In this document: piece by piece, positions 1 through 54,372 of the stretch
Layout of the letters: every line of letters begins with the position of its first letter
How positions within the stretch are numbered: the stretch's first letter is position 1
Origin: an uncultured Lachnospiraceae bacterium
GTDB taxonomy: Bacteria; Bacillota; Clostridia; Lachnospirales; Lachnospiraceae
Reading direction: 5' to 3'
Length of the DNA: 54,372 nucleotides
NCBI GenBank assembly: GCA_947623185.1
Contig: CANQGL010000008.1
Span: forward strand, 1 to 54,372
Notes under the pieces: model-generated
The model's database searches: none
Told to the model about the DNA's origin: nothing
The model's input: the letters and a program-made list of their open reading frames with translations, nothing else
Position numbers and translations under genes: made by a program

Positions 1-81
1 AACATCCATCTCGATGTTCTCTTCTCATTGCCGTCACATAATCACTTACTTTGCGTAAGATCCCTTTGCGGTAGTGGCGGC

Positions 82-174
82 TTATTTCTTTCCCTCGAAG
101 ATTGTGTAACACAATCCGACAAGGGTAACGATAAAGATACAAAACTGGAATAAATCCGGGTATGTAACATTCAT
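82..174 (-). CDS. Holin-like toxin peptide, 30 aa (Hol_Tox family)
   Basis: This is a tiny single-pass membrane peptide beginning MNVTYPDL and ending FEGKK, with a hydrophobic core at about residues 9-24. Short N-terminus, one membrane helix and a basic tail match the putative holin-like toxins of Firmicutes, which are usually considered type I toxins controlled by antisense RNA. The start is chosen because a strong ribosome site (AAAGGAGGG) sits directly upstream on the minus strand; a longer in-frame reading to 312 has no such signal. Downstream, the sequence AAATAAGCCGCCACT resembles the first arm of a terminator, but I do not find a clean second arm. Toxicity and antisense control are inferred from the family. 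Confidence 0.62.
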   Translation of the reverse strand: MNVTYPDLFQFCIFIVTLVGLCYTIFEGKK

Positions 175-541
175 CGGATCGCCCTCCTTTCTTTCGTACC
201 CAAAGGGCATGATATCCGGAGGGTTCGCCCCTCCGATATAATCAGAGGGCAGCCGCCTTAGCTCTGTGGTTTCCCATACCGATAATATAACACGTTTCCT
301 CAGCATGGGCAATCTATATTTTTTTCATCCTATGTCCGACTTTCAGAATCTTTGGAGCGCCAAGTTTTTCGGAAGCGTCTGCTTGTTATGAAAACAGGCT
401 CCTTTTTGCAGGATGGGGAACGCGGGAACGAAAGCGGAATGATATTTTGCATGAAGGCAGAATAATAATTTGCAAAAATATTGACAGAAACGTGAGGAGG
501 AGGATAAAATAATTTTCATATTGATTCGGCAGGCCGCGTCC

Positions 542-673
542 GTGCGAAGAAATGGTCTGTGCGAAGAAATGGTCCGTGCGAAGAAATGGTCTGTGCGAAG
601 AAATGGTCCGTGCGAAGAAATGGTCTGTATGAGGAAATGGTCTGTATGAAGAAACGGTCTGTATGAATAAACA
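542..673. repeat. 17-bp tandem repeat, about 7.8 copies
   Basis: Unit GTGCGAAGAAATGGTCT starts at 542, 559, 576, 593, 610, 627, 644 and (partly) 661. Copies 1-5 alternate T and C at the last base; copies 6-8 carry GTATGA instead of GTGCGA, so the array decays toward the downstream gene. Because 17 is not a multiple of three, long open frames on the minus strand across it are artefacts. The array ends about 20 bp before the start of the secreted protein and overlaps its ribosome-site region. The rest of the gene-free stretch 313-541 shows nothing else I can support. Confidence 0.95.
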
Positions 674-692
674 GAAGGAGTGAGTTGCAATA

Positions 693-2186
693 ATGAAATT
701 GAAAAAAGTGATCGCGGCCGTACTTGCAGCGGCTCTGATGGCAGCAAACATGTCTGTTACGGGATTTGCAGATACAGGCGCTCCGAAACTGACGTTTTTA
801 AGCGACGCGGCGGACGGCTTAAAACAGAGATCGAATCTGACCGTCACGGCGAACGGTTCCGGTCCCGCTGTAACGAGTTCGAGCGATTCCGATAAGGAGT
901 CCGGAAACGAGAGCAGTCCCGATGCTGACAGAGTCGTAGCGGCAGCGCCGGGCAAGATCGTCCTCCCTGAGACGCTGGGATTGGACGCAGATATGAAAAA
1001 AGCGTTTGAAGATCTGCTGAATTGGGACGTTTATCAAAATCTGGGATTAAAGAAAAATGCCGAAAAGTTCATCAAGCAGGAGCAGTATAAAAAAGAAATT
1101 GCCGGGCTCTTTCCGGATGCCGATAGGATAGAGGTTTCCATTGAGGTGGAGCTTAAGAAAGTCGTTCTGGAGGACGACGGCTACATTCAATACGTCCGGT
1201 ATTCCGCCGTTCCAAAGGTTTGCGGGTACAAAAGCGGTTCCCTGTTGGGCACGAGGAAACTTGACGACAGCTATTGGATCGGCGACGGGAACATGGTTCA
1301 GTTTCCGATCCCGGAGCGGTATATTGCCGAAGATGCCAGAGAAGGATCGTATTCGATCCGCGACGGAAAAAACCCATACTACGGTATTTCCGGTGACCAG
1401 ATGTATGGCTTTCTCGAGGATGACCATTTCGGTGAGGTCACCATTGTTCCTTCCAGATGGAGTTTTGTAGATGAAGAATATCTTCATACATCTCAGTTGG
1501 ACGAAGACCACTGGTCGAATTGGACGGGAATCAGCAACCTGCCAAAGGGAACGTCTGTCTGGGTGTCCTTTGACGGCTACCCGATCCACGAGATCGAGAA
1601 TCCGAGCCAAGAATATGTCGACTGCAAAATGAGCTCGGATGGCAAGTCCATGATCATTACCGGCAAAAAAGTTACAGATGGGGAAAGAAAAAAAATCTAT
1701 CTGATCCGCAAATTGAAAGATGGGCCGGATCTTAAGCTGACCTTCAGAGTTGCGGTGACCGATGCTCCTTACAGCAGCAGTTCTTCCTCCGACGGGGGCG
1801 GCAGCTACAGCGCGTCATCATCCGAACCCGAACCCTCCGGCGGCTGGGTAGCCGGTGAAAAGGGTTGGTGGTATCGTTTTAAGGACGGAACCTATCCGTC
1901 GAACGGCTGGAAGATGCTTGAGTGGCAGGGCAAGACCGGCTGGTACTACTTTGGCGCGGAAGGCTACATGGTATCCGGCTGGCTTACCGATGCGGACGGA
2001 AACCGGTACTTCCTGCACGATAAGCTGGACGGCACGCAGGGATACATGTACACTGGCTGGCATGAGATCGACGGAAAGTGGTACTACTTCAGCGAGACAG
2101 AGGGCGGTCCGCTCGGCTCCCTTCTTGTGAACACCACGACGCCCGACGGGTATTACGTCGGGGCGGACGGGGTATGGATCCCGTAA
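693..2186 (+). CDS. Secreted protein with C-terminal cell-wall/choline-binding-type repeats
   Basis: A typical signal peptide occupies residues 1 to about 27 (basic KLKKV, then a hydrophobic Ala-rich stretch, then VTGFADT). A Ser-rich spacer (residues ~60-80) leads into a central domain of about 270 residues that I do not recognise. A Ser/Gly/Pro linker near residues 365-385 precedes the C-terminus, which has aromatic repeats of the type GWWYRFKDG, TGWYYFGAEGYMVSGWL and GKWYYFSE, characteristic of CW_binding_1 (choline-binding-like) modules that anchor proteins to wall polymers. AGAAGGAG lies 12 bp before the ATG, slightly far. The gene stands alone between a tandem repeat and a terminator. 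The surface location is well supported; the activity is unknown. Confidence 0.85.
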   Translation: MKLKKVIAAVLAAALMAANMSVTGFADTGAPKLTFLSDAADGLKQRSNLTVTANGSGPAVTSSSDSDKESGNESSPDADRVVAAAPGKIVLPETLGLDADMKKAFEDLLNWDVYQNLGLKKNAEKFIKQEQYKKEIAGLFPDADRIEVSIEVELKKVVLEDDGYIQYVRYSAVPKVCGYKSGSLLGTRKLDDSYWIGDGNMVQFPIPERYIAEDAREGSYSIRDGKNPYYGISGDQMYGFLEDDHFGEVTIVPSRWSFVDEEYLHTSQLDEDHWSNWTGISNLPKGTSVWVSFDGYPIHEIENPSQEYVDCKMSSDGKSMIITGKKVTDGERKKIYLIRKLKDGPDLKLTFRVAVTDAPYSSSSSSDGGGSYSASSSEPEPSGGWVAGEKGWWYRFKDGTYPSNGWKMLEWQGKTGWYYFGAEGYMVSGWLTDADGNRYFLHDKLDGTQGYMYTGWHEIDGKWYYFSETEGGPLGSLLVNTTTPDGYYVGADGVWIP

Positions 2187-2250
2187 AATAGATCCGGACA
2201 GAAGCGGGTAAAGAGATACGCTGAAGTATGCTCAAAAAAATACGCAATGA

Positions 2251-2316
2251 AAAAAAGAGCTGCTGCAAAATAGATGTGAAACATATCACACCTGTGGAGC
2301 AGCGGCTCCTTTTTAT
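2251..2316 (+). terminator. Rho-independent terminator after the secreted protein
   Basis: GAGCTGCTGC (2257-2266) pairs with GCAGCGGCTC (2299-2308, one G-T pair), closed by an AT-rich loop and followed by CTTTTTAT. The A-run before the stem means it could also act for the convergent gene on the minus strand. Confidence 0.8.
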
Positions 2317-2377
2317 GCATGGCGGGGCATTTTGTGCCGCCCGCCTTGTGATAACGATGAAACAGGACTCAAACGTC

Positions 2378-3547
2378 CTAGCAAACGGTCTTCAGATAGA
2401 TCGCCAGTTCAAGCTCCAGGGCGATCAGAAGCCCCCGCTCGTCGATGCGGAAGCGGCAGTTATGGTGCGGCGCGGCCTCGTCAAGGTGGGCCGGATCGAT
2501 CATGCCCACATGGAAGAACCCGCCGGGCTTTTTGAGGAGATAATAGCTGAAATCCTCGCCGCCGAGCTTCGGCCCCGTGGAGCGGTGGGTATAGCCCATC
2601 TCCGTGATCGCCGAGTTGATCACTTCCATCGCGTCCGCGGTATTGATGGTCGCCGGATAGCCGACGACGGTCTTCACCTCGCAGGTGCAGCCGTACGCGG
2701 AGCAGAATCCCTCGCAGATCTTCTTTAACTGTTCAAAGACCATATCGGTCAGGCCGTTGTCGAATGTCCTTAAGTTGCCGCCCAGGACCACCTCGTCCGG
2801 GATAATGTTGGGATACTCGCCCCCGCGGATATAGGAGACGGTCAGGACCGCCTTTTCAAGCGGGCTGACTTTTTCGGCGAGGATCTGGTTGACGGCCGAG
2901 CCCAGCATACAGGCGACGGGGACCGGGTTGACCGCCTCGTGCGGGGAGCTGCCGTGGCCGCCCTTTCCGCGGACCTTGATCTCATAGACCCCGATGCAGG
3001 CGGAGTTGGCGCCCACGTTCGTGAGCATCTCGCCCAGGGGAGCGGCGGAGGAACAGTGGAGCCCGTAGATTCGGTCCACATCGTCCATGACGCCGTCCTC
3101 GCACAGGCCCTTGGCGCCGCCGGGAAGTTTTTCTTCCGCGCACTGGAAGATGAATTTTACGCGCCCCTTTACCAGCTCTCTGTGTTCCGCGAGGAGTTTG
3201 GCGAAGGTGAGCAGCACCGCGACGTGCGTGTCATGGCCGCAGGCGTGCATCACGCCCGGGACGGAGGAGCTGTAAGCAACTCCCGATTCCTCCTGAACGG
3301 GAAGCGCGTCGATGTCGGCGCGGAACGCGATGGTCGGACCGGGGTTCGGTCCCTCCAGGATGCCGACCGTGCTGGTCCCGTGTATGCCCTCCTGCAGCGG
3401 GATCCCGAGTTCGGCCAGCGTTTTCCGGATATAGGCGCTCGTCTCGTACTCCTCGAACGACAGCTCCGGGTGCTCATGGAGCCAGTGGAAGTGTTCCAGC
3501 ATCCCGGCCTCGTACGGCGCGGTCAGTTTTTTAACGGTTTCTTTCAT
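2378..3547 (-). CDS. M20 family amidohydrolase (N-acyl-amino-acid deacylase / hippurate-hydrolase type)
   Basis: The product is 389 aa, the usual length for the M20D amidohydrolases that remove acyl groups from N-acyl amino acids or related amides with a two-metal centre. Hallmarks are HEHPELSFEE near the N-terminus, AFRADIDALPVQE, the metal-binding MHACGHDTHVAVLL, FQCAEEKLPGGA (catalytic Glu pair), and a C-terminal LGGEDFSYY. The start is set at 3547 because AAAGGAAG lies just upstream; a longer in-frame reading to 3625 has no ribosome site and an unrelated N-terminus. It is a single-gene unit, divergent from ftsH. The substrate cannot be read from sequence. Confidence 0.9.
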   Translation of the reverse strand: MKETVKKLTAPYEAGMLEHFHWLHEHPELSFEEYETSAYIRKTLAELGIPLQEGIHGTSTVGILEGPNPGPTIAFRADIDALPVQEESGVAYSSSVPGVMHACGHDTHVAVLLTFAKLLAEHRELVKGRVKFIFQCAEEKLPGGAKGLCEDGVMDDVDRIYGLHCSSAAPLGEMLTNVGANSACIGVYEIKVRGKGGHGSSPHEAVNPVPVACMLGSAVNQILAEKVSPLEKAVLTVSYIRGGEYPNIIPDEVVLGGNLRTFDNGLTDMVFEQLKKICEGFCSAYGCTCEVKTVVGYPATINTADAMEVINSAITEMGYTHRSTGPKLGGEDFSYYLLKKPGGFFHVGMIDPAHLDEAAPHHNCRFRIDERGLLIALELELAIYLKTVC

Positions 3548-3615
3548 TGTCCGGTATTCTTCCTTTCTTTGTGTATTATTGAGATCCTGAATTATTGGAA
3601 TATTGGAATACCAGA

Positions 3616-3645
3616 AGTATATCATACCTGGGGCGGCCTTTTCAA
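3616..3645 (-). promoter_or_regulatory. Candidate promoter for the M20 amidohydrolase
   Basis: On the minus strand TTGAAA (3640-3645) is separated by 18 bp from TATACT (3616-3621), with TGA just before the -10 giving an extended -10 (TGATATACT). It lies about 70 bp before the start codon. Confidence 0.55.
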
Positions 3646-3680
3646 GGCGAATTTTTCAGACAAAACAACATGGAAAGTTC

Positions 3681-3709
3681 TTGATTTGCAGCGGTTTATC
3701 GGGTATAGT
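3681..3709 (+). promoter_or_regulatory. Candidate promoter for ftsH
   Basis: TTGATT (3681-3686), exactly 17 bp, then TATAGT (3704-3709), about 38 bp before the ftsH start. Confidence 0.6.
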
Positions 3710-3746
3710 AGAAACAATATGATCACGGCAACGGAGGAATGTGACA

Positions 3747-5561
3747 ATGAATGAAGTAAAACAGCCTAAAAGACCTCTTGTTTTTTATTACGGAATGGTC
3801 CTTTTGGTCCTTTTCCTTTTTAACTCCCTGGTCACGCCATGGATCGCGAAGAGACAGATCCGCGAGGTGGATTACGGCACCTTTATGACGATGACGGAAA
3901 ACCACGAGATCGGCCGGGTTGAGGTGCAGGATCACCAGATCCTGTTTACCGACCTGAATAACACCGCCGTCTACAAGACCGGACGCATGGACGATCCGGG
4001 GATGGTGGAACGGCTCCATGCGTCCGGGGCCGTGTTCTCTAGCGAGATCGTGGAACAGATGTCCCCGTTTTTGAGCATTTTCCTGAGCTGGGTGCTGCCG
4101 CTCCTGATCTTTGTGTTCATCGGCCAATACCTGTCGAAAAAGATGATGAACAAGATGGGCGGCCCCAACGCCATGATGTTCAACATGGGAAAGAGCAACG
4201 CCAAAGTCTATGTGAAATCGTCCGACGGGATCAGCTTCGCGGACGTGGAAGGCGTGGACGAGGCGGAGGAGAATCTTCAGGAGATCGTCGATTATCTCCA
4301 TAATCCGGAAAAGTACCGGGAGATCGGCGCCAACATGCCCAAGGGCGTTCTGCTGGTAGGCCCTCCCGGAACCGGTAAGACCATGCTCGCGAAGGCCGTG
4401 GCCGGCGAGTCGAACGTTCCGTTCTTCTCGATGTCCGGTTCGGAATTTGTGGAGATGTTCGTCGGGATGGGCGCTTCCAAGGTGCGCGACCTGTTCAAGC
4501 AGGCCAAGGAGAAAGCCCCCTGCATCGTATTCATCGACGAGATCGACGCCATCGGCCAGAAGCGCAACAGCGGAAATATCGGCGGAAACGATGAGCGGGA
4601 ACAGACCCTGAATCAACTGCTCACCGAGATGGACGGTTTTGAGGGAAACAGCGGCGTTATCATCCTGGCCGCGACCAACCGCCCAGAGGCGCTCGACCCC
4701 GCTCTGACCCGACCGGGCCGTTTCGACCGCCGGGTCCCGGTGGATCTGCCCGATCTTAAGGGCCGTGAGGCCATCCTGAAGGTACACGCCAAAAAGATCA
4801 GGATCTCCGACGACGTCGACTTCCTGGCCGTCGCCCGCATGGCGTCCGGAGCCTCCGGCGCGGAGCTGGCGAACATCGTCAACGAGGCGGCGCTGCGCGC
4901 CGTCCGCGACGGGCGCAAGTACGCGACGCAGTCCGACCTTGAGGAGAGCATTGAGGTCGTGATCGCCGGTTACCAGAAGAAGAACGCCATCCTCACCGAC
5001 CGCGAGAAGCAGGTCGTCGCCTACCACGAGATCGGACACGCGCTCGTGGCCGCGCGTCAGAGCAATTCCGCCCCGGTGCAGAAGATCACCATCGTTCCGA
5101 GGACGTCCGGCGCGCTGGGCTATACCATGCAGGTGGAGCAGGACAACCATTATCTGATGACGAAGGAGGAGATCGAGAACAAGATCGCCACCTATACCGG
5201 CGGACGCGCGGCCGAGGAGATCGTTTTCGGCAGCGTGACGACCGGAGCCGCCAACGACATCGAACAGGCTACCAAGCTGGCCCGCGCGATGGTGACCCGC
5301 TTCGGCATGAGCCGGGATTTCGACATGGTAGCCATGGAGACCGTGCAGAACCAGTATCTGGGCGGCGATACCTCGCTGACCTGCTCGGCGGAGACGCAGG
5401 CGAAGATCGATCTGGAAGTGGTGGAGCTGGTGAAGAAGCAGCATGAAAAGGCTGCCATGATCCTGACGGAGAACAGGGAAAAGCTGGACGAACTCGCCAG
5501 ATACCTGTATGAGAAGGAAACCATCACCGGCGAGGAGTTCATGCGGATCCTGAACGCGTGA
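3747..5561 (+). CDS. ftsH: ATP-dependent zinc metalloprotease FtsH
   Basis: A membrane-anchored AAA+ protease that degrades misfolded or short-lived membrane and regulatory proteins. There are two membrane helices (about residues 11-31 and 107-127) around a short external domain. The AAA module follows, with Walker A GPPGTGKT (205-212), Walker B VFIDEIDA, the second region of homology with [20 protein letters not shown], and the zinc-binding HEIGH (~427-431) of the M41 peptidase. At 604 aa it is a normal, slightly short family member. I use the ATG at 3747, nine bp after GGAGG; a GTG two codons upstream sits too close to that site. It is monocistronic, divergent from the amidohydrolase. Confidence 0.97.
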
Positions 5562-5651
5562 CGGCCATACACGGCCGCCGCGCCCGAAAAATGCGCAAAA
5601 GCGCGCAGTTAAAAACTTTATAGAAATTTTCCATTTTTTTCTCCGGTTCTG

Positions 5652-5660
5652 TGCTATACT
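5652..5660 (+). promoter_or_regulatory. Extended -10 promoter for the lipid kinase-ispF-cysS operon
   Basis: TGCTATACT (extended -10) about 75 bp before the lipid kinase start; the region 17 bp upstream is T-rich without a good -35 box. The same nine bases recur before rnfC and, on the other strand, before arcC. Confidence 0.6.
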
Positions 5661-5734
5661 ATAAAATAGGCGGATTTTTGAGAAGGATCGCGGCACGTTC
5701 GGATAAGTGCCGATCGTCATGAGCGGAGGTTTCC

Positions 5735-6664
5735 ATGTATCAGTTTATCGTCAATCCCAGCGCGGGAGCGGGCCGGGGTTATCGGATATGGAAAAAACTG
5801 GAACAGCAGCTTGAGAATGACAGTCGGGAATATCAGGTTTTTTTCACGGAGAATCTGGGCGACGCGGCGGAGATCGCGCGCCGTCTGACCGCGGACCGGT
5901 CGGATGCGAAGATCATCGTCGTGGTCGGCGGAGAAGGGACCTATAATGAAGTCCTGAACGGCGTTTCGTTTAAGGGAACGCTGACGTTCGGCTATGTGCC
6001 GGCGGGGTTCCGCAACGCCCTCTCGAAGGGTTTTCAGTCCTACTGGAGAGTGAAGCGGCAGATCCGCAGGATCCTCCAGCCGAAATATTACCGCCTTCTG
6101 GACTACGGCGTGATCACGAGCGGGGGCGACCAGATCTTTACGAGGCGGTTCGCGGGCCGCTGCGGGATCGGGCTGGACGCGGCGATCTGCCACGATCTTC
6201 TGACCTGTCCGGTCAAGAACCAGATGGGCCGGATCCGCATGATGCGGGTGCTGAACTTTGTCCTGGGGCTCAAGCAGCTCGTTTTTGCCAAACCCACCAA
6301 AGGATATATCCTTCTTGACGGTTCCAAGAAGGTGGAATTCAATCACATTTATTTCATGTCCTTCCTGATCCACAGGGAGGAAGGAAAGAAGAAAAAAGTG
6401 CCGGAGAACGCGGAGATCGACGACGGAAAGATGACGGTCTACGTCGCGAGCACCTCCAGCAGGCGGAAGATGATCCCGATCCTGATGGACGTGATCATGG
6501 GGATCCGCAAGAAAGAGCGGGGCGTGCGCGTGTTTGAGTGCCGGGAGGCGTCGGTCCATCTGAACCGGCCCCAGGCGGTCCATGTGGATGGCGAGAGCTG
6601 TCAGTGCCAGCAGGACATCGAGATCCGGTGCATCCCGAAACGGATCCGCATGATCGGCATGTAA
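5735..6664 (+). CDS. Diacylglycerol kinase-family lipid kinase (YegS/BmrU type)
   Basis: The N-terminus VNPSAGAGRG is the conserved first nucleotide-contacting strand of the DAGK catalytic domain, and VVVGGEGTYNEVLNG is the GGDGT motif with Glu in place of Asp, a tolerated variant. Length 309 aa is standard for bacterial soluble lipid kinases that phosphorylate diacylglycerol or related lipids at the membrane surface. GAGCGGAGG precedes the ATG. It heads a tight rightward gene set, ending 12 bp before ispF, probably driven by the extended -10 at 5652. The family is clear; the lipid substrate is not. Confidence 0.88.
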   Translation: MYQFIVNPSAGAGRGYRIWKKLEQQLENDSREYQVFFTENLGDAAEIARRLTADRSDAKIIVVVGGEGTYNEVLNGVSFKGTLTFGYVPAGFRNALSKGFQSYWRVKRQIRRILQPKYYRLLDYGVITSGGDQIFTRRFAGRCGIGLDAAICHDLLTCPVKNQMGRIRMMRVLNFVLGLKQLVFAKPTKGYILLDGSKKVEFNHIYFMSFLIHREEGKKKKVPENAEIDDGKMTVYVASTSSRRKMIPILMDVIMGIRKKERGVRVFECREASVHLNRPQAVHVDGESCQCQQDIEIRCIPKRIRMIGM

Positions 6665-6676
6665 AAGGGGGAACCT

Positions 6677-7219
6677 ATGAGAATCGGACAGGGCTATGAT
6701 GTACACAGGCTGTGCGAGGGAAGAGATCTGATCCTCGGCGGGGTCCGGATCCCGTATGAACGCGGGCTCCTCGGCCATTCGGACGCCGACGTCCTGATCC
6801 ATGCCGTGATGGACGCGCTTTTGGGCGCCGCGGCGCTGGGGGACATCGGCCAGCACTTCCCGGACACGGATGAGCAGTATAAAGGTATTTCAAGCATTGA
6901 GCTTTTAAAGAGAGTCGGCGGTATCCTCGCCGAAAACGGCTTTCTGATCGAGAATATCGACTCGACGATCGTCGCGCAGCGGCCGAAGCTGGCGGCTTAC
7001 CGTCCCCAGATGGCGGCCAACATCGCGGAGGCGCTGGGGATCGAACCGGACCGGGTCAGCGTGAAGGCGACGACCGAGGAGGGACTGGGCTTTACCGGAA
7101 GCGGAGAGGGGATCGCCGCGCAGGCGGTCGCTCTTTTGTCGACCGTGGCGGACTATGACCGTGAGGACCGTATGACTGGGAGTGCCTGCGGGGGCTGTCC
7201 GGGCTGTCGGGGCTTATAG
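6677..7219 (+). CDS. ispF: 2-C-methyl-D-erythritol 2,4-cyclodiphosphate synthase
   Basis: This enzyme catalyses the fifth step of the MEP isoprenoid pathway, cyclising CDP-ME 2-phosphate with release of CMP. The metal ligands are visible as D8-V-H10 in [10 protein letters not shown] and H42 in the segment starting [32 protein letters not shown] and GEGIAAQAV are family signatures. The core ends near residue 156; about 24 extra residues follow, ending in Cys/Gly-rich [13 protein letters not shown]. The typical protein is about 155-160 aa, so this tail is unusual. AAAGGGGG gives the ribosome site. Confidence 0.96.
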
Positions 7220-7270
7220 AGAAGCGGAAAGACGAAGATCCGGATAACCGGCAGAAAGGGAGATTATTTT

Positions 7271-8680
7271 ATGAAGATTTACAATACACTTTCCAGAATG
7301 AAGGAAGAGTTTGTTCCGGTGGAACCGGGCAAGGTCAGGATGTACGTCTGCGGCCCGACGGTCTACAACTTTATCCACATCGGGAACGCGCGTCCGATGA
7401 TCGTGTTCGACACGGTGCGCCGCTATTTTGAATACAAGGGCTACGAGGTGAACTACGTCTCGAACTTTACGGACGTGGACGACAAGATCATCAAAAAAGC
7501 GATCGAGGAGGGCGTCGACGCCGATACGGTCGCCAAACGTTACATCGAAGAGTGCAAAAAGGACATGGCCGGGATGAACGTGAAACCGGCCACGAAGCAT
7601 CCGCTGGCGACCGAGGAGATCTGCGGGATGCTGGATATGATCTCGACGCTGATCGAAAAGGGCTACGCGTACGTCGCCAAGGACGGAACGGTCTACTTCC
7701 GCGTGAGCCGGTTCAAGGATTACGGCAAACTGTCGCATAAAAACCTTGACGATCTGCAGTCCGGTTTCCGCGAGATCAAGGTGACGGGCGAGGAGGACAA
7801 GGAGAACGCCAACGACTTCGTGCTCTGGAAGCCGAAGAAAGAGGGAGAGCCGTACTGGGAGTCCCCGTGGTGCGAGGGCCGTCCCGGCTGGCACATCGAG
7901 TGCTCGGTGATGGCGAAGCGCTATCTGGGCGACGAGATCGATATCCACGCGGGCGGCGAGGACCTGATCTTCCCGCACCATGAGAACGAGATCGCCCAGA
8001 GCGAGGCGGCCAACGGAAAGACCTTTGCGAAATACTGGATGCACAACGCGTTCTTAAATATCGACAATAAGAAGATGTCGAAGTCGCTCGGCAATTTCTT
8101 TACGGTGCGCGAGATCAGCGAGAAATACGATCTCCAGGTCCTCCGTTTCTTCATGCTGAGCGCGCATTACCGCAGTCCGCTCAATTTCAGCGCGGAGCTG
8201 ATGGAGGCGTCGAAGAACGGCCTCGACCGTATCATCACGGGCATGGAGAAGCTGCGCGAGCTGGCGGAAAAGACGTCCGGCGATAAGATGATGCCGGAGG
8301 AGCTTGAGAATAAAAAGACGGCGGAGGGCCTGATCGAAAAATACGAGGCCGCGATGGACGACGATTTCAACACGGCCGACGCGATCTCGGCGATCTTCGA
8401 GCTCGTGAAGCTGAGCAACTCCACCGCCAGTGAGGAGAGCTCGAAGGATTATGTGACCTGGATGCGCGACGAGATCCAGAAGCTCTGCGACGTGATGGGC
8501 ATCATCACCGAGCGGAAGAAAGAGGTCCTGGACTCCGAGATCGAGGATATGATCGCGAAACGTCAGGCGGCGAGAAAGGAAAAGAATTTCGCGCTTGCCG
8601 ACGAGATCCGCGCGAAACTGCTCGACATGGGGATCATCCTTGAGGATACGAGAGAGGGCGTAAAATGGAGACGGGCCTGA
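7271..8680 (+). CDS. cysS: Cysteine--tRNA ligase
   Basis: Class I aminoacyl-tRNA synthetase charging tRNA-Cys. MYVCGPTVYN near the start carries the zinc-binding Cys. HIGNARP (about residues 36-42) is the HIGH signature. Zinc-associated residues are in GWHIECSVM and HHENEIAQSEA, and KMSKSLGNF (~268) is the KMSKS loop. Length 469 aa is normal. GAAAGGGAG precedes the ATG. The gene overlaps the start of mrnC by 16 bp, the arrangement common in Firmicutes, which suggests cotranscription and coupled translation. Confidence 0.98.
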   Translation: MKIYNTLSRMKEEFVPVEPGKVRMYVCGPTVYNFIHIGNARPMIVFDTVRRYFEYKGYEVNYVSNFTDVDDKIIKKAIEEGVDADTVAKRYIEECKKDMAGMNVKPATKHPLATEEICGMLDMISTLIEKGYAYVAKDGTVYFRVSRFKDYGKLSHKNLDDLQSGFREIKVTGEEDKENANDFVLWKPKKEGEPYWESPWCEGRPGWHIECSVMAKRYLGDEIDIHAGGEDLIFPHHENEIAQSEAANGKTFAKYWMHNAFLNIDNKKMSKSLGNFFTVREISEKYDLQVLRFFMLSAHYRSPLNFSAELMEASKNGLDRIITGMEKLRELAEKTSGDKMMPEELENKKTAEGLIEKYEAAMDDDFNTADAISAIFELVKLSNSTASEESSKDYVTWMRDEIQKLCDVMGIITERKKEVLDSEIEDMIAKRQAARKEKNFALADEIRAKLLDMGIILEDTREGVKWRRA

Positions 8681-9171
8681 ACGCGGGGAAAGACCCGGAC
8701 GCCGCGGATAACGCGCGGATGCCGGACGGGACCGGGGAAAACGGCGGCGCGGCGGACAGGGCGCGGCAGTATTCCCCGCTGGTGCTGGCCTATCTGGGCG
8801 ATGCGGTGTACGAGCTCATGATCCGCACGCGCGTGGTGAGCGGCGGGAACGCCCCGGTCAAGAGTTTACATAAAACAAGCTCCGGCCTGGTGAAGGCAGA
8901 GACGCAGGCCAGGCTCATCGCCGCAATCGAACCGGAACTGACGGAGACGGAGCGGGCGGTCTATAAGCGCGGCCGGAACGCCAAAGCGGCCTCGGTGGCG
9001 AAACACGCGACGGTCCGCGATTACCGCGTGGCGACGGGTTTCGAGGCGCTGGCCGGTTATCTGTACCTGTCCGGACAGTACGAAAGGCTCACGGAGCTGG
9101 TGGATCTGGGGATCGGACGGCTTGACGGCGCGGACGGCGGACAGACGGGAGAAGAGACGAATGAGGCATGA
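8665..9171 (+). CDS. mrnC: Mini-ribonuclease 3
   Basis: An RNase III catalytic domain without the dsRNA-binding domain, which matures 23S rRNA ends in Firmicutes. YSPLVLAYLGDAVYELMIR is the diagnostic RNase III signature with the catalytic acidic cluster, and RGRNAKAASVAKHATVRDYRVATGFEALAGYLYL matches the rest of the fold. The N-terminal ~30 residues are a low-complexity Gly/Asp/Ala extension, so an internal start is possible, but GAGAGGG lies well before the ATG at 8665. It sits between cysS and the 23S rRNA methyltransferase rlmB, overlapping both. Confidence 0.92.
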   Translation: METGLNAGKDPDAADNARMPDGTGENGGAADRARQYSPLVLAYLGDAVYELMIRTRVVSGGNAPVKSLHKTSSGLVKAETQARLIAAIEPELTETERAVYKRGRNAKAASVAKHATVRDYRVATGFEALAGYLYLSGQYERLTELVDLGIGRLDGADGGQTGEETNEA

Positions 9172-9916
9172 GGACTTAACGATAGAGGGCAGAAACGCCG
9201 TGATGGAGGCGTTTCGCGCCGGGAAACCGATCGACAAGCTGTTTGTCCTTGACGGTTGCCAGGACGGACCGGTGCGCAGCATCATCCGCGAGGCGAAAAA
9301 GCACGATGTGATCCTTTCGTTCGTGACGAAGGAGCGCCTCGACCAGATGTCCGAGACGGGACGTCATCAGGGCGTGATCGCCTACGGCGCGGCCTATGAA
9401 TACGCGGAAGTGGAAGACATGCTCAGACTGGCGGAGGAGAAGGGCGAGCCGCCGTTTCTCTTCCTGCTGGACGGGATCGAGGACCCGCACAATCTCGGCG
9501 CGATCATCCGCACCGCGAATCTGGCGGGCGCGCACGGAGTGATCGTCCCGAAGCGGCGGGCGGCGGGCCTCACGGCGACGGTCGCGAAGGCCTCGGCCGG
9601 AGCGCTCAATTTCACGCCGGTCGCCAAGGTGACGAACCTGGCGGTGACGATCGAGGAACTGAAAAAACGCGGGATCTGGTTCGTCTGCGCCGATATGGGC
9701 GGCGAGACCATGTACCGCATGGATTTAAAAGGCCCGATCGGCCTGGTGATCGGAAACGAGGGCGAGGGCGTGAGCCGTCTGGTGCGCGAAAAATGCGACA
9801 TGACGGCGGCGATCCCCATGAAGGGGGACATTGATTCATTGAACGCCTCGGTGGCAGCCGGGGTTTTGGCCTACGAGATCGTACGGCAGCGGATGGAAAG
9901 CGGATACCCGGATTGA
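9161..9916 (+). CDS. rlmB: 23S rRNA (guanosine 2'-O)-methyltransferase, TrmH/SpoU family
   Basis: A SPOUT methyltransferase that modifies 23S rRNA. The N-terminal substrate-binding domain begins LTIEGRNAVMEAF. The catalytic domain shows LLDGIEDPHNLGAIIRTANLAG (motif 1), GLVIGNEGEGVSRLV (motif 2) and MKGDIDSLNASVAAGVLAYE (motif 3, the SAM-binding knot). At 251 aa it is full length. I set the start at the ATG inside the mrnC end; 13 extra in-frame codons upstream do not match the family. This is the last gene of the operon; its stop codon lies in the loop of the terminator. Confidence 0.95.
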   Translation: MRHEDLTIEGRNAVMEAFRAGKPIDKLFVLDGCQDGPVRSIIREAKKHDVILSFVTKERLDQMSETGRHQGVIAYGAAYEYAEVEDMLRLAEEKGEPPFLFLLDGIEDPHNLGAIIRTANLAGAHGVIVPKRRAAGLTATVAKASAGALNFTPVAKVTNLAVTIEELKKRGIWFVCADMGGETMYRMDLKGPIGLVIGNEGEGVSRLVREKCDMTAAIPMKGDIDSLNASVAAGVLAYEIVRQRMESGYPD

Positions 9917-9934
9917 GTATCCGCTTTGTTTTTT
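9899..9934 (+). terminator. Operon terminator overlapping the rlmB stop codon
   Basis: AGCGGATAC (9899-9907) pairs perfectly with GTATCCGCT (9917-9925), followed by TTGTTTTTT. The TGA stop of rlmB occupies the last three loop bases (9914-9916). Confidence 0.92.
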
Positions 9935-9980
9935 CCGCCGCGGCGGATCGCGGTGCGAGGCGCACCCCGTCCGCAAAAAA

Positions 9981-11045
9981 TCAGTCTTCCAGCGTATAGA
10001 CGCGGTACAGGTTCGACCACGGGTTCCCGATGATATAACTGGTGTAGGTCTTTCCGGCCTGCACGTTGACGCTGTAGGTGAGGATCGGATTGCTCACGGT
10101 GCAGTTCGCGCATCCGCCGACCAGCGCCGAGACGATGAGCACCGGCAGTTCGCTCAAAGTCGAGACGGAGCTCTGGGCGGCGGTGATGAAGAACGTGTAG
10201 TTGCCTGCCGCGGCCTGCTTGAAGGAGGTCACTTCCTTGTAGCCGATGCCGGAGAAGACGACCTGGTTGTTGAACATGCGGACGTCGTAGGAGATCCCGC
10301 TGTACGCCATGTTGGCGACGCGCATGCATCCGTATCCGGACGGCAGGTTGGAGCAGCCCATATCGGAGACCTTGGTCAGTGTCACTCCGTTCGCGGTGTC
10401 GAGCAGGACCATGGTCGCCTTTTCACCGGCGACGAAGGCGATCGACTGCCGGTAAAGGATCTGCCCGTTGGTCTGACGGATCGTTACGGTGTGGAAGCCG
10501 TCGGAGACCTGGATGTAGGCCGATACGGTGGCGAAGGTGGAGCCGGAGAAGATGTTCTGCCCGTCGATATAAACGTCGAGCGTGAGTCCGTTGGTGGTCG
10601 CGTTCATGAAGCGGACCTGCCCGTAGTAAGTAATCGTGGGTAGAGTCTGCGTCGGGAAGGAAAACGCCGGGAAATTAGGCCATGCGCCGTTTCCGGGATA
10701 GCCGGGGCGCATCCCCGGGTGCATCCCGTGGTGCGGGCCGTGCTGGGCGCCGCCGGAGGAACTGCCGTCACCGGAATCGCCGCCGGGATAGACTGGCCTG
10801 CCGCCGGTGGGCGCGATAGGCGTTGTGGGGATCCCCGCAAGCTCGTCGAGCGTGATGACAGGCGCGCTGCCGGTGGGCGCGATCGGCGTGGTGGGGACGC
10901 CCGACAGATCCTCTCCGGGATAGACGGGAGTGCCGCCGGAGGGAGCGACGGGCGTGGTGGGTATCCCCGAAATATCCGGCCAGATCGTAGGCGCCGCGCC
11001 GTTTTCCGCGGCGGCGGATATATTGTTATTGGTGGTTTCTGACAT
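9981..11045 (-). CDS. DUF4397-containing protein with Pro/Gly-rich N-terminal repeats
   Basis: Residues ~24-92 hold three imperfect repeats built on GIPTTPVAPSGG and VYPGE, followed by a His/Gly/Met-rich linker (HGPHHGMHPGMRPGYPG). The C-terminal ~210 residues begin ITYYGQVRFMNA and read as DUF4397, an extracellular beta-sandwich domain that occurs in tandem, with Cys pairs in DMGCSNLPSGYGCM and GGCANC. No signal peptide or membrane segment is visible, which is odd for this fold; a coat-like or non-classically exported protein is possible. It is a single-gene unit convergent with rlmB. Domain call likely, function unknown. Confidence 0.72.
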   Translation of the reverse strand: MSETTNNNISAAAENGAAPTIWPDISGIPTTPVAPSGGTPVYPGEDLSGVPTTPIAPTGSAPVITLDELAGIPTTPIAPTGGRPVYPGGDSGDGSSSGGAQHGPHHGMHPGMRPGYPGNGAWPNFPAFSFPTQTLPTITYYGQVRFMNATTNGLTLDVYIDGQNIFSGSTFATVSAYIQVSDGFHTVTIRQTNGQILYRQSIAFVAGEKATMVLLDTANGVTLTKVSDMGCSNLPSGYGCMRVANMAYSGISYDVRMFNNQVVFSGIGYKEVTSFKQAAAGNYTFFITAAQSSVSTLSELPVLIVSALVGGCANCTVSNPILTYSVNVQAGKTYTSYIIGNPWSNLYRVYTLED

Positions 11046-11103
11046 AAAAAGACCTCGGTGATTTTTTAGTTTAGGATATGAGAAAAAAAATAAAATGTTC
11101 CGG

Positions 11104-11132
11104 TTGACAAAACAGGACCGTCATGGTAATAT
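11104..11132 (+). promoter_or_regulatory. Promoter of tRNA-Thr
   Basis: TTGACA (11104-11109), exactly 17 bp, TAATAT (11127-11132), with TG one base before the -10: a near-consensus promoter 22 bp before the mature tRNA 5' end. Confidence 0.88.
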
Positions 11133-11154
11133 AGGTAAGGTCTCATTGAGATCT

Positions 11155-11227
11155 GCTGCTATAGCACAGTCGGTAGTGCGCATCCTTGGTAAGGATGAGG
11201 TCACCAGTTCGATTCTGGTTAGCAGCT
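11155..11227 (+). tRNA. tRNA-Thr (anticodon GGT)
   Basis: The cloverleaf is complete. Acceptor stem GCTGCTA/TAGCAGC, D arm GCAC/GTGC, anticodon stem CATCC/GGATG with loop TTGGTAA giving anticodon GGT, and T arm ACCAG/CTGGT around TTCGATT. The discriminator is T and no CCA is encoded. It is a single-tRNA transcript with its own promoter and terminator. GGT reads ACC and ACU threonine codons. Confidence 0.97.
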
Positions 11228-11244
11228 TTTTGTAACTTACAGAC

Positions 11245-11280
11245 AATAGGGCTTCGCTGCGACGGAGCTCTATTTGTTTG
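11245..11280 (+). terminator. Terminator of the tRNA-Thr transcript
   Basis: AATAGGGCTTCG (11245-11256) pairs over 12 bp (two G-T pairs) with CGGAGCTCTATT (11263-11274), then TGTTTG. A second small hairpin GCCCTG/CAGGGC (11280-11285/11296-11301) follows in the leader of the MATE gene. Confidence 0.78.
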
Positions 11281-11325
11281 CCCTGCGAAGAAAAACAGGG
11301 CGATAACGGAAAGCGGAATCTGGTT

Positions 11326-12687
11326 ATGAAGTCTACAAAAAAATCGTATGAGATGGACATGTGCAGCGGTCCGATCCTCGGGAAGATCCTCATCTTTTCA
11401 CTGCCGCTCATGCTGTCCGGGATCCTTCAGCTTCTCTTTAACGCGGCCGACGTCATCGTGGTCGGGCGTTATGCGGGAAGCCAGTCTCTCGCCGCGGTCG
11501 GTTCGACGACGGCGCTCATCAACCTCCTGATCAACATTTTCATCGGTCTTTCGGTCGGCGTCAACGTTCTTGTCGCGCAGTATTACGGCGCGAAAAAAGA
11601 GCAGGACGTGAGCGAAACGGTGCACACGGCGGTGCTCGTCAGCGCCTTTTCGGGGCTGTTTCTGGTCTTTCTGGGCCTGTTTCTGTCGCGGCCGATGCTG
11701 GAACTGATGGGAACGCCGGACGACGTGATCGACAAATCCGTGATCTATATGCGGATCTATTTCGTGGGTATGCCGGTCATCATGCTCTATAACTTCGGGA
11801 GCGCGATCCTGCGCGCGGTGGGCGATACAAGACGGCCGCTCTACTTCCTGACGGCCGCGGGCATCCTGAACATCTTCCTGAACCTGTTCTTCGTCATCGT
11901 GTGCAACCTGGACGTGGCCGGTGTGGCGCTCGCCACGGTCATCTCGCAGGTCCTCTCGGCCGGGCTCGTCATGCTGTGCCTGTTTCGGAGCGAGGGCTGT
12001 CTGCGGATCCGGCCGGATAAACTCAGGATCGATCCGGTAAAGCTCCGCAGGATCATAAAGGTGGGACTTCCGGCAGGGATGCAGGGCGCGATCTTTTCGA
12101 TCTCCAACGTGCTGATCCAGTCGTCGGTCAACTCCTTCGGTTCCATCGCCATGGCCGGGAACACGGCCTCGCAGAACATCGAGGGCTTTATCTACAACGC
12201 CATGATCGCGGTCTACCAGACGAACTTAAGCTTTACCAGCCAGAACTACGGCGGGCGGAAGTACCGCAGGATCGGGCGCATCCTGATCACCTGCTGCTTC
12301 GTGGTGGCCGCCGTCGGGCTGCTGCTCGGAATGGCCGCCTACAACGCCGGAACGTTCCTCTTGGGGATCTACTCCAGGGATCCCCAGGTGATAAACTACG
12401 GTCTGCTCCGTCTGGGCATCATAGCCACGACTTATTTTACCTGCGGCGTCATGGACACGACGGTCGGCAGCATCCGCGGGATGGGGTATTCGGTCCTGCC
12501 GATGTGCGTTTCCCTGGCGGGCGCGTGCGGCTTCCGGGTGATCTGGATCTTCACCGTGTTCCGGATGAGCCATACGCTTCAGACGCTCTACATTTCCTAC
12601 CCGATCTCCTGGGTCCTGACGGCGACGGTCCATCTCATCTGTTACCTGCTGATCCGCAGAAAGATGCCGAAGGTCGACATGGACTAG
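11326..12687 (+). CDS. MATE family efflux transporter
   Basis: The 453-aa polytopic membrane protein has about 12 hydrophobic helices in two MatE halves. Diagnostic stretches include LSGILQLLFNAADVIVVGRYAG, AVGSTTALINLLINIFIGLSVGVNVLVAQYYGA in the first half and GNTASQNIEGFIYNAM in the second. Members export drugs or cationic metabolites using Na+ or H+ gradients. The chosen ATG (MKSTKKSYEM) has only a weak purine-rich upstream sequence (GGAAAGCGG); an upstream TTG at 11278 gives 16 extra residues but lies in leader hairpins. It is unlinked to the marR operon that follows. Substrate unknown. Confidence 0.92.
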   Translation: MKSTKKSYEMDMCSGPILGKILIFSLPLMLSGILQLLFNAADVIVVGRYAGSQSLAAVGSTTALINLLINIFIGLSVGVNVLVAQYYGAKKEQDVSETVHTAVLVSAFSGLFLVFLGLFLSRPMLELMGTPDDVIDKSVIYMRIYFVGMPVIMLYNFGSAILRAVGDTRRPLYFLTAAGILNIFLNLFFVIVCNLDVAGVALATVISQVLSAGLVMLCLFRSEGCLRIRPDKLRIDPVKLRRIIKVGLPAGMQGAIFSISNVLIQSSVNSFGSIAMAGNTASQNIEGFIYNAMIAVYQTNLSFTSQNYGGRKYRRIGRILITCCFVVAAVGLLLGMAAYNAGTFLLGIYSRDPQVINYGLLRLGIIATTYFTCGVMDTTVGSIRGMGYSVLPMCVSLAGACGFRVIWIFTVFRMSHTLQTLYISYPISWVLTATVHLICYLLIRRKMPKVDMD

Positions 12688-12822
12688 GCGGACCGATTCG
12701 GGCGGCGAAAAAGCGGGCAGGAAAGACCGGCGGGAATGCGACCGAAAAAGACCGGCGAAAAGCGGCCGGGCAGTCCGGCGAAAGGCCGCCGAAAAAATCA
12801 CAGAAAGTTCACAGAATCCCTC

Positions 12823-12876
12823 TTGCCAGACACGGCGGGAGGGATTATAATTTCGCATGGAATTAACTAGCTAATT
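12823..12876 (+). promoter_or_regulatory. marR-operon promoter with overlapping operator-like palindrome
   Basis: TTGCCA (12823-12828), 17 bp, TATAAT (12846-12851). Ten bases after the -10 lies AATTAACTAGCTAATT (12861-12876), a 14/16 palindrome covering the likely start of transcription. Its position directly before a marR gene argues for autorepression by the encoded regulator. Confidence 0.78.
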
Positions 12877-12929
12877 ATTAACAGATTAGGAAGTCTGACC
12901 GCGAAAGCGGATGGAAAGGAGCACGGCAT

Positions 12930-13553
12930 ATGAAAGACGTCGGAAGATGCGTTTCGGGAAAATGCCCGGGAGACGGCCGGGACCCGGAGCGGACCGACAC
13001 CCCGGAGCACAGGGCGGTGGAGAGTTTTATCCGGGTGCACAAAGCGCACCGGGCCTATCTGGAACGGAAGCTGAACGGAACGGGAGTCTACCGCAGCCAG
13101 CATCAGATCCTGATGTGCATCGCCCGGAACCCGGATATCTCACAGAAGAGCCTCGCGGAGATCTACCATGTCTCCACGGCCGCGGTGACGGTCACGCTGA
13201 AAAAGCTGGAGAAGGGCGGTTTTATCACGCGGACGGTCAACAAAAACGACAACCGGTGCAACGAAATCGGGCTGACCGAAAAGGGCCGCGCGGTCGTGGA
13301 AGAGAGCCGCGCGTTTTTCAGGCAGACGGAGTGCGGCATGTTTTACGGATTTTCCCCGGAGGAGCTGGAACGGTTCTGCGGATATCTGGACCGGATCCGG
13401 ACGAACCTGGAGACGATGGAGCGGGAGCCGGAGGCGTGCTTCGGGGCCGGAGAACGGAACAAAAATGCGGAGGCGCACTCCGGGGCCGTGATCCCGGAAA
13501 ACGCCGGGGAACAGAATCAGAAGGAGTTGGACGGAAAGAATGAAACGGTATAA
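12930..13553 (+). CDS. MarR family transcriptional regulator
   Basis: Winged-helix repressor. After a ~28-residue Cys/Gly/Pro-rich lead, the MarR fold starts at about HRAVESFIRVHKAHRAY. RSQHQILMCIARNPDISQKSLAEIYHVSTAAVTVTLKKLEKGGFI is the DNA-binding helix-turn-helix, followed by the wing TRTVNKNDNRCNEIGLTEKG. The C-terminal ~40 residues (after EACFGAGER) are low-complexity. A very good ribosome site (GGAAAGGAG) precedes the ATG. It overlaps the first ABC gene by 14 bp, so regulator and exporter are translationally linked; ligand-responsive control of the exporter is inferred. Confidence 0.92.
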   Translation: MKDVGRCVSGKCPGDGRDPERTDTPEHRAVESFIRVHKAHRAYLERKLNGTGVYRSQHQILMCIARNPDISQKSLAEIYHVSTAAVTVTLKKLEKGGFITRTVNKNDNRCNEIGLTEKGRAVVEESRAFFRQTECGMFYGFSPEELERFCGYLDRIRTNLETMEREPEACFGAGERNKNAEAHSGAVIPENAGEQNQKELDGKNETV

Positions 13554-15375
13554 AAAATACATCGCGCCGTACCTTGCGGCGTTTATCTGCGGGCCGCTCA
13601 TGATGCTCACCGAGGTGGCGGGAGAGGTCACGCTGCCGAAGTTAATGTCGCTCATTGTCAACAACGGCGTGGCAAACCATGACATCCCGTATATCCTGCG
13701 CACCGGCGGGCTGATGCTGCTGGCGATCGCCTTCATGGCGACCGGAGGCATCCTCGGGGCGTACTTTGCCGCCAAGGCGTCGATCGGCTTCACCAGTGAC
13801 CTGCGCCGCGACGTCTTTAAGAAGGTGCAGCAGTTCTCGTTCGAGAACATTGACGCGTTCAGCACCGGCTCGCTGGTGACGAGGCTCACGAACGACATCC
13901 AGCAGGTCCAGAACGTGCTTTTGATGGGCCTTAAGATGGCGCTCCGCTCGCCGGGGATGCTGGTCGGGGGCCTGATCATGGCCTTCATGATGAACCCGCG
14001 GCTGGCGGTCGTCATCGTGGTGATCGTGCCGCTTCTTCTAGGTTCGATCATCCTGATCCTGCGGACGGCGTTCCCGCGGTTCGAGATCATGCAGGAGAAA
14101 TTGGACCGGCTGAATTCCGGGATCCAGGAGGCGCTCACCAACGTGCGCGTCGTAAAATCGTTCGTCCGCGAGGACTTCGAGATCGAAAAGTTCTCCGCCT
14201 TAAACGGCGATCTGATGGACAACAGCATCCGGGCCCTGAAGATCGTGATCATGACGATGCCGGTCATGACGCTGGCCATGAACATCACGACCGTCGCGGT
14301 GGTCTGGAACGGCGGAAATCTGATCATCGCCGGGGATATGCAGGTCGGGGACCTGACCGCGTTCACCACATACATCGTCCAGATCCTCATGTCGCTCATG
14401 ATGCTCTCGATGGTGTTTTTGCAGAGCTCGCGTGCGCGCGCCTCGCTCAAGCGTATCAATGAGGTGCTCGACACGAAGATCGACTTAAACGATGATCAGG
14501 CGGCGCACAGGGACAAACTGGTCTCGGAGGGCCGCGTCGAGTTTCGCGACGTGAGTTTCGGGTACCACACGAGCGGAAGAAAGGGCGAGCTCGTGCTCGA
14601 ACACATCAGCTTTACCGCGGAGCCGGGCCAGACGGTGGGGATCATCGGCGCGACGGGCAGCGGAAAGACTTCGCTTGTCCAGCTGATCCCGCGCCTTTAC
14701 GATGTGACCTCGGGAGAGGTCCTGGTCGACGGCGTGGACGTCCGCGATTATTCGCTCAAACACCTGCGCGACGGCGTGGGCATGGTGCTGCAGAAGAACG
14801 ATCTGTTCACCGGGACCATCGAGGAGAACCTGCGCTGGGGCGACGAGGATGCGAGCGAGGACGAGGTCGTGGCGGCGGCGAAGAGCGCGCAGGCCGACGA
14901 GTTCGTGCGCGCGTTTAAGCACGGGTACGGCTCCGGGATCGGCCAGGGAGGCGCGGGCGTGTCCGGCGGCCAGAAACAGCGGCTCTGTATCGCGCGCGCA
15001 CTGTTAAAGAAACCGAAGATCCTGATCCTGGACGACTCGACGAGCGCCGTCGATACGGCGACCGAGGCGAAGATCCGCGAGTGCTTCCGAAACGAACTTT
15101 CCGGGACAACGAAGATCATCATCGCACAGCGCATATCGTCGGTCCAGGAGGCCGATAAGATCATCGTGCTCGACGACGGGAAGATCATCGGCATGGGCAC
15201 GCATGAGGAACTGCTCGTAAGCTGCACGGAGTACGAGGAGATCTACGCGACGCAGACGGGACAGGGTACGGCACAGGCCGGACAGAACACGCCGCCTGTC
15301 GGACAGGGGACGGCGCAGACCGGAAAGAAGACGGGGCCGCTCCTCGCCGTCAACGGACGGGAGGTGACGGCATGA
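13540..15375 (+). CDS. Half-size ABC exporter, degenerate-site subunit
   Basis: A six-helix membrane domain (residues ~15-310) is fused to an ATPase domain. Walker A is GATGSGKTS, the signature VSGGQKQR, and Walker B ILILDDSTSAVD has Asp where the catalytic Glu normally sits. That replacement is the mark of the degenerate site in heterodimeric exporters such as LmrC/LmrD or TM287/288. The gene ends in a Gln/Gly/Thr-rich repeat tail (GQGTAQ-type units). It overlaps marR upstream and the partner exporter by 4 bp (ATGA) downstream. A multidrug or lipid efflux role is inferred from family and regulator. Confidence 0.93.
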   Translation: MKRYKKYIAPYLAAFICGPLMMLTEVAGEVTLPKLMSLIVNNGVANHDIPYILRTGGLMLLAIAFMATGGILGAYFAAKASIGFTSDLRRDVFKKVQQFSFENIDAFSTGSLVTRLTNDIQQVQNVLLMGLKMALRSPGMLVGGLIMAFMMNPRLAVVIVVIVPLLLGSIILILRTAFPRFEIMQEKLDRLNSGIQEALTNVRVVKSFVREDFEIEKFSALNGDLMDNSIRALKIVIMTMPVMTLAMNITTVAVVWNGGNLIIAGDMQVGDLTAFTTYIVQILMSLMMLSMVFLQSSRARASLKRINEVLDTKIDLNDDQAAHRDKLVSEGRVEFRDVSFGYHTSGRKGELVLEHISFTAEPGQTVGIIGATGSGKTSLVQLIPRLYDVTSGEVLVDGVDVRDYSLKHLRDGVGMVLQKNDLFTGTIEENLRWGDEDASEDEVVAAAKSAQADEFVRAFKHGYGSGIGQGGAGVSGGQKQRLCIARALLKKPKILILDDSTSAVDTATEAKIRECFRNELSGTTKIIIAQRISSVQEADKIIVLDDGKIIGMGTHEELLVSCTEYEEIYATQTGQGTAQAGQNTPPVGQGTAQTGKKTGPLLAVNGREVTA

Positions 15376-17246
15376 AGACCGAAGCCGAGAGAAAAGAAAG
15401 CTTAATGCGCCGTTACGGCAACCGGATCGCAAAAGCGCCGCGGCGCGGACCGGGCGGACCGGGAAGAAGGCAGCAGATCGGATCGGGCGGACGGCCGAAG
15501 AACCGGGCCGCGACGATCCGGCGCCTTCTGGGATATCTGGAACAGGACCGCGTAAAGATGGCGCTGGCGTTCCTCTGCGTGATCGTAAATACGGTGGCGA
15601 CGCTGGCCGGTTCCTATATGCTGCGGCCGATCATCAACCGCTTCATCGCGCCGCCCGACGGCAGCCCCGGCGACGTGCGCGGACTGTTCGGGGGCCTCTG
15701 TGTGATGGGGGCGGTCTATCTGGCGGGCGTTTTTGCAAATTACTCCCAGTCACGCATCATGCTGACCGTGGCGCAGGAGGCGCTTTTACGGATCCGCGAA
15801 GATCTGTTTACCAAAATGCAAAAACTGCCGGTCCGCTTTTATGACAATACGCCGAACGGCGATCTGATGAGCCGCTTCACGAACGATGTGGATACGATCG
15901 GGAATATGCTGAGCAGCACGCTGGTACAGCTCTTTTCCGGCGCGCTGAGCCTCATCGGAACGCTGATCCTGATGATCTATACGAACGTCTGGCTGACGCT
16001 CGTGACCCTGATCCTGATCCCTCTCATCATGCGGGCCGGCGGTGCGGTCGCCGGGCGGAGCCAGAAATACTTCCACGCCCAGCAGGCGTCCCTCGGAGCG
16101 CTGAACGGCTACATCGAGGAGACCATCACCGGACAGAAGGTCGTGAAGGTCTTTAACCACGAGGAGATCGCGGAGGAGGAGTTCCGCATCTTAAACCACG
16201 ATCTGCGCGACAAGCAGGTGAAGGCGCAGTTCCTCGGCGGCATGATGGGCCCGGTCATGAACGCGTTAAGCCAGGTCAACTATTCGCTGACGGCCTGCGT
16301 CGGCGGCCTGCTCTGCGTGCTGCGCGGCTTCGACGTCGGCGGCCTGACCGTGTTCCTCAATTTCTCGCGTCAGTTCTCGCGGCCGATCAACGAGATCTCG
16401 ATGCAGGTGTCGAACGTGTTCTCGGCCCTGGCGGGCGCGGAGCGCGTCTTCGCGGTAATGGACGAGACACCGGAGACGCCGGACGACGCCGATGCGCCCT
16501 CGATGGAGCCGGTGCGCGGCGAGGTCGTGCTCGACCATGTGACGTTCGGCTACACGCCGGATAAGGTCGTGCTGCAGGACATCAGCCTCTACGCGAAGCC
16601 GGGGCAGAAGATCGCCTTCGTCGGATCGACGGGCGCGGGCAAGACGACGATCACCAACCTGATCAACCGCTTCTACGATATCCAGGGCGGCACGATCACC
16701 ATCGACGGCGTCGACATCCGCCACCTGAAACGCGGCGAGCTCAGGAAGAACATCGCCATGGTCCTGCAGGATACGCACCTGTTTACCGGCACGGTGATGG
16801 AGAACATCCGCTACGGGCGTCTTGACGCGACGGACGAGGAGGTCATCCGGGCGGCGAAGACCGCATCGGCCCATTCGTTCATCATGCGTCTGCCGCAGGG
16901 ATACCAGACCGTTCTGGAGAGCGACGGCGCGAACCTAAGCCAGGGCCAGCGCCAGCTCTTAAATATCGCCCGCGCGGCGATCTCCAAAGCGCCGATCCTC
17001 ATCCTCGATGAGGCGACCAGCTCGGTCGATACCCGTACCGAGAAGCACATCGAGCACGGGATGGACCGCCTGATGGAGAGCCGGACGACGTTCGTCATCG
17101 CCCACCGGCTGTCCACGGTGCGCAACGCCAACGCGATCATGGTGCTCGAGCACGGCAGGATCATCGAGCGCGGCGACCATGACGACCTGATCGCCCAGAA
17201 GGGGAGGTATTACGACCTTTACACGGGGCTGACAGAGCTCGACTGA
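15372..17246 (+). CDS. Half-size ABC exporter, catalytic-site subunit
   Basis: The 624-aa membrane-ATPase fusion begins with a basic, Arg/Gly-rich cytoplasmic lead of about 45 residues. ATPase motifs are GSTGAGKTT (Walker A), LSQGQRQLL (signature with Gln) and ILILDEATSSVD with the canonical catalytic Glu. Together with the upstream subunit this makes the expected one-good, one-degenerate ATPase pair. The start ATG lies in the ATGA overlap. The operon seems to end here; TCATGTT/AACATGA just after the stop is a weak hairpin, not a convincing terminator. Confidence 0.94.
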   Translation: MKTEAERKESLMRRYGNRIAKAPRRGPGGPGRRQQIGSGGRPKNRAATIRRLLGYLEQDRVKMALAFLCVIVNTVATLAGSYMLRPIINRFIAPPDGSPGDVRGLFGGLCVMGAVYLAGVFANYSQSRIMLTVAQEALLRIREDLFTKMQKLPVRFYDNTPNGDLMSRFTNDVDTIGNMLSSTLVQLFSGALSLIGTLILMIYTNVWLTLVTLILIPLIMRAGGAVAGRSQKYFHAQQASLGALNGYIEETITGQKVVKVFNHEEIAEEEFRILNHDLRDKQVKAQFLGGMMGPVMNALSQVNYSLTACVGGLLCVLRGFDVGGLTVFLNFSRQFSRPINEISMQVSNVFSALAGAERVFAVMDETPETPDDADAPSMEPVRGEVVLDHVTFGYTPDKVVLQDISLYAKPGQKIAFVGSTGAGKTTITNLINRFYDIQGGTITIDGVDIRHLKRGELRKNIAMVLQDTHLFTGTVMENIRYGRLDATDEEVIRAAKTASAHSFIMRLPQGYQTVLESDGANLSQGQRQLLNIARAAISKAPILILDEATSSVDTRTEKHIEHGMDRLMESRTTFVIAHRLSTVRNANAIMVLEHGRIIERGDHDDLIAQKGRYYDLYTGLTELD

Positions 17247-17312
17247 TCATGTTTTTTTTTCAGAACATGACGAAAAAAACAAAAATTTTTGCGTTTGCTA
17301 ACGGTTTACTAA

Positions 17313-17341
17313 TTGTACAAAATTCATAAATATGCTATACT
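17313..17341 (+). promoter_or_regulatory. Promoter of the rnf operon
   Basis: TTGTAC (17313-17318), 17 bp, TATACT (17336-17341), with TGC before the -10 (extended -10 TGCTATACT). It lies about 48 bp before rnfC. Confidence 0.82.
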
Positions 17342-17388
17342 TACCCCTGATGGTAATTTTGAAATTCTACAGAAAGAAGGTTTGCAAA

Positions 17389-18717
17389 ATGGGTCTGAGC
17401 ACATTTATAGGCGGCGTTCATCCCTATGAGGGAAAAGAACTGTCCTCCGATAAGCCGATTCAGGTCATCCAGCCGAAGGGCGAGCTGGTATTTCCTGTGT
17501 CTCAGCACATCGGTGCTCCCGCGAAACCCCTCGTAGCGAAGGGCGACCCGGTCCTTGTCGGCCAGAAGATCGCGGAAGCGGGCGGATTCATCTCCGCCAA
17601 TGTCATCTGTTCGGTCTCCGGCACCGTCAAGGGGATCGAACCGCGCCTTGTCGCAAACGGAAGCGTCGTACAGTCCATCATCGTCGAGAACGACGGTGAG
17701 TACAGGACGATCGAAGGTTTCGGCGAAAAGCGCGACTACACGACGCTCTCCAAGCAGGAGATCCGCGACATCGTAAAGGAGGCCGGTATCGTCGGTCTCG
17801 GCGGCGCGGGCTTCCCGACGAACGTCAAGCTGACACCGAAGGACGACGCCGCGATCGACTATGTGATCGTGAACGCGGCGGAATGCGAGCCGTATCTGAC
17901 TTCCGACTACCGCATGATGATGGAGCAGCCGGAGAAGCTGATCGGCGGTCTGAAAGTCATGCTCCGGATCTTCGAGAACGCCAAGGGCGTGATCGGGATC
18001 GAGGAGAACAAGCCCGAAGCGATCAAGAAACTTCAGGAGCTTGTGAAAGACGAGCCGAAGATCGAGGTCTGCACCTTAAAGACCAAGTACCCGCAGGGCG
18101 GCGAGCGTTTCCTGATCTACGCCGTGACCGGCGGACGCGAGATCAACTCCACGATGCTTCCGGCAGACGCGGGCTGCATCGTCGATAACGTTGATACGGT
18201 CATCTCCATTTACAACGCGGTATGCGAGAGCACGCCCCTGATCCGCAAGATCGTGACCGTGACGGGCGATGCGATCGCCGATCCCCGGAACTTCGAGGTA
18301 AGACTGGGCACCAACTACCAGGAAGTCCTCGAGGCGGCCGGCGGCTTCAAGCAGGAACCGGAGAAGATGATCTCCGGCGGCCCGATGATGGGTCAGGCGC
18401 TCTTCTCTCTGGATATCCCGGTCATGAAGACCTCCTCCGCGCTCCTGTGCCTGACGCACGATGAAGTCGCGGCGCAGGAAGAGACCCCGTGTATCCGCTG
18501 CGGACGCTGCATCGAGGTATGTCCGGAACACATCGTCCCGCAGATGATGATGGCGGCGGCGGAGCGCAACGATCTGGCACTCTTCGAAAAATACAACGGT
18601 ATGGAATGCTGCGAGTGCGGCAGCTGTACCTTCATCTGCCCGGCCCATAGACCGCTCACGCAGGCCTTCAAGGAAATGCGTAAATCGGTGGCTGCGGCCA
18701 AAAGAAAGAAAGCGTAG
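17389..18717 (+). CDS. rnfC: Rnf electron transport complex subunit C
   Basis: Peripheral subunit that passes electrons between NADH and the membrane part of the ferredoxin:NAD+ oxidoreductase. The N-terminus TFIGGVHPYEGKE is typical. VGLGGAGFPTNVKL is the nucleotide/FMN glycine loop. Two 4Fe-4S motifs CIRCGRCIEVCP and CCECGSCTFICP lie at the C-terminus. I start at the ATG at 17389, preceded by AGAAAGAAGG; an earlier in-frame ATG overlaps the promoter. At 442 aa it is the short clostridial form, without the Ala-rich tail of gamma-proteobacterial RnfC. Confidence 0.97.
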   Translation: MGLSTFIGGVHPYEGKELSSDKPIQVIQPKGELVFPVSQHIGAPAKPLVAKGDPVLVGQKIAEAGGFISANVICSVSGTVKGIEPRLVANGSVVQSIIVENDGEYRTIEGFGEKRDYTTLSKQEIRDIVKEAGIVGLGGAGFPTNVKLTPKDDAAIDYVIVNAAECEPYLTSDYRMMMEQPEKLIGGLKVMLRIFENAKGVIGIEENKPEAIKKLQELVKDEPKIEVCTLKTKYPQGGERFLIYAVTGGREINSTMLPADAGCIVDNVDTVISIYNAVCESTPLIRKIVTVTGDAIADPRNFEVRLGTNYQEVLEAAGGFKQEPEKMISGGPMMGQALFSLDIPVMKTSSALLCLTHDEVAAQEETPCIRCGRCIEVCPEHIVPQMMMAAAERNDLALFEKYNGMECCECGSCTFICPAHRPLTQAFKEMRKSVAAAKRKKA

Positions 18718-18729
18718 GAGGTGGAACAA

Positions 18730-19674
18730 ATGAGTAAATTATTAAACGTATCGTCTTCCCCTCATGTACGCAACGGCGTTACCACAAAGAACTTAATGTA
18801 CGACGTGGCGATCGCCATGCTGCCGGCAACCATCTGGGGTGTGATGCAGTTCGGTTTCTATTCCCTGCTCGTCGTGATCGCAACGGTGCTTTCCTGTATG
18901 CTCAGCGAGTATGCGTTTGAGTCCCTGATGGGCAAGCCGATCACGGTCGACGACGGCAGCGCGCTTGTCACCGGCATGATCCTGGCGCTCAACATGCCGC
19001 CGACGATCCCGCTTTGGATCCCGGTCCTGGGCGGTATGTTCGCGATCATCGTCGTGAAGCAGCTGTTCGGCGGACTCGGACAGAACTGGATGAACCCGGC
19101 TCTGGCCGCAAGATGCTTCCTTCTGATCTCGTTTGCGGGCGCGATGACCTCGTTTACCGACCCGGTCACCGACGCGGTCGCGGGTGCGACTCCGCTGGCG
19201 ACGATGAAGGCCGGCGGTACATACGATCTCGCGGCGATGTTCGTCGGTAAAGTTCCCGGAACGATCGGTGAGATCTCCGTGATCGCCCTTCTGATCGGCG
19301 CGGCTTATCTGCTCTACAAGCAGGTGATCTCGATCCGTATCCCGGGCGTCTATATCCTGACCTTTGCGGTCTTTGCCTTTATCTTCGGACGGCACGATCT
19401 CGGTTATGTGCTGGCTGAGGTCTGCGGCGGCGGCCTGATCTTCGGCGCGTTCTTTATGGCGACCGATTATGTTACAAGCCCGATCACTCCGAAGGGACAG
19501 ATCGTCTTCGGCGTCTGCCTCGGCCTTCTGACCGGCCTGTTCCGTATCTTCGGCGGCAGCGCGGAGGGTGTTTCCTACGCGATCATCTTCTGCAATATCC
19601 TGGTTCCGCTGATCGAGAAGTTCACGCTTCCCACAGCGTTCGGAAAAGGAGGTAAGAAAAATGGCGGCAAGTAA
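18730..19674 (+). CDS. rnfD: Rnf complex subunit D
   Basis: Integral membrane subunit with about nine helices. VAGATPLATMK carries the Thr to which FMN is covalently bound. LGQNWMNPALAARCFLLISF and TDYVTSPITPKGQ are conserved RnfD/NqrB segments. AGGAGGTGG lies directly before the ATG at 18730, making this start preferable to the GTG three codons earlier. It overlaps rnfG by 14 bp. Confidence 0.96.
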   Translation: MSKLLNVSSSPHVRNGVTTKNLMYDVAIAMLPATIWGVMQFGFYSLLVVIATVLSCMLSEYAFESLMGKPITVDDGSALVTGMILALNMPPTIPLWIPVLGGMFAIIVVKQLFGGLGQNWMNPALAARCFLLISFAGAMTSFTDPVTDAVAGATPLATMKAGGTYDLAAMFVGKVPGTIGEISVIALLIGAAYLLYKQVISIRIPGVYILTFAVFAFIFGRHDLGYVLAEVCGGGLIFGAFFMATDYVTSPITPKGQIVFGVCLGLLTGLFRIFGGSAEGVSYAIIFCNILVPLIEKFTLPTAFGKGGKKNGGK

Positions 19675-20284
19675 ATCCGGTTTCATGAAAGACGCCCTGA
19701 TCTTATTTGCGATCACGCTTGTCTCCGGCGTAGCCCTCGGCTTTGTATACGGCCTGACGAAGGAACCGATCGAGCAGGCGACGATCGCCAAGAACAACGC
19801 GACTTACCAGCTCGTTCTTCCGGAGGCTTCCTCGTTCTCCAAGATCGAAGGATCCGACGAACAGATCGCGTCGATGGTCGAGTCCGGCGAGTTCGCGAAC
19901 CTCGGACTCGGAAACGTTGCGGTCGAAGTTGCCCTTGAGGGCAAGGACGCGTCCGGCGCGGTCGTAGGCCACGTCATCAGCGCCTACTCCAACGACAGCT
20001 ACGGCGGAACGGTCCGCCTGTCGGTCGGCTTTGACGCGGACGGAACGATCACCGGCATGGGTCTTACCGAAACGAGCGATACTCCCGGCCTTGGCTTAAA
20101 GGCTCAGGATGCGGCCTACACCGATCAGTTCATCGGCAAGAACGCGGAGAGCCTCGTCGTCACGAAGTCCGGCGCGTCCGCGGACAACGAGATCGACGCC
20201 ATCAGCGGCGCGACGATCACGTCCAACGCGACCACGAATGCAGTCAATGCAGCGCTTTACTACCTGCATAACTACGCAAACTAG
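19661..20284 (+). CDS. rnfG: Rnf complex subunit G (FMN-binding)
   Basis: One N-terminal membrane helix (residues ~9-28) anchors an extracytoplasmic FMN-binding domain. ISGATITSNATTNAVN near the C-terminus is the S(T)GAT motif with the Thr that carries covalent FMN. GMGLTETSDTPGLGLKA is the other conserved stretch. AAAGGAGGTAAG gives a strong ribosome site inside the rnfD end. Length 207 aa is normal. Confidence 0.96.
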   Translation: MAASKSGFMKDALILFAITLVSGVALGFVYGLTKEPIEQATIAKNNATYQLVLPEASSFSKIEGSDEQIASMVESGEFANLGLGNVAVEVALEGKDASGAVVGHVISAYSNDSYGGTVRLSVGFDADGTITGMGLTETSDTPGLGLKAQDAAYTDQFIGKNAESLVVTKSGASADNEIDAISGATITSNATTNAVNAALYYLHNYAN

Positions 20285-20297
20285 GAGGTGGGAGAGC

Positions 20298-21122
20298 ATG
20301 AATAAGTGTACAGAACGTATTTATAACGGTATCATCAAGGAGAACCCGACGTTCATCCTGATGCTTGGTATGTGCCCGACGCTTGCGACCACGACCTCGG
20401 CCATCAACGGCCTCGGCATGGGCCTCTCGACAACGGTCGTCCTGATGTTTTCCAACCTGCTGATCTCGGCTCTGAGAAACATCATTCCGGACCGTGTCCG
20501 TATCCCGGCGTTCATCGTCGTCGTGGCAAGCCTTGTTACGATCGTACAGCTCCTGATCCAGGGCTATGTACCTTCGCTTTATGACGCGCTCGGGATCTAT
20601 ATTCCGCTGATCGTCGTCAACTGTATCATTCTCGGCCGTGCCGAGGCGTACGCCTCCAAGAACGGTCCTGTCGAGTCCTTCTTCGACGGCGTCGGAATGG
20701 GTCTCGGCTTCACCTGCGCCCTTACCATCATCGGCATGTGCCGTGAGTTCCTCGGCGCGGGCGCGTTCTTCGGAAATACCATTATTCCCGAGAACTACCA
20801 CATTTCGATCCTCGTTCTGGCTCCCGGCGCGTTCTTCGTACTGTCCGCGCTGACCGCGATCCAGAATAAACTGAAACTTCCGTCCGCAACGAACGGCGAC
20901 GCTCCCGCATCGGCTCTGGCCTGTGGTGGCGACTGCTTAAGCTGCCACGGCTGCGCCAGCATGACGAACCACGCCGTCCTCGCCGAGAAGAAGGCCGAGG
21001 CCGCCGCTGCCGCTGCCGCCGCGAAGAAAGCGGCTGCCGAGAAGGCACTGGCTGCCAAGAAGGCTGCGGAAGAGGCTAAGGCCGCCGCGGCTGCAGCTGC
21101 CGGGAAGGAGGGAAGCGAATAA
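20298..21122 (+). CDS. rnfE: Rnf complex subunit E, with unusual Cys motif and Ala/Lys tail
   Basis: The core (residues 1 to ~205) is the six-helix RnfE/NqrD membrane protein, with KENPTFILMLGMCPTLATTTSA at the start and NCIILGRAEAYASKNG. Beyond it come a Cys cluster (ACGGDCLSCHGCAS) and about 45 residues made almost only of Ala, Lys and Glu, a likely helical cytoplasmic tail. Typical RnfE is about 200-235 aa; this one is 274. AGGAGGTGGGAGAGC precedes the ATG. It overlaps rnfA by one base (TAATG). Confidence 0.95.
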   Translation: MNKCTERIYNGIIKENPTFILMLGMCPTLATTTSAINGLGMGLSTTVVLMFSNLLISALRNIIPDRVRIPAFIVVVASLVTIVQLLIQGYVPSLYDALGIYIPLIVVNCIILGRAEAYASKNGPVESFFDGVGMGLGFTCALTIIGMCREFLGAGAFFGNTIIPENYHISILVLAPGAFFVLSALTAIQNKLKLPSATNGDAPASALACGGDCLSCHGCASMTNHAVLAEKKAEAAAAAAAAKKAAAEKALAAKKAAEEAKAAAAAAAGKEGSE

Positions 21123-21697
21123 TGAAAGAATTATTACTGATCGCCATCGGCTCCGCTCTGGTAAACAACGTCGTTTTAAGCCAGTTCCTCGGCCTCTGCC
21201 CGTTCCTTGGCGTTTCCAAGAAGACGGAGACCGCGGCCGGCATGGGCGTAGCGGTTATCTTCGTTATCACCATCGCTTCGGCGTGCGCGAGCCTGATCTA
21301 CAGCTTTATCCTGGTGCCGCTCGGGATCGAATACCTTCAGACGATCGTGTTCATCCTTGTTATCGCGGCGCTGGTACAGTTCGTTGAGATGTTCCTTAAG
21401 AAGAACATGGTCGGCCTCTATCAGGCCCTCGGCGTATACCTTCCGCTGATCACCACCAACTGCGCCGTTCTGGGCGTGGCTCTGACGAACGTACAGAAGT
21501 CCTACAATTTCGTAGAGAGCGTTGTAAACGGTATCGGTATTTCCGTCGGATTTACGATTTCCATCATCCTGCTTTCCGGCGTGCGTGAGAAGATCGAGCA
21601 CAACGATATCCCCCACGCATTCCAGGGCTCCCCGATCGTACTGATCACGGCAGGCCTGATGTCGATCGCATTCTTCGGATTTTCCGGCCTGATTTAA
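21122..21697 (+). CDS. rnfA: Rnf complex subunit A
   Basis: Six-helix membrane subunit of 191 aa, homologous to RnfE with inverted topology. VNNVVLSQFLGLCPFLGVSKK and LPLITTNCAVLGVAL contain the conserved Cys residues that bind an intramembrane iron-sulfur cluster with RnfE. Start by TAATG overlap with rnfE; GGGAAGGAGGGAAGCG lies upstream. Confidence 0.97.
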   Translation: MKELLLIAIGSALVNNVVLSQFLGLCPFLGVSKKTETAAGMGVAVIFVITIASACASLIYSFILVPLGIEYLQTIVFILVIAALVQFVEMFLKKNMVGLYQALGVYLPLITTNCAVLGVALTNVQKSYNFVESVVNGIGISVGFTISIILLSGVREKIEHNDIPHAFQGSPIVLITAGLMSIAFFGFSGLI

Positions 21698-21712
21698 GGG
21701 AGGAGACGTAAG

Positions 21713-22507
21713 ATGAATATGACAGGTGTTATAATCGCGGCGGTCGTCGTCGGCGCGGTCGGTATTATCATCGGCGTGCTCCTCGGCGTTGCCAGCGAGA
21801 AGTTTAAGGTTGAGGTCGACGAGAGAGAAGTCCTCGTCAGAGCCGAGCTTCCCGGAAACAACTGCGGCGGCTGCGGATACGCGGGCTGTGACGCGCTTGC
21901 AAAAGCGATCGTCGAGGGCAAGGCCGCTGTCAACCAGTGTCCGGTCGGCGGCGCCCCGGTCGGCGAGAAGATCGCCGCGATCATGGGCGTTGAGGCCGGA
22001 AGCTCGGAGAAGAAGGTCGCTTTCGTAAAGTGTAAGGGAACCTGCGACAAGGCGAACGTACAGTACAACTACTACGGGATCGACGACTGCATCAAGATCG
22101 CGAACGCGGTCCCGGGCGCGGGCGACAAGGCCTGCTCCTACGGATGCCTCGGTTCCGGAAGCTGCGTGAAGGCGTGCCAGTTCGACGCGATCCATGTCGT
22201 GGACGGCGTAGCCGTTGTCGACAAGGAAAAGTGCATGGCCTGCGGCAAGTGCGTAGAGGCCTGCCCGCGTCATCTGATCGAGCTTGTGCCGTACGCGGCG
22301 CAGCACCTTGTACAGTGCAATTCGCACGACAAGGGACCGGATGTCCGCAAGAAATGCGACGCCGGATGTATCGGATGTACGCTCTGCACGAAGCAGTGCG
22401 AGTTCGACGCGATCCATATGGACAACAACGTTGCGGTGATCGATTATTCAAAGTGCACCGGCTGCGGAAAATGCGCGGCGAAGTGCCCGGCGAAGGTCAT
22501 CGCCTAA
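21713..22507 (+). CDS. rnfB: Rnf complex subunit B (ferredoxin-type iron-sulfur protein)
   Basis: Electron entry subunit that accepts electrons from reduced ferredoxin. An N-terminal membrane helix (residues ~5-27) is followed by the NCGGCGYAGCDALAKAI cluster motif, then a Cys-rich middle (CKGTCDK, GCLGSGSCVKACQFDAI) and further 4Fe-4S repeats CMACGKCVEACP, CIGCTLCTKQCEFDAI and CTGCGKCAAKCP. GGGAGGAGACG precedes the ATG. It is the last gene of rnfCDGEAB, 15 bp after rnfA, closed by a terminator. Confidence 0.96.
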   Translation: MNMTGVIIAAVVVGAVGIIIGVLLGVASEKFKVEVDEREVLVRAELPGNNCGGCGYAGCDALAKAIVEGKAAVNQCPVGGAPVGEKIAAIMGVEAGSSEKKVAFVKCKGTCDKANVQYNYYGIDDCIKIANAVPGAGDKACSYGCLGSGSCVKACQFDAIHVVDGVAVVDKEKCMACGKCVEACPRHLIELVPYAAQHLVQCNSHDKGPDVRKKCDAGCIGCTLCTKQCEFDAIHMDNNVAVIDYSKCTGCGKCAAKCPAKVIA

Positions 22508-22560
22508 GAGAACGGCCGCAGGTCCGTTGGGACCGGCGGAAAATAAGACAAAAACAGAAA

Positions 22561-22597
22561 CAGCCGTATCCGAAAAACCGGATGCGGCTGTTTTTTT
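22561..22597 (+). terminator. Terminator of the rnf operon
   Basis: CAGCCGTATCCG (22561-22572) pairs with CGGATGCGGCTG (22579-22590, one G-T pair), loop AAAAAC, then seven T. Confidence 0.95.
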
Positions 22598-22730
22598 GTA
22601 TCCTGGTGTGCGGAATGTCTGCCGCCAGGCAGGCCTTCCGTGTACGGATCCGTTTGCATGAACTTTGGAGAAAGCGGCATATTTGACCGGCGGATCCCTG
22701 TACGGACTCCGAAGGGAGCGGCGTATTCGG

Positions 22731-23660
22731 TTAGCGGATCCGGGTGCCAGCCTTTTCGGCCAGCGCCTCTTTCGCCATCTCCATGGAGGTTATGACCGCG
22801 AGACGGTCCCTGCCGGAACTCAAGAATTCGATCGAGGTCTCGACCTTCGGGAGCATGGAACCGACCTTAAAGTGCCCCTCGGCCGCGTAGGCGGCGGCTT
22901 CGGAGGCCGTTATTGCCTCAAGCGGAGTCTCGCTTTCCGTCCCGTAGTTCAGGAGAACGTTGGGAACGCCGGTGAGGAACATCAGGACGTCCGCGTCCAG
23001 CTCTTTGGCGAGCAGTCCTGCGGCCCGGTCCTTCTCGATGACGGCGCTGGCGCCCTTTAAGCGGCTTCCCTGTTCCATGACGGGGATCCCGCCTCCGCCG
23101 GCGGCGATCACCAGCTGGTCCGCGTCCATCAGGGCCCTGATCGCGTCGATCTCCACGATCGCGACCGGCTTCGGCGCCGCGACGATACGCCGGTAACCTT
23201 CCTCGGTGCGGACGACAAAGTTCCCTTTCTGCTCCTCAAGCTTGGCTTCCTCCGCGGTCATCACGCGGCCGACCAGCTTCATCGGGGTGTAGGAGGACTC
23301 GTCGTAGGGATCGACCGTGACCTGCGTAAGGATCGTGGATACCGGTTTATAGATGCCGCGCCGGATCAGCTCGGAACGCAGGGCGTTTTGCAGATCGTAT
23401 CCGATATAGCCCTGGCTCATGGCGGAGCAGACCGACATCGGCGCGGGCGTATAGCCTTCGTGCGCTTTTGCGAATTCATTGAGCGCCGTGTGGATCATGC
23501 CGAGCTGGGGCGTGTTTCCGTGGGTGATCGCTACCTGCCATCCGTCCTGGATGAAATCGGCGATCGTCCTCGCGGCCTTCGCGACAGCAGCCATCTGCTC
23601 GGGAAGATTCGTTCCCAGCGCATCATGGCCGAGAGCCAGAACAAGACGTTTCTTAGCCAT
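22731..23660 (-). CDS. arcC: Carbamate kinase
   Basis: Catalyses carbamoyl phosphate + ADP to carbamate + ATP, the energy-yielding step of arginine deiminase or allantoin/agmatine catabolism. Signatures are LGHDALGTN, TQVTVDPYD, VIAAGGGGIPV and FKVGSMLPKVE. Length 309 aa is standard. The start at 23660 has GAGGTG just upstream; the frame stays open further but that part has no family similarity. No other arginine-catabolism gene is visible; the gene stands between the rnf terminator and the prophage. Confidence 0.96.
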   Translation of the reverse strand: MAKKRLVLALGHDALGTNLPEQMAAVAKAARTIADFIQDGWQVAITHGNTPQLGMIHTALNEFAKAHEGYTPAPMSVCSAMSQGYIGYDLQNALRSELIRRGIYKPVSTILTQVTVDPYDESSYTPMKLVGRVMTAEEAKLEEQKGNFVVRTEEGYRRIVAAPKPVAIVEIDAIRALMDADQLVIAAGGGGIPVMEQGSRLKGASAVIEKDRAAGLLAKELDADVLMFLTGVPNVLLNYGTESETPLEAITASEAAAYAAEGHFKVGSMLPKVETSIEFLSSGRDRLAVITSMEMAKEALAEKAGTRIR

Positions 23661-23690
23661 ATTTCGCACCTCATTTCTCTTAGTATAACA

Positions 23691-23699
23691 AGTATAGCA
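23691..23699 (-). promoter_or_regulatory. Extended -10 promoter of arcC
   Basis: On the minus strand TGCTATACT, about 30 bp before the arcC start. No clear -35 box; the extended -10 matches those of the lipid-kinase and rnf promoters exactly. Confidence 0.6.
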
Positions 23700-23823
23700 T
23701 AAACTTTCGCATAATAAAAGCAAATTTTCCACCATAATTACAGTAAAACGATCTGACGCAAACGGTATACGGTCCCCAGATCTTACAGATGGGATTTGCC
23801 CTGTTTTTGAGCGAAAAAATATC

Positions 23824-23842
23824 GTAGAGTGTTGTACTCTAC
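23824..23842. repeat. Perfect inverted repeat at the host-prophage boundary, candidate att core
   Basis: GTAGAGT (23824-23830) and ACTCTAC (23836-23842) flank GTTGT. Arms of this size around a short centre resemble tyrosine-recombinase core sites, and the position just outside the integrase end fits attL. A transcription-factor operator or small hairpin is an alternative; without attR it cannot be decided. Confidence 0.35.
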
Positions 23843-23853
23843 AACTATTAATT

Positions 23854-23901
23854 AAAAAAACCTTGAAAATACGCCATTTTCGCATATTGCCAAGGTTTTT
23901 T
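23854..23901. terminator. Bidirectional terminator beyond the integrase gene
   Basis: AAAAAACCTTG (to 23865) pairs with CAAGGTTTTTT (23891-23901), and an inner GAAAAT/ATTTTC pair extends the structure. Runs of A before and T after make it active on both strands, likely ending the leftward integrase transcript. Confidence 0.75.
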
Positions 23902-23967
23902 AAATATTTCGATTGCATCTTTATGTGATATATCCGTCTTGAAATAGAATATATTTCAGCACAAACA

Positions 23968-24000
23968 TCACACGAAAGTCACACGAAAGTCACACGATTT
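23968..24000. repeat. Three 11-bp direct repeats at the integrase 3' end
   Basis: TCACACGAAAG at 23968 and 23979, and TCACACGATTT at 23990, in exact 11-bp phase (one helical turn). The third contains the integrase stop codon. Clusters of short direct repeats next to int are typical arm-type integrase binding sites; that role is inferred. Confidence 0.6.
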
Positions 24001-25015
24001 CAAGCTCGGAGAAGTGCTCATTTATTTTTCTGTTTTGCTTTTCCTTCTCAATATCAATTACATTACGATATACTGTTTTCATTACATGATCGTTTGTCCA
24101 ACCTCCCCGCTGTAAAATATATTGGTCCGGCACTCCGATGGCATGCATCATTGAGGCTGAGTAATGCCGCAAATCGTGAAACCTGAACTTGTTAATATTT
24201 ATCCTGTTAATAGTATGCTCAAATCTGCTTGTTAAAGTTTCGGGCGTCATTTGTACGATTCTTCCCTTAATGCCACTTATTTTTTCTATAACAATATCAG
24301 GCATTTTGATTTCACGGTAGCTCCCATATGTTTTTGGGTTCGGTTTGATTACATATTTTCCGTTTTCATCTTTAACCATGCTTTTCCGTACAACGATTGT
24401 GTCACCTATTATATCCTCATCAGTTAGTGCGCAAATTTCTCCACGCCGTAACGGTCCGAATGCGGCCAACATCACAGCGATCTCCAATTCGGTCCCCTGA
24501 ACGCAATCAAGCAACTTCTTAATATCTTCGTCAGACGGGCAGTAAAAATCGGATTTTATATTTGCCGGTAGCGTGACCTTAATGCGAAAATCCGGCGCGA
24601 ACATATCCAGAGCGGAAGATAGCAGCCAAAAAGCGTTACGCACTGTTTTAGGGCTTAAATTTGCCGACAGCTCGCTTACCCATATCTGTATTGCGCGATT
24701 GGTCAAGTCGGAGAGTTTTGTTCCCCCGAACGGACCGGAGAAGCGGATGCGCAGCATGTCCTTGTATGTCTTTATGGAAGAAGGCGACAAGACGTTCTGC
24801 TTTGCGGCAATATATTTTTCTATCGCCTCATATACAGTAATATTTTCCGGGATCCTCTGCGTTTTGTTTACCTTCCATTCATTCGCCCTGATCTGCGCTT
24901 CACGTTTGCTTGCGCCGGTAAAACTGCGGTAATGCCGTTTCCCTTCCGAATCCGTATAATCATAAACCTGTATACGGTAATTTCCGGACGGGAGTTGATT
25001 CTTCTTTTTTGCCAT
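23990..25015 (-). CDS. int: Phage tyrosine integrase
   Basis: Site-specific recombinase of 341 aa that inserts and excises the phage. Residues 1-45 form an arm-type DNA-binding domain (GNYRIQVYDYTDSEGKRHYRSFTGASKREA), 58-145 the core-binding domain, then the catalytic domain with R190 in GPLRRGE, K228 in NPKTYGS, H280-x-x-R283-H284, W306 and nucleophile Y316. All six catalytic residues are present, so it should be active. AAAGGATGATG precedes the start. It reads toward the host junction, as usual at a prophage left end. Confidence 0.96.
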   Translation of the reverse strand: MAKKKNQLPSGNYRIQVYDYTDSEGKRHYRSFTGASKREAQIRANEWKVNKTQRIPENITVYEAIEKYIAAKQNVLSPSSIKTYKDMLRIRFSGPFGGTKLSDLTNRAIQIWVSELSANLSPKTVRNAFWLLSSALDMFAPDFRIKVTLPANIKSDFYCPSDEDIKKLLDCVQGTELEIAVMLAAFGPLRRGEICALTDEDIIGDTIVVRKSMVKDENGKYVIKPNPKTYGSYREIKMPDIVIEKISGIKGRIVQMTPETLTSRFEHTINRININKFRFHDLRHYSASMMHAIGVPDQYILQRGGWTNDHVMKTVYRNVIDIEKEKQNRKINEHFSELEIV

Positions 25016-25057
25016 ATCACATCATCCTTTCTTAAAAATGGGTATAAAAAATAGACG

Positions 25058-25167
25058 TTGACCGGCCGCCCTCCAGATGATATAATATAACATAGGTCTG
25101 ATATCATCGGCTTTGGCCGGTCAAGGTATCTATGCAAACCGTTCCTGTTGGCGCAGGAGCGGTTTTT
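25058..25167 (+). ncRNA. Candidate structured small RNA with terminator between int and repressor
   Basis: TTGACCGGCC (25058-25067) is perfectly complementary to GGCCGGTCAA (25115-25124). Nested inside, GATGATAT (25076-25083) pairs with ATATCATC (25101-25108). Twelve bases later AAACCGTTCCTG/CAGGAGCGGTTT (25136-25165) followed by TTGCTTT forms a rightward terminator. Two nested perfect stems plus a terminator in a 110-bp gene-free spot suggest a small RNA, possibly antisense to the int leader. An attP-type or operator function for the repeats is an alternative. Confidence 0.45.
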
Positions 25168-25218
25168 GCTTTATTTGCATATCTTTAATATAGTGAAATA
25201 TTGCCGCCAGTAAAAAGC

Positions 25219-25998
25219 TTAATCTTCTGCTATCATGTCGTTTGTCAGTTTTCCAATAACCTTTCCAAGACAAACAACATTGTCATAGTCAGAAATCGCA
25301 ATGTTTGGATATTCTGAATTTCTGGATATAAGCTCCATTTCTCCTAATTCTTTAATGTAGGCCTCCCCGTTCTTAATAAATATGCCAACATCTCCGCGCC
25401 GCACCGCATCTCTCTGGCTAACAAGGACTTTATCCCCATTGCAAAAATCAGGTGACATGCTTTCACCTTTAACATTAACGACAAAGTCAGCTTTTGCAGT
25501 GGTTGGGGTCAAGAAAAGTTTAATCGGAACAGACTCCGTGTCATTCAGCTGATATATGCCGCCTCCTGCCGCAACCCCGACTTCCCAATAAGGAATAACT
25601 TTTGCGGACGGATTGTAAGATTGTATTTCTAATAATGTCACAATTCCCGTGTTATCTAAATTCCCATATTTCTCCATTCTCTCGGTTTCTTTCTTCAGAA
25701 TTGTATCGACTATATCTTTGCCATGCACATCGAGGAGCCGGTACCTTTTGACAATATCATATTCAGCTAAAGAGACATCATTTTTCTTAGCTGGGATTTT
25801 AACTACATCTTGGAATAAATAGTTAGCGTCAACTTTTAATACTTCAAGAAGCTTGTACATTATAGGTTCTTTCGGATGGCTGGTCTCTTTTTCATAGTTT
25901 GTAATTGCTGAACCCGTAACACCAACCAATTCCCCTAATTCGTTTTGAGTCAATCCCAAGCTTTCTCTTGCTTTTTTTATGCGTTTGCCAATGCCCAT
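25219..25998 (-). CDS. CI-type phage repressor (XRE HTH plus S24 peptidase)
   Basis: Lysogeny repressor of 259 aa. The HTH spans residues ~5-60 (GLTQNELGELVGVTGSAITNYE). The C-terminal S24 peptidase domain has nucleophile S180 in GESMSP, general-base K216 in GEAYIKEL, and an Ala144-Gly145 candidate self-cleavage site in GVAAGGG, so RecA-stimulated autocleavage and SOS induction are expected. Its promoter and the Cro promoter face apart across four operators. TTCTTCC-complement (GGAGG) precedes the ATG. Confidence 0.96.
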   Translation of the reverse strand: MGIGKRIKKARESLGLTQNELGELVGVTGSAITNYEKETSHPKEPIMYKLLEVLKVDANYLFQDVVKIPAKKNDVSLAEYDIVKRYRLLDVHGKDIVDTILKKETERMEKYGNLDNTGIVTLLEIQSYNPSAKVIPYWEVGVAAGGGIYQLNDTESVPIKLFLTPTTAKADFVVNVKGESMSPDFCNGDKVLVSQRDAVRRGDVGIFIKNGEAYIKELGEMELISRNSEYPNIAISDYDNVVCLGKVIGKLTNDMIAED

Positions 25999-26023
25999 TT
26001 TCCCGTCCTCCTTCTTTATTTTT

Positions 26024-26137
26024 ACTATACATCATGATTCTTAAAATGTAAAGATAAAAAATCAAGAAATTTTAGAAAAAGGTATTGACAACTAAAGAAA
26101 CATGATGTATGATATGAAAAACTAAAGAAACTTGATG
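26024..26137. promoter_or_regulatory. Lysis-lysogeny switch: back-to-back promoters with four operator copies
   Basis: Rightward promoter: TTGACA (26085-26090), 17 bp, TATGAT (26108-26113). Leftward repressor promoter on the minus strand: TTTACA (26047-26052), 17 bp, TATAGT (26024-26029). The 13-mer AAGAAWCWTGATG occurs at 26095-26107 (filling the rightward spacer), 26125-26137, and on the minus strand at 26030-26042 (filling the leftward spacer), with a weaker copy at 26060-26072. Each promoter thus has an operator exactly between its -35 and -10, so bound repressor would block both. Confidence 0.88.
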
Positions 26138-26152
26138 AAAGGAGGAAGAAAC

Positions 26153-26368
26153 TTGAAATCAGCAATTGCGGAAAATGTAAAAAAAATCATTGCCGACAAA
26201 TGCCTCAAGCAAGGAGCCGTGGCAGCAAAAGCTGGATACAATTACAAGGCTTTCAGCAATATGCTTAACGGGCGCAAAGTGATAACGGACATCGACGTTG
26301 CCAATATTGCTAATGCACTTGGCGTAGAGCCGAATGATCTATATGCGATTCAGAAGGAGGTGAATTGA
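26153..26368 (+). CDS. Cro-like HTH regulator (TTG start)
   Basis: A 71-aa single-domain XRE helix-turn-helix protein (QGAVAAKAGYNYKAFSNMLNGRKVITDIDVANIANAL). It is the first rightward gene after the switch, the position of Cro. The TTG at 26153 is chosen because AAAGGAGG lies seven bp upstream; the earlier TTG and ATG at 26132/26135 lie before that site and inside an operator copy. Confidence 0.85.
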   Translation: MKSAIAENVKKIIADKCLKQGAVAAKAGYNYKAFSNMLNGRKVITDIDVANIANALGVEPNDLYAIQKEVN

Positions 26369-26369
26369 G

Positions 26370-26513
26370 GTGGAGAAAGAAATTATCAAACTGCTTAAGG
26401 GGATAGAAAAAGAACTCCAAGATATTCGGAGTATCTTGGAGCCACAAAAATTCATTCCAGAAAGTAGTGAAGGAGCCTACACCGCAGATAATTCATGTGA
26501 AAACAATGCCTAA
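26370..26513 (+). CDS. Small hypothetical protein, 47 aa
   Basis: GTG start one base after the Cro stop, with AAGGAGGTGAATTGAG upstream. The sequence starts with an amphipathic helix (EKEIIKLLKGIEKELQDIRSIL) followed by a polar tail; probably a short coiled-coil. It ends overlapping, tail to tail, the inverted gene that follows. Function unknown. Confidence 0.6.
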   Translation: MEKEIIKLLKGIEKELQDIRSILEPQKFIPESSEGAYTADNSCENNA

Positions 26514-26779
26514 AAAATGGAGTTGTTTATATACTCCCAAATCTTCTGCGGTAGCCATCCTTGCTTATTATTTGTTACTTCGATAACAAGAAAATTATCA
26601 GATTCGTCCACTTTAGCTCTTATGTTATTAGAAACCTGATTAACTGACAGGGCGGATTTAATAATCCATGCGGAATCAAGGAAATGAACCCAATAAGTAG
26701 ATGAATTTTTAATGGCCTCATATAAATCATCATACTTTTGACCGGGCTTATTCAAATCATATGTAATTAGATAAACCAT
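26510..26779 (-). CDS. SinR-family / Cas2-like fold small protein (inverted cargo gene)
   Basis: The 89-aa protein begins VYLITYDLNKPGQKYDDLYEAIK and has DSAWIIKS and QGWLPQKIWEYI, matching the small 'SinR family' proteins with a Cas2/VapD-like ferredoxin fold. The YDL strand resembles the Cas2 active strand, but no cas genes or CRISPR repeats are present. It faces against the early operon and has its own strong promoter, so it is likely expressed in the lysogen, as cargo genes are. A role in phage exclusion or RNA cleavage is only a possibility. Confidence 0.7.
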   Translation of the reverse strand: MVYLITYDLNKPGQKYDDLYEAIKNSSTYWVHFLDSAWIIKSALSVNQVSNNIRAKVDESDNFLVIEVTNNKQGWLPQKIWEYINNSIF

Positions 26780-26827
26780 AGCAGCGCCACCCTTCTATAT
26801 AATGTGCCAAATGTTAGTTTCAAATAC

Positions 26828-26856
26828 ATTATATGGAAATAGTCACTGATAGTCAA
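26828..26856 (-). promoter_or_regulatory. Promoter of the inverted SinR-family gene
   Basis: Minus strand: TTGACT (26851-26856), 17 bp, TATAAT (26828-26833); about 48 bp before the start codon. No repressor operator copy overlaps it. Confidence 0.82.
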
Positions 26857-26918
26857 GAAAAATATGTCAAGATTTGCAGACATCAATCAAGGCTTTTCTG
26901 GGATAGGGAGGTGAGAAG

Positions 26919-27104
26919 TTGGAGAAAAACGACACGCCATCAATAACCTTAGACTTCAAAGAGAAATCCATCAGTAAAGTGGCGTTTGCCAGAACAAAAG
27001 AAGAAGCGGATAGATTGGAGCGGCAACTCGGATTGTCTGTCTACTTCCCTTCCGAACTGGCAAACTGGGGCGAAGAAGTTCCTATGTACATTCTTCTTGG
27101 GTAG
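26919..27104 (+). CDS. Small hypothetical phage protein, 61 aa
   Basis: TTG start with GGGAGGTGAG upstream. The sequence is polar, with an internal helix KEEADRLERQLG and a hydrophobic end PMYILLG. Not recognised. Early operon position only. Confidence 0.55.
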   Translation: MEKNDTPSITLDFKEKSISKVAFARTKEEADRLERQLGLSVYFPSELANWGEEVPMYILLG

Positions 27105-27127
27105 AAGGATAAAGCGGAGGTGAGAAC

Positions 27128-27373
27128 GTGAAACAGAAACGAGAATTCTTGATGCATGGGGACGATGCCCTTTTGCTGACAGACGATGGCCGGTTAGTAA
27201 ATCTGAGAGAGGCCGTATCTAAACTGGCAATGGATGTTTATGCAAATGCCGTAGATATGTGGAATTCGGAAAATAGTGAGGAAAAACAGGGACTGGAAAG
27301 CAAAATTTCCTCCCAGTCCCAGATTTTAACCGTCCTTACCAATGCGCTTGCGGCACTCAGTAAGGGCTGTTAA
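27128..27373 (+). CDS. Hypothetical phage protein, 81 aa
   Basis: GTG start after GCGGAGGTGAGAAC. Mostly helical; the N-terminal part LLLTDDGRLVNLREAVSKLAMDV resembles short phage proteins of unknown role. It overlaps the next, inverted gene tail to tail by 17 bp. Confidence 0.62.
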   Translation: MKQKREFLMHGDDALLLTDDGRLVNLREAVSKLAMDVYANAVDMWNSENSEEKQGLESKISSQSQILTVLTNALAALSKGC

Positions 27374-27527
27374 TAACTTTTGTAGGCTTAGGTTTTTCAT
27401 TACTTTCAAGGCACTCATAGATTTCTTTATAGTATTGGCGATACTGTTCGATGAGTTTGTCCGTGGGTAATGATGCGCCGTACAATTTTGAAACAGCTAA
27501 ATCGTGGGCGATTTGCTTATTGTCCAT
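27357..27527 (-). CDS. Small inverted cargo protein, 56 aa
   Basis: Starts MDNKQIAHDLAVSKLYG; contains a helix EQYRQYYKEIYECLES. The start is chosen at 27527 because GGGAGGTGAAG lies just upstream on the minus strand. Like the SinR-family gene it opposes the early operon and has its own promoter, so it is a second likely lysogeny-expressed gene. No family recognised. Confidence 0.65.
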   Translation of the reverse strand: MDNKQIAHDLAVSKLYGASLPTDKLIEQYRQYYKEIYECLESNEKPKPTKVINSPY

Positions 27528-27549
27528 AACTTCACCTCCCTTCAATGGA

Positions 27550-27577
27550 ATTATAACATGAAGCGAAGGCGGGTCAA
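27550..27577 (-). promoter_or_regulatory. Promoter of the inverted 56-aa gene
   Basis: Minus strand: TTGACC (27572-27577), 16 bp, TATAAT (27550-27555), with TGT in front of the -10 (extended). Confidence 0.75.
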
Positions 27578-27602
27578 CAAAGAAATGTGAGGAGGCGAGA
27601 AA

Positions 27603-27737
27603 TTGCGGGAGTTAAAGAGGCTTATTGCCAAGCACAACATGATGCTGGCAAGAATCCACAAGCCATTCAAGAAATATGTTGATGGAAAAAGCTATTTTTC
27701 CAAGCATTGGCGTGATTATGTAAAACCCAGAAAATAA
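27603..27737 (+). CDS. Small basic phage protein, 44 aa
   Basis: TTG start seven bp after GAGGAGG. Sequence starts RELKRLIAKHNMMLARIHKPF and is rich in Lys/Arg/His with aromatic residues, suggesting nucleic-acid binding. Function unknown. Confidence 0.6.
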   Translation: MRELKRLIAKHNMMLARIHKPFKKYVDGKSYFSKHWRDYVKPRK

Positions 27738-27832
27738 TGCCCCGGCGGTGCGGGAACACCACCGAGGCGGACAACAGTAAGAAGCAGCCTTACCATTGTC
27801 AAGAGATAATTTTAACATATCCTCTTGATTTT
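27738..27832 (+). promoter_or_regulatory. Structured intergenic element with two hairpins
   Basis: First hairpin: CCGGCGGTG (27742-27750) against CACCACCG (imperfect). Second: TCAAGAG (27799-27805) against CTCTTGA (27822-27828), followed by TTTTGG, weakly terminator-like. The spacing between two genes of the early operon suggests attenuation or an RNA processing point; this is inference. Confidence 0.4.
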
Positions 27833-27867
27833 GGCAAGAAATGACAAAAATTTAGGAGGATTTTTTT

Positions 27868-28251
27868 ATGGAAGAAAATAAACAGTTGGGTAGCGAACCC
27901 AGGTCGAGTTGGCAGGAAGTCATCCAGACGGTAGCCGGAACGGCACAGAATCAGAGAACTGCCACGGAGATGATCCTTGAGGAACAGAAGCTTTCCAAAG
28001 CGAAAAACGTGGGAATGATTTGTTTGACCGTATTATCAACGGCGGCAGTGATCGGGCTTCTGATCGTCAATCATCTGAACGTCAGAGAATTTACCGGATT
28101 TTTATCCGAGTATGACTTCGTGACGCAGGATGGCCAGGGATACAACTACTACAACTCTGATATTGGAGGGAATGTAGTAAATGGCGCAGAGAGTCATGAG
28201 GAAAAAGAACCGGAAGACGGTCAAGGGAGTAGCAGTACAGAAGGGAAGTAA
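27868..28251 (+). CDS. Single-pass membrane protein, 127 aa
   Basis: Residues ~1-45 are polar and helical, ~48-67 form one membrane helix (VGMICLTVLSTAAVIGLLIV), and the C-terminus is acidic and Ser-rich. AGGAGG lies nine bp before the ATG. The last 71 bp overlap another small gene in a different frame. Function unknown. Confidence 0.72.
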   Translation: MEENKQLGSEPRSSWQEVIQTVAGTAQNQRTATEMILEEQKLSKAKNVGMICLTVLSTAAVIGLLIVNHLNVREFTGFLSEYDFVTQDGQGYNYYNSDIGGNVVNGAESHEEKEPEDGQGSSSTEGK

Positions 28252-28303
28252 TGTCACGGTCAGAACATACGGGAATGTTACTAGCATACAAGTAGAATCG
28301 TAG
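28181..28303 (+). CDS. Overlapping small basic protein, 40 aa
   Basis: Begins MAQRVMRKKNRKTVKG, strongly basic, then QKGSNVTVRTYGNVTSI. It is read in the +1 frame inside the 3' end of the membrane protein gene and extends 52 bp past it. GGAGGG lies 10 bp before the ATG, which supports real translation. Possibly a small nucleic-acid-binding protein. Confidence 0.55.
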   Translation: MAQRVMRKKNRKTVKGVAVQKGSNVTVRTYGNVTSIQVES

Positions 28304-28337
28304 AAACCGTGAGGAATTATGGAGGCAGGTGATCAAG

Positions 28338-28565
28338 ATGCCACGCAGAGCAGTACCGTCGCCAGAAGTGATAGAGTTCCGTGTTGATTTGTACGCACTT
28401 ATGCAATATAAGCAATGGACGGATGACGATCTCGCAAAATGGCTTGGCATAAGCGTCCGCACAGTTCGGGCAATGCGAAAGAATCCGTACTCCACAAGTG
28501 CAGCAAATGTACTTAGGGTGCAGTCAGAATTACAAAAAGCAAAAGCGGCCTATGAAAGGAGATAG
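28338..28565 (+). CDS. Small HTH-like phage protein, 75 aa
   Basis: MPRRAVPSPEVIEFRVDLYALMQYKQWTDDDLAKWLGISVRTVRAMRKNP reads as a helix-turn-helix (DDLAKWLGISVRTVRAM). GGAGGCAGGTGATC precedes it; a GTG three codons earlier is the alternative start. Could regulate early transcription. Confidence 0.7.
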   Translation: MPRRAVPSPEVIEFRVDLYALMQYKQWTDDDLAKWLGISVRTVRAMRKNPYSTSAANVLRVQSELQKAKAAYERR

Positions 28566-28569
28566 GGAC

Positions 28570-29181
28570 ATGAATCGCTTTTATCATTACATGAAGATGA
28601 ATCAGCTTAGGAAGGAATACCATAAAGAGCGCCATAGAAAGGCTATCATGCGGAAACTCGCATGGGTCATCTTGGTAGGCATAGTGCTTAGTGTTGCGCT
28701 TGTAATGGCATCGGCCATTGTAGAACCGAGAGAAGCCGTAGCAGCGCCTCAACCATCTCATGAGCCGACGACCCGGTCAATCTCCATTGTAGCGGCCGGA
28801 GTGCCGATCGAAACGGCAAGAGTCCTCGCGACGGCCGAGGCCCCGGAGGAAACCGCAGCGCCGGAACCGGAGCGGGAATGCCTCGGGACATTTACCCTGA
28901 CTGCGTACTGCAGCTGTAAGAAATGCTGTGGGAAATGGTCTGGTGGCTCGACGTACTCCGGCGTCATGCCGCAGGAAGGCCGGACGATCGCAGTCGATCC
29001 CCGCGTGATCCCGCTCGGGAGCCGGGTTTATATCGATGGATACGGCGAATATATAGCCGAGGATACCGGCTCCGCGATCAAGGGCAACCGAATTGACATT
29101 TACATGGATTCCCACGAGGCGGCCCGATGGTTTGCAGGCGGCGCAGGAAGCTGCAAAGCGGAGGTGTATCTGATTGAGTAG
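28570..29181 (+). CDS. Membrane-anchored 3D-domain protein
   Basis: An N-terminal basic region is followed by a membrane helix (residues ~27-48), a Pro/Ala/Glu-rich stalk, and a C-terminal 3D domain: FTLTAYCSCKKCCGKW, AVDPRVIPLGSRVYIDGYG and the Asp-containing TGSAIKGNRIDIYM that give the family its name. 3D domains share the double-psi barrel of lytic transglycosylases, so an external peptidoglycan-acting role is likely. ATG at 28570 follows AAAGGAGATAGGG. In an early phage region a cell-wall enzyme could act in exclusion or host remodelling. Confidence 0.85.
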   Translation: MNRFYHYMKMNQLRKEYHKERHRKAIMRKLAWVILVGIVLSVALVMASAIVEPREAVAAPQPSHEPTTRSISIVAAGVPIETARVLATAEAPEETAAPEPERECLGTFTLTAYCSCKKCCGKWSGGSTYSGVMPQEGRTIAVDPRVIPLGSRVYIDGYGEYIAEDTGSAIKGNRIDIYMDSHEAARWFAGGAGSCKAEVYLIE

Positions 29182-29330
29182 GAGGAAGAACGGCACGAAC
29201 CGTGCCGCCGCGGCCCTCGGCCTTAACCCATATGGGTGGGGGTGCGGTGGAAGAAGAAAGCGCCCCAAAGGGATGGCAGTCCCATTTGGAACAAATAAAT
29301 ATCCGAAAGCGAATGAGGAGGGATTTCAGA

Positions 29331-29504
29331 ATGGCCAAAAGCAAAAATATGATTAAGATTCCAATGGATGAGTATGCGGAGCTCTTAAAGTGCGTATCCC
29401 GTGTGGAGGCATTTAAGAGATATGTGGTTCATGAGAATTACATCAATGTCAAAACGTGCGCTGCATTTTTCGACTTCGATGTTCCGCCGGAAAAGGAAAG
29501 TTAA
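29331..29504 (+). CDS. Small hypothetical phage protein, 57 aa
   Basis: Starts MAKSKNMIKIPMDEYAELLKCVSRVEAFKRYV, with GAGGAGGGAT seven bp upstream. The 150-bp gap before it contains several palindromes (see findings). Function unknown. Confidence 0.7.
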   Translation: MAKSKNMIKIPMDEYAELLKCVSRVEAFKRYVVHENYINVKTCAAFFDFDVPPEKES

Positions 29505-29505
29505 T

Positions 29506-29685
29506 ATGTACGGCTATCGGTGCGCGGTCTGCGGTTGCAGTCTTGATCCTGGCGAAGGCCGGATCTGCGAGGACTGCGCTCGCCGAGAATATGCGCGAGA
29601 TGTCCAGGAAGAAAAATACCACAAGATAATCTATGAAGGCGGAAAAGGTCAATACACGATGAACATACCACTAGGAGGGAACTAG
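29506..29685 (+). CDS. Small zinc-ribbon protein, 59 aa
   Basis: CAVCGCSLDPGEGRICEDC carries two Cys pairs of the CxxC type for one zinc. ATG one base after the preceding stop, after AAAAGGAAAG. Probably an adaptor or nucleic-acid-binding protein. Confidence 0.7.
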   Translation: MYGYRCAVCGCSLDPGEGRICEDCARREYARDVQEEKYHKIIYEGGKGQYTMNIPLGGN

Positions 29686-29688
29686 ACA

Positions 29689-30309
29689 ATGGACAGGGAA
29701 GATGTAAAAAACTGGGTCAGCATAATCGGAACGGTCGTTTCGGGGTTCGAGTTAAACCATTCGGCATATGGGGAGAACTTTTACAAAGGCACTCTTTCTG
29801 TGATGAGGTTGAGCAATACGGTCGATATGATACCGGTTATAGTTTCGGATCGTTCGCTTGATATGTCCGTAGACTATACAGGGCAGATCCTTAAGGTTAC
29901 GGGGCAACTCCGTCAGTACAACCGGAGACAAGGTAACCGGGCTAGATGCGTACTTTCGGTCTTTGCATTTGATGTTGTGTCTGCGGAAGAACAGTCTGGA
30001 TATGAAACGAACCAGATATTCCTCGACGGCTACATATGCAAGGAACCGGTCTACCGCAAAACGCCTCTCGGCCGGGAAATTACGGATATCATGATTGCCG
30101 TAAATCGCGAATATGGGAAGTCCGATTATCTTCCCTGTATCGCATGGGGACGGAATGCACGATATGCCTCCAGCCTTGATGTCGGCACGCGCATTCGGGT
30201 TGAAGGAAGGTTCCAGAGCCGGGAGTATTTAAAACGGTTCTCGGAGACGGAAACGGAGACGAGAATGGCATACGAGGTTTCGCTTAGCAAAATGGAACTG
30301 GTTCAGTAA
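29689..30309 (+). CDS. Single-stranded DNA-binding-like protein with two OB folds
   Basis: The 206-aa product appears to hold two SSB-like halves: residues ~8-95 (WVSIIGTVVSGFELNHS, QILKVTGQLRQYNRRQGNRARCVLSVFA) and ~108-204 (IFLDGYICKEPVYRKTPLGREITDIMIAVNREYGKSDYLPCIAWGRNARYAS, GTRIRVEGRFQSREY). The second half is a clear SSB OB fold. It opens the recombination module, just before the Rad50-like ATPase and RecT. A more canonical SSB is encoded at 39,679, so the phage has two. Confidence 0.78.
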   Translation: MDREDVKNWVSIIGTVVSGFELNHSAYGENFYKGTLSVMRLSNTVDMIPVIVSDRSLDMSVDYTGQILKVTGQLRQYNRRQGNRARCVLSVFAFDVVSAEEQSGYETNQIFLDGYICKEPVYRKTPLGREITDIMIAVNREYGKSDYLPCIAWGRNARYASSLDVGTRIRVEGRFQSREYLKRFSETETETRMAYEVSLSKMELVQ

Positions 30310-30399
30310 AAAAAGATTCCCCGCAGGCGGCCACCCAATTGGAATCAGAAAAATAAAACAATATTTCACAGCGCTATTATAGGACAAGGAGGAGGAAAA

Positions 30400-32403
30400 A
30401 TGCACGAGTTAAAAATCAAACGAATCAGTTTACAAAATTTCAAATGTTTTAAGGCGGCAGATTTTGATTTCACCGACAAAATGCGGATTTCCGGCATGAA
30501 CGGTCTTGGGAAAAGTTCACTTGCCACGGCGATTATGTGGACACTGTTCGGAGTAGACTATGATTTGACCAACAATCCCAAAGTTCGCCGGGAGGTCGAT
30601 GGAGAGCCGATCAACGATGTTCCGGTTACAGTGGAGATTGTCATGAACTATGACGGAAAAGAAGTCACGGTTCAGAAGGCACAGAAGCGAAGTATCAATA
30701 AAGACGGTTCATATGCGGACGTAAATTCCTATGCGGTTAATGGTGTGAATAAAACCCTGCGGGACTTTAATGCATATTTTGATTTCGGCTTCGACGATTT
30801 GCTCATGTGCATGAATCCATCGGCATTTCTGGCGCAGAAACCGAAGGAAATGCGGGAGTTTCTGTTTAAACTTCCGCAGAACGTTTCCAATCAGGATATC
30901 GTGGCGCGATTCCCCGAGCTGGCAGGACTGGCTGAGCTGATCGAAAAGTACACGGTGGACGAGATTTCGGCCATGAACAAAGCCAGTATCACACGGCTGT
31001 CAAAGGAAATCGCCGGGTATCCGGGGCGGATTGATGAAGTCAACCGCCAGATTGTCGAGGACGTGGACGTGGCAGAACTGGAACTCCAGATCAATGCGCT
31101 GAAAGAAAAGATCGCCAATATTGAGCGGCAGGAGAGAGATACGCTCTCTCAGTCAGACGAAATTAAGTCCATGCAGGACAATCTTCTGGAACTTCAGTTC
31201 AAAAAGACTGATATCGAGAACAAGGCCTACGATATTCTTCGCACGGAAACGGCAAAAAAGCGAACCGAATACAATAGGGCCTGCGACAAAACGATGAAGT
31301 GCCAATATGTTCTTAACGAGTGCAAGCTCGAAAGGGATAAGATTCAGAATGATATCTCCAGAAAGAAGGCCGAGAAGGACGCCCTGCTTGTTGATTATGA
31401 AAAAATTGCTTCAGAGACCTATCCTGAATTTGTCGAGGAACCCGATCTGGGAGGGGATGCTTTGGTATGTCCCACCTGCGGACAGGCATTTCCGCCAGAG
31501 CGGAGAGAACAGATTATCGCCGATCATGAGAAAAAGAAGAAAGAGCATTTTGATACGTATCAGCAAATGCTTGCAAAGTTTGGAGAGACCAAATCAGCAA
31601 GACTTGCTGAAATTACCGAACAGGGACGTAAACTGCGGGATGAAATTGCAGAATTGGAAACGGTTAAGCTGCCAGACTTAGAGAAGCAGGTTCTGGACAT
31701 AGAGGAAAAGAATAGTATTGCACTTGCTCATGAGGAAAAATTGCGCAGCGAACTGCATGGTTTTCCCTCTCTGCCAGACTTAAGCGAGAATCAGGAATAT
31801 GAGGCAATCTGTCTGGAAATTTCGGCGAAGGAAGAAGCGATTCGCAGCACAAGCAAGGGAGACGACCTTAAAGCAGAACTCCGGCGCAGAAAAGAAGCAA
31901 TCTATGACGAACTTGATTCTGCAAAGGAGAGACTGGCAAGAGTCAACAACAATGTGGTTCTGGAGAACCGTCTGGAAGAACTCCGGCAGGAGCAGATTCA
32001 GAAGTCGCAGGCGAAAGCTGACTGCGAGAGGATCATCGATTTGCTTGCCGAACTCGATAAGAAGAAAAACGAGTATCTGGTTGCTGACATCAACCGGCAT
32101 TTCGGGCGCGTGATATGGAAATTGTGGGAGAATCACAAAAATGGTGAATACAAAACCTGCTGTGTCCCGATGATTGATGGATACGACATCAGAAGTACTG
32201 CGAATCATGGCCGTGTTCTAGAGGCTCAGACGGATGTTGCACTTTCGATTCAGAAGATTGTGGGAATCAATGCCCCGGTTTTGTTGGATAATGCGGAAGC
32301 TTTGGATTCCAGAAATCTGACAAGGATTCTGTCCGGATCTGACTGCCAGATGATTGTGTTTGCGGTTTCGGATTCGGACAAGCTGGAAGTGGGGGCGATT
32401 TAG
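30400..32403 (+). CDS. Rad50/SbcC-like ATPase with zinc hook
   Basis: The N-terminal SMC-type ATPase begins IKRISLQNFKCFKAADFDFTDKM with Walker A GMNGLGKSS (about residues 34-42). A long coiled coil (about 200-350 and 375-560) is interrupted near residue 357 by CPTCGQAF, a Rad50 zinc hook. The C-terminal lobe has VALSIQKIVGINAPVLLDNAEALD, where Asn-Ala replaces the usual DEP after Walker B. Such phage proteins act with recombinases or nucleases in end processing. GGAGGAGG precedes the ATG. Confidence 0.88.
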   Translation: MHELKIKRISLQNFKCFKAADFDFTDKMRISGMNGLGKSSLATAIMWTLFGVDYDLTNNPKVRREVDGEPINDVPVTVEIVMNYDGKEVTVQKAQKRSINKDGSYADVNSYAVNGVNKTLRDFNAYFDFGFDDLLMCMNPSAFLAQKPKEMREFLFKLPQNVSNQDIVARFPELAGLAELIEKYTVDEISAMNKASITRLSKEIAGYPGRIDEVNRQIVEDVDVAELELQINALKEKIANIERQERDTLSQSDEIKSMQDNLLELQFKKTDIENKAYDILRTETAKKRTEYNRACDKTMKCQYVLNECKLERDKIQNDISRKKAEKDALLVDYEKIASETYPEFVEEPDLGGDALVCPTCGQAFPPERREQIIADHEKKKKEHFDTYQQMLAKFGETKSARLAEITEQGRKLRDEIAELETVKLPDLEKQVLDIEEKNSIALAHEEKLRSELHGFPSLPDLSENQEYEAICLEISAKEEAIRSTSKGDDLKAELRRRKEAIYDELDSAKERLARVNNNVVLENRLEELRQEQIQKSQAKADCERIIDLLAELDKKKNEYLVADINRHFGRVIWKLWENHKNGEYKTCCVPMIDGYDIRSTANHGRVLEAQTDVALSIQKIVGINAPVLLDNAEALDSRNLTRILSGSDCQMIVFAVSDSDKLEVGAI

Positions 32404-32619
32404 ATGCTGATTAAGGTTCAGTTTTTGAAAAGTGACAAGCCCCGCGGCCGTGCCTATACATACGATTCCGGCGAGTTTGATGTGTCGGTAGGAGATAAGG
32501 TTACGCTCCCGAATGGCGCAGGTATTGTCGTGGCGATTGACGTGCCGGAGGAAGAAGTGGCGGCGTTCCGGGACAAAATCAAGGCCATTACAGGAAAAAT
32601 TGAAGAAAGCGAGGAATGA
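32404..32619 (+). CDS. Small phage protein, 71 aa
   Basis: Follows the ATPase stop with no gap. A beta-rich sequence (IKVQFLKSDKPRGRAYTYDSG, VGDKVTLPNGAGIVVAIDVP) then an acidic helix. It lies between the Rad50-like gene and recT in what looks like a fixed cluster, so it may be an accessory factor; no family recognised. Confidence 0.72.
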   Translation: MLIKVQFLKSDKPRGRAYTYDSGEFDVSVGDKVTLPNGAGIVVAIDVPEEEVAAFRDKIKAITGKIEESEE

Positions 32620-32621
32620 TT

Positions 32622-33563
32622 ATGGCAACACAAACAACAGCACTGGAAAAGTCAAAGAAAGACGCAGAAATTGTGATAAACAATTCGTTTATCAACGCCC
32701 TTTCTGCACAGATCAAGGAGAAGGAGAAGTACGGGCTAACTTTTGCAAGTGATTACAATTACACAAATGCCCTTATGGGGGCGTATCTGGTTTTGAAGGA
32801 AACCACTGACAAGAACGGAAAACCGCTTCTTGAATCATGTTCCCAAGCGAGTATCGCAAACAGCTTGATGGATATGGTCAGTCTAAACTTAAATGTACAG
32901 AGGCATCAAGGATCCTTCATCGCTTACGGCGGCAAGTGCCAGTTCCAGAAATCCTATTTTGGCAACATTACGATTGCCCGGCGGTACGGGCTTAAGTCAA
33001 TCAGCGCCGAAGTGATTTACGATGGCGATGTGTTCAACTATGAGGTTGTTGACGGCAAAAAGCGTCTTGTTGAGCACAAGCAGGATTTTATGAACATTGA
33101 CAATACGAAAATCAAGGGAGCATATGCGGTGGCGGTTATGGCCGATGGCGAGAAGATGATGGAGGTTATGAGCATCAGTCAGATTCGGCAGGCATGGCAG
33201 CAGGGCTATGGTTATAAGGAAAAAGGCGGCACTCACGAGAAATTTGCTGACCAGATGGCAAAGAAAACAGTTATCAACCGGCTCTGCAAGATGATTACAA
33301 ATACATACGGCGATGGGGCCATGATTGACACTTATGAGCGTCTGGAAGATGCTGAGGACGTGAATGTCGTTGCGGAAGATGTGGCCTATGAGATCGAGCA
33401 GAATGCAAACAAAGAGGAATTTGTCCCGGTGGAACCCGCACAGATCGAGCAGGAGCCGGAACAGATTGCTATGCCAGATTTGATTGTGGGAGATGCAGCG
33501 AAAAAACCGGTCCCCGCAAGGGACGGCGGAGTCTTGCAAAACAGTAAACCTGACTGGGCTTAA
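32622..33563 (+). CDS. recT: RecT family single-strand annealing recombinase
   Basis: 313 aa. Matches RecT in FASDYNYTNALMGAYLVLKE, SCSQASIANSLMDMVSLNLNVQ, YGGKCQFQKSYFGNITIARR, ISQIRQAWQQG and KTVINRLCKM. It anneals complementary strands during phage recombination, normally paired with an exonuclease. Here the likely partner is the MBL-fold gene 3.3 kb downstream. GAGGA sits six bp before the second ATG (32622), preferable to the ATG at 32616. The acidic C-terminus fits SSB-type contacts. Confidence 0.94.
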   Translation: MATQTTALEKSKKDAEIVINNSFINALSAQIKEKEKYGLTFASDYNYTNALMGAYLVLKETTDKNGKPLLESCSQASIANSLMDMVSLNLNVQRHQGSFIAYGGKCQFQKSYFGNITIARRYGLKSISAEVIYDGDVFNYEVVDGKKRLVEHKQDFMNIDNTKIKGAYAVAVMADGEKMMEVMSISQIRQAWQQGYGYKEKGGTHEKFADQMAKKTVINRLCKMITNTYGDGAMIDTYERLEDAEDVNVVAEDVAYEIEQNANKEEFVPVEPAQIEQEPEQIAMPDLIVGDAAKKPVPARDGGVLQNSKPDWA

Positions 33564-33623
33564 AAGTATATATACTGGCGGCTGAAAGTTTGGTGTAAAG
33601 GAGAAAGAAAGGAATCATCTCCG

Positions 33624-33804
33624 TATGGCAATGCAGACATGAGTTGAAGGTATCATTCTTAGTGCGAAAATAAACGGTAGGTACGGCTTAAATGACACCA
33701 TGATGTTGGGAGAATGTCGTGAGGAAAAAGCGAGAAATCGCGCTCGCTCCCATAAAATACGTTTTGATAACCAAACGTTTCCGTTCGCACCGGACAAAGA
33801 ATAA
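33624..33804 (+). pseudogene. Possible broken small gene with in-frame TGA
   Basis: The gap 33,564-33,914 has no intact gene. One frame from ATG 33624 (AAAGGA upstream) reads MAMQT, stop (TGA at 33639), then VEGIILSAKINGRYGLNDTM and a basic stretch to a TAA at 33802-33804. The downstream part looks protein-like, so this may be a nonsense-mutated gene. Other small frames overlap it, including a GTG at 33719 with GGGAG upstream (42 codons). Low certainty. Confidence 0.3.
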
Positions 33805-33914
33805 ATTCTTCCATATGCGGGGTGATTCTTTCAAGTATTCGGAGTAGCCAATAAGTGAACGTGCTTGGAGAAATCCGATATGGTTCTGCCAGAATAAAAA
33901 GAAGGAGGGATAGC

Positions 33915-34109
33915 ATGAAAGATGCCAGAACAGATCCGTCAAGCCCATCTTACTATAAGTCCACGATCATTGGACTTCTTAGGACGGCAAGGAAGCATGG
34001 ACTGACAGTTTCGCTCACGAACGATCCGGACGGGGCGAAGATGAACTTCGAGAATAGAAAAGGCTGTTGCAGTATAAGCCTTCTGCCGCCGAAGAAAGGA
34101 TGTGATTGA
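33915..34109 (+). CDS. Small hypothetical phage protein, 64 aa
   Basis: Starts MKDARTDPSSPSYYKSTIIGLLRTARKHGLTVSLTND. GAAGGAGGGATAGC gives a clear start. Ends overlapping the following gene. Function unknown. Confidence 0.7.
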   Translation: MKDARTDPSSPSYYKSTIIGLLRTARKHGLTVSLTNDPDGAKMNFENRKGCCSISLLPPKKGCD

Positions 34110-34558
34110 TCTTGAAAAACTGTGAATTATACACAATTATACCCAGAGAGAAAATTCAACATGTTTTTGAAACATCTCTGACGGCCAGCATAGAATGCAG
34201 TCCTTCTTTTTTGGGCTTTGAAAAAGTGTACAAGGCAGTAACGCTTTTTGTACCCCAAAATATGATTATACTTGATCTGGGGTGCGGATACGCTTTCCAA
34301 TCATGGTATTTTAGAGATTATAAAAAGTACATAGGAGTGGATTGTGGAGTCGGTTTTGGAGACGTTCTTGAAACTGACAATTCGGATTTTCACTTTGTAA
34401 GCATACAGCACTTTATCCAGAATGAACTTCCCTTGATGGATTATGATTCGCATGAAATATTTGCAATTTGCTCTTATGTGCCAGATGAACATGCGCGGCA
34501 AATGGTGAGGGAGGTATTCCCATTCTGCTTAATATATTATCCATACAGGAGGATTTAG
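34106..34558 (+). CDS. Class I SAM-methyltransferase-like protein
   Basis: 150 aa with the SAM-binding strand-loop NMIILDLGCGYAFQSWYF and a following acidic strand YIGVDCG, the first half of a Rossmann methyltransferase fold. No NPPY/DPPY is visible, so a DNA-base target is not indicated. The start is either TTG at 34106 (overlapping the previous stop) or TTG at 34112, both after AAAGGA. The sequence is more AT-rich than its neighbours. Substrate unknown. Confidence 0.6.
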   Translation: MILKNCELYTIIPREKIQHVFETSLTASIECSPSFLGFEKVYKAVTLFVPQNMIILDLGCGYAFQSWYFRDYKKYIGVDCGVGFGDVLETDNSDFHFVSIQHFIQNELPLMDYDSHEIFAICSYVPDEHARQMVREVFPFCLIYYPYRRI

Positions 34559-34559
34559 A

Positions 34560-34889
34560 ATGGACAAAATATATGTTTTTGGGCTTTACACGGGAACAAA
34601 TAGTTTCGGCACAATTCGAGATGCCGAGCCAGAGGGAGACGTGAAAGGGTTTGCTGTTGATGGCATTTTCCTTGACGAATCGGACGGGATCGAGAAAATG
34701 AATGTGATCGCAGGCCATTGGAGCAGCGGCCCAGAGTGGTGCAAACATGATATGGGAATCACCTCTGACCGGAAACATGATATTTACAAAAAATATCATC
34801 CCGACGGATACGAGATTGAATTTTTGGGCTTTTACAAGAATCCAGATGAACCGTTTGAAGTGATAAAAGAAAAGCTCTTGGAGAAATAA
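34560..34889 (+). CDS. Hypothetical phage protein, 109 aa
   Basis: Starts MDKIYVFGLYTGTNSFGTI, with GGAGGATTTAG before the ATG, one base after the preceding stop. Contains WSSGPEWCKHDMGITSD. Not recognised. Confidence 0.7.
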   Translation: MDKIYVFGLYTGTNSFGTIRDAEPEGDVKGFAVDGIFLDESDGIEKMNVIAGHWSSGPEWCKHDMGITSDRKHDIYKKYHPDGYEIEFLGFYKNPDEPFEVIKEKLLEK

Positions 34890-34912
34890 ATATTTGTGGG
34901 AGGGAAAACATC

Positions 34913-35179
34913 ATGCGGATCATTAGTCAGTCCGGGGAGTATAATTTCCCGTTTGACCGATCACTTGTCATGCGAAATGCGAATCTGGTCCAAGTCAAGT
35001 GCGATGGAGAGCAGAAGGTGTTTGCACAGTATTCGTCACCGGAAAAAGCCGACATTGTCATAGACGACATGAACGACACTTATTACCGCTATATGATCGG
35101 GTTTTATTATCATGATACAACAATGGATTGCGAGACGACGTTCCAGTTTCCTGCCGATGAAGACATTGAGGTGGAGTGA
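34913..35179 (+). CDS. Hypothetical phage protein, 88 aa
   Basis: Starts MRIISQSGEYNFPFDRSLV; resembles short phage proteins that report on position-specific variables (GEQKVFAQYSSPEKADIVIDDM). Its TGA stop overlaps the ATG of the MBL remnant, an arrangement that probably predates the downstream insertion, with this gene originally coupled to the MBL gene. Confidence 0.72.
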   Translation: MRIISQSGEYNFPFDRSLVMRNANLVQVKCDGEQKVFAQYSSPEKADIVIDDMNDTYYRYMIGFYYHDTTMDCETTFQFPADEDIEVE

Positions 35180-35253
35180 TGGTCCTTAAAGTAATCGGCA
35201 GTTCCAGCAAGGGAAATGCGTATGCGCTGATCGCGGAAGAGGTAAACAAATGA
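35179..35253 (+). pseudogene. 5' remnant of an MBL-fold gene, 24 codons
   Basis: Reads MVLKVIGSSSKGNAYALIAE then EVNK and stop. This is the unmistakable start of the MBL-fold protein encoded intact at 36,911 (which has GSSSDGNTYLL at the same position). It has the normal coupling to the upstream gene and a good ribosome site (GAGGTGGAG). The frame is cut where the inserted XRE gene starts (ATGA overlap). It is best explained as the original 5' end left behind by the 1.7-kb insertion. Confidence 0.78.
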
Positions 35254-35441
35254 GAAAAAATTTACGAGATGAAAGAAAGAAGAAAGGCCTAACACAACAA
35301 GCGGTTGCCGACCTTTTGGGTATAAGCCTTAGATACTATCAAAATATTGAACAAGGTACAAGAACAGGAGATTTTGAAATCTGGGACAAATTGGAAGATA
35401 TATTTACTATTCATCAAAGAAAACTCCGTGAGAATTTATAA
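35250..35441 (+). CDS. XRE-family HTH protein, 63 aa
   Basis: RDERKKKGLTQQAVADLLGISLRYYQNIEQGTRTGDFEIWDKLEDIF is a single XRE helix-turn-helix. GAGGTAAACAA precedes the ATG. First gene inside the insertion, convergent with a second XRE gene (35-bp tail overlap). Confidence 0.85.
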   Translation: MRKNLRDERKKKGLTQQAVADLLGISLRYYQNIEQGTRTGDFEIWDKLEDIFTIHQRKLRENL

Positions 35442-35637
35442 AATTGTCACGGCAAAGCAAATAATCAGTAGATACGTCCAATTTGTCGGCAATACGGACT
35501 AATATATCAAAAGAGGGGGTGCGACTACCAGTTTCATAACACTGATAAGAACGCAGAGCGATACCTAATGAATCGGCCATGACTTGCTGAGTGTAACCAC
35601 GTTTCATTCGCATTTCTCTCAACCGCTTGTTAAACAT
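35407..35637 (-). CDS. XRE-family HTH repressor, 76 aa
   Basis: MFNKRLREMRMKRGYTQQVMADSLGIALRSYQCYETGSRTPSFDILVRIADKLDVSTDYLL is a full XRE domain of the repressor type. GGAGATGATAA precedes the ATG on the minus strand; a longer in-frame reading runs back through the divergent promoter and is rejected. It faces away from the 46-aa gene and endonuclease, which it may repress. Confidence 0.86.
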   Translation of the reverse strand: MFNKRLREMRMKRGYTQQVMADSLGIALRSYQCYETGSRTPSFDILVRIADKLDVSTDYLLCRDNFINSHGVFFDE

Positions 35638-35662
35638 ATTTATCATCTCCATAAAAAAATAC

Positions 35663-35721
35663 TTGACTACGTGCATATTGTACGCTATTATACAAGTATA
35701 GTATACGTGCAAAACGCACGT
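35663..35721. promoter_or_regulatory. Divergent promoter/operator region of the inserted cassette
   Basis: Rightward: TTGACT (35663-35668), 17 bp, TATTAT (35686-35691). The half-site ACGTGC lies just after the -35 (35669-35674) and again at 35705-35710, there forming a perfect palindrome ACGTGC-aaaac-GCACGT (35705-35721). The palindrome straddles the start region and probably binds the XRE repressor encoded divergently. Confidence 0.65.
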
Positions 35722-35742
35722 AATATAGCAGGAGGTATAAAT

Positions 35743-35883
35743 ATGAGGGCAAAGATAATCACAATTATTTACACTATTGAGGCATTTCTTGATGACTTTG
35801 CGTATTGGGTCATAGGAAAAGGCGAAGATGAAACAGAACGGGAAATTAAAACGTTTTGGGGAACTCATTATTTGGGCGGCTGA
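35743..35883 (+). CDS. Small hydrophobic-aromatic protein, 46 aa
   Basis: MRAKIITIIYTIEAFLDDFAYWVIG then a charged tail and FWGTHYLGG. AGGAGGTATAA gives an excellent ribosome site. First gene after the divergent promoter and 12 bp before the endonuclease gene. A small helix with hydrophobic face; could be a toxin-like or accessory peptide. Function unknown. Confidence 0.62.
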   Translation: MRAKIITIIYTIEAFLDDFAYWVIGKGEDETEREIKTFWGTHYLGG

Positions 35884-35895
35884 TGGGGGTTCAAA

Positions 35896-36945
35896 ATGTC
35901 ACGAATAGTTGATTTATCTGGGAAGAGATTTGGAAACCTGGTGGTTTTAAGAAGAACAGATGATTATGTTTCTCCATCAGGGAATCATGCTGTTCGATGG
36001 TCTTGTCAGTGTGATTGCGGAAAAATACTTGATGTCAAAACAAATGCTTTATTAGCAGGAAAAACCACATCCTGCGGGTGCGGAAGGCTCAATTCCCTTA
36101 TTAAAGAAGCTGTGGGAAAGAAATATGGAAAATTAACATGCATAGAGTATTCCCATATGGAACATGGAGTTGGTTATTTTTTCAAATTCAGATGTGATTG
36201 TGGAAATGAAGTTTTATGTTGTTTATCAAAAGTTCGAAATGGCTATGTGAATTCGTGTGGTTGCTTGCAAAAGGAAAAAGCGAGACAAGCGGTTTTCAGA
36301 GACTTAACGGGACAGAAATTTAATCATCTGACAGTAATTAAATATGTTGGAAGAAAAAACAAGAAAACCATTTGGCATTGTGTATGTGACTGCGGAAATG
36401 AAAAAGACGTTGATTCAAATAGTTTGATAAGTGGAAATACAAAAGCGTGTGGTTGCCATCAGTATGATGGTTTAGAAAAAAGAAGAACACATGGGAAAAG
36501 CAAAACCAGGCTTTATAGAATTTGGAGCAATATGAAAAGCAGATGTTATTATCCAAATGCAAAATATTTTGAAAATTATGGAGGTCGAGGAATTAGGGTT
36601 TGCGATGAATGGATAAATGATTTTGTCAAATTTTATGAATGGGCAATGGAGAATGGGTATTCGGACAATTTAACAATAGACCGCATAGATAACGATGGGA
36701 ATTACTCTCCAACAAATTGCCAATGGGTAACTAGGAGTACACAAATGAACAACGTAAGAAATAACAGAATAATTGAATATAACGGAAAAGAACAAACATT
36801 GGCAGAATGGGCCGTGGAATTGGAAATGCCTTATTATATCTTGAACGGACGCATAAATAGTCTTAATTGGGATATCAATAGAGCATTTGAAACACCAATA
36901 ATGAAAAGGGGTGGTAATCATAAATCTAATTGTGTGCGGCAGTAG
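35896..36945 (+). CDS. HNH-type homing endonuclease with three CxCDCG zinc repeats
   Basis: Residues ~4-57, ~70-125 and ~136-190 are three related modules, each starting like LSGKRFGNLVVLRR and holding W/F-x-C-x-CDCG followed ~17-20 residues later by SCGC or ACGC. These look like DNA-binding zinc modules of phage homing endonucleases. The C-terminal part has RIWSNMKSRCYYPNAK, NYGGRGIRVCDEW, SDNLTIDRIDNDGNYSPTNCQWVT and a final EYNGKEQTLAEWAVELEMPY module, the HNH-AP2-associated arrangement common in Clostridial phages. Strongly AT-rich. Its 3' end overlaps the MBL gene start by 35 bp, so the element ends exactly at its target gene. Confidence 0.85.
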   Translation: MSRIVDLSGKRFGNLVVLRRTDDYVSPSGNHAVRWSCQCDCGKILDVKTNALLAGKTTSCGCGRLNSLIKEAVGKKYGKLTCIEYSHMEHGVGYFFKFRCDCGNEVLCCLSKVRNGYVNSCGCLQKEKARQAVFRDLTGQKFNHLTVIKYVGRKNKKTIWHCVCDCGNEKDVDSNSLISGNTKACGCHQYDGLEKRRTHGKSKTRLYRIWSNMKSRCYYPNAKYFENYGGRGIRVCDEWINDFVKFYEWAMENGYSDNLTIDRIDNDGNYSPTNCQWVTRSTQMNNVRNNRIIEYNGKEQTLAEWAVELEMPYYILNGRINSLNWDINRAFETPIMKRGGNHKSNCVRQ

Positions 36946-37654
36946 TTCTGATGGGAATACATATTTACTTGATTCTGAATCTAACTGTATGATTTTAGAT
37001 TGTGGAGTCAATCCAACAATAGTTAAGAAATACCTTGGTTATAGAATTAGTCATATTAAATTTGCGGTTTGCACTCATGTGCATTCTGACCACAGCAAAT
37101 ATATTGATAAATATTTAAATATGGGAATCAAGGTTTTTATGCCAGAACAAGTAAAAGAAAAGTATCAGGATAATGGACTTGCAATTCCCGTAATGGCAAT
37201 GCAAGGCTTTATGGTCGATGGATTTTCAGTAATTCCATTTGAGGTTCCACATGACGAGGGCGTGACGTGTTTTGCGTACTTGATATCCGGAGAGTCATTT
37301 GGAAAGTTGCTATACATGACGGATTGCATTTACTGTAAATATAATCTATCGAAACAGGGGATAAATCATTTTCTGGTGGAGTGCCACCATTCAGATGATT
37401 TACTTGAGGAATACGAGAGCAGTGCGCTGAGAGACCGGGTTTTGCAGTCCCACATGGATTTGCAGACATGCAAAGAGTTTATCCGATTGAATAAGACTCC
37501 TAATCTGCGAAACGTGATCCTGTGCCACTTAGGCCACAATTCGGGAGCTGGTGACTATTTCGTCAGTGAGATTCGGAAAGTTACTGGCGATCATATCCCA
37601 GTTATGATCGCGGAACCGGGATTGACGGTAGAACTTATGAAAGAACCATTTTAG
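36911..37654 (+). CDS. MBL-fold metallohydrolase, probable recombination nuclease
   Basis: 247 aa. IVCGSSSDGNTYLLDSESN leads into CTHVHSDHSKY, the HxHxDH metal motif, and later LILCHLGHNS-type and VPHDEGVT segments. MBL-fold proteins of this size occur beside recT in Firmicute phages and are thought to be its exonuclease partner. A GTG at 36911 opens the frame but lies inside the likely ribosome site AAGGGGTGG; an ATA at 36920 has the right spacing and gives MNLIVCGSSS, the same length lead as the 5' remnant at 35,179. The first ~300 bp are AT-rich like the inserted endonuclease; the rest resembles the phage. Confidence 0.85.
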   Translation: MVIINLIVCGSSSDGNTYLLDSESNCMILDCGVNPTIVKKYLGYRISHIKFAVCTHVHSDHSKYIDKYLNMGIKVFMPEQVKEKYQDNGLAIPVMAMQGFMVDGFSVIPFEVPHDEGVTCFAYLISGESFGKLLYMTDCIYCKYNLSKQGINHFLVECHHSDDLLEEYESSALRDRVLQSHMDLQTCKEFIRLNKTPNLRNVILCHLGHNSGAGDYFVSEIRKVTGDHIPVMIAEPGLTVELMKEPF

Positions 37655-37662
37655 GAGGTAAC

Positions 37663-37968
37663 ATGGGAAGATTGATTGATGCCGATGGATTTATCGAAGA
37701 TGTCGGACTTGATGGAGAAGATGCAAGAGAGAATAATCTGGGCGTGATTGTAACGCTCGAAGATTTCGACAGGCAACCGACTGTCGATGCCGAACAGGTT
37801 CGGCACGGAAAATGGATTGATGTAAACCCGATTAAATGGGAGTGCTCGGAATGCGGGGATCTTGTTTATCGGTACAATAACTCGCCATTTTGTCCAAACT
37901 GCGGCGCGAAGATGGACTTAAAACTGACGGAGACGCTATCGTGCGGCAGCAGAAAAGAGGGAAGATAA
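37663..37968 (+). CDS. Phage protein with C-terminal zinc ribbon, 101 aa
   Basis: Starts MGRLIDADGFIEDVGLDG, a common opening of small Clostridial phage proteins, and ends with a ribbon WECSECGDLVYRYNNSPFCPNCGAKMD (two CxxC). AGGAGGTAAC precedes the ATG. Function unknown. Confidence 0.78.
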   Translation: MGRLIDADGFIEDVGLDGEDARENNLGVIVTLEDFDRQPTVDAEQVRHGKWIDVNPIKWECSECGDLVYRYNNSPFCPNCGAKMDLKLTETLSCGSRKEGR

Positions 37969-37969
37969 A

Positions 37970-38296
37970 TTGAGCGGAGTAAATGAATGCGTGATCGATT
38001 GGGCGCGCGGCGATACACATGCCGGAGTAACGGCCTACGGCAATAGTAGGCTAAAAGGCAGAATTGAAAAGCTGGCATCAGCATATCCGGACGATGTGCA
38101 GATTATCAACCGAAATGAAGATGGCTCCATTTTCGCCCATGTTCCGATGAGGTGGGTCAAGGTCTCGCCCGCAAGGAAAGTATCTGAAGCGCAACGGCAG
38201 GCCGCCGGAGAGCGCTTGAATGCATACTGGAAGAACCAGAAGGATTCGGAGGAGGGCGATATGGAACATGACGAGGAGGGCGGTGGAGAAGAATAA
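37970..38296 (+). CDS. Hypothetical phage protein, 108 aa
   Basis: TTG start after AAGAGGGAAG. ECVIDWARGDTHAGVTAYGNSRLKGRIEKLASAYPDDVQIINRNEDGSIFAHVPMRWVKVSPARKVSE is a recognisable phage-conserved stretch, acidic at the end. No function known. Overlaps the next start (TAATG). Confidence 0.75.
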   Translation: MSGVNECVIDWARGDTHAGVTAYGNSRLKGRIEKLASAYPDDVQIINRNEDGSIFAHVPMRWVKVSPARKVSEAQRQAAGERLNAYWKNQKDSEEGDMEHDEEGGGEE

Positions 38297-38481
38297 TGGA
38301 TGATTTGATAGTAGAATATACGGTTGGCAGATACTGCAGAAACCCGGATGCTGCTTATTATGGGGCTTGCTTAAAGTGCGGCGAATGCGGCAGAGATTTT
38401 GCTGATGGCATTCGGCCAAACGAATATGATCCGATCCCGACAAGGAGGAGTGAGACGTGGAAGAAAAAAGATTCGTTCTAG
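38296..38481 (+). CDS. Small Cys-rich phage protein, 61 aa
   Basis: MDDLIVEYTVGRYCRNPDAAYYGACLKCGECGRDF with four or five Cys, probably binding one zinc. ATG inside the previous stop overlap. Function unknown. Confidence 0.65.
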   Translation: MDDLIVEYTVGRYCRNPDAAYYGACLKCGECGRDFADGIRPNEYDPIPTRRSETWKKKDSF

Positions 38482-38873
38482 AACTCAACGAAAAGCAGCT
38501 TCGGCTTGCGAATGAGGCCCTTGAAGAGTATTTCCGAATCCGTATGGGCCAGTGGAACGGGTTGGCGGATAGCTTGGCAAGCAAGAACTTAGACCTCTCG
38601 CAAGAAAACCCCAAGCATGCCAAGATTTTTGACAGTTTCATTACTCGTCGGGATTGCGCCCGTGAAACATTAGAAGCGGTCGGAAGAATGCTGTGGGGCA
38701 ACACATACCATCCAAAGACGGAGAACGAGCTGATCGCCGAGGATATCTGGCGCGTGATTCGTTATAGGCTTTACTTGGAAAGCGGTAGCACGGACACATG
38801 GAGGGTTGACGCACATCCGCCGATTTTTGCGAGTGGTGAACCAGCGCCGAAATGCGAGAGGAAGGAGGACTGA
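38457..38873 (+). CDS. Hypothetical phage protein, 138 aa
   Basis: GTG start after AAGGAGGAGTGAGAC. Helical sequence FVLELNEKQLRLANEALEEYFRIRMGQWNGLADSLA with a conserved central ETLEAVGRMLWG. Widely shared among Firmicute phages as an unnamed protein, by my recollection. Function unknown. Confidence 0.75.
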   Translation: MEEKRFVLELNEKQLRLANEALEEYFRIRMGQWNGLADSLASKNLDLSQENPKHAKIFDSFITRRDCARETLEAVGRMLWGNTYHPKTENELIAEDIWRVIRYRLYLESGSTDTWRVDAHPPIFASGEPAPKCERKED

Positions 38874-38875
38874 TT

Positions 38876-39424
38876 TTGAAGAAAACTGCAAGAGTGCTTG
38901 TTACATATGATTGCCCGCGGGATTGCCCAAATTGCTGCAACAATCACATCGGTGAAATACTAGAGGTGGAATTTGACAATCTGCTGAAATACGAGGAGCT
39001 GGTTATCACAGGCGGCGAGCCCATGTTGCCAGAAATCGGCCCCAGAGTGGTTGAAATGATTCATCGGCTCCGTGCGAATGGATTTACAGGCCATATTTGG
39101 CTTTATACAGCAGAACTTAACGTCAAGCGATGGGCAGATAAATCCGTTTTGTCCGAGGTGACCGGAATCACCTACACGCTGCATTATGAGTATACACAAA
39201 GAGACATAACTCTGTTGCGGCGGTTGACCGAATATCTTCATACAATGGACACGACCGACATGCACAACCGCCTCGTGATTGATTCCAGGCTGAAAGACGA
39301 GTTTAACTGGTCAGATTTCAATCTGGATTCATGGGATTGTGTACGCTGGCTGGAATGGAAAGATGATGAGTGTCCTGTTCCAGAGAATGAAGAATTGGTA
39401 TTCTATGATTTAGAAAAAGAATAG
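38876..39424 (+). CDS. Phage radical-SAM protein
   Basis: 182 aa with the cluster motif C13-PRD-C17-PN-C20 (CX3CX2C) that binds the catalytic 4Fe-4S, and the SAM-binding GGEP at 46-49 after LVI. A TTG start is used because AAGGAGGAC lies seven bp upstream. The protein is shorter than a full radical-SAM barrel (usually 200+ residues). In phages such enzymes may feed nucleotide modification or activate anaerobic ribonucleotide reductase, but no partner such as nrdD is in the window. Family sure, substrate unknown. Confidence 0.82.
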   Translation: MKKTARVLVTYDCPRDCPNCCNNHIGEILEVEFDNLLKYEELVITGGEPMLPEIGPRVVEMIHRLRANGFTGHIWLYTAELNVKRWADKSVLSEVTGITYTLHYEYTQRDITLLRRLTEYLHTMDTTDMHNRLVIDSRLKDEFNWSDFNLDSWDCVRWLEWKDDECPVPENEELVFYDLEKE

Positions 39425-39441
39425 ACAGGAGGTTTTCAACC

Positions 39442-39660
39442 ATGATCCATGAAGTGAGCATCGCACAGAAGAGAACCCTTGAAGAGTATTATCTTCTCCG
39501 GGGAATCAGATATACCGGAAACAAAAAAGAAGTAATCAAAGAAAAGGAATTTCCAAATAAGCCTACTCTTGATGACATCGCTGCATTCCTGAATGACAGT
39601 GGGGCTGATTTTGTATCGTTAGAGACCAATTATAGATTTCCTGAAGATCTTCCATATTAA
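39442..39660 (+). CDS. Hypothetical phage protein, 72 aa
   Basis: MIHEVSIAQKRTLEEYYLLRGIRYTGNKKEVIKEKEF; AGGAGGTTTTCAACC precedes the ATG. Not recognised. Lies directly before ssb. Confidence 0.68.
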   Translation: MIHEVSIAQKRTLEEYYLLRGIRYTGNKKEVIKEKEFPNKPTLDDIAAFLNDSGADFVSLETNYRFPEDLPY

Positions 39661-39678
39661 CAAAAGGAGGGATGACTT

Positions 39679-40134
39679 ATTAACAAAGTGGTTTTGATGG
39701 GCAGGTTGGTCCGTGACCCGGATACAAAATATACTACCGGAGATAATTCCTTTGCGGTAACGCGCTTTACATTGGCGGTCGATCGCCGAGGTGCAAAGAA
39801 AGGGCAAGGAGATCAGGCAACAGCAGATTTCATTAACTGCATCGCTTTTGGAAAGTCGGGCGAATTCGCCGAAAAATATTTCCGACAAGGAATGCGAGTC
39901 CTGGTTTCCGGGCGGATCCAGACTGGAAGCTATACGAACAAAGACGGTAAAAAGGTCTATACCACAGACGTAATCGTTGAAGAGCAGGAATTTGCCGATA
40001 GCAAGAACCAGAGCGCCGGTGGAAACAGCGGAAGCTATCAGCAGGTTTCCAGACCGGCTCCGTCCAATTCCGGCGACGAAGGATTTATTCATATTCCCGA
40101 AGGCGTCGAAGATGAAGGACTTCCATTCAATTAA
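39679..40134 (+). CDS. ssb: Single-stranded DNA-binding protein (probable ATT start)
   Basis: OB-fold SSB: NKVVLMGRLVRDPDTKYT, NSFAVTRFTLAVDRR, ADFINCIAFGKSGEFAEKYF, GMRVLVSGRIQTGSYT, then a flexible Ser/Gly/Gln linker and the acidic tip EGLPFN that docks partner proteins. The frame's first standard start is GTG 39688, 17 bp after the ribosome site and three residues into the first strand. An ATT at 39679, eight bp after AGGAGG, restores the family N-terminus (M)NKVVLMGR. Needed for phage replication with the downstream organizer. Confidence 0.92.
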   Translation: MNKVVLMGRLVRDPDTKYTTGDNSFAVTRFTLAVDRRGAKKGQGDQATADFINCIAFGKSGEFAEKYFRQGMRVLVSGRIQTGSYTNKDGKKVYTTDVIVEEQEFADSKNQSAGGNSGSYQQVSRPAPSNSGDEGFIHIPEGVEDEGLPFN

Positions 40135-40155
40135 ACATGAAACGGAGATAATAAA

Positions 40156-41109
40156 ATGGCTGGCAGACCAGGAAAAGCAGGACTTGACTACTTTGAATTG
40201 GATTGCCACGTGGATGAAAAGGTAGAGCTGATCGAAGCCGAATTTGGATTGAAAGGGTTTGCAATAGTTATCAAACTGTTTCAGTACATTTACTCAAGTT
40301 TTGGATACTATTGTAATTGGAACCCGGAAATATCAGTATTGTGGGCGTACCGTTTAGGGTGTACTCATGGTGTTGGACAAGGAAATGTTGATAAGAAGTA
40401 TGACGAATGTGCCTTATCCGGATTTCCGAAAAATTTGATTAATGAGGTTGTAGCGGCTTCGATCAGAAGGGGTATTTTTTCGGGAGATCTTTTCGATAAG
40501 TATCATATTCTGACATCATCAGGGATTCAGAAACGGTACATAAACGCCGTATCCAGACGTGAAAAGATAGACCTGATTAAAGAGTACCTTTTAATTGATG
40601 TGAGCAATAATTCAATTAATGTATGCATTAATTCAATTTGTGTTGACGGAAATTCAATTAATGCGTGCAGAAATTCACAGAGTAAAGAAAAGGAGATAAA
40701 AGAAAAAGAGAGTAAAGAAAATAAAAGTAAAGAAAAGGAAACTAAAGAAAAGGAGCTTATTAGAACAGATTCTATCGAATCTGTTTGTCAGACTGACGTC
40801 CGACGAGTGCTGGATGCGTGGAATGAATTACAAGCCTACGGTATTATCCCGATTGTCAGGGTCAAGGGTGAATCCGAAAGGATCAAAATGCTTAAGGCAC
40901 GGATTCGGCAATATGGAGTGGACAAGGTTTTGGAAGCTGTAGAGAAAATCAAAGTGAGTGATTATCTTCAGGGGAAGAACAGGCACAATTGGTCGATAAA
41001 GTTTGACTGGTTTGTCAGACCAAATAATTTTCCCAAAGTCCTGGAAGGAAACTACGACAACGGCACGCATGAGAAGAGAACTGTCTTTGACGAATGGAGG
41101 AGTGCTTGA
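40156..41109 (+). CDS. Replisome organizer / replication initiator (DUF4373, DnaD-like)
   Basis: The N-terminal DUF4373 domain reads GLDYFELDCHVDEKVELIEAEFGLKGFAIVIKLFQYIYSSFGYY. A Lys/Glu/Ser-rich linker of about 40 residues follows, then a DnaD/replication-type C-terminal region VLDAWNELQAYGIIPIVRV and DWFVRPNNFPKVLEGNYDN. Such proteins melt the phage origin and recruit the host helicase. Between the two domains the DNA carries four 21-bp iterons (40,609-40,680), a probable origin placed inside its own initiator gene. AACGGAGATAATAAA precedes the ATG. Confidence 0.87.
   Translation: MAGRPGKAGLDYFELDCHVDEKVELIEAEFGLKGFAIVIKLFQYIYSSFGYYCNWNPEISVLWAYRLGCTHGVGQGNVDKKYDECALSGFPKNLINEVVAASIRRGIFSGDLFDKYHILTSSGIQKRYINAVSRREKIDLIKEYLLIDVSNNSINVCINSICVDGNSINACRNSQSKEKEIKEKESKENKSKEKETKEKELIRTDSIESVCQTDVRRVLDAWNELQAYGIIPIVRVKGESERIKMLKARIRQYGVDKVLEAVEKIKVSDYLQGKNRHNWSIKFDWFVRPNNFPKVLEGNYDNGTHEKRTVFDEWRSA
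40609..40680. repeat. 21-bp iterons, candidate phage replication origin
   Basis: AATTCAATTAATG at 40609 and 40651, AATTCAATTTGTG at 40630, and a partial AATTCACAG at 40672. All four start exactly 21 bp apart (two helical turns), so bound protein would face the same side. They encode a 7-residue repeat (NSIN-type) in the organizer linker. Placement inside the initiator gene is the rule for many Firmicute phages. Confidence 0.72.
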
Positions 41110-41756
41110 TGACAAGGGATGAATCCAAAAAGTTGCTCATGGTCATTCAGGCGGCCTATCCAAATTTTAAACCGGAAAATAAAAGCGTCACTGTTGATAC
41201 ATGGTGGATCATGCTGTCCGATTATACATACGGGCAGGTAGAATCAGCGATCAAAGCATTTATACGAACCGATACCAAAGGATACGCTCCATCCATCGGC
41301 CAGATTATCGAAAAACTGCAATTGTTGTTCGGGGATACAGAAATCAATGAAATGGCCGCATGGGGAATGGTCCTAAAGGCAATACGAAATTCCAGTTATC
41401 ATGCCGAGGAAGAGTTTGCAAAACTGCCGCCAGTCATCCAAAGGACCATAGGTGACCCAAACCAGTTAAGAGAATGGGCGCTCACGAATGATCCCGATGG
41501 AAAAGCATTGAATGTGATACAGTCTCATTTTTCCAGGGCATATAGGCAAGAGGCCATGAGAGCAAAAGAACTAAGCAAAATGGATCCCAAGCTTTTGCAG
41601 CTTGTGCAAGGAGCAGCAGAATTATTGACGTATCAGCCAAAAAAGGAGATTCCAGAGAAAACGAGCATGGAGGAATGGCAGCCATTGTCCGAACAGGCAC
41701 AAGAGAAAATCAAAAGAGTAAAAGAGAAATTAGGAGGGGGACAAGGTGGAGGATAA
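41109..41756 (+). CDS. Helicase-loader-like phage replication protein (G39P-type)
   Basis: TRDESKKLLMVIQAAYPNFKPENKSVTVDTWWIMLSDYTYGQVESAIKAFIRTDTKGYAPSIGQIIEKL matches the N-terminal domain of phage helicase loaders/inhibitors related to SPP1 G39P. The C-terminal half is helical and unassigned. ATG in a TGATG overlap with the organizer, with GGAGGAG upstream. Length 215 aa. Probably loads the host or a phage helicase at the origin. Confidence 0.75.
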   Translation: MTRDESKKLLMVIQAAYPNFKPENKSVTVDTWWIMLSDYTYGQVESAIKAFIRTDTKGYAPSIGQIIEKLQLLFGDTEINEMAAWGMVLKAIRNSSYHAEEEFAKLPPVIQRTIGDPNQLREWALTNDPDGKALNVIQSHFSRAYRQEAMRAKELSKMDPKLLQLVQGAAELLTYQPKKEIPEKTSMEEWQPLSEQAQEKIKRVKEKLGGGQGGG

Positions 41757-42174
41757 GATCATCATATACACAGATGGTTCCGCGCTCCGTAATGGATCTT
41801 CCGATTCCGGCTGCGGTTGGGCCTGCAAGCTGATTTACCGTGGTTACACGAAAATGAAATCCGGAAGAAACATCGGGAAGACCAATAACCAGATGGAGAT
41901 GATGGCGGTCTTGATGGCTATGCGGAGCATTACGAACCCATCTATTCCGGTTGAGGTTATCTCGGACAGTAAATATGTTGTCGATACCATGAACGGATTG
42001 TATTCCATCAACAAGAACCACGAACTGTGGGACGAGTTGATGGAGGAACGCAAGCGGTTCCGGGATATACGGTTCACGTGGGTAAAAGGCCATGACAAGG
42101 ATCAGCACAACATAGATGTGGATCGCGAGGCCGTGCGGCAGTCAAGACTTATTCAGAGTCAAACTGTAGTATGA
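41746..42174 (+). CDS. rnhA: Ribonuclease HI
   Basis: Degrades RNA in RNA-DNA hybrids, e.g. replication primers. IIIYTDGSALRNG carries D10, NNQMEMMAVLMAM carries E51, VISDSKYVVDTM carries D74, and HNIDVDREA the final Asp: the full DEDD set. 142 aa, minimal length. GTG start after AGGAGGGGGACAAG inside the preceding gene's end. Confidence 0.93.
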   Translation: MEDKIIIYTDGSALRNGSSDSGCGWACKLIYRGYTKMKSGRNIGKTNNQMEMMAVLMAMRSITNPSIPVEVISDSKYVVDTMNGLYSINKNHELWDELMEERKRFRDIRFTWVKGHDKDQHNIDVDREAVRQSRLIQSQTVV

Positions 42175-42304
42175 AGGATTTTTGACCGAAAACGGGTTTT
42201 TATGGTTGCGGTCGATAAAATTACCACGCGGCACAGAAAAACGGTCGGAAAATGATTTTAAGAAATAACTACGTTATGCTTCAGAACAAATATGAGGTGG
42301 TGAG

Positions 42305-42577
42305 ATGATGGCTAAAGCGGTTTTGGTTATGGATATGCCGAAAGACTGCTATGACTGCCAATTAGGAGTGATTGCAGACTGGACAAATGAATTATTCTGT
42401 GCTGGAAAAGATAAGGCAGTGAACAACTGTATTCCAAACAAAAAGCCAGATGGGTGTCCGCTGAAGCTTATGCCGGAGAAGGCGGTTAAAAGCATTCATG
42501 ATTCAGATGAAATGTGGTTCTGGAATCAAGGCTGGAACGCCTGCATTGACAAGATTCTGGGCGGGATGGGAGGTTGA
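42305..42577 (+). CDS. Cys-rich phage protein, 90 aa (paralogue at 50,849)
   Basis: MAKAVLVMDMPKDCYDCQLGV then FCAGKD and GCPLKLMPEKAV. Same architecture as the 79-aa protein at 50,849 (VIDNPEKCGKCPIV, WCPLKPM), so the phage keeps two family members. Cys spacing suggests a metal site. GAGGTGGTGAG before the ATG pair. The 130 bp before it hold no gene. Function unknown. Confidence 0.72.
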   Translation: MMAKAVLVMDMPKDCYDCQLGVIADWTNELFCAGKDKAVNNCIPNKKPDGCPLKLMPEKAVKSIHDSDEMWFWNQGWNACIDKILGGMGG

Positions 42578-42584
42578 ACATTTA

Positions 42585-43019
42585 ATGCCGGAAATTTTGC
42601 AAGAACATGAAAGAAAGGCGAGAAATCCACACATATGCGACTATTGCGGCGAAGCGATTGAAAAGGGCGAAATATACGAATGGGCGAAGCTAAAATACGA
42701 GGGGGTAATTTACGAGTGGAAAAACCACAAGAAATGCGGATTTATAGCCTCGGAGTTGTGGAGTTACATCGACCCGGACAATGGAATGACTGAGGAAGAT
42801 TTCCAAGAAGGATGCCGTGAATTTTGCCATGCTTTTGTTTGCCCTGACTGTGAACAGTACAATAAAGAATTTGAAGACTGCGAAAAAGATGAATCGTATT
42901 GCATTGATAAGATATATGGTTTTCTGCAAGCGCACGAACTTTACAAAGACCGTCGGGAAGGCTGGTTTGATGTCTGGAAATGCAAGGACAAGCCATCTAA
43001 CGAGGCGCCGAATAAGTAG
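42585..43019 (+). CDS. Cys-rich phage protein, 144 aa
   Basis: MPEILQEHERKARNPHICDYCGEAIEKGEIYEWAKLKYEG with a zinc-binding CDYC and later CPDCEQYNKEFEDC. This opening is shared by phage proteins that bind a metal near the N-terminus. Start by GGGAGG 11 bp before ATG 42585. Function unknown. Confidence 0.7.
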   Translation: MPEILQEHERKARNPHICDYCGEAIEKGEIYEWAKLKYEGVIYEWKNHKKCGFIASELWSYIDPDNGMTEEDFQEGCREFCHAFVCPDCEQYNKEFEDCEKDESYCIDKIYGFLQAHELYKDRREGWFDVWKCKDKPSNEAPNK

Positions 43020-43032
43020 AAGGAGGAACGCG

Positions 43033-43323
43033 ATGTTTGACCATATAATCGATAAGATTACAGATACTTTGACGCAGGAACGTGAAGAAGTCATATGAGC
43101 TGAGTTTGAGGAATTAGGGTATCAGCGTAGTCAGATATTGGAGCACCCGGAACAATTTAGTTTGATACGAAATGGAGAATGGGACATGTTTTGTCTGGCA
43201 AACGGGAAAGAGTTGTTTGGAGTGCGAACCACATATGAATCATTATCGGGAAGCAAGTATGAGATGAAAATTGAAGTGCGCGAATTGGGCAACCAATTTT
43301 TGAAAGAGGGTGAAACTGATTGA
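43033..43323 (+). pseudogene. Small phage gene interrupted by an in-frame TGA
   Basis: AGGAGG and ATG 43033 start MFDHIIDKITDTLTQEREEV, then TGA at 43096-43098, then AEFEELGYQRSQILEHPEQF and onward in the same frame to 43323. Both halves look coding and continuous, so a single sense codon (for example CGA or TGG) seems to have changed to TGA. A TTG at 43138 could restart the second half (61 aa: EHPEQFSLIRNGEWDMFCL). Function unknown. Confidence 0.62.
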
Positions 43324-43766
43324 GGGAGACATTGTTCAAAGCAAAGCGAGTTGACAACGAGGATTGGGTGCGCGGATATTATTTGGAATGCGCAGGGGAA
43401 ACATACATATGCGAAAATCCTATTTTGCTTTCCGAGACGCGATCAATGGAAGGTGAAATGTATGGATTTGATGGCTTTTATGAAGTTATCCCGGAAACTA
43501 TGTGCCTTAATTCTAAATTGAGGGATATGAGAGGAATCATGATATTCGAGGGAGATATTATCGAGATCAAAGGTAATTATTCTGCCGATGTAATAGGGAA
43601 TTGGGAAGTTTACTTCTCGGATATTTGCAATAATTGGAGTTTACGGAGAAATGAAGAATACCATACCTGTCATTTATCGTTTAGCGATTTGAACGGTTTC
43701 AATGAGGATTCGGTTATTATTGGGAATGTGTATGATAACCCAGAGTTGATGAAAGAGGGTGAGTAA
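43320..43766 (+). CDS. YopX-family phage protein
   Basis: 148 aa. LFKAKRVDNEDWVRGYYLE, VIPETMCLNSKLRDMRGIMIFEGDIIEIKG and VIIGNVYDNPELM are YopX signatures (beta-rich protein of phages, role unknown). TTG start overlapping the previous TGA, after AAAGAGGGTGA. Confidence 0.85.
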   Translation: MRETLFKAKRVDNEDWVRGYYLECAGETYICENPILLSETRSMEGEMYGFDGFYEVIPETMCLNSKLRDMRGIMIFEGDIIEIKGNYSADVIGNWEVYFSDICNNWSLRRNEEYHTCHLSFSDLNGFNEDSVIIGNVYDNPELMKEGE

Positions 43767-44525
43767 ATGAACGAAATGATAGCGGTAAACATGGATACCC
43801 AGACGGTATCAGCGAGAGAATTGCATAAGATTGTAGGAAGCACGGAAAGATTTGCAAATTGGTTTGAGCGTCAGTTGCAATACGGCTTTACGGATGGTGA
43901 AGATTACACCTCTGTAAAAGTTTTAACGGAGGTTCAAAATAACGGTGGTGTGCAGGTGAGAGAGTTGCAAGACTATTTCCTGTCTGTAGACATGGCGAAA
44001 CATATTTGCATGGTGCAGAGGACAGAAAAGGCAAAAGAGGTTAGACAGTACCTTATCGACCTTGAGAAAGCGTGGAATACTCCGGAGCAGGTCATGGCGA
44101 GGGCGCTTAGACTGGCAGACCAAACTATCAGCCGGCTGAAAGAACACAACACGGCGCTGATAAAAGAAAACAGAGAAATGAGACCTGCTAAAATATTTGC
44201 CGACTCTGTAAGCGTATCGAATACAACAATCCTTATCGGAGAACTGGCGAAAATCATCAAACAGAATGGCGTAGATATTGGCCAGAACCGGCTTTTTGAA
44301 TGGATGAGAAAAAACGAATACCTGATTAGCCGCAACGGGACTGATTACAATATGCCGACGCAAAAATCCATGAACTTAAAATTGTTCGAGATCAAGGAGC
44401 GGACGATTAACAATCCGGACGGGAGCATAAGGATCACGAAAACCGTATTGGTCACAGGAAAAGGGCAATTGTATTTCGTCAATAAGTTTCTCGGAAAAGA
44501 ACAGGCAAGCGATGGAGGTGAATAA
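43767..44525 (+). CDS. Phage antirepressor (AntA/AntB plus KilAC)
   Basis: 252 aa. Residues ~10-90 form an AntA/AntB domain (QTVSARELHKIVGSTERFANWFERQLQYGFTDGEDY), and ~130-245 a KilAC domain (GQNRLFEWMRKNEYLIS, GKGQLYFVNKFLG). Such proteins counter the CI repressor, usually by direct binding, and help switch to lytic growth. ATG directly after the YopX stop, with GAGGGTGAG upstream. Regulation by SOS or a second repressor cannot be seen. Confidence 0.92.
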   Translation: MNEMIAVNMDTQTVSARELHKIVGSTERFANWFERQLQYGFTDGEDYTSVKVLTEVQNNGGVQVRELQDYFLSVDMAKHICMVQRTEKAKEVRQYLIDLEKAWNTPEQVMARALRLADQTISRLKEHNTALIKENREMRPAKIFADSVSVSNTTILIGELAKIIKQNGVDIGQNRLFEWMRKNEYLISRNGTDYNMPTQKSMNLKLFEIKERTINNPDGSIRITKTVLVTGKGQLYFVNKFLGKEQASDGGE

Positions 44526-44533
44526 TTGGACTA

Positions 44534-45109
44534 ATGGTGATCGGAGTAGACAAAGCGCAGCAGCAGGGAAAGCATGAATTAAAGCATCGGCAGCTTATCG
44601 AGATGGGGCATGAACTCATAAATATTCCTGTCCCGGTCGGGGACTACATACAGATTACTCCAAAAATTCAGGAGGTTATTGACCGGCGCAGGAGTAAACT
44701 GAAAAAGATGGATTTAATTGGACTGATTAATATATCAGTGGATACAAAAAGGGACTGCGAGGAATTATACCAGTGTTTAATGCAGGGGCATAAAAGGTTT
44801 TCCGATTCCTGCTTTCTAGCTCACAATAATGGAATCCGTTTAGTGATTCTGGTAGAAAATCTTGACGGCATAACCTCTATTGATAACTTTGGCAGGTGGC
44901 GGAATGACAAGAGGTGGATGAGTTATTACAGGATGAAAAGGAAAGCTGAGAATTTGGGGGAAAAGCCTCCGAAACCTCCGGCGAAACCGTCACAGTTAAA
45001 ACAGATTATGTGGACAATGAAACAAAAGTACGGGACAGAATTTGCCTTCTGTCGCCCTGAAGATACAGCCGAAGAAATTATAAAAATCTTGACAAAGGCA
45101 GACAAATAA
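44534..45109 (+). CDS. ERCC4-domain nuclease
   Basis: 191 aa. MVIGVDKAQQQGKHELKHRQLIEMGHELINIPVPVGDY and NISVDTKRDCEELYQCLMQGHKRFSDSCFLAHNNGIRLVILVENLDGI match phage ERCC4 (XPF-type) nuclease domains that cut branched DNA. The usual DTRQ of the first strand is VDKAQ here. A Pro-rich linker precedes a C-terminal helix-hairpin-like region. GGAGGTG lies 12 bp before the ATG. Confidence 0.78.
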   Translation: MVIGVDKAQQQGKHELKHRQLIEMGHELINIPVPVGDYIQITPKIQEVIDRRRSKLKKMDLIGLINISVDTKRDCEELYQCLMQGHKRFSDSCFLAHNNGIRLVILVENLDGITSIDNFGRWRNDKRWMSYYRMKRKAENLGEKPPKPPAKPSQLKQIMWTMKQKYGTEFAFCRPEDTAEEIIKILTKADK

Positions 45110-45221
45110 ATTCTTAATACACTTTAGATAAAAGATTTTAGATTACATAGGATATGCCGGTTCCGGTATAGGATCCAAGCGATAATTTAAATTTCATACA
45201 GGGAAAATGAGGAGGGTAAAG

Positions 45222-45478
45222 ATGGATATTCAGCGAGCCATCGAGTGGCAACATGCATTTCAATCGACATACAAGAATTACCCGCCGGAAGCAACCGAGG
45301 CGGTCAATATAGCTATACAGGCGCTGGAAAAGCAGATTCCGAAAATTCCGGTGGGAGTAAGAGTTGGAGTTAATACCATAGTAGATAGCTGCCCAAGTTG
45401 TGGTAATGCGCTTTGTGTAAAAGGTGATTATTGCCCGAATTGCGGACAGGCCATTTTGTGGGAGGACGCGAATGATTG

Positions 45479-45479
<1 letters not shown>
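45222..45479 (+). CDS. Zinc-ribbon phage protein, 85 aa
   Basis: MDIQRAIEWQHAFQSTYKN, then CPSCGNALCVKGDYCPNCGQAI, a double CxxC ribbon of the type repeated in several proteins downstream. GAGGAGGG sits six bp before ATG 45222. The 112 bp before hold no gene but a near-palindrome around CCGGTTCCGG (about 45,160). Confidence 0.75.
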
Positions 45480-47150
<1,671 letters not shown>

Positions 47151-47154
<4 letters not shown>

Positions 47155-47465
47155 ACGCAGTACATGATGATGTGGTGAAACTGGTTGACAAGGAGTTGGA
47201 ATCGGCGAACAAGAAGTTTCCGATGTTCCGGTCGGCTCATGAGGGTTGTGCGGTTATTCTGGAAGAATTGGAAGAGGCACGTGATGAAATGGTGAACACA
47301 GAATTATTTTACAATCATTTGTGGAAAACCGTCAAAGAAAACAGTGACTTTGGGAGCCTTTTGGATGCGATTCAAGTGAAGGCAGAGTCACTCGCCTGCG
47401 AAGCAATCCAAGTGGCGGCTATGGCGAAGAAGTTTCAAGAGAGCATGGAGAAATTCAATGGGTAA
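47151..47465 (+). CDS. Helical phage protein, 104 aa
   Basis: FRSAHEGCAVILEELEEARDEM followed by ACEAIQVAAMAKKFQESM, an all-helical EExxE-rich protein that weakly recalls MazG-type pyrophosphatases but lacks a convincing active site. AGGAGGCAAGG before the ATG. Function unknown. Confidence 0.72.
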
Positions 47466-48563
47466 TCATCCAAAACACACACAATATGATTTACGCCAAA
47501 TGCAGAGTCTGCCACTCTCCGCCAAAATCAAAATGACGGAGCGCCGAATACAGGAATGGTATGACGCATTCGACGAGCAGGTGTATGTATCATTTTCTGG
47601 TGGGAAAGACAGTACGGTGTTGCTGGATATTGCAAGGCGGCTATATCCAGATATTGAAGCGGTTTTTGTGGATACTGGGTTGGAATATCCATCCGTACGG
47701 AAGTTTGCCATATCAAATGACAATGTGACGGCGCTGAAGCCGAAAGTGCTATTCAGAGACGTGGTATCTAGGTACGGATATCCGCTTATCAGTAAAAAGA
47801 TAGCCGGTTATGTATATAGCGCGAAACGCAACGGCAACTGCATGAGAGCAAAATACTTGCGAGGAGAAATCAAGGATACGATTTTTGGCGGTGGTGGAAA
47901 GTATAGTTTTCTCATTGACGCTCCGTTTTTGACATCTGATTATTGCTGTGATGCCATGAAGGAAGAACCGTTGCGCCGCTATCAAAAACTATCAGGTAAA
48001 AAGCCTATCATTGGCACAAAAGCAGACGAAAGCAAAAGCCGGATGCTCGATTGGCTACACAGGGGGTGCAATGCGTTTTCGGGAGATCAGGTATCAAGGC
48101 CACTGTCGTTCTGGAAAGGTAATGACGTACTTACATACATACACGAAAACAACCTAGGAATAGCTGAAATATACGGGGAAATTGTTCCGAACAATGAAGG
48201 AATAGCCGGCCAGATAAACATCTATGATTATCTCAGCGATTATACCGGCTGTCAATTCTGTACCACCGGATGCAAGCGGACAGGCTGCATATTCTGCTTA
48301 TTCGGCATCACGCAAGACCTTGGCAGGATTAAAAATCTTCAAAAGCAGGAGCCTATACTCGCGGATTATGTATTGCGGGGGGGGGAGAATTCGGTGATGA
48401 TGGCATGTGGAGACCCAGTAAAACCGGAATGGGATATTGGTTCGTGCTTGATTGGCTCGCGCTTCACAGAATTGTGGTTCCGTATGAAAACGCAGACCAT
48501 TACAGAGATACATATGGGAACGAAAAGACGAAAGATATTTTAAGCAAAGAAATGAGTTTTTGA
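47458..48563 (+). pseudogene. PAPS-reductase-like PP-loop gene with a frameshifting G9 tract
   Basis: The PP-loop SFSGGKDST (~45-53) binds ATP/PAPS; a Cys cluster CQFCTTGCKRTGCIFC suggests an iron or zinc centre. Phage members of this family are thought to act in DNA or tRNA sulfur chemistry, unproven. Nine G at 48377-48385 shift the frame: the frame-0 reading ends at 48543 with an unrelated tail, while the +2 frame gives the typical end GEFGDDGMWRPSKTGMGYWF, FVLDWLALHR and a stop at 48561-48563. G7 or G10 would restore it. Either phase variation or a read error at the homopolymer. Confidence 0.85.
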
Positions 48564-48602
48564 AAGAAAGGAGGCCGGAGCCACTGGCCAGTGTAAAAGG
48601 AT

Positions 48603-49397
48603 ATGAGAAGCAAAATTAAGTGCGAGTTATACAATGACAACTTCCAAAATTGGAAAAAATATCCAATCCAAAAAGCACAGTTAGTTATTTCGGACATACC
48701 GTATGGGGTTGGAAATCGATTCTACGGAAGTTCTCCATTATGGTATGTGAACGGAGATAATCGGAACGGTGAGAGCGACAAGGCCGGGAAAGCCGCTTTT
48801 TACTCAGATTTCAATTTCAACCTGTATGAATATTTCCATTTCTGCCACAGGCTGCTGAAAAAAGAGGACAAGCGCCCAATCCAGAGAGGAAAAAGCGGAG
48901 ACTCGCCGTGCATGATCGTGTTTTGTGCTTTTGAGCAAATGCAGACGCTTATCACTGCGGCGGCAAAGCATGGATTTGTCCACTATATACCGTTGATTTT
49001 CGTCAAGAATTACAGCCCGCAGGTTCTGAAAGCCAATATGCGGATATGTGGGGCAACAGAATATGCGTTGCTGTTTTATCGGGACAGGCTCCCGAAGTTT
49101 AGAAATGACGGGAAGATGGTTTTCAACTGGTTTCCGTGGGAGCGCGACGGAGCAGAAATACCGAAAATTCATCCGGCACAGAAGCCGGTCAAATTGCTCC
49201 GGCGGCTTATCGAGATTTTTACAGACGAGGGTGATGTTGTTATTGATCCGGTAGCTGGCAGCGGAACGACACTTCGGGCAGCGGCGGAAAAGGGCTGTGG
49301 TCACTGTAAGGTCTGGGCTAACTGCGACCCTCCTATGTGCGCACGAAAAACCGTGATCCACGCAATTAGATCGCAGAGCCCATCGGCGGACCATTAG
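48603..49397 (+). CDS. DNA methyltransferase, beta-class
   Basis: 264 aa. Catalytic motif IV SDIPYG (31-35) comes first and the SAM motif DPVAGSGTTLRAAAE (~213-227) last, the beta-class order of N6-adenine or N4-cytosine methylases. The usual end (a strand that completes the SAM fold) is replaced by a Cys-rich EKGCGHCKVWANCDPPMC tail, which suggests a 3' truncation or recombination. No restriction partner visible. Ribosome site weak (AAAAGGAT). Confidence 0.84.
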   Translation: MRSKIKCELYNDNFQNWKKYPIQKAQLVISDIPYGVGNRFYGSSPLWYVNGDNRNGESDKAGKAAFYSDFNFNLYEYFHFCHRLLKKEDKRPIQRGKSGDSPCMIVFCAFEQMQTLITAAAKHGFVHYIPLIFVKNYSPQVLKANMRICGATEYALLFYRDRLPKFRNDGKMVFNWFPWERDGAEIPKIHPAQKPVKLLRRLIEIFTDEGDVVIDPVAGSGTTLRAAAEKGCGHCKVWANCDPPMCARKTVIHAIRSQSPSADH

Positions 49398-49575
49398 CCT
49401 GTAGGTAACCAATCCACGAATAACAGAGTGGCCAACTGCCGGGGACTGTAAAATCAGAGCCCTTTTCCGGCGCTGTCAGACGACAAAAATGTGAGACTTG
49501 TCAGGGGAAGAAAAAAGTTTGTGAAATACAAATTTACCGCTTGACAAAAGTCACTTCATAACAGGAGGCGAGAGA

Positions 49576-50253
49576 ATGGACAAAAGCCAAGCGTCAACAG
49601 CGTTTGACGTGATGAAGCAATATTTGATTCGTGGTGCCGAATTGGTGGGCGAGTATGAGGTTCCGATGCTTCCAGCGGTCAATGTGCGCCCGGAGGATAC
49701 AGTAAGTTTTCGGGAGTCGTTCAGCCGGAAAATAAAGAACCATAGGCAGTTGAATGTATCGTTTTATGAGGACGATCAATGCTTTACATCGCTGTGGAAC
49801 CAGCCGGATAAATACATAGAACACTTGCGCTGCTTTGGAAGCATATGTAGCCCGGATTTCACGATTTCAGATGGTATGTCCAAGGCGCTCAACATTTACA
49901 ACCATTACAGAAATCACGCCCTGGGACATTACCTTTCGATGAATGGAATAACGGTTATCCCGTCGGTATCACTCTGCAATGTTCGTGAGTTTGATTGGTG
50001 TCTCAGCGGCCTGCCTATGCACAGCACCCTAGCAGTATGCACGAATGGCCGTGTAAGAGCCAGGGCATCACGCCTGGAATTCTGCGAGGCATACTACGAG
50101 ATGTGCCGGAGATTGGAACCGTTGAGAGTTGTGATTGTCGGCCACATGCCGGAGGAACTGCAAAGCCCGGTGGAAGTTATCAATCTTAAGAGCCGGAACC
50201 AAAAGATGAATGAGCGATTCACAAAAGGAGATATTGATGGAGATATTGCATAA
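49576..50253 (+). CDS. DUF4417-family phage protein
   Basis: 225 aa. AELVGEYEVPMLPAVNVRPEDTVSF, CFTSLWNQPDKYIEHLRCFG, ICSPDFTISDGM and GITVIPSVS match DUF4417, widespread in Clostridial phages, unknown function. ACAGGAGGCGAGAG precedes the ATG. The 178 bp before it hold no gene. Confidence 0.87.
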   Translation: MDKSQASTAFDVMKQYLIRGAELVGEYEVPMLPAVNVRPEDTVSFRESFSRKIKNHRQLNVSFYEDDQCFTSLWNQPDKYIEHLRCFGSICSPDFTISDGMSKALNIYNHYRNHALGHYLSMNGITVIPSVSLCNVREFDWCLSGLPMHSTLAVCTNGRVRARASRLEFCEAYYEMCRRLEPLRVVIVGHMPEELQSPVEVINLKSRNQKMNERFTKGDIDGDIA

Positions 50254-50545
50254 ATGTGTGATTGGATTATTGCATGATTATGATGCGAGTTACCTTGTAT
50301 CACTTGATGGATTGAAAGAACATATACAGGAAAATATCGGACATAACGAGTGGCTTGATAAAGACCATATTTTCAGAGATTGCGAAGAACTTAAATCAAA
50401 ATTATGGAGTTTAGGCGATTATGCAGATAAGCGAAAAGCCACTGACTTGAGAAGGTTCGACTTTTGTCCAGAATGCGGGAAGAAAATTGACTGGAAAGCC
50501 ATTGGAAATAGCACAATAAATGAGAGGTTCCAGAATGGAGAGTAA
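50237..50545 (+). CDS. Phage protein with C-terminal zinc half-ribbon, 102 aa
   Basis: MEILHKCVIGLLHDYDASYLVSLDGLKEHI then FCPECGKKIDWKAI, a 'CPxCGKxIDW' half-ribbon shared with several genes in this stretch. AAAGGAGATATTG sets the start at 50237 rather than earlier codons inside the preceding gene. Confidence 0.7.
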   Translation: MEILHKCVIGLLHDYDASYLVSLDGLKEHIQENIGHNEWLDKDHIFRDCEELKSKLWSLGDYADKRKATDLRRFDFCPECGKKIDWKAIGNSTINERFQNGE

Positions 50546-50548
50546 AGT

Positions 50549-50842
50549 ATGGGTGTATTATCAAAGTTAGCTAAGCAGTGTCGTGAGTGTCCGTTCATTT
50601 CCAAGTGTGACAAGAAGAAAATGGAGATGTATGGATATCTTGAGGTGCCGCCCCAAATTGAAATTGGTAGTGCGGAAACGTTTAATCCGTCAATCCTAGA
50701 CGCTGGTAAGGAAGAAAAGGAAAAATTTATCCTGCAACAGATTGAATCAGCTAGGAACGCCACACAAACAGAAAAAGGAAAGTATTTTGCGAGTATATCG
50801 AAGAAAATTGCTAATGCAATTATGACCGAGAAGGGAGAATAG
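50549..50842 (+). CDS. Hypothetical phage protein, 97 aa
   Basis: CRECPFISKCDKKKMEMYG gives a Cys set at the N-terminus. The second half (FNPSILDAGKEEKEKFILQQIESARNATQTEKGKYFASI) matches the N-terminus of the gene at 52,580, so domains have been shuffled between them. Function unknown. Confidence 0.65.
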   Translation: MGVLSKLAKQCRECPFISKCDKKKMEMYGYLEVPPQIEIGSAETFNPSILDAGKEEKEKFILQQIESARNATQTEKGKYFASISKKIANAIMTEKGE

Positions 50843-50848
50843 AACAAA

Positions 50849-51088
50849 ATGGGAAAAGTGTTTTTTGTTATAGACAATCCAGAAAAATGTGGTAAGTGCC
50901 CTATTGTGCAAGGGGAAGAAGAAACGGTTATGTTTTGCCCGTTAGTAACTGAGCCGAATGAATGCGTTAAGGGCGGCGAAATGTGGAAACAATGCCCGCA
51001 AGAAGGCAAGCCAGATTGGTGTCCGCTAAAACCTATGATTGAAAAAGATGAAAATAAAAATGATTGGGAATTTCAGAAGGGAGAGTAA
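50849..51088 (+). CDS. Cys-rich phage protein, 79 aa (paralogue of the 42,305 gene)
   Basis: VFFVIDNPEKCGKCPIVQGE, MFCPLVTEPNEC and PDWCPLKPMIEKDE follow the same layout as the protein at 42,305. Probable metal-binding protein, function unknown. Confidence 0.68.
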   Translation: MGKVFFVIDNPEKCGKCPIVQGEEETVMFCPLVTEPNECVKGGEMWKQCPQEGKPDWCPLKPMIEKDENKNDWEFQKGE

Positions 51089-51091
51089 AGA

Positions 51092-51580
51092 TTGCAAACT
51101 GTTATAGACTGGATTAATGTAAAAGATAAACTTCCAAATGACCAGGAGAAAGTAATTATAGTTAGCGGAAATGAAATAGAATATGTGAAATTCCAAAAAG
51201 GTATATCAAAAGCTGAACGGGAGCAGATGAGGCGCGGAGAAATTGATAACCCTACTGTCGAAGGGTGGGGGCCAATCAGCGGATATACAAAATACAAAAG
51301 AAGCGAATCGTATAGGGCTGCTGATGAAGATGGCAATAATAAAAAGCCATATTGTTGGTACGTTTCGAGCGCCGGAACAAATATAAATGGACAGGATGTA
51401 ACGTGGTGGGCATATGAGCCTAATTTGCCACGAGATGAAATTTGCGAAAGTGAAAAAGAAGAAATGAATATCAATCAGATGTTTCGACCTACGCCGGTGC
51501 ACTTTTCTGGAAATGATATGATTTGCAACTGTTTAAATGAATTGGATAATGAAGGGAGAATAAATGGAAAAGAAATGTGA
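51092..51580 (+). CDS. DUF551-like phage protein, 162 aa
   Basis: WINVKDKLPNDQEKVIIVSGNEIEYVKF is the usual DUF551 opening (W-[IV]-xx-xDxLP), and ...VTWWAYEPNLPR its end. TTG start after GGGAGAGTAAAG. Role unknown. Confidence 0.78.
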   Translation: MQTVIDWINVKDKLPNDQEKVIIVSGNEIEYVKFQKGISKAEREQMRRGEIDNPTVEGWGPISGYTKYKRSESYRAADEDGNNKKPYCWYVSSAGTNINGQDVTWWAYEPNLPRDEICESEKEEMNINQMFRPTPVHFSGNDMICNCLNELDNEGRINGKEM

Positions 51581-51863
51581 AAACTGCGTATTCTGCGCGC
51601 AGAAACCGGAGATGTTATCTTTTTTGCCAAATGACTGGATATGCGGGAACTACAAATCGAAATGGTTCAATTATTGGCCGTCTAATGGAGTCTGCGAAAT
51701 GCACACTGAACCTACCGGGAAGACGGTTGCTGAAGTAATTGGAGATTGCGGAAAACAGGCATATGGAGGGGTGAAAATGCTCCTTAATTCCGTGTGGGGA
51801 AACAATGCGCCAGACGAATACATAGACAAATTTTTGCAGGAAGACAGCGCAATTCTAAAATGA
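51564..51863 (+). CDS. Cys-rich phage protein, 99 aa
   Basis: CENCVFCAQKPEM, DWICGNYKS and GVCEMHTEPTGKT; N-terminal metal-binding pattern, then a region with VAEVIGDCGKQAYGG. Overlaps the previous gene by 17 bp with GGGAGAATAA upstream. Unknown. Confidence 0.65.
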   Translation: MEKKCENCVFCAQKPEMLSFLPNDWICGNYKSKWFNYWPSNGVCEMHTEPTGKTVAEVIGDCGKQAYGGVKMLLNSVWGNNAPDEYIDKFLQEDSAILK

Positions 51864-51931
51864 TTGCTTACGATTGCTTCTACACGCCCTCCCATGTTGA
51901 TTCTGGCGGGTAGAAAGAAGAAAGGCGGTGA

Positions 51932-52558
<627 letters not shown>

Positions 52559-52579
52559 GGCGGCGAAAGGGGGATGAAA

Positions 52580-52963
52580 GTGGAAAAATTTAACATGGCG
52601 CTTTTAGACGCTGAAAAAGGTGAAAAGGAAAAGTTTATCACCGAACAGATCAAATCTTCCGTAAATTCCACAAAAGAGGAAAAAGAAAAGTTCTATGCGA
52701 TTGGTAACATGATGGACGCCCAGAAAGCAAAAAATGCACTTGATTGGCTGAATGCAAATGGTTATATGCCGGAAGATTGGGAAATGGTGAAGTATATCAC
52801 TGAAGCACTTGAAAAGCTACTGCCGAAAGAGCCGGTAGAAGATGAATATGGGCATAAATGTTGTCCAACTTGCGGCTGGTGCGTCTGTTATGACGAGGGA
52901 TGGGGAGACAAGTTTATTCCACATTGCGAAAATTGTGGGCAAGCCATTGACTGGAAAAGGTGA
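52580..52963 (+). CDS. Phage protein with C-terminal zinc ribbon, 127 aa
   Basis: FNMALLDAEKGEKEKFITEQIKSSVNSTKEEKEKF shared with the 50,549 gene, then NALDWLNANGYMPED and a C-terminal CCPTCGWCVCYDEGWGDKFIPHCENCGQAIDW ribbon. GTG 52580 lies six bp after AAAGGGGG; ATG 52574 touches that site. Unknown function. Confidence 0.7.
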   Translation: MEKFNMALLDAEKGEKEKFITEQIKSSVNSTKEEKEKFYAIGNMMDAQKAKNALDWLNANGYMPEDWEMVKYITEALEKLLPKEPVEDEYGHKCCPTCGWCVCYDEGWGDKFIPHCENCGQAIDWKR

Positions 52964-52978
52964 AAGAGGAATGAAGAA

Positions 52979-53263
52979 ATGATGACTTTTGATAGAAAAT
53001 CATACGGAAGGATTTTTGTGCAGAAAGAGGAAGATATAGAGAAGGTTAAATCCGTGATTAAGGAAATGGATGAATTTGAATTTGGATATCTTCCAAATAA
53101 TTTTATTGCTGTATTTTCCAAAGATAATATGGAGGCGAAATACACTCATAAGTTTTGCGACCTTGACACACAGGAGCTTACAAAGCGTTGTTGGGAACGT
53201 GGTGTTTATATGTTTTGTTGGTACGGGCGTGTAAGCGGGTATGAGGATTTTTTTGGCGCATAA
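52979..53263 (+). CDS. Hypothetical phage protein, 94 aa
   Basis: FDRKSYGRIFVQKEEDIEKVKSVIKEMDEFEFGYLPNNFIAVFS; beta-alpha pattern, unrecognised. GAGGAATGAAG before the ATG pair. Confidence 0.68.
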   Translation: MMTFDRKSYGRIFVQKEEDIEKVKSVIKEMDEFEFGYLPNNFIAVFSKDNMEAKYTHKFCDLDTQELTKRCWERGVYMFCWYGRVSGYEDFFGA

Positions 53264-53305
53264 AGGTTTTATAGTAAATAATATAGTGGAAGGAGAATAA
53301 ACAAG

Positions 53306-53554
53306 ATGAATAGAGATGTTATAAAACGAGCGAATGAAATAATTAAAAACATTGAAACACTGGAAAAAGAGATTGAATATTTGAAAGATTATGTTGCAAA
53401 AGGGGTTACTGTTTATTTTGAAAGAGAACCAGATTATGCACGCGGACTTAAATTTTCTGATCCGCTTATGCTCACAGTGGAAGAAGTTTTGGATTTGATA
53501 GAAAAGAGAGAAAAATCTATAGAAGAACTTGAACGGAAACTAACAGAGTTATAG
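53306..53554 (+). CDS. Coiled-coil phage protein, 82 aa
   Basis: MNRDVIKRANEIIKNIETLEKEIEYLKDYV and EKREKSIEELERKL are two helices around a short middle; likely an antiparallel coiled coil. GGAAGGAGAATAAACAAG gives the start. Unknown. Confidence 0.7.
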   Translation: MNRDVIKRANEIIKNIETLEKEIEYLKDYVAKGVTVYFEREPDYARGLKFSDPLMLTVEEVLDLIEKREKSIEELERKLTEL

Positions 53555-53652
53555 TTTTCCAACATTTCGCAGTAATCAGAAATACACATGGTCAATTAGG
53601 CGGAGAAATAAAATTTGTGCGGTAAAATAAAGGGGAAAGAGAGGTAGGCGCC

Positions 53653-53898
53653 ATGAACAATAAAGAATACACAGCAACCGCAAATCTGGGAGTGACAGAA
53701 ATCCTGGAAAACATGAAACAATACATGGTGGAACTGCTGAAACTGCAAAAAAGAAGCACGCCACAAAAGCCGGTGATGGTCAATGTTGGGCATAACGGAA
53801 AAACGGACGGTTGCCCGGTTTGTGGGAAAGATTTTTGGGAGAAAGTCAATTTCTGCCCGAATTGCGGTCAGGCGATAGATTGGAGCGATTTCAAATGA
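53653..53898 (+). CDS. Zinc-ribbon phage protein, 81 aa
   Basis: An N-terminal helical part (GVTEILENMKQYMVELLKL), then CPVCGKDFWEKVNFCPNCGQAIDW: the same ribbon seen in the 45,222, 50,237 and 52,580 genes. GAGAGGTAGGCGCC precedes the ATG. Confidence 0.72.
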   Translation: MNNKEYTATANLGVTEILENMKQYMVELLKLQKRSTPQKPVMVNVGHNGKTDGCPVCGKDFWEKVNFCPNCGQAIDWSDFK

Positions 53899-53975
53899 AC
53901 CGTTGGCGTGAATACAATGCCAATCCTTTGTCAAAACGTGTCGGCGACTGCACTATCAGAGAATTACTTAAATGA
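53895..53975 (+). pseudogene. 5' remnant of a conserved phage gene, 26 codons
   Basis: MNRWREYNANPLSKRVGDCTIREL then LK and stop. From memory, this opening belongs to a conserved Firmicute phage protein of about 150 residues (GDCTVRA-type motif early on). Here the frame ends after 26 codons, directly before the ribosome site of the next gene, so the rest has been lost. ATG overlaps the previous gene's end (ATGA). Confidence 0.55.
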
Positions 53976-53987
53976 GGAGGTAAAACT

Positions 53988-54263
53988 GTGACGAATTACG
54001 AGTTATTAAAAACACTTTCGCAAATGCCTGTTACACCGGACCTATTACACCGGATTCCTGACCTGCTCCATGTAATAAAAAAATGCGATGAGCAGAATCC
54101 GTCGGAATGCGAGTCGATAAATCGCGTGAAGAACGAAATTTACTGCGGCATAGATTGCCTGATTTGTCCGCTTCGCGCTGCCAATGTGTGTAATCACCCG
54201 AAACGGGACTGCGACACAAACATTCTAAATTGGTTAAATGCGGAGGTTAGCATGAAGGGATAA
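53988..54263 (+). CDS. Cys-rich phage protein, 91 aa
   Basis: GTG start after GAGGAGGTAAAAC. TNYELLKTLSQMPVTPDLLHRIPDLLHVIKKCDEQ then CGIDCLICPLRAANVCNHPKRDC, a Cys cluster that may hold zinc. After the stop, an ATG at 54335 opens a frame that leaves the window; too short to call. Confidence 0.65.
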   Translation: MTNYELLKTLSQMPVTPDLLHRIPDLLHVIKKCDEQNPSECESINRVKNEIYCGIDCLICPLRAANVCNHPKRDCDTNILNWLNAEVSMKG

Positions 54264-54372
54264 CCACTTAGCGATAAAGTAGGAAGGAGAGGCCGAAGTT
54301 TGAAACAGAGAGGTAGCGGATAGAGAAAAAGTAAAATGCATAACAAACAAGCCATCACTGGGGTGGCTAAAA

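Follow-up and report, generated by a model that had tools for sequence, protein, structure and literature searches.

Phage lambda and some plasmids provide established examples of replication origins that lie within the gene of their own initiator. In lambda, four iterons followed by an AT-rich tract are located in the middle of the O gene, and the iterons are bound by the initiator (PMC7466680). In phage SPP1, oriL is found inside gene 38 and combines direct repeats with an AT-rich unwinding element, followed by a loader of the gene 39 type (PMC6316719). Similarly, the organizers of Tuc2009 (rep2009) and TP901-1 (ORF13) bind direct repeats in their own genes (PMC8965321). In plasmid pSK41, the N-terminal domain of Rep binds four boxes inside rep, the origin encodes the central linker of the protein, and the N- and C-terminal domains resemble DnaD (PMC5703833). 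Synonymous changes in the AT region of oriL of P1 repL, inside the initiator gene, inhibit replication (PMC9948254). No study of the function of the Lin1244_N family (PF14297) was found in the open-access literature. Here, we describe a segment at positions 40576–40755 that very probably adds a further case to this type of origin, in the linker of a Lin1244_N protein gene. Judged from sequence comparison, it is very probable that this segment is the replication origin of a prophage, placed within its own initiator gene, since the relatives of this gene preserve both the linker repeats and the adjacent purine tract as DNA.

The window, by which we mean the whole stretch of 54,372 nucleotides that was analysed, lies on a contig of an uncultured Lachnospiraceae bacterium. 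The region surrounding the segment belongs to a prophage, in which integrase, repressor and RecT-like genes are present. The genes for the single-strand DNA-binding protein, the initiator and a G39P-like loader follow one another in this order, with the loader gene overlapping the end of the initiator gene (Table 1). The initiator matches the Lin1244_N profile with an E-value of 3.6e-21 (76.1 bits, against a curated cut-off of 25) and phrog_2562, a replication initiation protein, with 4.8e-52, while its residues 173–304 match phrog_10469, a DnaD-like helicase loader, with 4.1e-31. The Lin1244_N domain is presumably the DNA-binding part of the protein. Its predicted structure is of low confidence (pLDDT 60, single model), and a search of solved structures with the profile of this domain returned no matches. 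The C-terminus is 48% identical to that of another organizer (L036), the N-terminus of which belongs to PF09681 (Phage_rep_org_N). This match despite a different N-terminus points to an exchange of domains at the linker. No DnaB-type helicase was matched on the contig of the window, and the DnaB_C matches of the genome sit on contigs C30 and C10.

Two further features were observed in the prophage. A perfect 11-bp repeat, TCACACGAAAG, is present in 2.7 copies at 23968–23997, where the integrase gene (23990–25015, minus strand) ends, and is a candidate attachment-side or excision element. On the phage side, the gene at 47458–48540 matches phosphoadenosine phosphosulfate reductase families.

Table 1. 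Features of the putative origin segment and of the genes around it (positions refer to the window)
Feature	Position	Strand	Basis
ssb, single-strand DNA-binding protein gene	39688–40134	+	PF00436, 2.6e-26
Replication initiator (replisome organizer) gene, 317 aa	40156–41109	+	ORF; PF14297, phrog_2562 and phrog_10469 matches
N-terminal Lin1244_N domain, presumed iteron-binding	40156–40596	+	Pfam residues 12–124; relatives align through residue 147
Entry motif ATTAAAGAGTACCTTTTAATT, upstream of the iterons	40576–40596	+	Constrained at synonymous sites, codon columns -8 to -1
Iteron 1, GATGTGAGCAATAATTCAATT	40597–40617	+	21-bp register common with relatives
Iteron 2, AATGTATGCATTAATTCAATT, best match to the family core AATGTNNNCA	40618–40638	+	21-bp register common with relatives
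Iteron 3, TGTGTTGACGGAAATTCAATT	40639–40659	+	21-bp register common with relatives
Iteron 4, AATGCGTGCAGAAATTCACAG	40660–40680	+	21-bp register common with relatives
Purine tract, 5-bp units AGTAA/AGAAA/AGGAG, encodes SKEKEIKEKESKENKSKEKETKEKE	40681–40755	+	Self-match, family lag 5, low stability
C-terminal DnaD-like domain	40771–41064	+	phrog_10469; elsewhere joined to other N-terminal domains
G39P-like helicase loader gene	41094–41756	+	PF11417, 1.2e-10; phrog_2289 helicase loader, 1.2e-12

On the forward strand, AATTCA is found at 40609, 40630, 40651 and 40672, where a sequence-only reading of this DNA had located it, with a spacing of exactly 21 bp. None of 2,000 Markov-1 simulations of the gene produced a 6-mer four times in arithmetic progression. 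Only one other such 6-mer array was detected in the whole 54-kb window, with a 17-bp spacing near 542. At that place, about 7.4 copies of a 17-bp unit, GTCTGTGCGAAGAAATG, with a 90% match, extend over 538–662, just upstream of an ORF at 693 and outside the phage replication module. The repeats in the initiator gene had been called exact 21-bp iterons, but exactness holds for the spacing only, since just 6–9 bases are identical per unit. AATTCAATT is common to three copies, the fourth has AATTCACAG, the remainder of the unit is variable, and the TRF match among units is 72–84%. The array was thus correctly recognized, but its register had been set too late: the relatives place the units at 40597–40680 around the core AATGTNNNCA. 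The window's copies of this core are degenerate, with TGTG in unit 3 and AATGC in unit 4. The encoded peptide, NSINVCI NSICVDG NSINACR NSQ, matches the NSIN-like heptapeptide described in that reading, and the A/T-rich Lys/Glu linker described after the repeats is indeed present.

We collected 92 non-redundant relatives of the initiator from viral contigs, bacterial genomes and phage records. Their C-terminal halves are widely variable, and in the linker beside the Lin1244_N domain a period of seven residues is retained while the residues themselves change, with heptads such as NVDINSV, NSISGGR, NSDETRV and NVDISSK and with N conserved at heptad position 1. The 21-bp spacing persists in the relatives despite the divergence of the peptide. 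As a null, synonymous codons of the 32-codon linker were shuffled according to the usage of each gene. DNA identity at lag 21 in the linker amounted to 3206 against 2809±25 under this null (z=16, 92 genes), and no comparable rise was seen in the same genes at lags 12, 15, 18, 24 and 27 (z from -3.1 to 1.5). For the window gene alone, the value at lag 21 was 43 against 32.1±3.0 under the null (p about 1e-4). The best lag was 21 in 48 of the 53 close relatives and in 65 of all 92, so that in close relatives the spacing is kept where the linker is retained, the opposite of the loss that had been set beforehand as speaking against an origin.

Within one gene, tandem slippage could render the copies similar and raise their identity, which it could not do for conservation across genes; each codon was therefore also compared with its counterpart in the other genes. 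Expressed as synonymous identity in excess of codon usage, the between-gene values were 0.13 for the domain (its last 28 codons), 0.48 for the entry motif (eight codons, directly before the iterons), 0.42 for the iterons, 0.76 for the purine tract and 0.01 beyond it. Synonymous conservation in the segment differed from that in the domain with p=7e-8 (Mann–Whitney). This profile indicates that the constraint begins and ends with the segment.

The purine tract comprises 75 nt with a GC content of 25%, and its coding strand, 91% purine, reads AGTAA AGAAA AGGAG ATAAA and so on in the window. Its self-match at lags 5, 10, 15 and 20 exceeds the synonymous null (p 0.003–0.006 each), and its duplex stability places it within the 0.3% least stable 80-bp intervals of the phage part. 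The 5-bp DNA period, with AGTAA/AGGAA as pentamers, is family-wide: in 69 relatives picked by protein pattern only, z was 35 at lag 5, 28 at lag 10 and 21 at lag 15. Within the tract, Ser is encoded by AGT in 155 of 169 cases, against a background of 13%, and Val by GTA in 97 of 102, against 23%. Considering that a 5-bp period is no multiple of the codon, the SKVKES or KEKE peptide repeat appears as a by-product of the DNA. The proposal that the A/T-rich linker serves as the melting region thus finds support in the low duplex stability and in the strong DNA-level constraint on the tract, which is probably a DNA-unwinding or single-strand loading element.

An exact consensus 22-mer of the tract occurs in at least 120 stretches in viral contigs. 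Among the matches listed, there were 113 non-redundant stretches in which the longest ORF on the strand reads the tract in frame, as an S/K/V/E linker. By a Pfam scan, also among the matches listed, 89 of 97 carriers are Lin1244_N proteins, and the notion that the tract is spread over unrelated initiator families was dropped on this ground. As this set was chosen on DNA, it was left out of the codon tests. A blastn search of the phage collection with the tract as query gave no hits, which is probably an effect of the low-complexity filter.

In Bacillus subtilis, DnaD binds TnnT repeats (PMC10201434). By inspection, TNCT recurs every 5 nt on the template strand of the tract consensus, as it would in any AG-rich repeat, and the resemblance to this recognition element is a lead. 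We tentatively suggest that the 5-bp tract might be an undescribed origin element, namely a pentanucleotide single-strand docking site for the DnaD-like loader that is common to the Lin1244_N family, takes an altered form in Tuc2009 and r1t, and dictates the SKVKESK peptide linkers; we regard this as possible, though the odds are somewhat against it. On the basis of an open-access search, the pentamer tract across the family is the part that could be new, and older work on related phages may describe it.

In distant members of the family, repeats such as ACCGTTCAAC, GCAATGC and CATTACG stand 11 bp apart and occur in each of the three reading frames; 11 and 21 bp correspond to about one and two helical turns. 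In the initiator genes L195, L203, L207, L161, L178 and L179, which carry a purine tract of the Lin1244_N type, the iterons have a period of 11 or 22 bp and fall into two or three reading frames. As a control, 12 genes for unrelated organizers, of PF09681, were analysed, the linkers of which have periods at lags 4, 6, 8, 10, 12, 20 and 22, not 5 or 21, showing that the 5-bp unit is not universal. The PF09681 organizers L036, L038, L039, L041, L279 and L287 contain linker repeats of their own (e.g. GTTAACAGTAAA), together with purine tracts such as GAGATA repeats. The linkers of PF09681 are a parallel design with a different unit.

The repeats might instead be a feature of the protein, an Asn-rich heptad linker joined to a charged flexible one, selected as peptide or left behind by tandem duplication, with no function as DNA. 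Such a reading would accommodate the fact that a 21-bp period spans seven codons and stays in frame among close relatives, the conserved N at heptad position 1 and the general commonness of Lys/Glu linkers. It leaves unexplained why conservation at synonymous sites greatly exceeds what codon usage predicts, within genes as well as between them, why the strongest signal has a period that does not fit the codon, and why distant members read their iterons in three frames, and we consider it very improbable. Nearly as improbable is that the iterons are mainly an autoregulatory operator, through which the initiator represses its own or downstream transcription. Initiators of iteron replicons often bind repeats that also control expression. 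In this gene, however, about 440 bp of coding sequence precede the repeats, and an even more constrained purine tract follows them, which an operator does not need.

A further alternative concerns the tract alone, which could function at the RNA level, by serving as an internal ribosome-binding site or forming an R-loop, for instance, rather than in strand loading on DNA. The coding strand is rich in purines and in AGGAG/AGGAA words, and purine RNA on a pyrimidine template forms stable hybrids; an R-loop, moreover, would be compatible with origin function. A ribosome-binding site would not be expected to show a 5-bp periodicity across as many as 75 nt, and we regard an action in RNA as unlikely, if less so than the two preceding alternatives.

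The origin reading, by which a single piece of DNA serves as protein linker and as probable origin, was put forward in the sequence-only reading and is supported by the conservation of synonymous sites, by a spacing that is kept while the peptide diverges, and by the three-frame reading in distant members. As in gene-internal iteron origins, regular direct repeats within an initiator gene, selection on DNA and an adjacent tract of low stability are found together. The sign of the GC skew does not change at 40.6 kb, a result that is little informative here, since the surrounding genes run one way; no exact DnaA box was detected near the segment. For the working of such an origin, we infer three steps, namely initiator binding, opening of the tract and helicase loading. 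The Lin1244_N domain would bind the four 21-bp iterons, which, at a distance of two helical turns, share one face of the DNA; the bound iterons and the initiator would form an initiator–DNA complex. Through this complex, the 5-bp purine tract next to the iterons would be opened, and the DnaD-like half of the initiator, together with the G39P-like loader and SSB, would bring a DnaB-type helicase, probably that of the host, to the opened strand.

Proteins with a Lin1244_N domain are found repeatedly among the phages and prophages of gut Firmicutes. An origin whose place can be predicted in every one of their genes would offer a testable site and a route to replicons for poorly tractable gut bacteria. 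It would also explain the conserved charged repeat peptides of these proteins, with the DNA, not the peptide, being under selection. If the 5-bp tract is indeed a loading element, strand-specific helicase loading by DnaD-like phage proteins becomes directly testable.

Among the described systems, SPP1, which we compared by description only, shares with the window an organizer gene with internal repeats and a weak tract, and in the window, too, a gene of the G39P type (PF11417) lies directly downstream. Unlike in SPP1, which has the helicase G40P, no match to a DnaB-type helicase was obtained on the window's contig, and no second, oriR-like iteron cluster was found. P1 repL, likewise compared by description only, belongs to another initiator family (RepL). 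The record of Tuc2009 rep states that the origin is contained in the gene, and 5-bp periodic purine-rich tracts are present both in this gene (L277, 2097–2879) and in r1t orf11 (L278, 3396–4130); the proteins of Tuc2009, TP901-1 and r1t, however, have no Lin1244_N match, and the tract units are AGGAT and AGATA. In lambda O, as in the window, four iterons followed by an AT-rich tract lie inside the initiator gene, although the protein family is another and the window combines an in-frame 21-bp spacing with a tract of 5-bp purine repeats. The origin of pSK41 is that of a plasmid with an initiator of the RepA_N family, and it resembles the segment described here in that the origin DNA encodes the linker of the initiator.
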